A stretch of DNA of 64,000 nucleotides from assembly GCF_020382885.2 (NCBI RefSeq), contig NC_058502.1, positions 14,783,950 through 14,847,949 of the forward strand. The letters are read 5' to 3'. Made by a program: the position numbers and the translations under genes. Below the pieces are notes generated by a model. It saw only the letters and a program-made list of their open reading frames with translations. It searched no databases and had not been told where the DNA came from. Shown piece after piece: positions 1 through 64,000 of this stretch (positions are counted from its first letter, which is position 1; the number at the start of each line of letters is the position of its first letter). This stretch comes from Scatophagus argus (Eukaryota > Chordata > Actinopteri > Scatophagidae).

Positions 1-3
1 TAC

Positions 4-3000
4 CCAAAGCAGGAGTCAGAAGTCCTGTTGCGTAGACAGATTGCCCCCGAAAGGATAAGCATCAGAAGACAGAAGCCGCACACCACGCTCAGTACAATAT
101 AGAAAGAGTCTGGAACCCCGGTTTCAGGACTGGACGATGGGGACACGATTGATTCTGAGATGTGAAGAAGAAATGAGTAGCATTTTCAAAGCTTAGAAAA
201 GAAACTTTCAACAAATGGGACATCCAAAATCCAATATTCAGGATTTATCTGAATTATATTACCATAGCCAATAGCATACTTCATCATGGCAGTAATGATA
301 ACATCAGCTCATGTCCCTTTTTAATTTAAGATGATAGCAACATGTTCATGGAAGAGTTATTTCAGTGTGAATCAGTAAGCATACGGGTTAGATCCCACAA
401 TCATCTAACTTTAGTCTTTTGTATTTTTTGGCTTAACCGTTTACTATTAATCAGGAGGCAGGATATTAAATTGTGTCTAGAAAATGACTGTTGTTCTACA
501 ATGTGCATAAGTTTATGAAAAGAATAAGATAATGCTGGTGGATCAAAAACTAAAGACTAAACCTAATCATAGGTCTACAGCCACGCCAGCGGGTCTGTTG
601 GACTGTACTGAGGAATTACTTTAAGCTAAAGGCTAACATGTGTCAACCAGCTTGTTAACATGCTCAGAATGACAATAATAGAATACTGATGCTTGCCATG
701 TTCACCATCTTAGTTTTGCTTAGCATGCTAACATTTGCTTATTAGCACTAAACACAAAATAAAGTTCAGGCTGATGGGAATTCTATTATTTTTTCTGATA
801 TTTGGTCATAAACTAAAGTTGACCAAAGCAGTTGACTGACGCCACAAGGTAAAAATACCGAACAAAGACCTGACAAGCAGTACTCATAGGGCAGTAATGT
901 TATTCAAGTTGGCCAGATTATACAGCTCCGAGATGATGATATGAGGAAACAAATCAATAAAGCAGCTTACTGTTCTCTGGTACAAACAGCCAGACCCGTG
1001 GGCTGACCATGCCGCTCCCAGCCTGTGTGCATGCAGCCACCTCCACACTGTAGGTTGCGTTGAATTCCTGCACTTCTACAAAGGCCACGGTGGAGTTTCT
1101 GTGGATCTGAAATAACACACAACAGAGATCATTTAAATGTGTCTAGTCTACTGTAAGAATTAGATTTCTCTGAAGACCTCAGGTGAGGCATGAAACTGAA
1201 AGAGAAGCAAATTTTTAAGACTATGATGGGAGATAATATTGTGGCACAACAACTTTGCTGCATGTCATGCATTTTGTCTCACTGCGTCTCCTTCTCCTTT
1301 TATTCTCATTTCCACTTCATGCACCTCAACAAACAAGAAATGCAATTTAAAAATCCCTTAAAGCTGAGTTCATATGAAGCCTTTTTGGAAAATCCCAAGG
1401 AACTGTATACTGAAAATGACTATATATAACGAAACTTTCTATAAAGAATTAGGGAAGGAGACTAACAACTTTCTGGATATGCTCATGTGCTGCACTGGGA
1501 GGGAGCATGTGACAGACATAGCCCTGTATTTCACAACACCACAGCGCAGCATCTCTCCGTGCTTTAGCAATGTGCTGACCATCAGACTGGCAACACTGAA
1601 CCCATGATTAATGGTCTATAACGTCTGTGGAACCAAAGAGAGGGCAATGTGTGGTTAAAAATGTTCTGACAACAGCAAATCCTCAACAAATTTTGGGAAT
1701 CAACATCAGGTTTGAAAGAAGATGAAGGCACCACAACCTTACACACAAAGCATACAAAATTACAAGTTAAAATAAAGTACTCTTCTAATCTGGAGTTTAT
1801 TTAAATACCCATTTCACCATAAAGCAGTTTTATAGGGAAAGGTGAGTCTCGGGATTAAACAAGTTGCCCTTGCGCACATTTCCAGTCATTCGTACTATTA
1901 CAAAGCCTTTGTGTGCAATGACATCACCAACTGACTGGACGATGCATAAGAATATTTGGGCCGATGGTACACATCCCGTTGTATTCATATTCCATTCACT
2001 CTGTGATGACTCAGGGCCACATGCTGAACAAAGAACACTGAATGTCACTTTTCACACCATCAGCTTCCTTTAACTATGATCCAGACAGGAAGGACAGGAA
2101 ACACACTATTGTACTAGAGAGAGCACTAATGCTGGAACAGAAACACTATGATGCACAAACAGAATCATGGGATGATGCACCAACCAAATGATGTGTACAA
2201 AACAACTTGTTATTAAAACAAAAAGGTGCCATTTCTTACAGTGTATCGAATAACAGGCACTTGTCGTAAATGACTTTTGCTGCCTTGCTGATTCTTGAGA
2301 GGAGTGGAAAAACTGTTGTTGACAGACAAAGGGGAAGCTGACCTCTGGTTCGCAGGGCAGGACAAAGGGAGGATCAAATATTTCCAACATGAGCAACTAA
2401 TTCTTTTCATATTTGTCATACATTAGTCACTGTAATCAGAAATATTCAAAACATCAACTCTAAGACACCAAAAAAATTAAGACACTGTCTGGAAAGTAAA
2501 TAAAAACAGAATGAAATCATAACAAATGATGGTTTCACTCTGCATTGTTCACTTTCTTTACATCATATCAGTGATCAGTATCAGTATTAAATTACTGCAA
2601 TCCAAAGTGGACATTTCCTCTTGTTTCTGCCACCTCATGTTTCACCAGGTGAAGGCTTTTATTGTGAAGCAGTGACAGGAAACACAGTGTATTTGGCACT
2701 GCTGTGTGGAGTAGAACTGAACTGTTCTTGTTACCGTGGTGCTCACCTTGGTCACTTGTGTGCCATGTCTGACAATAATATCATAGCCACGCAGGATTCC
2801 ATTTATCTTATCATCCGGGGGAGGTTTCCAGCTGATCACCAGCCACGACTCGTTCAGCTGTACGGTGACATTTCGGGGATGAACCGATGGCACTGTGAAT
2901 GTGACAAGAAATGGGAAACAGGCATTACGGCAACGTCAGGAGTGGAAGTAAATCAAGAGACTTCATATAACATGCCAAACTACACACCAAAAATGGAAAA

Positions 3001-6000
3001 TAGAAAGTAACATTTCCCCTCCACTGAAATCTTTGATTACAATTTGGTATGTGGTCACTTCCTGGCACAGTTGAAATCTTTCAACTAAAATATCCCCTGT
3101 GGTAGCTTTAGGAAGGAAACTGAGACCAGCTCCACCCAGTAACCACTTTGTGTTTTCTCAGCAAGTCCACTCCTATTTCCTATATGACCCTTCAGAAAAA
3201 CAACACAGATTGGATGTGATATTTTTGTGACATGGGACTTGCCTTGAGCAGGTAGTTGTGCAAATTCCAATTATTACATGTCGCTACTGCCAGGAGGCTT
3301 ACATAAAGCTCATTTTGGATGGGAAAGTACTAGGCTAATTACATAGCGCTATGTTCCTGAAACCTAAACAGGAATCTGTTATGAAGAGAGGGAGGCAAGA
3401 AGGCAAGACTAAGGTTCTTCTTATAAATAAGCACACAAGGTGGTGTTTAAGGCAAATACAGTGTCAGCCTTCTGAAATCAAACAGCCAAAAACATGTGTA
3501 TGCCCTGGGATGGATGGGATTGTGGATTTTTCTCATTGTCTGCTGCAATCGCAATCCAAATCTGTTGGTGTACCGCCAACAGTAAACAATACTCAACATG
3601 AAAATTATACCATGGTTCCTTAAGTACTCACACACCTCCCTCTGTGGTGTTGCTCTGGATCCACATGGACAAAGACGAGGGTCCCACCTCATTGCTGCAG
3701 GAAACACTCATGTTGTACCACGTCATAGCCTGCAGCCCGGGGACGTCATACTGGAAAGGTGGCACTGTGACGTTGATGAGTCGAGTGGTCATCACCTCCC
3801 CTTTCCTCCGACTCACCTCTTTGACCTTAGACAGCATAGTGAATGTGTGAGGATCAGTCTGAGCACGTCAAGTGGAGATGGGACGGCTTATGCAGACATG
3901 GGGCTTACCCTGATGTGGCATTTAGTTAGTGGAGAGAAACCATCATGTCCAGGGCTCCAGCTCAATATCAACTTATTGGACTGCCTCTCCAACACAGTAA
4001 CATTAGACACAGGGCTAGGAGACACTGGAAAATACCATAAGAATCCTTATTAACTCCCTAATATGGAGGCACGGTCAGCTTGCAGGGCATAAAAATCTCC
4101 TGGAATGTCCAACAGCACCTAACAGACCCAGCTTTACCTTTGATGTTGACACTTGCTTCTCTGGAGGTGGTGACACCCTTCGTGTTGTGAGCTTCACAGC
4201 TGAACTGAGTGTACTTGTCCACACCTGCAATATACACAGTGGAGAAGACAGTGTAGCACTTTCATTGCTGAATGAGTTAAAAAAACAAGTTCTCAAGGTC
4301 AAGATGCTGAATATTTGGACTTATCAGGCGTCATACTACAGACCAGCCAGGCACATTCTTATCAGGCTCTACATTTGGGCAAAGTGATTTTCTCACTGTG
4401 TCAAACAGATTCTGGAAAAGTAGTGCCATGTCAGCGTCACTGCGGAAGCGAGACTGAAACTGATAACAAAAAAACACATTTGAGGATGAGTCGCTCTTTT
4501 ATTATACCACAAAAGTTCACATGCCGTTGCCTCTTGCAGTAAACACAAAATGAGCCTCTCCAGTGTGATGTACTGCGGTAACAATCGTTTTGCTGGGTCT
4601 CTTTTCCTGGATGCACAATTCCGGTCTTTCAACAACCACGGATCTGTCCAATTAGAATAGGACTGGGGCAGCTGCTAAATAACGTCCCTTTTGTGCTCTG
4701 TTTTGCAGTGTCTGTATCTCAGAAACCTTTCCACAACTCTAATCACACAGCAGTCTGTGAGGGTTACTGGAATCAAACTTGGGACACTGTGCTTACAGAA
4801 TTGTGCAGAATACCAGAATACCTCACGAGCTTACCTTCCTCTGAGAGAACCCGGACAGGAGTGCAAACACTGGCTACAGTGTGTTTGTTTGCACAAAGAT
4901 AGAAGAACCTACCTTAAAATAGGTCAGATTAAATCATTCATATATGGTACATTCACACCAAAAAAACGTCTAAAATAAACTTTGGATCTCAGGGATCAAA
5001 ACTGCAAATAAAACTGAAGTTTAAGCTCTGAGAGAAATGCACAAATACATAAGCACATTTGCAACCAAGCTGTGCAAATGTAGTTACCACATGCCTCATT
5101 TCAAACTGTATGGCAAACAGATGGTCTGGGCATAGTGGGAACCAAACAGGTTTGTCTGTCGTCCCAAGTCAAACTGACCAGTCAGCCACATTCTTATATA
5201 ATTTTACTAGGAAGCAAAGGGACAACAGTCAAGCTAGTAAATGTCCCAGCACTGCTGGCAGCTTTACCTCTAAGTGATATTCTCAAAATCTATGTCAAAA
5301 ACATTGCTGCACAGAATTTGTTAATTACTTTTTGTGGATTTGGTCATGTTAAAATAAAGCTAGTAAAGCCAGATACAATGGATTCCAATGGTGATCACAA
5401 GTTTTCATGGTGGAAAAAGTATCACAAAGTCCACAAAAATATCTCTAATTACACGTGCAACACAATCCACCTTTCGGCTGTCTTTACGTAAGTATGTTCC
5501 AACACTCAAGTATGGTTACTTCTGGAAGAGCTTTGAGTAGTGTGACAAATCAGCATGGATACATGTATTTGCATGTATTTAACACTATTTTGATAAAACA
5601 GTGAGTGTTTCCAAAATACTATGCTAATACATGACAACAGAGAACAGGATTATACTGGATGGCGGTTTCATGAATTCATCCTTTGCCCCAAAACTAGTAA
5701 GTAGTATCAATTTAAGGTAAAAAACACAAGTTTGACACAGAGAACCTCAAGCTCATGACTCATATAACACACACGCACCCATCAATTCAAAGTCATATAT
5801 TTGTTGGAAAAAAAATAAAATAAAATTCAATCACTCGCATTTCTGCTTTCACTGTACTTGGCAAATAAATAAAAACAAAAAGCAGTGTAGAAAAAATAGA
5901 TGGGTCAGCCACTCAAATGAAAACACAAAATTATAGAGGGAAGCCTTCCAGCTTAGCTGCCAGAGATTTCTATGTTATTTTTCCATTTTCATATTCTGAA

Positions 6001-9000
6001 GCAAATATAGCTCTGTTATACTCTGTTAGGTTACAAATAAGCTTAAGACTTTTCACTCTATATTACTGTGTACCACATTTTGATGTGTATTTTTAAAAGT
6101 GAAGTGACAAACCTGTGCCTATCTGGCCACCATAAACTGGATCTCATGCTCACACATTAGACACATTAAATCATGACAAGTGGTTTTAAGAGGGATTTCC
6201 ATAACCCAAATTGAATCTCCATTAACTCTGACTTCAACCTCTTTCGTACAACTGTACGATTTCAAACAATAAAAATGAAAACTGCATGCTAATGACCTTC
6301 TTTAAGATAAAACCAACAATCATTCCCCACTCTGCATAACAAAGGGACTCATAAGATCCCAGCTTTAGTGGAAAAATGGGCACTAGAAGTTTGCGTGAGG
6401 TGAGTATGCAAAAGAGTGGATTTGCACTGTTTTGTTGTGCCAATATTTGCTCCTGCAGAGAGCTCTGGTAGCCTGCCAGCCTCTGTGTCCAGCCCCTCCC
6501 TGCAGGGTAGTGGGCCGTCCTGTGAATGAGGTCTTTGTCCCTGGAGCCAACCCCCGAACAGTGTCCCTGTACAGCCCCCATTCCCTTACTGCCCAGGCCC
6601 TTGCACATGCTGGACCAAAGCACAGCTCTGAACCTTTAACCCCCTCAGCTTCGGGCAGTATCACCACACGCCGGCTACAGAAAGTGTGTTAAGCCTGTGG
6701 CGAGCTGAAAATGAAGGGTTGGAGCACACAGGGCAGAAAGGTTACGCTTCTAATGACAAATGTTTGCTTTCAATAAGAGGGCTGCTGAAGCCAAAAAGGA
6801 GAGTCCATGTTTGAAAAGACATTTTGCCAGCAACTCTTCTTGTTTTTCTAAATGTAATGTATAATTTCAAGAAATGTTCCAATGATCATTTTAGACTATA
6901 AACTGAAAATAAAATTCAAATCTGAACCAGTGTTGTTCCAACTATTCTTGACCTTTATGTTCAGTCAGAAAAATAATCAAGTTTACTGTCATGTTACCTT
7001 TAATGTAGAGCTAAAATGATTAGTTGCTTAACCAACCTATGCAAGTAATTTTTGGTTTCAGTTCATCAAATGTGAGTATTTGTTGGTTTTCTTATTTTTC
7101 TGTGTTGATAAACTAAATATCTTGGACAAAGTGCAAAATCTGAATGGGTCAGCTTGAGTTTTGGGAAATTATGATGGGCTTTAATTGACTATTTTCTAAT
7201 ATTTCACGAAAAACACACTAAAATATGTATTCACTGCCGCCCTATTTTAAAGCAACAGTTCAAAATACTGGTGCATTCTGGTACATTAATTTGGTTTCTT
7301 ACCAAAAATTAGATGAGGATTACCATGCATATAGCCCTATATTCCATATAAGGCTACTGCTAGGAGCCAGTTAGCATAAAGAATGAAAACGCGGGGAAAT
7401 GGCTTGCCGAGCTGTGTTCAAAAGTAACAAAACCAAAATGCCAGAACCTTTACAGGTTATTCATTAACACATTAATTCCTTAATCCTGATTTTTACATTG
7501 TGACCAACAACATCCTGCTTAATTGGAAACCAGTCCCCAGTTTTTATGCTAGGCTAAGCTAACCAGCCATCGGCTAATACAGACATATTTGCCATGCAGT
7601 AATGAGAGTATCAACCTTCTCATCTAATTCTCAGCAAGAGAGTAATAAAGTGAATTTCCCATAATGTCTACTAATACTAACTACTAATACTTATACCTAC
7701 TTAAGGATTCAAGCAAGTGTTGCCTTTACACTGTCTTCAGTGTAGAGGTCGCAGGGGGATGTTAAGAGAAGCAAAGAATGTGCCAATGACCACTGTTAAC
7801 AACTGAGCAGTGCAGCAGGAGGCCCCACTGACCGTACCATGATAAATCTTGTTGCAGTAAGCAGAGCACTGGTGCTGAGGCAGCAGAGACAAGGCAGAAC
7901 AGAAACCACCAACAAGACACTAAGAGACCCACTCCACACTCCACTCCTTTATCTCTGTTGATAAATGTTTCCACATTTAAACACAGGAGGAATGTCACTA
8001 ACATGAAGCAAATTAATCAGTTTAATAAGCTGTAGCTTGTTTGTTACTTCTAGTAACCTATTTTTATAACTTTTTATACAAGCCACGAGTTCCTCTAGTA
8101 TAAAAACGGTCTCTTTAATTTTGTCATTCTGAAAAAAAATAAACCCACAAATAGAGCTTACTCAAAAAGCACTTGAAGCAACTTGATGCAAATGAAACAG
8201 ACTTCTCAGGAGTGCTTAAATTAAACAAATAAAGTCATTCTGCGGGAGGAAATTACTTCTGCAGCTCCATTAACACATTCCAGACTGATTCCAGACTGGT
8301 AAAGGAACAAAGAATGAATCTCATGTTAGTGTGATAAACCACAAAGCACATCTTCTGCTTCTTTCTTTCTGAAGGTGTCATTCAGACTTATGTTGAGTCA
8401 TATTCTGATAAATCATTGAATGGTGTGTGGGCAGAATGATGAGAAATAACACGTCTCTTCAGAGAACTTCAGAAGCTCAAGAGGAACAGAATATTGCTGT
8501 TACCGTCACAATGAAACACATATTCTCTGTATGTGTGAGAAAGAGCGAGGTGAAGAAAACTGGACCGTGTGGTTGCGTTCTCACCTGCCACAGAGTAGCT
8601 ACTGGGAGAATCGTGAAAGTCACTATCAGGTAATCCATCACGGAGCCAGCGGATTTGAACGGGGTCTGGAGGTCCTACTGCCTGACATGTCAGCATGAAA
8701 GACGTGTTTCTTGTTACGTTCCTGTCCTCTGGCTGGTGAATAAATGTTGGTAGACCTACAGACCAATTAGAGATGTGTCACAAAAAAAGGTAAATCCCCA
8801 AAGAAGTACCCATCATGCTGAAACTCACCTTCCACCTCGATGATGATTGGCTGAGACTCGATCATCCTGGTGTTGATACTCAGCCTGCAGCGATACTCCC
8901 CAGCATCCACTCGCTGCACATGGTTAATGCTGTAAAACAGTGCATAAAGACTCAATTTCTGCAATCACTCTGTCACACAAATGTTCAGCCTCGTGCTTTA

Positions 9001-10314
9001 CATACCTGACAGTAGAAAGGAGAGTCATGACCCCGTCCGTGGTGGTCTGGAGCTCGTTGACCACCAACTGTGCGTTTCTTGCCAGGTCCTGGCCGTTCTT
9101 CACCCACATGATGGTGGGCTCCAGCCTGACATTGGGGATGTTGATGGAGCAGTTGAATTTAACCTCATGTCCCTCTGACAACCGGATGGTGCCTATGGTG
9201 GGCTTGAAATGCAGCCGTCTGAGCTGATCCGGGTTCAGATCAACCCTTGGAACATGAGCTGCTATCACAGGGGGCTCAGAGTTCCTGGTGGGACGGTGGA
9301 AGTGGCTCCTGGAGAGATGAGCTGTTTACAGAGGGAGATGTTTGACATGCCTAAATACTGATTGACGTAACATCAGCAGCATAATGACTGAAAAAAATGG
9401 TTTCTGCTTTTACACAAAAGAACATGTTTAACCATGTTGAGCTTTGAAGCACAATGTTCTGCCTGGGGCTTGAGGTCTGAGAGGATAATCATCAAAAACC
9501 TGACTTCCGGTTACAGAACTAAACATATCTTTACATCTTTATACCACAAAGTACTGTTTACAGATTATGAGTGTGTCTGAGTTATTTTCAGAATCAATTT
9601 ACCTGTGTATTAACATTTCAAATAACTGATGATAATAATAAGCGATAGATTGTTAGGAATATCGTGAAAAATATCAGATATTCAGAACTGAAGGTGATCT
9701 TCTTCGTGTCTTCAAGTAGCTTCATTTGTGACAGCTCCAAACTCACTAATATTCTCATTAAATCATGTATAACTGAAGCAGTATCTTTGGACTTAATGAA
9801 CTGATTATGAAAACAGCTGAGAATTTTCTGTGAATGATTAATCAGCTGATCGTTAAAAGACAAGAGAATGAAAAATAATTTCTCTCTAAGAAGGAATGGC
9901 CAGTGAAATTAAGCCACAAAATGAAAAAGGAGACAGTTGATCTACTTAGTGCTGTTTTTACTGTCACCACTCCAGCCTGCTACCAGGTTAAACCACTTAT
10001 TACGACTAATTAAAAACGAGCAACAGTAAGAAATGTCTGCAGTGCTGAGAAACACATAAGTCTATACTTATGTATAAACTTAAGTTTTCTATCGGCGGAT
10101 ATAAAGCGTGTATTTAAATCCAGCAGCAGTCTATCACACAGAGCAGAGAGCAGCTCCATGCCGTGGGTTACATTAGATGGACTTAAGCCTCACATGAAGT
10201 CAGTAAAGCTTAAGAAATCAACTCACCGCTCACCGGACTGCCCACAGTCACAATGGCTATGGTCGCCGTGAAGAGAAAAACTCCAGACCAGCCTGGAGAT
10301 GACTTCTCGGCCAT
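4..10314 (-). CDS. mertk: TAM-family receptor tyrosine kinase, best match MERTK (5' ten exons; 3' part outside window)
   Basis: Single-pass receptor kinase that binds Gas6/Protein S and drives clearance of dying cells (family knowledge). Coding exons read leftwards: 10314-10227, 9321-9006, 8929-8829, 8755-8585, 4224-4138, 4024-3909, 3825-3636, 2892-2747, 1106-971 and 154-4. All have GT-AG borders and matching phases, giving about 500 codons. Exon 1 encodes a start and signal peptide (MAEKSSPGWSGV, then a hydrophobic run). Exons 2-3 form Ig1 (IRLSEGHEVKFNCSI; DAGEYRC). Exons 4-5 form Ig2 (LTCQAVGPPDPVQI; FSCEAHNTKGVTTS). Exons 6-7 form FN3-1 (WSPGHDGFSPLTKC; NMSVSCSNEVGPSS) and exons 8-9 FN3-2 (VISWKPPPDDKINGILRGYD). 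Exon 10 carries the membrane helix and ends just before the FG motif of the juxtamembrane region. Ig1 favours MERTK over AXL or TYRO3, though part of Ig2 looks AXL-like. The kinase domain is past the left edge. The exon 7 start (VKE) is set by family fit; an alternative acceptor at 3858 is also in frame. Confidence 0.82.
630..890. repeat. Teleost dispersed repeat in mertk intron 9
   Basis: The stretch with 'tagcatgctaacatttgct', 'ttagcactaaacacaaa' and 'ctgatgggaattctatta' followed by 'tttggtcataaactaaag' matches a very common fish interspersed repeat from memory. The family name was not determined. Confidence 0.6.
1107..2746. other. mertk intron 8; no gene seen
   Basis: A 1.6 kb intron between the two halves of FN3-2. 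AT-rich, with only short chance reading frames and no recognised element. Confidence 0.65.
7010..7225 (+). repeat. Teleost dispersed repeat, copy 1
   Basis: Diverged copy of a widespread fish repeat recognised by the ordered blocks 'tcaaatgtgagtatttg', 'taaactaaatatcttgg' and 'gggaaattatgatgggc', followed by 'gactattttctaatattt'. A second copy in the opposite orientation lies at 9620-9865. Confidence 0.65.
7240..7640 (+). repeat. Teleost dispersed repeat of the 'tagcataaagactgg' type
   Basis: Holds the recurrent blocks 'agttagcataaagaatg', 'gtaacaaaaccaaaatgcc' and the closing 'tttttatgctaggctaagc', which are landmarks of a common fish element. A related fragment lies at 42060-42245. Confidence 0.6.
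9620..9865 (-). repeat. Teleost dispersed repeat, copy 2 (inverted)
   Basis: Lies in mertk intron 1. Blocks such as 'gtgaaaaatatcagatatt' and 'gagaattttctgtgaatg', followed by 'attaatcagctgatcg', are the reverse complement of the element at 7010-7225, with substantial divergence and small gaps. Confidence 0.6.
10227..10314 (-). CDS. mertk: mertk exon 1: start codon and signal peptide
   Basis: The ATG (complement of 10312-10314) opens a 29-codon segment with a hydrophobic core (VFLFTATIAIVTV) typical of a secretory signal peptide. The donor after AGC-G at 10226 leaves phase 1 and joins exon 2 at 9321 to make an alanine codon. A second donor 7 bases upstream would be phase 0 and does not fit exon 2. 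Confidence 0.75.
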
Positions 10315-11583
10315 GACAAAAGTCTGCGTCCTTCACTGCTGCTTTCTGTCCCGCAACAGGAGTCTGAAAACTTCCACGTTTTAATTCGACCGGGACGATT
10401 TTAACTCCCGACCAACATGACCCGCTACTGTGCCTTCCACTCAGCTTGTGTGAAGACTTGTTGACCCGAGTTCAGATTGAGCAGGAGGGGGAAAAAAAAG
10501 TTTATTTTTTCCCGACGTCACAGGAGGGATGCCATGAAGGCGGGACTGAGCGAGCGTGGACACACAGGAAAGTCGTAACAGCCAAAGTATCAAAGTCCCC
10601 AAGTATAAAGTTACACTCAACAAAATCCTTGGAATAATTTTATTTCTCCTATGTTTTTGCCTTTTTTTAGGCAGAAAAATGTTCGGCCAACACAAACAGT
10701 AATATACACAAGTATGTAACCAACACAGACGTGTTTCATCTCTTCGCGTTTTGGTAACACAAATCCTTACACCAACCTGGTGATGTAGTCGCCTGGTCGC
10801 CTTCCCAACTACTCCACCACGTGGACAAACTCCTCGGTTTCTCATATTAGTCACGATATTCTTAATAAATTTAGACAACCTCATACGCTGCCAACCTCAG
10901 AATAAAGCAGTTTCATTTTTATAACAGGGCTGGTTTGGTTTTTACTGCAATAAAACAACAACAACTGCTTGGAGATGAAGGCAGGATGAAGGTGATCACT
11001 CAGTCTCAGTTTATCATAGAAGTGTTTTTAAGGACATTTTGTCCATTTAGCTCATCCAATTAAAGATTGAGATTGAAAGTTCATAGCTGACCAAACAAAG
11101 AGGATCCATTGAGGTCCAACTGATAGCTGTTCTCGAGTTTGCCTCTGCAGATTTTTTCTTAATGTTCACCTCACCATAGGACTTTTGCAAAGGAAACGTG
11201 ATAAGCAGGGAAGCTACAGGTGGGACTGATGCAGTGAGTGATAGCACACTTAACTGAACAGAGCCATCATCAGTCTTATTAGGTTTGTTTGCACTTTTCC
11301 TCTTATGTCGCCCATGAAAAACGTCCCAGTCAGTGTGCTGAACTGATATCTGACTTGATAGAACAAGGCTCTCTACAGTTTTCACAACTTACTAAATAAG
11401 ATTTGTGTATATTTTCTAATAAATAATATGACTGTCTCCTACAGTGCAGAATGGAATGTGTCACTAATGTCATCAACATGCCTACAAGTAAATAATTTCC
11501 ACCAAATCCAGCTTCTTATTCCTCAATTTCCTTGATCTTCCGTCCTAATAGTCTAAAAGAATTTTGCATTTCTTTTTCTTATT
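10315..11583. other. mertk-lhcgr intergenic region
   Basis: About 1.27 kb separates the mertk start codon from the stop codon of the upstream receptor gene. It must hold the 3' UTR of the hormone receptor and the 5' UTR and promoter of mertk. I saw no clear TATA box. Reading frames of 147 and 112 codons on the minus strand have no recognisable domain and look like chance. Confidence 0.6.
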
Positions 11584-12805
11584 TCAGGTCAGCTCTACCT
11601 CCTCTTTCACGTGATGGCTCTGCCCTGCCATCACAGCCAGCCTGACTCCTGGGCTTGATCTTTTATTACTGGATCCCAAGTTGTTCTTGAATGCATTTTT
11701 GCCATAGTAGGCCTTCATGCGATAAATCCTGGCCTTGCTTTTACAGCAGCCCATGGCACTCATGAGCTGATATGCATCCTTTCTGAAAGCCTTGGTGAAG
11801 ATGACGTAAAGGAAAGGATTGGCACAAGAATTGATGGGGAAGAAGAGGACCAGCAGAATCTTGGAGTTGGTAACTGTGATGAGGGGAACCTTGAACGCTG
11901 CAGAGATGGCAAAGAAGGAGATGGGCGCCATGCAGAGAAAATCTGTGAAGATGAGCACGGCCATGCGCTTTGCAATCTTGGTGTCAGCACTTCTTCTGGG
12001 TAACTCAGGGTTCTTTAAAGCCAGATAGATCAGCACATAACAAACACACACAACAACAAAGGCACCCACGTTGAAGAGCAGGATAATTATGATGAAGGCC
12101 TGAGCCAGAGGTGTCTCTATATCCATGGGTAAGCACATGCTCACTTTGGCATAACTGCTCACACCAACCAGGGGCAGCATCCCCATCCCCAGGCAGATGA
12201 GCCATCCAGTCGCCATTATACTTGCCGCCTGCGTGAGTACCAGATGTCGCTCTATCCGCAGAGCATTGGTGATGGTGTGCCAGCGCTCCAGGGTGATGGT
12301 GGAAAGTGTGTAGACTGACAGCTCCCCACCAAACACAGACAGGAAGCCTGCAGCACTACAGCCAGGCCCTGTCTGCCATTCAATAGCATGCTGACTGTAG
12401 TGACCACGTGTGCGCAAGTCTACTGTGGCTATCATCAAGAGGTAGATCCCGATGCAGAAGTCTGCAAAAGCCAGGTGGCACATGAGAAAACGAGACACGG
12501 TCAGCTTGTTCCGGCTGGCGAAGGAGACCAGGAGGACTGTCAGGTTACCTGTGATGGCCAGTATGTTGATAAACCAAATGGCCACTCTGAGAAAACTGAA
12601 CCCTGCGATGTCCTCACAGGGATTGAAAGCATCTGCTTCAGGTGTACAAACCAAAGTCGATTGGGTCTGACAGAGGTCTAGTTCTGGATAGTGGAAATTC
12701 ACATCTCCAAAGCCTTCATCCTCCATAAACAGATTGACGTCTGAAAAAAATGGCATATCTTTGACAAAGGTCATGTCTGCTGAACCTCCAATCACATGCT
12801 GAACC
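11584..12805 (-). CDS. lhcgr: lhcgr exon 11: hinge end, seven-transmembrane domain and tail
   Basis: One uninterrupted exon encodes all seven helices, as in every glycoprotein-hormone receptor. It starts (phase 2) after the acceptor 'aaaacag' at 12808-12806 and includes an acidic hinge (YPELDLC) just before the PCEDI cysteine. The tail after helix 7 begins MGCCKSKA, with a cysteine pair suitable for palmitoylation, and ends KEEVELT. Confidence 0.88.
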
Positions 12806-15800
12806 CTGTTTTCAGATGAGAAAGAAAAAACAGAGGGAACTGTTGTGCTTAGTTCATCTTAAACAGAGAACTTCAGAGAAAAGAGTTTATAAGACCAGTA
12901 ACACAGGCCTCCGTAAAATAAAACCAGACATTTTCAGGCAGAAATATCTGTTAGCACTCAAAGCTTGAACAACATGAGTGATAGATTTGTGTAATTTGAA
13001 ATTAAACATGTTTTGACGCAACCAGTAAAACCTTTCAGAGTCTAAGAGTTTAATTTAATCATTACAGAAGCAGGGAAACCTAACAGTGTTTTACCTTGCT
13101 GATGGGTCACTCTCATCACAATATGTAGAGCCATTATTCCCTGCAGAATGGATGGGAAGGTCCCTGAAGTGAACAGAAGGATATTGTATAAATATGTCTC
13201 CATCATGAGCAATGCCTGATCTAAAACACTGCTGTGAATTGGTATATATATTGTATACAGTATAGTATTTATATTGTGGTCTAGCATCATGTGTTTATGT
13301 GATAATAAGCAAGTTCTCTGAGTAAGAGTCTATTTTTGGGGTACTTAATTACAATGAAAACTGGAACAGCAGTGGACCAGAGCTTACTGAGACAATCCAT
13401 GGACAAATTCATCCTTCATTGACTTGTAAAATGTGCAGAGTGAGTCACCTGTCAGTGTTCCAGCTCAGCAGTGCACAACAGTGACTGTTGTAGGTGAGAT
13501 GGGCCTCTCGTAGACTCCACAGTCCCTGAAGAGGAGGCAGACTCTTCAAGGCGTACGCTGACTGAGCTAACAACACCAGAACTGACTCCAGTCCCTGTGC
13601 TGGTAACTTTGTGAGAGCTGTGGCAGACACGTCCCTGTGAAATAACACACACAACAATGTGACTGCATGTCATCTGTGTGAGCATTGTGCTGGTTATGCA
13701 CTGCCTCAGAGCATAAAGTCTATCAAAGTGACCCCATCTAGCCTTCAGTCAGTCAGCTGAGCTGCATACTTCTCCAACTTTAAAATACAAACCAGTGTTA
13801 TAAGATTAGTATATTACATGTCTTAGAAGTACAGAAGATGTAAGTCAGTCAGTGATGGAAAGAAAAGCTTCTGAAGGCATAAAATATTATCCTGTTTACC
13901 ATCTCCCAAGTCTTGACACAGAGTTCAAACACGGATTCTCTCAAGACATTAAAAGCTAGCCTATGATTTGAACGGTTACTTTGACAAACATCCTCCTCTT
14001 TCCTCCGTTAAGAGACTTTCGGGGGATTTAAAAATACCACTTACAAGACTCCAGGGCCTGTGGCTCCTTTGAAGGCATCTCTGTGGATCACTCTGAGGTT
14101 TCGATTATTCTTTAATACCCTGAAATCATGAAATGCAGGATAAAGGAAAGTTTTAATATCATGAGAAGAAACTCAATTTACATCATCCAGTCAGAAAAAG
14201 GAAATGTTGGAAAATACAGCTTATCTATCTTTGTCCCGTTGAAGGCATGGTCATGTATTTCTCTGATGCCATTGTTGTACATGTTCCTGTAATCAGTCAT
14301 GAGATTGTTAAAATTAGAGGTGAGGACTTACGTTCTTGTCCTCTAACATTTACAACACTGTACAGCAAATAAAAGGAAGTTTAGCTTCGCTCACATTGTA
14401 ACATATTCTTTCGTCATTCCAATGAAAGCGTTTGGAGGTATTTCCAGTAGGTACAAGTTGTCACAGATATCCCTGCAATAACAAGACTGTGCAGATCAAT
14501 GTGGTACGTTTACAGCTATGTGCTCTTTGTTGTTTGTTTGTCATGAATCTCTAAGTCTTTATCAATAAATGTACTTACAAGATAAACTCTGATTCAAGAG
14601 AATTAATCGACGTAATATCAGGAAAAACTGTCAACCCAGTATTTGAGATGCTCCTGTTAAAGCAAAGGAAAACACATGTCAACAACTTTTAATAAGCCCA
14701 GTGTGAATGTAATTGATCCATACAGGATCATAACACAGTGTGGAAGTCATTGGTTTCAGCAAAAGTGAAATTTAAGTTAATATGTTTTCTGGTGTTAGAA
14801 CTACATTAACCGACAAATTTAGTTATTGCTGATTTGAAAACAAATTCTGTCTAATAAACACATTTACATCTTTAACTGAAAATATGAAGTATATTATTAA
14901 TATATGATAAATGCATTGTTTGAAGTTGTATATTTTGAGGTCTCTCACAAATAATGCAGTTTAGGAAGGTTGTTAAATGTCCTTCTGCCAATGTGCATCA
15001 GACTCCTGGTGTTCTGGATTGAGCTGCAAACCAATATGAACCATCAGATGAAAGTTTACTGTAGTACATCAACTGTCGATTGATTTAAATAATCACAGAC
15101 TTACATTTCAGAAAGGCTGAGAAGGTTATTAAACGCTAATGTCTCAATAGTTTCCAGGGTCACGCTCTGAGCAATCTCTCTGTGTAAAGATCACAAATAT
15201 AACAATTACGCTCATCCAAAGAACATGTACCTAAACTCATGTACTTAAACATAACTTTTTCTGTGAGCTGTTAGGCCCCAAAACCTAATCCAAGACCAGA
15301 TTTGTTAACGAGGTGCAACCACAAACACAACACAAAGTTAGGAAAAAAAATTGTTCTATGTATTCTATGGATATGGATACGCATCTGTTGTCAATATTTG
15401 CTCCAAACTTGAATTGTAAGAATTGAAATTGAACTGAAAAAGTTGAATAATGTTGATCTCAGGTTAGGTGAGTAATCCAGTTAGTGTTGACAGAAGAAAA
15501 GCACAAAATGGATTCGGGATTATGAACTTTCATTCCAGCTAGGACAAAATGTCAGAATACTTCAGACAGAGTTTGCCAGCAGAAGAACACTGATACCTAC
15601 ATTCTCTGGACTCCTTTCAACCCCTCAAAAGAACGGCTTGAAATAGTGTGTAAGGACAAGTGATAGAAAAACCTGTAAGGAAAATATAGTGATACATATT
15701 TTATTTGAAAACAAATGACAATTAAAAGACATCTCAAATAAGTGATTTTATAAATGACAGCTCTTATACTGGGTTTTAATATACTGTGTTTTAATGCTGA

Positions 15801-17349
15801 AACCATAGTTACTGTAGGCTTAAATGCAGAAAAATTGTCAGAAAATTGTACTAATTTCACTTTGAAATAAACTATACAACTTCCAGGATAAGTTTCCTTT
15901 CCCTCCCCACTGCAGGACTAATAAAGGTTTATGTTATCCCATCTAACAAATTTCCTAGCGTGTGTGTGGGTGTGTGTGTAAGTTTGCACATGTATGGGTG
16001 TGGGTGTTGTCTGATAAATGCATGAAGCTGCCGGCCTTCATGGACCCTTATCAGGTAAGACACAAGGTTCTGTGATTTACCAGAGAAGAGGTCAAGATTC
16101 CACATCTCAAGGCTTGTGACAGTCTGGTGAACTCTGAAACTGAACCTCCACATCCTCTTGGTGTTTAAGGTTTCTGCCTAAGCACTAAGAGGATGCATTG
16201 TGTGCTTGACAGAGCACGATGACAGGTAATTACATTGGACACGTACAGGGCCTTCTGTTCTCTAACAATAGAGTGTTATGTGCTGCGCTGTACTTTTGTT
16301 AAATGAGGTAAAGCAAGAAGTATCAAGCATAAACATTAAGAGGAAGCTGATGTCCATCAGTGTGCAACAGGTCTATGCATATTTTCTATATTAATGTTAT
16401 TAAAATTATTAGCCAACCAAAACTGGTACAAACATATGCACAATTTCTCCTCTGGGGATCAATTAAGGATTACCTTATCCTCAGGCGAGCAGTCACCACA
16501 CTGGCCAAACAACGTTTTTAAAAGAAACATGCAACACTGCTGTATCTGGCTGTCTATAGCAGGTTTGTGTGGTTCAATGCCTCCCCAGTGTGCTGGCAGA
16601 AAGTTGAATGTAAAGTGGTTTTGGAATACATTAAGACTGTTTAGAATGAGGATTCCCAAATGTTTTTATGTATAGAAACTCCAAAGAGATAAGTGCCACA
16701 AAGCTCATATCTGTTGTCAGTGAAACCTCTTGTCAGTAGGGTGATATAAGGACACCTCAAACAAAATACTACTAGAGCCATTGTTCTTAGAGCTACATGT
16801 CGAATTAATGGCTGCACTTGAATTTTTCAAGTAGATACAGCCAGTGCCGTAATAATCACTTTAGCAACCCCGCATTAATTGACATTTCAGCGCATTTCAA
16901 TATGTGTAACCAAGCGAGTGCGTTTCAGGTGGATTCTCGCTCAGTGCGTAAATACGCACGGAATAGTCTTGGAAATGAATTGATTGCAAGAAGAAGAAAT
17001 GAATTATATTTGTTATATTTATGGCACCAAATGCATTAACAAACATCAGTTATCTGTCAGGACTGACCACTCTTCAATTAACTGCATCCACCGTAGATGT
17101 AGGCTATCATTTCATGCGCGCACTACATAGCAGTCTTTGCCAAACCCGTAAATGGATCTCAGTAGTGTTAACTCACAGCCTTTTATCTCTGTGGTCCATC
17201 ATCCGCGCAGACCCTTGTGTCAAATTGTTGCATCTGATTGTGTTGGAGAAGCAGCGGCAGATCCTCGGACAGGGGAACTTCGAAGCGCTCTTGCACCCGG
17301 AGAAGACTAAAACGATTAGGGGCAAGAGGACTGGCAGAGACGTCCACAT
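11584..17349 (-). CDS. lhcgr: Glycoprotein hormone receptor, best match LH/choriogonadotropin receptor (complete)
   Basis: Gonadal G-protein-coupled receptor signalling through Gs (family knowledge). Eleven exons: 17349-17177, 15672-15601, 15179-15105, 15023-14949, 14653-14579, 14472-14395, 14286-14218, 14119-14045, 13634-13449, 13163-13095 and 12805-11584. They total 2169 bases (722 aa plus stop), and every internal junction is phase 2. Exon 1 has a signal peptide and a cysteine-rich cap (CPRICRC). Exons 2-9 encode leucine-rich repeats ending in the hinge [11 protein letters not shown]. Exon 10 is a 69-base hinge exon, and exon 11 holds PCEDI and the seven helices. Signature motifs are ERWHTI (DRY equivalent), [15 protein letters not shown] and NPFLY. 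LHCGR is preferred over FSHR because of the 11-exon layout with an extra hinge exon and because of [14 protein letters not shown] second in-frame ATG at 17370 would add 7 residues. It lies about 2.5 kb head to head with sft2d1. Confidence 0.8.
13095..13163 (-). CDS. lhcgr: lhcgr exon 10: short hinge exon
   Basis: 69 bases, entered and left in phase 2, giving a segment that includes NNGSTYC and ends DPSA. The small extra hinge exon is what separates LHCGR (11 exons) from FSHR (10 exons) in mammals. It contributes an N-glycosylation sequon (NGS) and one cysteine. Confidence 0.75.
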
Positions 17350-17502
17350 GCTGCTGGCTGGAAAACACACAGATGCCGAGGTGTCCGCTGAATGCTGAAT
17401 ATTTAGACTTTTGGCTCTTCCCTAAAGTCTCTCTTGCTGTAGCCGCAGCAGCTCGTCATCCTGTACCGACGCAGAGGGGAATCTCAATCACCACATACTC
17501 AG

Positions 17503-17525
17503 CTTATAAAGTGACTCGTACGTCA
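17503..17525 (-). promoter_or_regulatory. TATA-like box with CRE half-site and AP-1-like site upstream of lhcgr
   Basis: Read on the minus strand there is TTTATAAG (complement of 17503-17510), about 150 bases before the receptor start codon. Just upstream lie GAGTCA (17512-17517) and a CRE half-site TGACG (17521-17525). The arrangement suits a cAMP-responsive gonadal gene, but this is motif evidence only. Confidence 0.35.
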
Positions 17526-17899
17526 CAGAGTTATTTGGTTATATTCGTAACAGTGTGAAAAGTAGCCAGTTACACATGACAGTAAAGTCAGACATTGCTA
17601 ACAACTGTTTTGTTTTTTTTGTTAAACACGACTGGCTTGTTCCTTTGAAGTAAAGAAAGTTTAAACATGACAAATTTTATTAAATCACAGAGTCACAGCT
17701 CAGAGTGTGTGGGGGAATAATTTGTAAGCTTTGCTTCAAAACACTTTGGTCAATTGAACACCATCTTCCCGACCTGAACTCGTTACATTCATTACCCTAA
17801 AATGTGCGTATAAGTACCTTAAAGAGGCCTTAACTTTTAGGTACATGAGTAAGAGTTTTTAATGAAGTGGGGGACCATTGAGCCGATAAATATAAGCTG

Positions 17900-18070
17900 C
17901 TGCATTTATAAAAATGCTTTCATCCAAAGTCATTTCCAATATGCATTCACCCATTCATACACACAGAGATGGCAGTGAGCTAGGAAGCTGACTGTTGGGA
18001 ATTTGGGGTGCAGTGTCTTGCCCAAGAATACATGCAGGACGAGCTCCAATTTCATTAGAAAGACACTGTT
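17900..18070 (+). repeat. Teleost dispersed repeat fragment
   Basis: The ordered landmarks 'cattcacccattcataca', 'gatggcagtgagcta' and 'gtgtcttgcccaag' followed by 'acatgcag' are typical of a common fish interspersed repeat. The copy is diverged. Confidence 0.6.
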
Positions 18071-19814
18071 TTTTTCAAGGTATTTCAAAGATCCATCATT
18101 CACATTTTGTCAATTGTGCCAACAGGTTAAGGGAAGATGAGCAGATTGTCCTATTTAAGTATCCAAGACACACACCGGTACAACCACTATGCACAGGAAA
18201 ACAGAGGCAAGAAAAACACTGAGCTGTACTCCCTAGTAGACAATATATACTGATCCAGCAAATGTTCCTCTTTTGGCTGCTTGAGATTTGAATGTTGAAT
18301 AAATACATTATCCAAGGACAAAATATTTACATGTTCTATGCTTGTTGGTAGTAAATGTACGATGTAGTAAGCCTGTAACCGTTATCTTTTAAAATACCAA
18401 GCCCTTGAAGTGTTCCTAGACAACTGAAATGTTTAGATTTTAGTTTGCACTTTTTGCAATTATTAAGGTACCAGAAACTTTAGTTAACAGCTCCAGATGC
18501 GACAGATAAAATGACTCCAGTCTTGATATGCATGTCCATTATAACAGTGAGAAGGCTGTGTCCAAGAATGGAAGTTTTCCATTTTGCTTATACATTTACA
18601 GATACTGTTTCACATCTGCTGTAAATGCACCACCTGTAAGACAATGCTTCATAGTCTGTTTTATATCTGCAAATACACAGTAATCTTGAGGGCTGTCAGA
18701 ATGATCTGTGTTTTCAGTGCCACCCTTTCCTTTTGATTGTGTTTTTGCCAATCTTTTCTGCAATATCTGCGTATTTAAGGACAATTATATTTCTTCTGGG
18801 CTATACATAAAAAGCCAAGTCAATAACTATGTCTCTCAGGAGTACAGTGTGACCCAAAGTCAAAAGTACCCCATAACTATATCTGGTTTGGCGCCAGTTG
18901 TTCTTGATAAGGGCAAGACGACTTTAATATAGCCATGACCCATAAACTGCTTTAACGCACATTATGCTGAAAGATATTCCATTCTGTAAAATTGAAAACT
19001 TGGCACAAACGCCTGCAAGCTAAAATGGTGCGTAGAATTAGTTGAGACTTTCTCTGTACAAGATAATCTTGTAACACTACCAAACATTCATACCAGAAAG
19101 ACATTGTAGTGACAGTTCCAACTGTTTCCTGCCTTGTCGTCATTTCACCACTGGATGGCGACATAACACCAGAAAAGTAACGCCCGGGAGCTTGTCAGAG
19201 TTATACCATATATTTGAGAATAGCCAAGAGTACCTATGTAGAAGTGTGCTCAAAAAGTGAATAGAACAAAACAAGCAAAGGAACAATGACCTTTTTAGAC
19301 CAATGACAAAGAATTATTTGCCTGTCCAAGCTTTGCAAGCTTTAAATGAGCTTACGTGCATATATTTTTTTGATTAATGAGTGTTGTTGACTTTGGTTAA
19401 ATAAACGATATCCGTCAGCTTCTGCTTTTCATTAGATATACATTAAGATGTGAGTCACACTCTAATGACAACACTGTCAGTACAATTTGAGCTTGTTAGT
19501 GCGTAAACTGTTTTTGTAATTTCCGACAGCACTGAAAGGTAGCAACAGTTGGAGGATGTTTGCTTTACAGAAGTTGCCTTCACAAACTGATCTGTGGTCC
19601 GTTATTGAAACACCTCCCCAGCGATTAGGCTAAACACTGACTACGAACAAACCGATTCTAAGTCAGCACGTACAGGAAGCATCTTTCAGGAAAGACAGGA
19701 AGTCAAACTTACCACTTCTACGGTCAAAACTTTGACACATAAACAGCAGACGTACAATTAGAAACTCTGAAAATTTTGGACTTCGCTGACCATTTTAACA
19801 TCTAGTCTCTCGTG

Positions 19815-29337
<9,523 letters not shown>

Positions 29338-32300
29338 AACTCCTCACTGCACAATTTAATTTGAAGACTGGTCCTAATTTGCAAAATGCAAGATGGTTGG
29401 CTTTGTAAAATATTCATCTACTTTTTGTTGTTTATACACTATCCAGATTTTTACATTGGCTTTTCCAAACTGTGAATTCTCTCTTTTTAATCCTAGCTGA
29501 AGATCTATAAGTATAATCAGATTGTAACACTTTTCTTTTACCTTTGATGAGAGACATGTATGCCTTTATTACTTAATATATTTAAAGATATTCCTTTATT
29601 TCCAGAGAATTTTATATCGTGTAATTGCAGGGAAATTACTTTGACTTTGCTACTCATTGTTATTTACAGCACAAGTGCCTTAGCATTGTAATGCTGCATA
29701 CATACATATGAAGAGATCTGTTATTGATCAAACATACATATTTACACCTTGAACAGTGAACAGTGTGAGATTCCAGATTCCATTTTCTTCTGGTGTTCCA
29801 GCTTCTTGCACACAAACATTATTGAAACACACCACCTTTCTGTTTTCTGTCTGTTTATCAGGCACTGATGTATAAAAAGGATCTCAGATGTGCTTCCTTG
29901 TTTATTTATGATTATTTTCCCTGAGGCAATTGAGGCCCTGCTTCACTGATGATGCATTGGCTTGTACGAGATCCACCGTACTTGTGAGGTTTTTCCAGCT
30001 AAAGAGATTAAAAAAGCAGCTCCTGTCTTGTCTGTTAGTGCTCAGTATGTTTGAACATACCTGCCCCCCCCTCCCCCCCCCAGCTCATCAGACTATATTA
30101 AAATTCGTTCTCCTTTGCAGATTTGATTTCCTGCCAGATGTAGCAGTGACCCATTTAATTACGCTTTTCTGAGCATTGTGGTTTTGATGTGACCTAATAA
30201 CCCAGTATAGCTTGCACTGGGTTCCCTATATTGCTTTGGATGATGGTATAGCCTTTGAGGATACGGTTGTCATGACAACCACCTCCACAAGATTCATAAC
30301 CTCAGCCTTCCCCCATCTGTGGTGCAGATGTTCATGTTATCCTGATGAGGAGGTGTTATTTGTTACAGAATACCTTTGCATGGCAACCAGTCATGGATTG
30401 CGCCCCAGTTTTTCTTGGGAAATTATTGTAAAAACATTTTTATCTGATTGTGGCATTACCAACCCCATAAAGAAAGTCCCAGCTCGCTCTGTTGCCCTGT
30501 GTGTGAGCTGTTTGATTTGTTCAAGTTTTAACAAACATGCCTCCAGGTTTCTTTCTGATTGACGCTACTAAATGACAGCACTTCCTGTTTTGCAGCCCCC
30601 ACAGTTTCATCACATGCTTGTATAATGTGATGGTGGATTAGCATGAACAAAATCTCCCCTCAGTACTACTTGTTCAACTAACTTGGCAGAGACCCAGCAA
30701 ATCCTTGAGCAGTTAATCTTGGGGATAAAATAATTCTGTTGAATGAAGAGAGTGCTTTTGTTTTTGTGATCTGTTTTCTTTGCCCACCATTTTTGTTGGG
30801 ATTACGGCAAAGTTTGAGGATGAAGGGGGTAGCACTCTGACCCCAGCAATCTGTTAGCATCTCCCAACAGTTTCTTCTTCATTACAACTAATCCATTGTT
30901 ATGTCAGAGAGGAGAGGGATCCCACACCACCACCACCACCAAGTCTGTGTGTCCTTCTCAGCTTAATTATCCACATCATCTTGTAAAACTGAATAAATAA
31001 CTTGGCTTGTGTTTTCATCATTACACGTATTTTTTTTATGCAGTCAGTGGAATAATTAGCTTTTTGTGTTTTGTTAAAGGAGTATTTTATAATGTTCAGC
31101 AACAGAAGCACAACTTTGGTCTCATTTTATAGACATTCAAACACAAGCAGGCCTAATGTAACATATCTTAAATACGATTTCCTGTTTTAAAGCAATTCAT
31201 TTATACACCATAATGTAAATTATCTCTAAAAGCGTAGTTGCTTTAAATTCCACATTTTGATATGATAATAATGAGAGAAACTGAATAATAATCTGTTGAA
31301 TGGCAAAACGTTTCCTCAGGCAGTATCAAATAAACAGTCTAAAAGCTATAGATGTGGAAGCATTTGGAAGCATATTGTGGAACTGTCCAATGAAAGTGCA
31401 GGTGACAGCAGAGAGGAGGAGAAATCAATACTGTAGACTGTTTGTGTATCCCCCCCAGATGTCTTTCAGTGCCTTACATAGCTGAATGAACAACAATGGA
31501 CCCAGTACATATATCGGTCCATTGACATACGAGACTATATTGACTGACTGGAAGGATAAAATCAAACTGCATTGTGACATGTTTCATTAGTTCAAGGACA
31601 GTCAGGGTTAACTTTCGGCACCAGGGACCAAACGGTATATGCATATGACCGTGTAGGGTTTAATGGTTTATGTTCTAGTTAAAGAAGAAAAATCTACCTT
31701 TTGTGTGTTTCTCAACTTGTCATGGTCCAAAGCTGTTTTCAGGCTGTGTACAAGTATACAAGTCCTTCACAGCATGAACATTAAAAAACCTTACATTTAG
31801 TTGTAATTTGTGAGGTACTTCTTTAAAAAATGATATTGGCTAAAATTGGGACTGTTTAAAGAAGTTTTTAATACCCCCAATAAATGTCTCCGTTTAAAGT
31901 TACAGTTTAATTATTAGAAGTAGACGAAAACTAAGTCTCATCTGAAAATACCTGAAAACCCCACACTTGTGGTCACTTGGGGGTTCAGTTTATCCATCTA
32001 TCTCACACTACAGCTTATTAATATTTTTCAGGATGATTATCTATTAAACACATTAATTATGTGTCTGGATGAGTCCAATGACTGGAAGTCAGCGGAGAGG
32101 ATGTGGTTCATAGGTTGAGGAAGTTATTGGAAATTATGAAATGACATCACCGCAGTTTTTTTCGTGGCTTTGTTTGGTTCCTCTCCTGGCCACGCCTTCC
32201 TGCCAGCCCGATCATAAAGCAGCCAGGCTGTGCGTGTGTGTGCACCAGTTGAACTCCTGTTCAGTGCGGACAACAGGTGCACTTCAGCCTCTCCTCACCG

Positions 32301-32410
32301 CGTTGTCGGATAATGCCCGCAGAGCGCCGCTCGTCGCTTTGCGCAGGGCTTCCTCGTCTGCACTTTGGACACTTGCACGTTTTTATACCCTGAACGCTTC
32401 CAGCCACAAA
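29338..32410. other. sft2d1-prr18 intergenic region
   Basis: About 3 kb containing the sft2d1 3' UTR and the prr18 promoter and 5' UTR. There is a C-rich run near 30063-30081 and a (CAC)n tract near 30926-30941. The last 250 bases become CpG-rich towards prr18. No further gene recognised. Confidence 0.6.
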
Positions 32411-33178
32411 ATGCCTTTTCCACCCATCAACCTCCACCAGCGGATCTCCTCTCCCGGCAGGGAGCTATTCGGGAAAAAGAAAGCCAACGGAGTGCCTCCT
32501 CAGCCTGAGCTCACCAGCAAACCCGGCAGAGAGAAAGCTGGGTCCGATAAGGAGAAGCAGTCAATTTCTTGGACATCTGCGAATTTAAGGAATTTGGGAC
32601 GAAAAGCCCAGCAGGAGAAGAGTAAAAGGCCACCTCAGAAGGAGGGTGCCGGTCAGGAGACCCAGGGAAAATGCTCCTGGCTGACGGTGCCCAAACCTCA
32701 GGACTCATCGGAAGGAGTCAGGCGCTCCAGCTCCATGGACTCCACCAGAGAGCTCCATGACAAAGAGGAAGGGAAGAAGGAGATTCAGTTTACCCTCAGC
32801 CTCACCCCTGAAGCCATTCTTGTCATCCAAAAACGAAATCTGGAAAAGCAGATGATGGCGAAGCAACAGAAGTGTTGCGCCTCCGCGGACTTTCGGCACA
32901 GGCGAGTTTTTCCATCCAAAAAGGCGCACGGAGCATCCAAAGGCTGCGCTCCGGTGGCCAAAGTAGAGAGCGCCGAGCAGGACATCACCGCCATTGTTAA
33001 AATATCTCTTCTGAATGATCAGTACAAGTACGACGATGTGGAGTATGAAGAAGAGGATGGAGACGTGGATGAGACCGTTGTGAGGAAATGTAAGGAATGG
33101 CTCAAAGGAGTCGAAAATGCCGCTGCTTTGGGAAAAGTCGACAAACTTTCTGCACTCCCGCACCTTAAAAGCTGCTGA
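32411..33178 (+). CDS. prr18: Proline-rich protein 18 (single exon)
   Basis: Function unknown; in mammals expression is reported mainly in brain. One uninterrupted 255-codon frame. The start is set by MPFPPI, which matches the mammalian MPFPP start; an upstream in-frame extension to 32141 exists but is unlike the family. Conserved landmarks are LTPEAILVIQKRNLEKQ at residues 135-151, SLLNDQYKYDDVEYEEE near 200-216, and VRKCKEWLKGVENAAA near 226-241. It is shorter and far less proline-rich than the mammalian protein (about 295 aa). A stretch of lysine- and serine-rich, probably disordered sequence replaces the proline-rich part. Neighbours sft2d1 and tbxt on the same strand reproduce the human 6q27 order. 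Confidence 0.9.
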   Translation: MPFPPINLHQRISSPGRELFGKKKANGVPPQPELTSKPGREKAGSDKEKQSISWTSANLRNLGRKAQQEKSKRPPQKEGAGQETQGKCSWLTVPKPQDSSEGVRRSSSMDSTRELHDKEEGKKEIQFTLSLTPEAILVIQKRNLEKQMMAKQQKCCASADFRHRRVFPSKKAHGASKGCAPVAKVESAEQDITAIVKISLLNDQYKYDDVEYEEEDGDVDETVVRKCKEWLKGVENAAALGKVDKLSALPHLKSC

Positions 33179-33357
33179 CATCTGACTTTTGATCTTTCAT
33201 TTTTCAACAGACTGAGAGCAGAGATGATGGACGCGTGGAAGGTGTGCACCGATACAGTCCTGCTGCAATGGCATTTTAAATTCGAGTCTTGAGTTTTGCC
33301 TGCTGATTGAAAGCTGGAGGACACTTTGTCTCCAGAGGAATTTGTTTCGGTTGCTGA

Positions 33358-33363
33358 AATAAA
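33358..33363 (+). terminator. Candidate polyadenylation signal for prr18
   Basis: AATAAA 180 bases after the prr18 stop codon, the first canonical signal downstream. Confidence 0.45.
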
Positions 33364-34837
33364 TGTCACAAAAAAGACACTTATTCAAGAAATTTAAAGA
33401 TACATTCACAAGCTCTATTTGGAAAAAGAGGACATTTGACATTCCCCTGCCTCAACAAAAATACGATTTTAAAGCTTAATTGCAGCTTATGGTTCATTAC
33501 GAGTTTAATGTCTAACCAATGTTTTGTTGATGAATGAACTGAATACCTTAATGCTCTCGTCCTTTGCACATGGTTTTTGTTTTCAGTGGGGCGCCTGTGG
33601 ATTGGCAGAGGGGTTTGCGTAAAGGGACGCCAAATCGTTCCTTTGTGTTGGAGAACAATAACAACAGGGTTTTTTATAAAACCAAACTGGACTGTTTGTG
33701 TTTCCTCTGATAAGAGGGTTTTATCCTTTGTAGGGATTTATCAGTGATGTACAGTATTTAATATTTACTAAATATTTGTACTGTCAAACATTTTCTCAGC
33801 TGATGATTTTATGCCATTTGAAGTAAAATGTTTTTTTTTAATAAGTGTCACTGACCCTTTTAATTTTTTCTAAAGCTGATTTGTGTTATGCTTCTTAAAT
33901 AATTCTGTTACATAATGCTGATTTGCAGTCATTTAGATTACTTTTACACTTCTGGCCGGTTACCAGTTTTAAAGGTTCTTTGTTGCTACTGTGGCTACCT
34001 GAGGCCATTTGGGCATTAGTGATCTAAGCTTCTTAGATTTCCTGTTAAGCAGGGTTGACCAGTGTGCATAGGACCCAGGTGCATGATCCCCTCGGGAATG
34101 ACATCCAGTCTGCTTTACTTTTGTTTTATCTGACAAAACAATGCACGTTGCTACTAGACAGATAGCGGTGGTAAAGCTGGGTAATATTTTCATCCGAAGG
34201 GCAGGAACCACATGGTGAGCAGAAAAGGTACTCCCTGTCTGAAGTGAGAGCCTGGTCCTGACATTCCTATACTCACGTGGTAGTCACTGAGACACAAAGA
34301 GCCTTGTTTTCGTCATATAAGAAGCAATAAACTACTGCCCAGGGTGAAAGAGCTGGTCAGGAACCAGTTGAGGTCTGAGAAACAAACCAGTATGTTTTCA
34401 TTAAGAAACCAATAAACCAAATATCAGCCTAAAAGAGAATTTAAGCTATAAAGACACTCTTGGCTTTTTTGTTGGATCATTCAGGTTACATTTTATTGCA
34501 CTGATCATTAAAGTCAAGGGAAACTCATGCAAGCCTTGGACACAAATGAAATCTTCACAGCGTGGTCCCAAACACATTTAAAATGTGTGTATTTGTGTGT
34601 AGAGTGTAACCTGCAATACTCTTTGTGCATTGTTCTCAGTAACTTAGTAACCAGAGGTGTACTCAGAGCTCTAAAGTTGGACGTTGGAGTGTGACTTTTA
34701 AAGCACAAGAGTGTGTTTGAGAAGCTTGCACATCAACACCCGGTAAGATCTTTTTGAAAAATGAGTTCTACCAAGTGATTTTCTTTCAGTAATCCATGCC
34801 TGTTTTCTCTAAAGGTTTCTTCAGCAGTGGATTTGCC

Positions 34838-37800
34838 ATGAGATCTAAGCGCAAAGACCTTCATCAATCCAGAGTTCTGCCCTCTATTTCAGATGCAAAC
34901 TCACAACCTGTTGCTGTCAGAAAGGTATTTTAAATAACCTACCCAACAGCACTGAGACTTTCATATTTTATTCTGCTCTTACGCTGTTAAATGACATTTA
35001 TTTATTAACATTAATAACATTTATTAACAATTATCTATAGGCATAGATAAATGTAGAGTAATTAATGTGTCCTTGTACTTTGCTACAGTACATGACATTA
35101 CAGATTTCATGGTTGTGTTGTATGTGCAAACAAACAAGCTGCTAGAATAAAACATCCTGTCCTGAATAGATGTTCCCATTGAGTGTCACAAAGTGGTTTT
35201 ATTGTGACATGCTGCAGACTGAGATCACGGCTGAGCCAGTACAGTGTGTACCAAGACCCGATCGGTTCTCCATGGCCTCTGTGATGATATTATCTGCTGG
35301 CTCGGTGACCCAAAGTTGTGTAATCCTCCTCTATTGTGTCATTTCAATCGCGGCCTTGTTTATGCACCTCTCTCTGGTATTCGTCGCCTTCTGATTGAGG
35401 CCTGAGGCCGAACTATTCATGCGTGTGTCTGTCCTGGGGGTGAGAACTGCATTATTATGTCTGAAACAGCTCAAATGCTTGTATTCAATCAGAAGAAGTA
35501 GAATTTAAACAAGCAAGGGCTGGCAACAGTTAGAGGCGGTCGGCTTGGTTACAAGTGGAAACACTTTCTCCACACTGCCTTTCAAGGTTTTTTCATTCGG
35601 AGTTGTTAACTCCAGCCCGTGCTGAAGATCTCTCTTTTCAGCCCTGTCTTTTCATCCCCCGCCACAAGGTATTTCTGTTTACACCTGCAGCAGCTAATGC
35701 CCCTGTTTATCTATTATTTTCTGAAATGACTCAGATAAGCCAATCCCACCTGCCCTTCTCCTTCTGGATCATGAGTATAAAAAAAACAACAAAAAAGCTT
35801 GTTGTTGGCTGCAGGTTTCTGTTCCGGTCACCTCGCTGCGGTATCGTGTCTAGCAGAGTGACGTGGTACAGCAGGACAGCTGCATTATCCTCCGTTGTGA
35901 TCTACGGTGGCAGGGAGCGCAGATGGATGCTGCCTTTCGCTCTGTCGCTGACGCTTTGCACACAGCAGTGAGAGCAAAGAACTGAGGGTCCCTTTGCTCT
36001 GCCGCCACACTATTACTGTGGCAACGGAACTGATAAATCCTGTGTTTCCAGCAGCTTTTGTGAGAAAAGACAAAGTAGACACTTCCTGAACAGACTCAGC
36101 CCCATAAACTTTAGTAATGAGGCCAATGGGTGGCGGTCCGTTAGGAACAAGGCATTTCCCAGGGACAGGGTGACCTCAGAGAGAAGACTTAGATCAGAGA
36201 GTACAGTCCTCCCATAAAATCTCAAGCATACTTTATTTCTAAGTAAGGGTTATAAAAGGGAGCATGTAGCTCCAATTTTTTTAACGTGTAGTTAATCTGC
36301 TTTGGCATGCATGCAAGCTGCCAGTTTATGGTGACATGCTCCACATTTTTAATTTCTTTTCAACTTCTATTGTATTTAAGTCTTAGTAGTCTTTGTTAAG
36401 TAAACATTTGCCTCCTGACATGTGCTGAGTTATCATTCTTTATCAGGATTAAATAAGGACGCGATTGCCCTCATGCTTAGGGCAGATCGTAGCCTTACAG
36501 AATTGCAAGGATTTTTGAAGATCAAGAATTAAGGTGAGAGCTTTGTTGAGGAGTTGGGTACATTCGTTTTGTGTATCTCTTTTTTTTGTTGTTTGTTTTT
36601 TTTGCCTGTGCATTGCAAGAACACAATGTCAGGCTGCTGTGTGGGAGGCTGCTCTTGGCAGAAGGGACGGATCACCAAAAATGCATTCTTTTTTTAATCT
36701 TCAGGAAAGCTGACTGATTCACTCCCACAGCATCTAAACCGGGTTTTTGCTGTTGATAGGCAAGCGATGAAGTCAAATTCGAGCCCTGGAGGAGGAAAGC
36801 ATTTCAGGACAGCAGTCCAGAGCTAGACCAAGAGACCAAGGCCCGGCGTCAGGCTCAGCTGGAACAGGTTGATAACACTATATCAATAATATAAGACACC
36901 TTCATAGTCAATAAAAGCCATATTTCACTGCCAGTCAGTAGAATAGGCACAATAATACAACAGAACAGTGTAAGAAAAAATATCCACTGCGCTTTAATTT
37001 CATCACCTCCCTATCTGTAGTGAATATTGAAGCAGTGCTCTCTGTGTCCATATACTCACTCAGTGCTTCCTTTAAGCTCACCTCCCATCAGCTCGTGTCC
37101 CCTCATATTCTTTGTTTATCTTCCAGCGCCATCTAGAGGCTTACAGGAACATACACCGTCTCCAGGATGCTCTTCATCGCCGTTATGCTGCTTTGCTCAG
37201 GGACAAGGTCCACTCACAGAGATTACTGCTACAGCAGAGAGATGAGGCAGCCAGAGCAAAGTCACAGAGTGAACCTAAGAAGGTAAATTGTTAAATCTAA
37301 ACGGTCAAAAGCTGACCCATGCATTTTTTGAGTTGTATCATTAGTGCCATATTGTTTTTTAGAGATTATATTCTTCAAATATATTCAACTCACAATATTC
37401 AGCTTTTTCCTGATGCCCCTTAGCCATGTTGAACTTTGTAATGTTGCTTCCAGTAATGTTTTAATTTAAGATAAACACAAAAAACGCTTTGTGGTCCTGA
37501 TATGAATCTCAATTGTTTCTACACCTCCCCTCCTGATATCCTCACTGAGGATATCAAAGGAACAAAAATTTGAGCACGAGCACTCAGAGACAACAGTGAA
37601 TGGAGCAGCGACAGTAACAGCATAACATTGACTGGTGCTAGTTTTCAGATTCTGGTCATGATGCCCAAATGTAGAGTGGCTTTATTGTATTTGTCTGCTA
37701 AATAAATGTCATTTTACAACAACCATTTATTTTGTGTTAAGTGTGAGGGGTCACTGAGGATTCTCAGGTCATTTTAAATTTATATATAAATGACAATATA

Positions 37801-40800
37801 ATTATTGTCATTTTTGCTCCCATACATTCTTTTACTTTTTTCTTCACAAAATTGTATTTCCTGTGTGTGAATCTCCGTCTGCTGTAGCTGCTGTGATTGA
37901 CTTTGATTTTGAGTGTTGTGTCTCTGTTCTGACTGGGTGTGAAAACAGCAATAAGCTTTAAGAGAGAGCCCGCATAGAGGAGGTCTAACGTGAGAGAGAT
38001 CCTGTCTTATCTTCCCCTCCTGTAAAAGCTGAGCTTCTTCAGGAGGATGTAATTGTCCTCTCTAATGACTTGCACTTGGTGGGGGGAGACAAAGAGAGCA
38101 CAATAAAGGACTTTAGAAGCCCCGCAGTAGGAATCCTTTGCTTCAAATTGCTGAGCAAATGAAACTACCCGTTGTTTCCTCAGTTCAGATTGAGAGGCTC
38201 CGTCAGAGGTGAGGCAGGACCAAAGCAGGCAACGGCAAGAACACCTACTGGGGCCTAATTGGTCCTTGCTGCAGTAAATGGCTTCCTGTGGCTGCATGTT
38301 TACTTCTCATTTGTTCTATGTGCTCTGTTTCCCAGCCCCTGAAACACAGGACACTCACTTTAAATCTCCTTTCCCACAACTCCCTGTCTCTGACCTTTTC
38401 TCTGTCTGTCTGCCTTCTTCCTTTCTCAGAAACAAAAGAAGTTGGCCATTTCCAAGCTGCAGCACAATGACTCATACCTGAAGTCCCTCCCCAAAACCAG
38501 CTACTACCTGGTAGGTTTTGTCCCATCATCCAAAGCATGATTACACCAAAATATGCAAAAAGGACACATGATTTGAATCCATTCTGACACTGATTCATGT
38601 TTCATCCTCCACTATGACATGCATCAAAGTGACTTTAATCTCTTTTCTGAGATCTTTGACCTCCAGAAGCAGTTGGCTCAGCAAGGACTTCTGAAAACCC
38701 ACCACGAGTTGGAGGACTTTTATACGTGCATCAAATATGGTCACCCATCGCAGGTGCAAAAATGTCTGGAGAATGTGAGGAAAAGGAGTTGAGTTTCGCA
38801 TTTTAATGCACAGACCTTCTTCCTAGATCTGTTAAAAAAAACCCAATAGATTTTATTTATTTTGTATTTATGTCGATGTGATGTCGACAGTGCTGGAAAG
38901 CAGATCTGCAGCTGATTTGATGACTCAGCACCAGATATCAGAAAAACATTCCTGCACTACTGAAGCTCGAGGACAAGAGGACCACATTTCCTACTCAAGG
39001 TGGAGACAGCTTACACTGTTTATGAGCTTGTTTTGGATTTTCTAGAGTGTTGACCACTTTCCCTCTTTGTTCTGGGTGCTGGTCCAATGCTAGGAGCTAC
39101 TTAGCGGTTTGTTCTCACTCATCTTCTTATTCTCCATTTCATCATGTGCTTTTTGTATAGTAAGCAGTCTTACTATACATGAGAGTTGCATCGATCTTCT
39201 CACATAATCCTAACTCAGTTTCCCAAATTGTTTCACTTTTGCTCTAAAATGACAAAACATTTAGTTTATTTGAGCACAATATTCGTCAGCAGCTTAAATG
39301 TCGATATGTCAAATAAAACTTAGAGCATGTTCTGTTTATCTGAGGACCTTTAAGTCTGAGGTTTTATGTGTCAAACATACAGCTGGTGTTGGAGGTGGAC
39401 TGGGGAGGGGGGGGTGTCTGTACTCAGCTGCAGAGGCCTCTGCTGTAAGACTGGGAGTGCTCTGGATCTCTGTTTGCGCTGCCTTTAAGAACAAACACCA
39501 AGGCCGCTGGAGGCTTGTTTAGCATGGACCTTCCTGGAGGAGAGAGCTGATTACTCACGTAGAAGTGAGATGACCAAACACAATCTGACCCGACTGTTGT
39601 GGAGAGTCACCTCCTCAGATGGCCGCTTTGACTCTGACAAACATCATCTGGGAGAAAATGTTGTAATTATGTCCGCTGACAAAGAGACATAGCAATTGGG
39701 CCAGTGGTGTCACTTCATGCCAGCACTGCGAGCAGATGTTGAACTGTTTGGACAGGAACCTTTCATTTAAAGTTTTATGGGCTTTATAGGCAAACAGCTC
39801 CATTTACCAAAAAGCAGCAGAGATAATCCGAGAGCCCATTACATTCTGAGTTTCACTCATCACTAATTGTACGACTAATATTGAAATTTTGCATACACTT
39901 CGGCTGACACGTTAGCTGACAATGTTTTTCAGTTAATACACTTGAAAATTTAGTTTCAGGACTTTCACTGCAACTAGCAATTCCAGCTCAGCTCAGCTCT
40001 TTATTCATGTAATATCGACTGACATTTCAACTGCTTTCACCAGTTTCATTTCAATTCGCACTTAAGCTTCACTTAGCCCTTACACTTGAATTGACACTTA
40101 AACTAATTCAATGCTTACACCTATTTCAGCATTTCCATTCAGCATCTTGCAGTAACTTTAGTTCAACTGCCTTTTCAGCCTCACCTTCAACTGTTTCAGT
40201 AAACAAAAGTACATGGAAAGATTCTTCAGAGTTAGCCATTTCTTTTGGACAATCTTGTAAGTGGTGATAAACCCAAATTATATCCTTGAAATTACTTACG
40301 ACTTTGACTGAAGCATATTACACATGAGGAAATTTTAAAAAGCTTATTTTTTTCTTACTTGTGATGACTTTCATTGTCTCTTCTTGTCATGTCTCTTCAT
40401 TGTCTCTTCACACCGTTGCTGATCAACTTGAACTTTCAAATACAAATTTCACAAATTATATTAAAGCGATGTTGTTTGTTTTCTCTAAGGCGTGTTGTTC
40501 AGATCCACTTTATTTTGTTGCACGGGTTCATTTTACCCTCAGTGTCCTTTGTGTTCACATGTTGTGAATGTATAACAGAACAGTGTCAGCCACTGTCAGC
40601 CTTGTTGTTAATTAGGGCTGAACTCGGTTTAGAAGGAGCATGTATGATGTTAGTACGAGGCTGCGACTGTGAAACAACACGTTGGCTTGGGGACATTAGA
40701 AGATTGGTAAGAAGCCGAATGAAAGCTTGCACTAACAAGTCCTCCATCAGTGTGAAATCTCACCGCTCCACAGACAAACATGGCGAGACAGCGTCTCTCC

Positions 40801-43800
40801 TGTGCCCACAACTCGGTTGTGCCATAGGCACATTCCCCACATCCGTAAGAAATACCCAAAATAAAAGCAATTAGAGCTGAAGGCAAAATATGGACTCAGC
40901 AAAGTCCTTGTTTATGTTTTTAAGTAATGAGCCAATTCATCCAATCTGTCCTGCTTTGTGGCTATTTATATGTTTATTATTAGCTGCTATGATTTACTGG
41001 ACAGTTGAGGCTGTGATTTGCTATCTTTGTGGCCATCTGGTCATGGTCTCTTCAACATGTTGAATTTCACAAGTATGCATTACTGGTCTGCAAAATTAGA
41101 CTGACCAGAATATACCAAGTCTATGACTATAAATCGATTTCAGCGAGTGGAAAATATACATAAGCCTGGGCTCGTCCAGTTGCCTCTTATTTTGTAATAT
41201 CCTGCTATACAACATTTTTAATGAGTTATCACAGTTCTTCATATTCAAGCTTCTACAGACTCACCTGTCAATATATCACCACTAATATTATACATATATG
41301 AGTGCACATTCTCATTCCTCCACCTGCACCCTGAGCAGATAGTGAGGTTTGTATAGATCTGTTACCTGCTGCACTGTCCTGTGAGTAAACGCTGCCTTGC
41401 TCAGGATTCCTCCTGGGAGTTTGCACCCAGCAGACAAAGTGTGTTGTCACCCGAGTGCGCAGTGTTATTGGGTGTGAGCTGCACCACACTATGGCTACTC
41501 TTGAGAAGTAGCAACCCATTAGGAATATATTAACAACCTGACATTTTGTGAGCAGGTCGCACATCAGAGCAGCAAGCGAGTTGAACCAGCTGAAAAAGAT
41601 GTTTTTACACATTTGTAAAGCGTCAGCACAGGTTTCTTTCAAATTTATCCATTGAAGTATGATTTCCTGATGGTTCTTCTGACTGTAAAACTGATTTTTT
41701 TTTTTTATGTGTGTGTGTGTGTAGGTCATCAGAACAACGTTCTGGGTCAGTGGAAGGTTCAGCCGAGATCTTCTGCAGCAGCCAGAAGAAAAATGAATTT
41801 GAAGGAATGTTTCCCAAGGTTAGTGTCAAAACCACATGAGCAGTAGTCCTACTTAACAAGGGCAGTGAGAGGCAAACACACCTGGAACAAACCAACACAT
41901 GAAATCCACACTGACAGAATACACTCAGCGGTGAGGTGTATGACTGTGGGCTTATTAATATATTATTATTCTCTTTGTATCACCCTAAGCTTTCCTTTCA
42001 CTTCCTCTGTTTTTTCCCATTATGTGTCAGTAACACTGTGCACACAACCAATAAAATATCGAAGTAATAGCATTAACATTTTGAGAAATGTGCCTATTTG
42101 CTTTCCTGCCAAGAGGTATATGAGGAACTGATACCAATCTCATACCTGTCCTGGAAACAGGGAGAAACACTCTTGCTCTTTCCAAAGGTACCAAAATCCG
42201 CCTACCAGCGCCTGAAGCTAACCAAAGCTCCTCTCACATTCGGCAAAAAAACCTGGCATTTGTCTTCAGTAGGAAAGGGTGTGGTCAACATTCATTCACT
42301 GATGAAATTACTCTGCAGTATTTACTGATTTCTGGCTCCAATCAACAAACACGACATCCAAGTGGACATAGTAATATTCAACGCTTTTCCAGTGTCGTGC
42401 TATGACTCACGTTGATATTCCAGACGTCGGTGTGTAAATGGTTTCCCATCCCTTTTCGTTAGAGCGGCACCAGAACATCGTTCAGTCGGCATTGAGTTTG
42501 AAAGAGAGACTGAAGTAGTGTCCCATGTTTTCTGGCATGTTTTTGACATGTTTTTGAACGTGACACACCAGAAAGCTGGCAATGCAACTATAGCTGGTTT
42601 GCCCATGCTTAAAAACCCACATACAGGCTCTGTATTGGTGTGAAAATGGTATAACTGCACAGACATGAGAATGGTGTCTATCTTCTCATCTGATATAAGC
42701 ATAGAGAGCCTTATTTTAAATTTTTGCAGTGATATCAGAGATCAGATGGTGAGAAGTAAAGTGAGAACAGTGTGGACATGCTCAGGTGCTGAGGTGAGCA
42801 TATATGGACAAGCACGCAGAACTCATTTTTCTCTCACCTCTGTGTCAAAATGAGCCTCAGCAAACAGACGATGAGCCTGGCTGGGTGGAGAGCAGGCGAA
42901 GGCAAACAGTGGTCAGACAGGACTGGTCAAAGCCAGCAGGCATGCAGGAGAATTACTCACCACAGCTCTGTCCTGCCATCTGAGGTCCTCCGCTGCCGGA
43001 CAGGCCTGTCACTCCTACTGACATCCTGAGGGTGTTTATGTAGAGTTCAGGCTTTGAGTGTTTGTGTGGCACCTTCAGTATGTGACAGGAGACAACTAGC
43101 ACACTTGTTATATCATTCAATAGGCAAATTATTATTATTTTTATTCAGATTATAATTCTCTGAGCGATAGTTTAGTTGGACTTAGACAAGCTGCCTGTAC
43201 ACATCATAATTGAAAGAGTAGACGGATGAAGGATAAAACTGTGTTGTTGTTTACCTGACATATACGTATGTCGTAGGGATGCAGTTCTTTGGTTTACTTT
43301 TGGTTGGGATTTGGCACTATATGAATAAACTGAACCAAACTGAATTGAATTTATGTGATAATTTGATTAAAAAATAACCAGTCCAGAAAACAAACCATTG
43401 TTTAGACATATTTTAGCCCATTCACTACAAATTATGTATAGTTTATGTAAATATCAACTACTTCCATTTATTGCAACATGAAAAACCAGCTAACACAGAC
43501 TTGAAACTTGCTTGTCATAGGTATTAAATCCCATCATGTACCTCATATATAGACTTCAGTCAGAGGCACTCTGATATATATACTTTATATATACTTTTTT
43601 TAAGGAGTTGAGTTGCACCTGCATGAGGGGAGGGGAATGAGCTAGAGATCTATATAGTCCCTGATTGATCAGTAACATTAATTCACAGTGCTGCAGTCCC
43701 ACATCAGGAAGTGGGCTAGTGTGACACTTAGCGCTGGGTGGGTGTTAGAGGAGGAGAAAGAGGTGCCAAATGGGACACTGGGACTGTGGGAAATGACATA

Positions 43801-44798
43801 GACTATGACACCTCTGACTTTTTGTCCGTGGTTAGCTCAGCTTATATGCAAGGGGTTGTCTCTTTTTAAATTACAAAATGATTAATGAGCAAGGAAATGA
43901 TGGATGAATGTAATATGTGCCACCCACAGATGAAAGCTCCCACGTTTGCAACCTTGCAGCCTAACTTTATGAAGAACTTCCAGAGCAAGATGCCTGATTT
44001 GGTAGGTCAGCCATTAATGTCAGTGTATGGCAGCCCAGCGCAGAACAACAGAGGGAAATGCTCACGTTTCCTATGTTTTCCTCAAACTAGATCGTCCCTG
44101 AGATCCCTGAAAAGAGCAGCAAAGCAGAAATTTACTTGAGACGGCTGAGACAAATGCATGATCTCTGTTTAATCAACATGGCTTTCACCCAAAGGTTGGT
44201 AATTTAGCAAACAACCTGAAACATAAAAGAAACGATGCACTGAATGTAACATTTAACCTTTTTCTATAAGTTCAGATTTTGGTTTTAGTAGCAATGAGGA
44301 GACAGGAGATCAGAAGCACATGAAGGAGTCTTTCAACTGCTCTTTAAACTGAGTGAGGTTTGTTTTTCTCTGCTTGCTGTGAACTCTGGTCCAGACTGCT
44401 GGACAGGGAGACAGACTCAATGTGCTGGCAGGAGGAGCGAGACAGCCACGATTTGGTTAGTAACACAAACCAGCCGCAACACAACACAACACAACACCAC
44501 AGAGCTCTATGGAAGCTAACATGTAGCTGTCACACACTATCTACCTTTAACGTTTTTTTTTTTCCTTTGGAGGTCACCATGGTAACATCTCACACCAAAT
44601 AAAATCACCAGCGCACATTAGTTACTTGTGAGCGTGACGCTGTTGTACATGTTTGTACATAAATCAGTCCATATGTTTCATGAACTGAGTTAGCAGTGAG
44701 AGATTCACTATTTTCTTTCATAGCTGCTTCCAGCTATTGACTCCAAAGAAGGGAAGACAGTGTTGAGAATGACCAACCTACATGTCCCCAGCAGCTGA
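34838..44798 (+). CDS. Uncharacterised coiled-coil protein, 11 exons, about 360 aa
   Basis: I do not recognise this gene. Exons: 34838-34924, 36760-36867, 37127-37282, 38430-38510, 38652-38787, 38891-38999, 41725-41818, 43930-44001, 44091-44194, 44395-44455 and 44724-44798. They sum to 1083 bases with GT-AG borders and matching phases (0,0,0,0,1,2,0,0,2,0), ending in TGA. Residues 30-145 are rich in K, R, E and Q and look helical or coiled-coil (for example KARRQAQLEQRHLEAYRNIH). Residues 145-190 are a second helical block (DLQKQLAQQGLLKTHHELED; QKCLENVRKR). Residues 191-245 are serine-rich and probably disordered. A third conserved-looking block follows (AEIYLRRLRQMHDLCLINMA; LLDRETDSMC). 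There is no signal peptide or membrane segment. It lies between prr18 and tbxt, where I recall no human gene. Least certain are the first exon and the exon 5 donor at 38788. Confidence 0.72.
37127..37282 (+). CDS. Exon 3 of the uncharacterised coiled-coil gene
   Basis: Fifty-two codons in phase 0 between 'ttatcttccag' and 'gtaaat'. The product is strongly helical and charged (LQDALHRRYAALLRDKVHSQ), the best coiled-coil stretch of the protein. Confidence 0.75.
37283..38429. other. Intron 3 of the coiled-coil gene; carries an unknown repeat
   Basis: Contains copy 1 of the inverted repeat pair at 37474-37734. Nothing else recognised. Confidence 0.6.
37474..37734 (+). repeat. Unclassified dispersed repeat, copy 1
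   Basis: About 260 bases running from 'aacacaaaaaacgctttgtg' through 'cactcagagacaacagtgaa' to 'caaccatttattttg'. It is nearly identical, in reverse complement, to 58839-59109; shared blocks extend for dozens of bases without a mismatch. No tRNA-like head or obvious terminal inverted repeats. Confidence 0.75.
39000..41724. other. Intron 6 of the coiled-coil gene; no gene seen
   Basis: A 2.7 kb intron that ends in a T-rich run and a (GT)n tract directly before the acceptor at 41723-41724. No exon-like segment with a good frame was found inside. Confidence 0.6.
42060..42245 (+). repeat. Teleost dispersed repeat fragment
   Basis: Contains 'taacattttgagaaatgtg', 'aaacagggagaaacactctt' and 'ccaaaatccgcctaccagc', all landmarks of the same fish repeat family as 7240-7640. 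It lies in intron 7 of the coiled-coil gene. Confidence 0.6.
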
Positions 44799-46053
44799 GC
44801 AGAATGATGTCAGCCAGGTACATGAAAACAAACATGCATGGCATTACTTTTGCTGTGTTTGTTTGTTGCTGTCAAAATACATTTGACATTGTGTGTGTGT
44901 GTGTGTGTGTTGTCTTGGTAGTCAGCGATGTTTTGAGGCTCCGATGTGCTGCCGTAAAACACCTGATCTGTGAAGATGTGTGTCAACAAAAGCTTGTGGA
45001 GGTAAATTAAATGTATCTCTCAGAATTACTGAACTTTTGTAAAGACTGTATTGCTTTTTTATAAAATATAATTTTGTGCTCTCTCCTCAGATAACTGACT
45101 GTGTGTTCAAACTATGGAGAAACTATACAGATAGCACAGATCACTGAAGATATCACCATCACAGCATCTCTTTATGTGGAATGTGTGCAGTTGTTGTGTC
45201 AATTAGCCGCAACTTACAGTTTATGTGAAAAATACATTTTACTCCATCAGTCTACATTAAAATCACTTATTTGTCCATGCAATACTTATTAACTATATAA
45301 AAACAATACTTTATTATATTTCAGAAACGAATACATGATTTTAATATGTATATATACAGTAAAGACAGAATGCACGTGTTGGATTTCTGAAATAAAAGTT
45401 ATACTGTAATAATCTGTTTGAACTCTGATAATGCGTGATGATGATGATGAAGATTTAAAGCTTCAGTTTGTTTTATTTAGTGATTAACAAGCTGTTAAAG
45501 TGTATAATAAAATTATTGAGAATATGGTTGTTGCATCTACGTGTAATTTTTCATTTGCATTTCTTTAATTATATTTAGGATATATTTACGTGACCTAGTC
45601 AGAAAAATGTGTTAAAACTTGAAACATTTTTGACTTTCTGTCCTAAAAATTTCTTCAAAAAAAGTTCAAGACTTAAGATGAATTATGGTCGGTCTGGAGG
45701 GGTTTCTGCAGGTGTGGCTTTGATCTAAGTGTCAATATTTACAGGTTGCTGTAATAAAGTAGGTTGAACTGCTTCATTCAAAATCCTGCCATCCTGTGGA
45801 CCTCAGTGATATGGCCGCTCCCAGCCAATCGGTGTCAAACCCGAAAGGATCAAAGAGGAGATGAGCCAACCATCTCTACTCCAAACACCCATCCCGAGAT
45901 GGAGCTCCTCTTCAGCCTATATATTTAGGAGGCGTTCATGACTTCCTGAGATAACTGCTCGTCTTCGTGGAGACACAAGAAGAGGGAAAAGATTAAGTGT
46001 TTTTCAACTAGACCTGTGATTACAACTACTTAGCCCTGGAGCTGTTGGACAGG
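44799..46053. other. Intergenic region and tbxt promoter
   Basis: About 1.25 kb holding the 3' UTR of the coiled-coil gene (candidate AATAAA at 45391-45396) and the tbxt promoter and 5' UTR. A (TG)n run lies at 44889-44910 and a (GAT)n run near 45436. Confidence 0.65.
45711..45927 (+). promoter_or_regulatory. tbxt proximal promoter: two TCF/LEF-type sites, CCAAT box, TATA-like element
   Basis: CTTTGATC at 45718-45725 and GATCAAAG at 45848-45855 are inverted copies of a TCF/LEF core. CCAAT is at 45825-45829 and TATATATTTA at 45918-45927, 136 to 127 bases before the tbxt ATG. GGTGTGG at 45711-45717 resembles a T-box half-site. Mammalian T is a direct Wnt target with TCF sites in its promoter (family knowledge). 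Confidence 0.55.
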
Positions 46054-49000
46054 ATGGCCACAGGCGCCGGCGAGTGCCCCGGGAAGGCCAGTCAGTACCG
46101 GGTGGACCACCTCCTCAGTGCGGTGGAGAGTGAGCTACAGGCCGGCAGCGAGAAGGGCGATCCAACGGAGAAGGAACTGACAGTGTCCCTGGATGAGAAC
46201 GAACTTTGGCAAAAATTTAAGAATCTGACAAATGAAATGATAGTTACAAAGAATGGCAGGTGAGCTTAAATGCGCACAAATGGTATATTACAGATAGACA
46301 GATAGAACTTTTAACATTTTTTTATATCATTTTTCTGATCAAGGCGCATGTTTCCCGTGCTGAAAGTGAACGTGTCTGGATTGGACCCGAACGCCATGTA
46401 TTCGTTTCTGCTGGACTTCGTATCTGCAGACAACCACAGGTGGAAATATGTGAACGGGGAGTGGGTCCCAGGTGGGAAACCCGAGCCTCAAACACCCAGC
46501 TGCGTGTACATCCACCCAGACTCTCCGAACTTCGGAGCGCACTGGATGAAAGCTCCCGTCTCCTTCAGCAAAGTCAAGCTCACCAATAAACTGAACGGAG
46601 GAGGTCAGGTAAGCAGAGGAGGGGATGTTCGACATGTTTGCTGTTTTCTTCTGATAAAACAGTTTAGTCTCTGTTCTTTCACAAATTCCACGCAATAATT
46701 GCAAAATAAATACATTTGAACATTATAACTTTTTTTTTCAGATAATGTTAAATTCCTTACACAAGTACGAGCCGCGCATCCATATAGTGCGGGTTGGAGG
46801 CCCGAGAAGGATGATCACCAGCCATTCCTTCCCAGAGACACAGTTCATTGCAGTAACAGCATATCAAAACGAAGAGGTAGGCTATGAATTAATTTCTAAA
46901 AGTCATAATAAAATTTATATTGCTAAAAAATTGAATAACGTAGCAATAACGTTTCTGTTATGTCCGTAAAATGTGTGCGTAATTTACGCACTGAATTTAC
47001 GCACAGCATTTCGTGTTTCCATAATGATTTTTCATTAGTGGGAAACATAATGCTCATTATCTTTGCTCTTCATGTTTATATTTTAGATAACTGCTCTTAA
47101 AATAAAGTACAATCCTTTTGCCAAGGCTTTCCTCGATGCAAAGGAAAGGTAAGAATACACCTGAACATTTTATTGATATCTCTAGGAATGCAAAAAGTTA
47201 ATGTAAAACATTACATCAAGTATATCATGAATTATTTTTTTCAGAAGTGATAGCAAAGACATAAGAGAAGATGCCAATGAAAACCAGCAGTCTACATATT
47301 CTCAATGTAAGTGTTACATTACTTTTTAAATTTAATCATCTGATTTCATCTCACACTGTGTAAGCTATATGGTGCTCACATGGTTCACATCTCTTCTGCT
47401 CTGTGGAGCCAGTGGGTGGTTGGTTTATTCCGGGCACAGGCTCTCTCTGCCCTCCTGCCAGTCCTCACAACCAGTTTGGGAATCCTCTTTCCCTCTCGCC
47501 ATCCCATGGCTGTGAACGCTATACTACCCTGAGGAACCACCGCTCTGCCCCCTACACCAGTCCCTACGCCCATCGGACCAACTCGCCCAGTGAGTATCTC
47601 CCTCCACCTTTTACCTTCATAGATGCAGGGAATTACACCACTTCCTACCCATCTATTAACAAGACACTCAAACAAATGTGGCTGAGTGTGGAATGTTTTG
47701 CATTCCTCTGGCTTTTGTGTGAGTGGAGCCACAGAGCTGTAAATGGTTGGGCTTCAGGCGAGGAATGTACGGAGCGAATATCCACACCTTTAACTATCAT
47801 TATGATTTCACAGAGACAGGAAGTCCTGATTCATACTGAGAAAACAACAGATTTAATGATAAATAATTTCTGACAAATATATTTGGAACTTATGACATGT
47901 GTGCTTACTTAAACCCTAGTGTCTGTGTGTGTGTTGCAGTCAGTTACTCTGACAACTCGTCAGCCTGTCTGCCGATGCTCTCAGGCCACGACAACTGGTC
48001 CAGCCTACAGATACCAACACACTCCAGCATGATGCCCGTGGCCCACAGTTCCACCTCTGGTACCAACTCTAGGTTTGTGTGGTTTCCTCTGTGTTTAGTT
48101 TTATTACATCAACTCAACTCATAACAGCACATAACAGCACAACTCACAAACACAAAGAAGATGATCTAGAGAGAGAAAGGAAATAAATTAAACAAAACAA
48201 ACTTGGGATCCTTTTAATTTTAGATACTTGGTTGTTGCATAGCTTGTGTAAGCAGAGCAAATCTCCCCGCACAGTTTTCAACATTTTTATTGCAGAACAG
48301 GAACAAAACAAACATAAAACGGTACAGGTAAGGCATGAGGACATTAATAAGTTAAACATATGATGAGATAAACTTTCTAACAGTTAAGTTACAAAAGAAA
48401 AAAAACAGAAATACAAACATATGAATGACAAGAGCACATAAAGCTTAGTTTAAGTATAGAAGATTTTTTGTTAAGAACAAAAAAATGAATTCTCTCTCTC
48501 TCTAAAGAATAATGAGGATCTAATGTTTGAAATAAATAAAAGAAGATACAGATCATCCCAAAATTGAAAATTCAAAGTTGATTTTTTTTATGTTAGATTC
48601 AAAATCAACATGTTGTCTGATTATTATATTCTCATTTATATTGGGTTTCCATCTTGTCTTTTTCACTGCAGTTTATGTAAACATTGGTTCAACTGATTAA
48701 TGTATCTCTTAAACTCAGTGCACCTCTAAAAATTGTTTATGGATGACATTTATGCATGAGTAGCACATCTAAAACATCCCAGGAAAATTTCTACCCTTGT
48801 CTCTCTACAGTCAGTACACCAGCCTTTGGTCTGTGAATAACTCGCCCCTGACTCCCGTGTCCCAGAATGGGACAAACAACGGCCTTAGCTCCCAGTTCCT
48901 TCGAGGGTCCAGCAGCCACTACCCCAGCCTCTCTCACCCAGTCTCAGTGCCCTCTTCTGGCTCTCCCATGTATGACAGCAGCACAACCACAGAGGTGCAT

Positions 49001-49078
49001 GACGCAGCTCAATACGACACCTCACCACATGGGCGACTACCTTCAGCTTGGACTCCAGTGACACCTCCATCCCTCTGA
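46054..49078 (+). CDS. tbxt: Brachyury T-box transcription factor (complete)
   Basis: Nuclear DNA-binding factor required for mesoderm and notochord formation. Eight coding exons: 46054-46259, 46344-46608, 46742-46876, 47087-47148, 47245-47306, 47413-47589, 47940-48072 and 48811-49078. They total 1308 bases (435 aa), equal to the human length as I recall it. Start ATG GCC ACA follows a TATA-like element. Residues 14-40 ([18 protein letters not shown], then EKGDPTE) and the T-box (about 42-225) are near-identical to TBXT, with [55 protein letters not shown] and [15 protein letters not shown]. The C-terminus has the activation segments [12 protein letters not shown] and ASTP-type tail WTPVTPPSL. 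It is not TBX19, which diverges in the N-terminus and tail. I cannot tell whether it is the a or b teleost copy. Confidence 0.95.
47413..47589 (+). CDS. tbxt: tbxt coding exon 6 (symmetric, phase 1-1)
   Basis: 177 bases, entered and left in phase 1, so it can be skipped without changing frame. It encodes [20 protein letters not shown] through [10 protein letters not shown], part of the regulatory region just after the T-box. Confidence 0.85.
48073..48810. other. tbxt intron 7; no gene seen
   Basis: A 738-base AT-rich intron, the longest in the gene, with a short (CT)n run near 48492. Confidence 0.7.
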
Positions 49079-51404
49079 TGGAAATATCTCAGCAAACTTG
49101 GAAACAGACAGACTTGAAATGCTGCTTTTAGGATGTTTAATCTGCTGTGACTTAAAAGGAGAATCACCCTAAATTAAATCTTCACAGTGTTTGTTTTTAT
49201 TTTTATTGTTCATTTTTCTTTCGCGTTCATCAAATGTTTTTGTTCAGTATAGCAGGAAAAACATATGTTTTAATGTTTGTAACCAAAATGTATTTTACCC
49301 TGCTTATATTAAGCATAACTCTATGATATTCTCAGCAGTAAGCAAAAATTGTAGAGTTGAAAAATGTTAAATGATTTTTAACATTGTTTATTCTGTAAAT
49401 GAGAAATAATTGAGGTTTACCGTGTAAATAGATAAACAAAATGAAATGAAAATGGGATCTCATGTCAATACTCTGCTATGCAGATGATACACAACTTTCC
49501 ATATCATTAAAAAAAAGACATGAAGTCTTTCAAACGGCTGTTTTTGAGACCCCGACATTACATTTATGTCATGGAGATGGTGGTAATGTCTGAATGTATT
49601 TTACTAGCTGTTGCTCATGGCACATTATACCGCTCTATATGTTGTTGTTTAAGTTGTCCAAATTCATCCATACAGGCCACAGTTTCCTTTTCGTTTTCTA
49701 TATGGTAGAAGAAGCGCCATTGTGAATCCACACTGAGAAATCCCACGCAAGCACCACATAAGATTTAATTCACTTATAAACAGAACACATTCAGTATTGG
49801 GTTATAGAATATCCTCCAGTGGGCATTTTTTCACTTTTAATGATTGGTCCAGTGGAGATCCCCATCAGTGTGAGGGATTGTTTAATTTGAGAGGTAATTT
49901 GAGTGATAACATTGATCATCATTCCAATTTCATTAGCTGCTCATGATGAAATTGCAATCGAATGTTTGTTATAAAATGACCAAACAAATAGATCATAATT
50001 AGAAACTGTACTTGAAGCTCAAATGCTCTTGATTTTCCAGCAACGTGCTGTTCAGTGGTTTAGTTTTTCAACAGAAACTGTTACTATTTTTATATGGTGT
50101 TAAAATGACGTTACCTTTAAAATCTGCAGTAAAAGTGCTCAGCTCATCTGCCTGCTCCCTTTTTGAAAGAGGAATAGTAAAGATGGAATATTTTACACAC
50201 ATGGGTGAGGAATTACATCCACGTACATCTGAAGGGCGGGTGACTGTTGGGATGGCATAGACTGCATTTGGTTGCCAGGGTGAGAAACCCCAGTGATCAA
50301 CACTCAGCTACAACCCCCTCACCCTGTTTCTATTCACACCTCCCTGACATGAGAGCAGTTTTCTCCTCACAGATATTGTTGACACAAGTTCTGTTTGACC
50401 ACCTGAGGTCTAAAATTCTTTATTTACATACATGTCTTAACATACACAAATAAATGCACTCATATATGTGATAGTGTACATGCTTTAATTCACATGTGTG
50501 AGACAGTAGTTCTGCAAAAGAAAAAGAGACAGTAGTTTCAAATAATAAAAAGAGGAATTATCATGTTTTACCAAGATGGTACCACATGAGAGGCAGCCTG
50601 TTATAGCATCTCCTACTCTTGTTTTCTTCTCTTAACTTCTTACTGCTAATAAATAAATAAATAATTGCTTTTTCATTTGCTATTCTTGTGCTGCTGTAAG
50701 ACTGAGACTTATCTCACACTTGTCTTATCTTAGCAAACCAGATAATAAATAAGCAGATCTTAATATCCTAATCCCCAAATAAAACCATGTACTGGTACTA
50801 TTAGATATTTTGATGGAGGATAGAATGAATTTTTATACCAGTTTAGCCTGAAACTTGGCATTCTGAACTGTCAGCTTTTCGTATGGAAGTTGATATTAAT
50901 GATCTGCTTTATTCCCTGTGATTATCATAGCTGTTTGACTATAAGACAGGTGAACTGAGACTTAAACAGCACTGACAGATTACCAGTCTATATTTATATG
51001 CCATATTGTATTGTATTCTCTGATTGGTTGATGAAACAAATTGTGAGTTTACTATTTACACCGTAGAACCTTTAGTGCGAGATAAACAAGATTAAGTGTT
51101 TTAATTTACGAAGCTATGAAAACCACAAGAAGAGCTTCACTCTGTTCTGCACCCTTTGCATTCACTGCATCCTTTCAGTATGCAGAGATTTTTAGCACCA
51201 TCCTGTCATAATGCGAGTGCAGACATGCCTTTCGTTAATTAGGTAAGAAAAATGTATTAAGTCTTGTTAGCACTGGCATGACATGAAAATGACCTTAGGA
51301 AATACCACAGTCTGTTTTCATGTTTGACTTGCTTTATTGAACTCAAGCCTTTGACACATATTCAAATGTTTTTCTGAAGACAAACGGATTCACAACAATC
51401 TTTT

Positions 51405-51540
51405 TACATCCATCCATCCATTTTCTACACCACTTATCCATCAGGGTCGCAGGGGAGTTGAAGCCTGACTTGCTGCCTATGGGCGAGAGACTGGGTACAC
51501 CCTAGACTGGTGGCCAGTCAATCACAGGGCCATCTTTTTA
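51405..51540 (+). repeat. Teleost dispersed repeat fragment
   Basis: The string 'atccatccatccattttct', 'cttatccatcagggtcgcag' and 'gggtacaccctagactgg' with 'ccagtcaatcacagggcca' is a familiar high-copy fish element. Confidence 0.7.
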
Positions 51541-54215
51541 CTACATTTGCTAAAAACTAGTAACTCACATTTATTTGTGACCAACAAATTCTAACTCAAA
51601 ACGATAAGACCTTTTCTTCATCTTGCTACCTTACCTTTGATTTAAGGGGGATTGCACATCTGGGCCAGCATCTGCAGTGTAAAATGAAAAGCTCCCATAA
51701 CTGTGGCTCCTGAAGTTAAACTAAGCTTGTTTCCAAAGCAGAAAAGAATCAGACTACCATAGGAATTTCTTGCCCTGGTTTGAGTCTACAGTTCCTGCCT
51801 CCTTGTTTCTAAACATAACCATGTCCCCATAATGCTAAGTTTAACCATCTATAAACTACACATAACCTTATATTTAACAGACTTAAATTGGGACTGTTCA
51901 CAGCTGGATTGATTGTACACAAAGTGCTGCAGCGGGGGTCAGCTCATGACAAGAACATTTTAGATCAGCTTACTTGAATCAACTGAAACTTTTTTCCCTC
52001 TGCATCCATAAAACATGCGAAGATTCCTCTGTATCCCCACAAGCATCTTCCTTAGAGCTATTACTAAGTATTTCTACTCAAACTACTTTAAAATTTTCCT
52101 TTGGGGATAAATAAAGGAATTCTGATTCTGATTGTACTAAAGAGCATGAAACACAAAAATAATTATTTGTACATTATGGATATTTCCTGATTTACTGTAA
52201 ACTACTGGGTTGTTTCAGTTGCCACAAGAATGACCTCATACAGGAGATGCTCATACCACTTTATAGTGTTGCTGATGGTGGACCTTAAGTTTGCCGTTCG
52301 GCCACTGAACTGCAGCTAGTGATGATTACGTGCAGTAAGTTTGTGGATAAGAGAATTGGGTGATGAAAATTGCTGGCAGCACCCTTTGAAATTAAATTCT
52401 CTCCTCCCTGTTTGTAAATTTTTTTGTGCTAATTATGAGGCAGACCAGGATGTTGTAATGTTGGCATTTTACCGGCTTAATGTGCAGGTGAAAGGGGGCA
52501 ATGGAGGTGTTTTTAGATCCAGAATAAAAGAAGGCACTTTCCTTTGTGTGTTAGATAGAATGAAATGTCTGTGTCTTGTTAAAACAAAGTTTGCTGTAGT
52601 TGGGATTGACAAAAACAAAAACAGGATATACAGTTCAGACAAGTACAGTTCAACAGTCTTCAGTTGTTGATTGCCTCATACTGTGTTTCATCAGACCTTC
52701 CTGATGTTTTGCTACTAAACAAGTGTTGGCTGTGGATGAACTTCCCAATAGACTGTAAAACAGCATGCATGCTAACTTAAAGTCGACATCCAACTCAGGG
52801 CAATAAATCATGTTTTACATTCCAACTGATTATAAAGCACAGAAAAGTCATTATAGGTATGCAGGATTTCCCTAAAAAATAATATGTATAGACTTACATT
52901 ATGTATAAATGTATAGACTTATAGAAAATAATCACCCACAATCATAACTTACAATCTACTAGAAGGTTGTGATATTGTCTGTTTCAGCAGGAACCCTAAC
53001 CTGTGCCTGTATTTTCTTATTTTCATCATTGACATCAGCAGTTCTGGAGAAAAGCATGGAGATTGTTGAGTCTTACTCCCAGATGATTAAAAACCAAAAA
53101 TCTGGGAATGAAACTCAGCAATCAACTACATTTCTTGTGTACTGCATCTTTAAATGGAATTTTTTAAATTTACAAACAGGCAACTGACAAATTCTGCATA
53201 GGATACCTTTAAAATGTAACGGAAAAAATCTGTTTCTGCTGAAACCATAGCTTAGAAGGATATGATGTCTGTCTTTTCTTGCAAGTTTTTATTCAGTTCC
53301 ATTGCACAACAGGACATTTTATTGTGACAATATGACCTTTTGTCTCTGTTCCACTTGGTTAAGCTGCATTAGGTGTTTCTCCCACGATTAACTGAAGAGA
53401 AAATTTAACAACGTTAATATGTGCAGCGTGACACAGAGCACAAAGCAGAAGAGCTGAGCATTTGTTTAGAAAGGAACTATGACTGAAGCGATGTGAGGCC
53501 AGTCAATATGCCCAAGAGCCCATTCAGCCCAGAAGATCAAGGTCAGTAAGAACATCATGACATCCTCCCACTTGTACAAGCAGCAACCCCAGACTGACAG
53601 GAAGGAACAGACATCTAATCTGCCAAATCAAACGCACAACAGACTGTTTCACTGATGTCTCACTGTCAACCAAGCGGATGGAATAGTCTCGGTTTGTAGC
53701 ATATGTATAAGTGGATGTTATTCTGAGTGTCCAGTTGCTGTTTGTGCACAGAGATATTTAGTCTGAGTATTGATACATAACAGCATCAAATAAATCAACA
53801 CAAGATAAAGAAAATGTGGACTGAATGATAACACAGAAAGGCGAATACTTTTCTCACTTTTGTGCAAATTCAGGCCTGTTAGCTCTTAAAAATAAAAAGA
53901 TGCGAGATCTCAGTGCTTATTGCTGTTGTCAACTCTTACAAAAAGAAAAGATTGAAGCAAAAAACATGATCATCATATTGTGGCATGATATGTCATTCAG
54001 TCCTTATGTTGTGCTGTAGAAGTCAATTATATGTCATGTGTCCTTTTCCGTTGTAAGGAATAATATTTAAAGCAAGACAAAATAACAGAGCATCTATCAA
54101 AAAAAATCTAAAAAGCCACGAAGGCAGGGTATTTCTCTAAGTCTAATAATCCCATTATGATCCCAATGAAAAAAACCTCTCTGTCAAAGCAGGGAGCATT
54201 GACGCAAGCATGTCT

Positions 54216-54223
54216 TGACGTCA
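54216..54223. promoter_or_regulatory. Full palindromic cAMP response element
   Basis: TGACGTCA, a perfect CRE, sits just before a long purine tract and 1.7 kb upstream of the first coding exon at 55949. It fits a cAMP-regulated promoter, but one 8-base match is weak evidence. Confidence 0.4.
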
Positions 54224-54238
54224 GTAGCTGCAGTGAAT

Positions 54239-54301
54239 GAGGGATGGGAGGGGGAGCCGGAGAGAGAGGGGGGGGGAAGAGAGGGAGAGAGAGAGAGAGA
54301 A
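54239..54301 (+). repeat. Purine (G/A) tract
   Basis: About 60 bases of almost pure G and A, including G9 and (GA)n. A mirror-like composition of this kind can be polymorphic. Confidence 0.7.
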
Positions 54302-55948
54302 GCTGCCGTGTTTGCTTTCAGAAAATACCACGAAATAGCGTCATTGGCACGAATACAACTGTAGCCCTTTGGAAGAAGCCCGCCGCGGATGTGCGCATAG
54401 ACGCACAAAAAAATGCCCTCAGCTTTTTAGTTTCAAACCTTCTTGTTCTGACATCCAAGCGACACGTTCGGTGCACTGGAAATCTAAACCACATGTAGTA
54501 AATGGAATATGATCCCCTGACCCGGGGTTGTTCATAAATAAATCAGCATATGAGAGAATGAAGAGAGTAGGAGGGAAAGAGAACGAGGAGGGGGGCTTTT
54601 GCTCAACTGGTGTCAGGCATCCATCTGTGACTCCGCTGAGAAATGAATGAGTAAAAGTAGAAGTTCTTCACAACCTGAGAAGGTTTGTGCAGTTTTATCT
54701 CACTGGATATTTCTTAACACTCCTCAAGCACACACACACACACACTCTTCAGTTGCTGTGGTGAAAGCGGAGGGCTGATTTTTTTTTTTTTTTTATTCTC
54801 TGGCATTCAAGCTGAGTCGACCGGAGGGGAAAACTACCATCAAGCAATTTGTAAAAGCCAGACCGGTGGCGTCATTGCCTCTTCTGTAGTAGACTAAGCG
54901 CAACACCGCGACTCTCCTGCTGCATTTATTCTCCGCTTATTTTCAAGTTGGTCTGTGGCTCCCGCATAGTGAAGTGAAAGCAAAGCTAATCCTGCAGTAC
55001 CGGTCCTCATAACACAATGCTTGTTTGTTCGATTTATGTTACTACGGCACTTGGATCAGAAGGTTTTGCGCAAGAAGTGTCACAGACAAATAGATTGTTT
55101 TGTACTCGTCGCTGGACTGATGGTATTGTAAGAGAGAAGGTATTGTACTGCGCGCCCTACCCACACTACTTCTGTAGTACAGTGTCTCCAGTTTTATGCC
55201 GGCTTCGCAGATGTTACCGGAACATTTTCTACCCTCGGCTTAGCTCACATGCGACCAAAAGGACACATGCTTTGGTGTACTTTAGCATGCAGACCACGTC
55301 CAGCTAATCTCCGTTTACATTGGCCTATACTCTTCAAGATACCCGAGAGTTCTCGGTGAGTCGTCTGTGCGTCATCTATGCCTGATTAGACTTGTAGTCT
55401 GACGTCGCCGGGAACCATTTAAGCAAAACACCTCATACAGCGTTGGAAATCTAAATGGACTTTAAAGAAAACACCCTGGCTGACAAAAAACACTTTTTTA
55501 TCATTAAGAAGGGGATCAACAAGTTTCCTCGTGTGCGTAATTTCCATCTGAGCGGGGTTCAAGCGTAATCCGCGACACACGTGATCGACAAATCACTTCA
55601 GCTCCAAATATTTCTCATTTGTCTAGAGAAATAAGCCTCAGACCGTCCGTGGAGACGCTTCTTGTCCGATTACGACGGGAATCAGGAGGAGACCGGCTCC
55701 ATGCCTCGCTGCCTCTCCAGATGCTCGGTTGGCCACCACATGGTAACTTTGCGCACACAGCACGCTGGAAAGAGGACACACAGAGAGGGGATCTGAATGA
55801 ATGGGACTGACATTTATTCGCATTTCTCTTCTCGCCTCCCACAGACTGTTGTATGTGCTGTATACCCTGCTGGTTGAGGAAGTCTCACGTTCTCAGCAGA
55901 TATAGATTCAGCGGTGGATAGATCCATCAGTCAAATAGGGAGCAGCAA

Positions 55949-56021
55949 ATGTCGAAGAAACGGAAAAGTCCTGACGAGCAGGACTTTGAGGAATCTCCGC
56001 ATGCAGGATGCAGCGACCAAG
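55949..56021 (+). CDS. Isolated first coding exon, possibly pde10a N-terminus
   Basis: ATG opens 24 codons (MSKKRKSPDEQDFEESPHAG and four more) and ends at a good donor, AAG|GTAGGA, in phase 1. An in-frame TAG 30 bases upstream fixes the start. The surrounding 1.7 kb is richer in CpG than the flanks and contains a CRE. In human 6q27 the next gene after TBXT in this direction is PDE10A, whose isoforms begin with short alternative first exons spliced to a common exon starting LTDEKVK. The G left in the split codon could give glycine there, as in one human isoform. The rest of the gene is not in the window, so the assignment rests on position and phase alone. The basic KKRK could act as a nuclear signal in a different protein. 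Confidence 0.4.
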
Positions 56022-58639
56022 GTAGGAGTCGTGGTCACAAATGGCAGCTTGAAAGCAGAACTGTTTGTTATAAGGTATTTGATATCCTCAGGGAATGTTT
56101 GATGAATTCGTGTAGCTTTTGATGTGTCTGCGTAGCATTTCAGAGTTGGTACCACTGCCCCGGGGATGCGCACATTAGCTGCTGCATTAACTCTATGGAT
56201 CCATAAAGTATTAAACCTGTACATGACCGTGTTGCCATGCAATCACCTCCCCATTCAAATAGGTATTTCTGTCCCTAGAAAACAATCTTCTGTGTTGCTG
56301 CGGATTACTTTTTATAATCTCTCATCAGTTCCCAGCAGAGTCAGATTTGTGTGACATTAGGTCTGGTTGCAGAACAGCCTTTCATTTCCAGCTACAGAAG
56401 AAAGTACAGGAAATGCAAACTGTGGCATGAGAGTTATAGAGGCTGGGTGCACTCAGCTCGGTTGGTGGTATGACTGTCATTATACAGCAAAAGAACGACC
56501 TGTTGATTTAGAAACTGGATTATACACATGTGAAGTATAATGGTGGCTCACCAACAGTACTTTTTCCAGTTGTGAAGTGAGTTGATATATTGATATGTAC
56601 TGTGTGAATTTAGAGGAAAAATGTTAACAGTCACTTCTTACACGGCCTGTGGTCCAGGGACACTGGACCTGCACCCATTAGGTGTGTTCAGCAATCCACA
56701 ATACATCCTCATACCTAAACAACTGAATAGATCCATTGCCACTGACCAGATCAGTTCATTGTCTTGCAAGTCAGTGAGTCCAAAGTCTTTGCACTCAAGT
56801 CTCAAGTCAAGGTAACAATTATTTTCACACAAGTCATTGATGGTAAAGTCTGAGTTGGGTTGCAAGTCTTTTTTTTTTTTTTTGTGACTTTAGTCCATAC
56901 GAATCAAGTCCACACCTGCCAGTGACCTCCTAACCACACCGTTGGAGAGGACGGATAATGCTAAGAGATAGTCACAGTTTTAATTAATGTAGCTTAAGCT
57001 CCATTTTGTAAAATAACATAGATGAGCACTTACTTTTGACTTTTTAATTTACTCTGGACATAAACATAAGTGTCCTGGGTGAAAGTCTGGGTCTGTTTGA
57101 CCTTATTCATCCACTCCAGCTGCCTGCATATGCAGACTTTGTCGCTCTCTGTACGTCACCTGACCTCTGGCTGTGATAATCTATCCGTGACGCTAAAAAG
57201 CCAACTACCCATCATAACCTTCTGACTCTGGCAGGGGGTTCACCAGAAGGGGCAAGTGCTACCTTTGGCCACCATTCTGGCCCCGCCACGGACTGGTCCT
57301 TACTGATTGCTAATGATTCTGCACTGAGGACTGGGGAGCTATTTTACACTTAACAACAGACACAAGACAAGGCCACAGTGTACATTGAGCGTAACAAACT
57401 GTTCTCACCGGTCAGGTTTCTTTGAGATTAAACACAGAGGGTCAGGGGAGCTTTAATCCAGTCATGAGGATGACTGGATTCTAAAATATAAATGTGCGCA
57501 AATTGTTGCATGCTCTTTGGATGGTAAACAATATCCAGTATAAACCAAAATCAGTCCTATTCGTAGGAATGTTATGCTTTATCTTCCTAACAGTGTATGT
57601 GATCCGAGATCGGTGTAGTTGAAAACCTGGGTTCAACACATCCTTTTGCTTGAAATTAAAGCATTCCTCTTTTTCAGCAGGCAGCTTTTGAAATACCTTG
57701 AACAGAAGTGTGGCTGCTATTATGCTGGCAATCATAACAGGAGTTGTAAGTTCAAGGCCAAGAACAGCATCACCTTCAAGCAGAGAGTCGTGCCTGTTTG
57801 CATGAATAGTGCAGTAGCAGTGAAAACGGCTTACATGATGACAAGATGTGTGGTGTTTCCTTTGCATCACATTATTATATTTTAATATTTCTGTTCATAC
57901 ACGAGTATATATGTGGTTATCATCAGTGAGGTCTATGGATTATTTTGAGAAATGCTTATTCTAATGATAATAGAATAATGAAGTAATTTGTCAATGTTTT
58001 TAGCAGCAAAAAACAACCTCAACTGCATTAAGATGGAAGCAGAAACCCCTCAAACAAATATCTCAAAACATGGACAAATAAAGTCATATTTATAAGTGTG
58101 GTTAGGTACCACTTGAGGAAGGTATTTTGAAACTTGACCCCTTAAGACCTTAATATGAACTCATAAACATTATGGCTTCCGAAGGCGTGCAGACTTGTTT
58201 GTTTGCACTGAAGATGTAACTTGTTTACTTCACAGTCTTTGGCTCAGCATCTTTTTGGGCAAACGCCCAAGCAAGAGTTTCCCTTGGCTAACATGGAAGG
58301 AGAGCCGGGCGCTTCCTTCCCTGACTGTGCATAGCATCTGTGACTACTCAGGGGGTACACACCCACTGGACTCCTCCCACTCAAGGTTTTGACCTCCTGC
58401 ATGCTTTTGAGCATGCTGACATCATTGTGCATTATACAGTACATTATCAAAGGAAATGGGGGTTCGCTCACCAAGGAGTTATTCGCGAAAGAACCAGATT
58501 ATATTCTCACAAAATGCTTCTTTCTTAAAAATCTGGCAGCAGTGCATGATTTTTTGCTTATCTTTTCAAGTATTTGTTACAGAACTGCTCGTCTGGAGGA
58601 TCTGGCTCTCAGGTGCATTCAGTCAGCTAAATGTTTTAA

Positions 58640-58752
58640 ACAAAATGAATTTCCTCCGTGTGAGACTAATAAAGGCCTATCTTATCTTATCTTATCTTAT
58701 CTCATCGTATCGTATCGTATCGTATCTTATCTTATCTTATCTTATCTTATCT

Positions 58753-58784
<32 letters not shown>

Positions 58785-58790
58785 AACTAT
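58640..58790 (+). repeat. Retroposon-like tail with (CTTAT)n pentanucleotide array
   Basis: 'gtgagactaataaaggccta' leads straight into about 100 bases of CTTAT/CGTAT repeats. The 'actaataaagg' lead-in is common at the 3' ends of fish LINE/SINE copies, and a similar lead-in occurs at about 15916-15930. Confidence 0.7.
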
Positions 58791-58838
58791 CTTGAAATTA
58801 AATTAAAGTTAAGCTGTTTTGTGAATCAGTCATTTATC

Positions 58839-59109
58839 CAAAATAAATGGTTGCTGTTATTGAAGCAGACAAATACAATAAAGCCACTCTACATTTGGGC
58901 ATCACGACCAGAATCTGAAAACTAGCACCAGTCACTGTTATGCTGTTACTGTCGCTGCTCCATTCACTGTTGTCTCTGAGTGCTCGTGCTCGAATTTTCT
59001 CATGGAGATCGTTTTTGTTCCCTCTGATATCCTCAGTGAGGCCAGGAGGGGAGGTGTAGAAACAGACCAATTGAGATTCATATCAGGATCACAAAGCGTT
59101 TTTTGTGTT
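58839..59109 (-). repeat. Unclassified dispersed repeat, copy 2 (inverted)
   Basis: Reverse complement of 37474-37734 over its full length. It has a few extra bases near the 'gaacaaaaacgatctcc' block and few substitutions. On the minus strand it is open for 78 codons, whereas the other copy is interrupted. Confidence 0.75.
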
Positions 59110-59339
59110 GGCTCTTGGTGTGCAGCCTGGACCTGTCCGTTAGAGGGCCACTCCCACCCATCAACCACCACCACAGCTGGTCAACAGCCTTCAGCTGTTC
59201 AAATGACCAGCTCTCTTCCATTACAGTCAGATACCAGTGCACAGCCAGGCATGAACCTTGGTGTCTGACTTAATTGATACTTGCAGTTGTTTTATTGCCT
59301 CTCCCGAGAAGGTTGTGTTTTCTGTTTGGTTAGTTTGTC

Positions 59340-59515
59340 TGTTTGTCAGCAGGATTACAGAGAAACTACTGGGCAAAGATTTCTTGACACATGGGGTGAG
59401 AGATGTGTAGCCTGGGCCAAATAAGAATCCATTAAATTTTGGAGCCAGTCCAAATCAGGGTGGAGATACAGGTTATTTTTCACTTTTGTTAACAGTGCAA
59501 GATTTGGCAGAAGAA
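59340..59515 (+). repeat. Teleost dispersed repeat
   Basis: The landmarks 'cagcaggattacagagaaac', 'aagaatccattaaattttgg' and 'cacttttgttaacagtgc' identify a very common fish element from memory. Confidence 0.65.
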
Positions 59516-62256
59516 ATGTCATACATCTTAAAATCCAGTAGGTTGTAGCTGCATATAATGATTGGATTTGAAATGATTTGGAAATAGTTCTGTGAACCGG
59601 ATGTCCCTTTTATACCCGATTAAGATACCATCACCTGTTACCAATGAACCTGTTTACACAGGAAATGTTCCAGACAGGTGCTTTTTGAACATTCAGCAAC
59701 TTTCCCTGGGTTTTGTTGCCCCATGCCAACTTTTTGGAAGCGTGTTGCTGCTATCATATAAATCAATCAGATAAATCAATTTTAAATTAATTGATGAAGT
59801 TGATGAGTTAAAACATTAAATATACTGTGTTTGTACTGTTTTTAGCAAGTTTTTGGATTTTGTTTTATTTACATAACATCTAAACTTTTTTATGATTGCT
59901 TATCAGAAAAGTGGACTATTGGCCTATTGGTCCTGGTTAAGTAGCTATGTGAGAAAACCAAGCTATAACAGACGTCAAGGCGAAAGGAATGTATAGAAAA
60001 GACTTGCCGTCTAGCTTCAAAGCACACTAATATACTCCGAATGCAGCCATGTATGTGTCATTCCTATAGTGTGGACTGAAGAAGAAGAGGAAACCAGAAG
60101 AATTTTTCCTTGTTAAAAGAGGAGTTTATATGGTGAATGGTGGGATTAAAAAAAAATGCCTGTTGTCTTTGTTTTCCTTTGCATCAGAGCCTTTAGAGCA
60201 AATAGTATCCATTCATCCTCTCCTCTCCACACAGTCATGATGCTCCCACCTCATTAACAATATGTCAAGAAGAACATTACAAAATGGCATCCACTTGCGT
60301 GAACAAAAAGACCCTGTGAGACAGGAGATGAGTACGGTCAAGGCCAGTTAGACTTCCTGTTTAGAGAATAGTTCCACATCTTGTGGACTAGTGTGTCCTC
60401 ATAGATTAAACTGAGTAGCAGCTCCGCGTCATAGACCAGCATGGCTTTCCAGCGGTGTACCATGTGTGTCTCCTTAAGTTGGCTCTGTGCCCACAGAGCT
60501 GAAAGACTGTAGAATTGCAGTTGAGACTCGCAGGGCTGTTTGCCACTCTTGTGACGCCACAGAGCACTTAGTGTATAAACCACATGCAACCTCACACACA
60601 TTCAAACGCTCACATATTCTCATGAATATTCTCATCCATGTTGCACAGCTGCTTCAGTCTAGGACTGTTTGGAACAAGCTCAACTTGTACAAGAATACCA
60701 CTTAGTGGTCTTGACGTGTATTGCAGATCCCAATAGTGCACACCAAGATGTGCATCGGGAAAAAATGTGAAAATTCTTAATTACAGCATTTTGTTTTTAC
60801 ATTTTTACATTTATACCAAATGCTGACCTTTGCCCATGCCAATAGTTAATAAATGCCTTTATCAATCAGAGTAGCAGACAGACAGACAGACACCAGGTGG
60901 GGCTAAAGTATAAAGATAAAACCCAGAGAGCAGTGTCAGAAAAATTTACTATGGAGCAGACAACCAGTCGCTCTTTTCACCATTTTTCAAAATTATTTTT
61001 ATCATTTGCAAACTTGTTGAAGGCTGCTGAAATGGCCCCACAAATTTGTTGATTTACATGATCCTCAAATGTCAAAGGATATTTCACTATCATAGTTTTT
61101 GTGAAGTAGCAAAAGGTATAAAGCAAAAAAAATAGTTCTGTTTTATTGTTAAATGAAAACATTGTTGTTACCTTACACTAAGGTTATTGAGTTTCAGTTT
61201 CACAATTTCAAGTTGACAGCAGTGCTGCGCAAAGTGAGGTTTTCTCTGAGAACGAACTGAGAATGAATATTGTGCGTCATAGACTGACTGATTTGTGTGT
61301 TTTATTTCAATCCATGAATAAAACAAAAAACAAAAACTTTATATGTATATTCTATGATGCCCAACTGAAGACACATAATGCACTCAAGAGTTTGAACAAG
61401 GGGGAAAAAAAGAAAAAAGAAAAATGAAAGCCAAAGCTCATGAAGCCTTCATTCTACCTTATTCAAAGTTATACAAGCCACACAGTCTGTAACGATACAT
61501 ACACATGACTGCACTTGGACTTACATTTACAAAATCTCATTGTCACATATGGATACAGTCAGCCACACTATATCACAAGGCATTCATGATACATATTATG
61601 ATGGGATATCAGTGTCTCACATTAATCTCCCCACTTTTAAACAATCTTAAATTTACTTCAGTGTGATTAAGGGGCAAGGTGTGTGTGTGTGTGTGTGGCT
61701 GATGAATGGATTGTGTCCATGTGTTATCAGTAAACAGGCAGACCTGATGTCTGGCTGCTTGGCCGTCTTGGCCTGTTCTGATGTCTGCCGTGTGGAGAGA
61801 TTGACAGGCCTGTACGTCAGCATCCATATTTCTCACCTATGATTCATGCCGACTTTGTTTGGCTTCTGATGAGTGCTGCAGGCAGCCTCTTCGTGCTCGT
61901 TCCCCCGGCCACTCCCTGAATTCTTTGAGCTCGATATGGAACTCTCTCATTTTTTAAAAACATTTCTTTTCTGAGGCACTAGATTGATTTATATCAGCTC
62001 CATACAAATTAATAATAAAGTCAGCTGCATTTCATTTCAATGACTGTTTCATTCTTGCTTTAGTCGCTGTGTGTTTTTTCCCCATGTAGTTTCTGTTAAT
62101 ACTGAATTGAAATTAAATGAAATTGCAATTTAAGCATCTGATTATTGATTATTTTTACAAAAGACATTTGCAGTATTTTTTGTATAAGTGAAATATTTGG
62201 TAAAGATTTTAATTATATTTTGCACCACTCTTGCCACAGTTGCCCAGTTTTTACAT

Positions 62257-62276
62257 ACACACACACACACACACAC

Positions 62277-62331
<55 letters not shown>

Positions 62332-62395
62332 CGATGAAGTTATATTATATATATATAAAGAAGTGTGTATGTGTGTGTAAATATATATATATATA
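62257..62395. repeat. Compound microsatellite (CA)n-(CT)n-(AT)n
   Basis: Three dinucleotide runs follow each other directly: CA at 62257-62278, CT at 62280-62312 and AT at 62314-62331. Further AT and GT runs continue to 62395. Confidence 0.85.
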
Positions 62396-64000
62396 GGCAC
62401 ACACATTTTGTATAATGCCATAAACTGTATTGCTGTGTTAAAGACAATTTCCTGTTGGTGTATAAATGTGTACTGATTGTAGAAGGAGCAGAGTCACGCT
62501 GTCTGTCGGCTGCACCTCGCTATATGCACACACTGTACACCACCACAAGAAACACACCACACACTGACAGGCTGTGTGACATCATCCAGCTGTCAGAAAT
62601 GATCCATTGGCCAGTACGCTGTTAGCATGTCAGCTCAGAGGTCAGCACACGAGTGTTCAACAAGCCGAGTGGTATCATCATGAGGAGGACAGTGAGGACA
62701 GTCTTTGCCTTTTGTAAATCATCATTGTTTGTGTGTGCATGTGTGTTTGTGTGTGTGTCAGAGGAGAGTGATGGTTTGATGGGGAGCTGATGAGGTCAGG
62801 TTCAAGTCTCATTGCTTGCGTCATCACCTATAGGATGTGACATCTGCAAAGCTACAGCTGCTGCTCTCTTGTCGTAAGAGCGTCAGAAGCACAAAAACAA
62901 AATCTGAGTCGTGTTTTAGCCCACATAGCAGTAAAAACAATCACACACCGATGGTGGACAGAAAAAATTGTCCTGTTAAAAAAATTATGGATGATTATCC
63001 AACGCAGGAAAATTTCATGTTTTCACATTTTCGTTTGAGTTGGAACATTTTTGCAGAAGTGTGTTTCTTATACACATGGCTGAGCACAGCACATGGTCGC
63101 ACATGTCTGCTCTCATTTTTATGCATCTGAAGAGACACGTTTGACCTCCTCTTTTGCCTGCAATTTTACAAGATTGCACAGTGAAGCATTTTACATGGCA
63201 GAGTGACGTCAGCAAGGCCAACGAGCCACTGTTTGTTTTGTTTTTTTTCTCTTTCTCCTCCACAGACCTCTGACCACATGCTCATCAACACTGTCATCCT
63301 CTCGAATTACGGATGTGATAATCTAGGTCAGATGTGATGCCAGCAGAAACACTGCCTGCTAATCTACATAACCAGGATTTGCATGTGTGAGAGATAGATT
63401 AGTGTGTGTGTGTGTATGTGTGTGTGAGAGAGGGAGGGAGGCAGGGGAAAAATGTAAAAGAGAAAACTCTTTTTTAATATTTTTAAAATGTTTTGTTTTC
63501 TGTTTGTGAAATAAATAAGGACAAGCACTGTGCTAATTGTTTTTAAGGATTTTATTAAAATCCCTAATTAATAGCTGAATAAGTACCACCCCTGACAAAT
63601 ACTATTTAATAGTAAACTACTATAGCATAAACAAATCATATAATGCTGGCTGAGTTGATTTATTAGCAATCCATCTTTTGATACAGACGCAAGAAACCGT
63701 TTGGTTGCTCTGGAAATATTGGCACTTGCAGCAGCTCTCAGGCTATATGCTACATTTACTTAAATACATAAACATTAGCTTGATGGTGAGCAGCTTGAAG
63801 TTACATAATATGTAAAGATGTAAAAATCCTCCCCACTTTTCTGCACTGTTTTTTTTTTTCTTTCAGAAATGAGGTGGGGGTTTTTTTCTTTGTGGTTTTA
63901 TTTCAATAGGGAATCAAATACAAGTTTGCTGGTGCTTATTTAAATGGCACTAAATGATGCTGTATATGTGTGTGTCATGCACATAAATTGCATTTTTACC

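Follow-up and report, generated by a model that had tools for sequence, protein, structure and literature searches.

In the passages of Kemmler 2023 (PMC10584899) that concern the brachyury neighborhood, the order Sft2d-(Prr18)-Tbxtb-Pde10a is given as holding throughout jawed vertebrates, with no gene mentioned as lying between Prr18 and Tbxtb. Where Maugars and Dufour 2015 (PMC4536197) treat the placement of lhcgr2, they have mertk on one side of it and sft2d1 on the other in gar, tilapia, zebrafish, and eels. The window analyzed here is a 64,000-nucleotide stretch of the Scatophagus argus genome (contig NC_058502.1, positions 14,783,950 to 14,847,949; coordinates below are those of the window, continued in both directions for flanking DNA). 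In this genome prr18, tbxt, and pde10a follow one another in the order outlined in those passages, and lhcgr precedes them, much as the cited account of lhcgr2 has it, but the locus differs from the described block in holding a probable extra gene between prr18 and tbxt. The neighbors match the jawed-vertebrate tbxt block, and because of the Tbxtb-block and lhcgr2 placements given in these parts of the two papers, tbxt here is probably tbxtb.

The local order is lhcgr, prr18, this gene, tbxt, pde10a, and then a gene with a TSNAXIP1_N domain resembling C6orf118. The flank on one side was identified as PRR18 by Pfam (PF15671, E 1.6e-30) and that on the other as brachyury by a match to T protein in the PDB (E 5.5e-59), the T-box also being found by Pfam, which bears out the position between prr18 and tbxt proposed in the first-pass annotation. 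PDE10A was named by sequence search, and the glycoprotein hormone receptor is nearest to LHCGR (E 5.2e-135; thyrotropin receptor, 2e-128). By eye, an SFT2D1-like exon was recognized at 21755, as was mertk, for which the kinase and I-set matches are only sub-cut-off.

Between these flanks, an 11-exon chain running from an ATG at 34838 to a TGA at 44798 on the plus strand could be rebuilt from the sequence, with all introns GT-AG, consistent phases, and 336 codons uninterrupted by a stop or frameshift. The first-pass annotation had described one coiled-coil gene of 11 exons and 360 amino acids with correct splice sites and consistent phases. The rebuild agrees with the 11-exon GT-AG chain and its phases, while the length, exons 6 and 7, and the coiled coil were not confirmed. 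With 336 codons in place of 360 residues, at least one exon border must differ from the earlier reader's model, and the exon model given here is provisional. The features of the locus are as follows.

34632..34651, plus strand: weak X-box-like (RFX) site 0.2 kb upstream of the ATG; score 10.4, at chance level with a generic matrix
34743..34814, plus strand: possible 5' UTR intron of 72 bases; good donor, CACCCG followed by GTAAGATC, scoring 3.8, with acceptors at 2.7 and 1.7; the alternative acceptor gives 34743-34789
34838..34924, plus strand: exon 1, with the ATG start; rebuild and codon test, the gene finder using the same donor
36760..36867, plus strand: exon 2; codon score in the top 0.002 of the null, not picked by the gene finder
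37127..37282, plus strand: exon 3, charged helix; rebuild, gene finder, and codon test
38430..38510, plus strand: exon 4, where the SLPKTSYYL block begins; rebuild, gene finder, and codon test
38652..38753, plus strand: exon 5, remainder of the SLPKTSYYL block; rebuild, gene finder, and codon test, with a weak acceptor
38929..38999, plus strand: exon 6, doubtful; codon score not above the null, one of 69 bridges
41725..41818, plus strand: exon 7, doubtful on bridge ranking and codon test
43930..44001, plus strand: exon 8, with an in-frame ATG at its opening; rebuild, gene finder, and codon test
44091..44194, plus strand: exon 9, YLRRLRQMHDLCLINMAFTQ block; rebuild, gene finder, and codon test
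44395..44455, plus strand: exon 10; codon score in the top 0.003 of the null, and gene finder
44724..44798, plus strand: exon 11, with the stop TGA; rebuild, gene finder, and codon test
45391..45396, plus strand: AATAAA, possible polyadenylation signal, one among many in the region

The two blocks that the first-pass annotation had singled out fall in exons 4-5 and 9-10, both of which are coding-supported. Splice and X-box scores come from generic matrices, and with the splice matrix negative values were obtained for the acceptors of both exon 5 and exon 6.

Codon usage was scored with a table trained on 13 coding pieces of neighboring genes and long ORFs (2782 codons), two of the pieces being long flank ORFs taken without an identity search. 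The 11 exons reach a log-odds of 28.7 nats over 334 codons, or 0.086 per codon, akin to the neighboring genes of the training set, whose own score, measured in-sample, is 0.095 per codon. Against a null of stop-free noncoding segments equal in length to the exons (1500 per exon), the sum of which has a mean of −26.8 and a standard deviation of 10.9, this corresponds to z 5.1, with some selection remaining in this and the other z values because the nulls leave outside them the earlier reader's freedom in picking exons. In a smaller null built from 272 AG..GT-flanked open segments, 0.00005 of 20,000 draws reach the observed sum. Tested alone against the stop-free noncoding null, exons 1-5 carry coding signal at z 4.1 (p 4e-5) and exons 8-11 at z 3.1 (p 1e-3), and exons 6-7 show no coding excess (z 0.8, p 0.20). 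Single exons are mostly non-significant on their own, the fraction of the null scoring at least as high being 0.162, 0.002, 0.017, 0.033, 0.146, and 0.440 for exons 1 to 6 and 0.161, 0.098, 0.124, 0.003, and 0.087 for exons 7 to 11.

A crude gene finder was applied in a local version to the 12.3-kb region, with penalties from −4 (loosest) to −8; over 264 kb it fused neighboring genes into one chain, and the local version was used for all scores. At −4 the region scores 45.0 vs. 2.7 ± 4.3 (maximum 12.9) in 40 dinucleotide shuffles, and its minus strand scores 23.8. The finder reproduced exons 3, 4, 8, 9, 10, and 11 to the base, used the donor of exon 1, and predicted an in-frame part of exon 5; exons 2, 6, and 7 were not recovered, other exons being put in their place. 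At penalties −7 and −8 the sole output is a five-exon gene ending at 38792. As a real-DNA control we took 28 other 12.3-kb segment-strands, which overlap one another and one of which overlaps prr18 together with exons 1-5 of the target. Two of the 28 outscore the target at the loosest setting, namely that segment and one holding pde10a, and the best control segment without a recognized gene scores 38.7 vs. 45.0 for the target. At −6 one control row without a recognized gene reaches 20.6 vs. 20.5 for the target, and at −8 three such rows beat it. The margin of the gene finder is clear over shuffles, small over real DNA, and gone at stricter penalties, so the case for a gene rests on the codon test and not on the gene finder. 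Because of the control scores we lowered our estimate that this is a real protein-coding gene slightly, from highly probable to very probable.

The predicted protein is basic, with a net charge of +13 and 30% charged residues. The coiled coil of the first-pass annotation is weakly supported: there is one charged, proline-free stretch at about residues 50-110, and the best 28-residue window in a heptad test is non-significant against shuffles (p 0.13). A profile search of the kind suggested at the outset, run with Pfam on the whole protein (E up to 1) and on three parts of it (E up to 10), yielded no family above its cut-off. A PDB sequence search with the whole protein and the two blocks gave best E values of 0.32, 0.8, and 0.02, none of them convincing, with the proviso that remote relatives would escape such a search; the match at 0.02 is to a designed or repeat-like protein, and no stretch passes alone. 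The earlier statement that no family could be assigned thus holds for Pfam and PDB sequence searches. Searching the genome with the protein (570.7 Mb, 48 contigs, E 0.001) placed 11/11 matches at this locus and showed no second copy at that threshold. Matches to Pfam ALC, DUF4439, and DUF4715 were rejected, all being below cut-off. DUF4715 (PF15835) resembles the charged helix weakly, aligning with residues 55-108 at E 0.03 when the N-terminal part is searched, but its scores of 14.8 bits for that part and 10.2 bits for the whole protein compare with a curated cut-off of 27, and a search of the genome for this domain at E 1 gave no match. Pattern searches for relatives produced 13 matches in viral contigs and 125 in prokaryote genomes, of which none was confirmed. 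A literature search gave no name for this gene among the matches listed and did not find any of four peptide words from the protein; fish gene catalogues may already list the gene as uncharacterized. Because of the codon statistics, the position, and the lack of a convincing Pfam or PDB match, an unnamed gene between prr18 and tbxt is well supported.

Our preferred reading is that this is a real, probably single-copy teleost gene on the plus strand between prr18 and tbxt, encoding a helical structural or adaptor protein whose best-guess place is the centriole, motile cilium, or sperm tail, and we give this full reading a probability of roughly 0.35. The coding signal of exons 1-5 and 8-11, the position, the one copy detected, and the lack of a family in the searches are what the data show, and the basic, charged, proline-free helix also speaks for this reading. 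The product would be small and basic, about 280-340 residues long. In it a charged helix at the N-terminus would be followed by a helical block from exons 4-5, then probably by a linker that is short and variable, and at the C-terminus by a second helical block from exons 8-11. It would most likely be a structural or adaptor protein whose helices bind partners, and such a scaffold role, like the membership of both halves in a single gene, is something we infer. The ciliary or sperm setting is a guess on little evidence. Counted against the full reading are the small gene-finder margin over real DNA, the missing coding excess of exons 6-7, and the non-significant heptad test. The X-box-like site at 34632..34651 ranks 108th among the 861 rows that score above 8 in the 264 kb, palindromic sites being counted on both strands, and is at chance level. 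There is also no convincing PDB sequence similarity to axonemal or centriolar proteins with solved structures, among which remote relatives would escape.

An unlikely alternative is that sequence search has missed the kinship of this gene with a vertebrate protein already known, perhaps an axonemal one, of which it would be a diverged orthologue. The searches were of the single-sequence and Pfam kind, which leaves room for such a protein, but the whole protein and its blocks gave no convincing match, and C6orf118 occupies its own place. In human, C6orf118 sits beside PDE10A. Here a TSNAXIP1_N exon (PF15739) follows pde10a at window coordinate ~114890 (G000:C10:14898839-14898964), and on its domain and place we take it to belong to the C6orf118 orthologue. 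C6orf118, of the TSNAXIP1_N family, resembles this gene in its helical product and its place in the same chromosomal block, and it is linked to cilia (the ciliary role being only proposed in the portion of PMC8317215 that bears on it), but TSNAXIP1_N is absent from this protein at Pfam E up to 1, or up to 10 for its parts. With another TSNAXIP1_N gene holding the PDE10A-side place, this gene is not C6orf118, and that identity was rejected.

If the gene is real, both halves likely belong to one gene, a judgment made on strand, phase, and position only. The 5.2-kb gap between exon 5 and exon 8 offers 69 possible two-exon bridges, where 30 resamples gave 30.1 ± 22.3, and 3 bridges of a single exon, where they gave 5.5 ± 2.5. 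Exons 6 and 7 together rank 40th among the 69, and these bridging exons are indistinguishable from chance. Exon 5 can also read through to a stop ending at 38792, which opens the unlikely arrangement of two small genes, a five-exon one at 34838-38792 and a second with coding exons 8-11 (43930-44798) starting from the ATG of exon 8. The retention of just the five-exon gene by the strict gene finder, the chance-like appearance of exons 6-7 in both bridge ranking and codon test, and an AATAAA at 39312 would fit this arrangement, but the direct join of exon 5 to exon 8 keeps the frame, the halves share a strand and an interval, and no promoter or first exon for a second gene was identified. The weakest alternative, that open segments line up by chance or that the gene has decayed, with no protein made in either case, is very improbable. 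In its favor, many chains can be drawn in such DNA (69 two-exon bridges in the one gap), the acceptors of exons 5 and 6 are poor, and some segments without a recognized gene approach or exceed the gene-finder score of the target, but the codon score at z 5.1, the far lower gene-finder scores of all 40 shuffles, and 336 stop-free codons speak against it.

To our knowledge, the interval between PRR18 and TBXT is free of genes in human. One reading, quite unlikely as a whole, is that an old jawed-vertebrate gene in this position survived in fish but not in mammals, that its introns held or hold brachyury enhancers, and that gene loss with the enhancers retained left the stretch ahead of mammalian TBXT without a gene. 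Should the gene be real and conserved, it would be an unstudied gene inside a much-studied regulatory neighborhood and a test case for gene loss with retained enhancers. Brachyury's upstream DNA is commonly taken to be noncoding; in this fish it would then consist partly of another gene's exons and introns.

Several minor observations were made in the same DNA. Two further X-box-like sites stand out: GTCACCATGGTAAC at 44573-44586, a near-palindromic RFX-like site that is one of the top scorers of the 264 kb, lies within intron 10, some 1.4 kb ahead of where tbxt coding sequence starts, and GTTGTCATGACAAC at 30266-30279, a perfect palindrome, is the joint best of the 264 kb. A bacterial promoter scan is uninformative for fish DNA. 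On either strand of the flank segment 68500-80799, where no gene was recognized, the gene finder gives 37-39, through either base composition or an unrecognized gene. ORFs at about −4607 to −4179 and about 118420-118746 look by eye like pieces of a LINE-type reverse transcriptase and a Tc1/mariner transposase, respectively. An exon of the mitochondrial calcium uniporter family (PF04678, E 1.7e-35) lies on the minus strand at about 136454-136705, and a pentamer-like simple repeat at 58344-58806 translates as LSYLI repeats in two frames.
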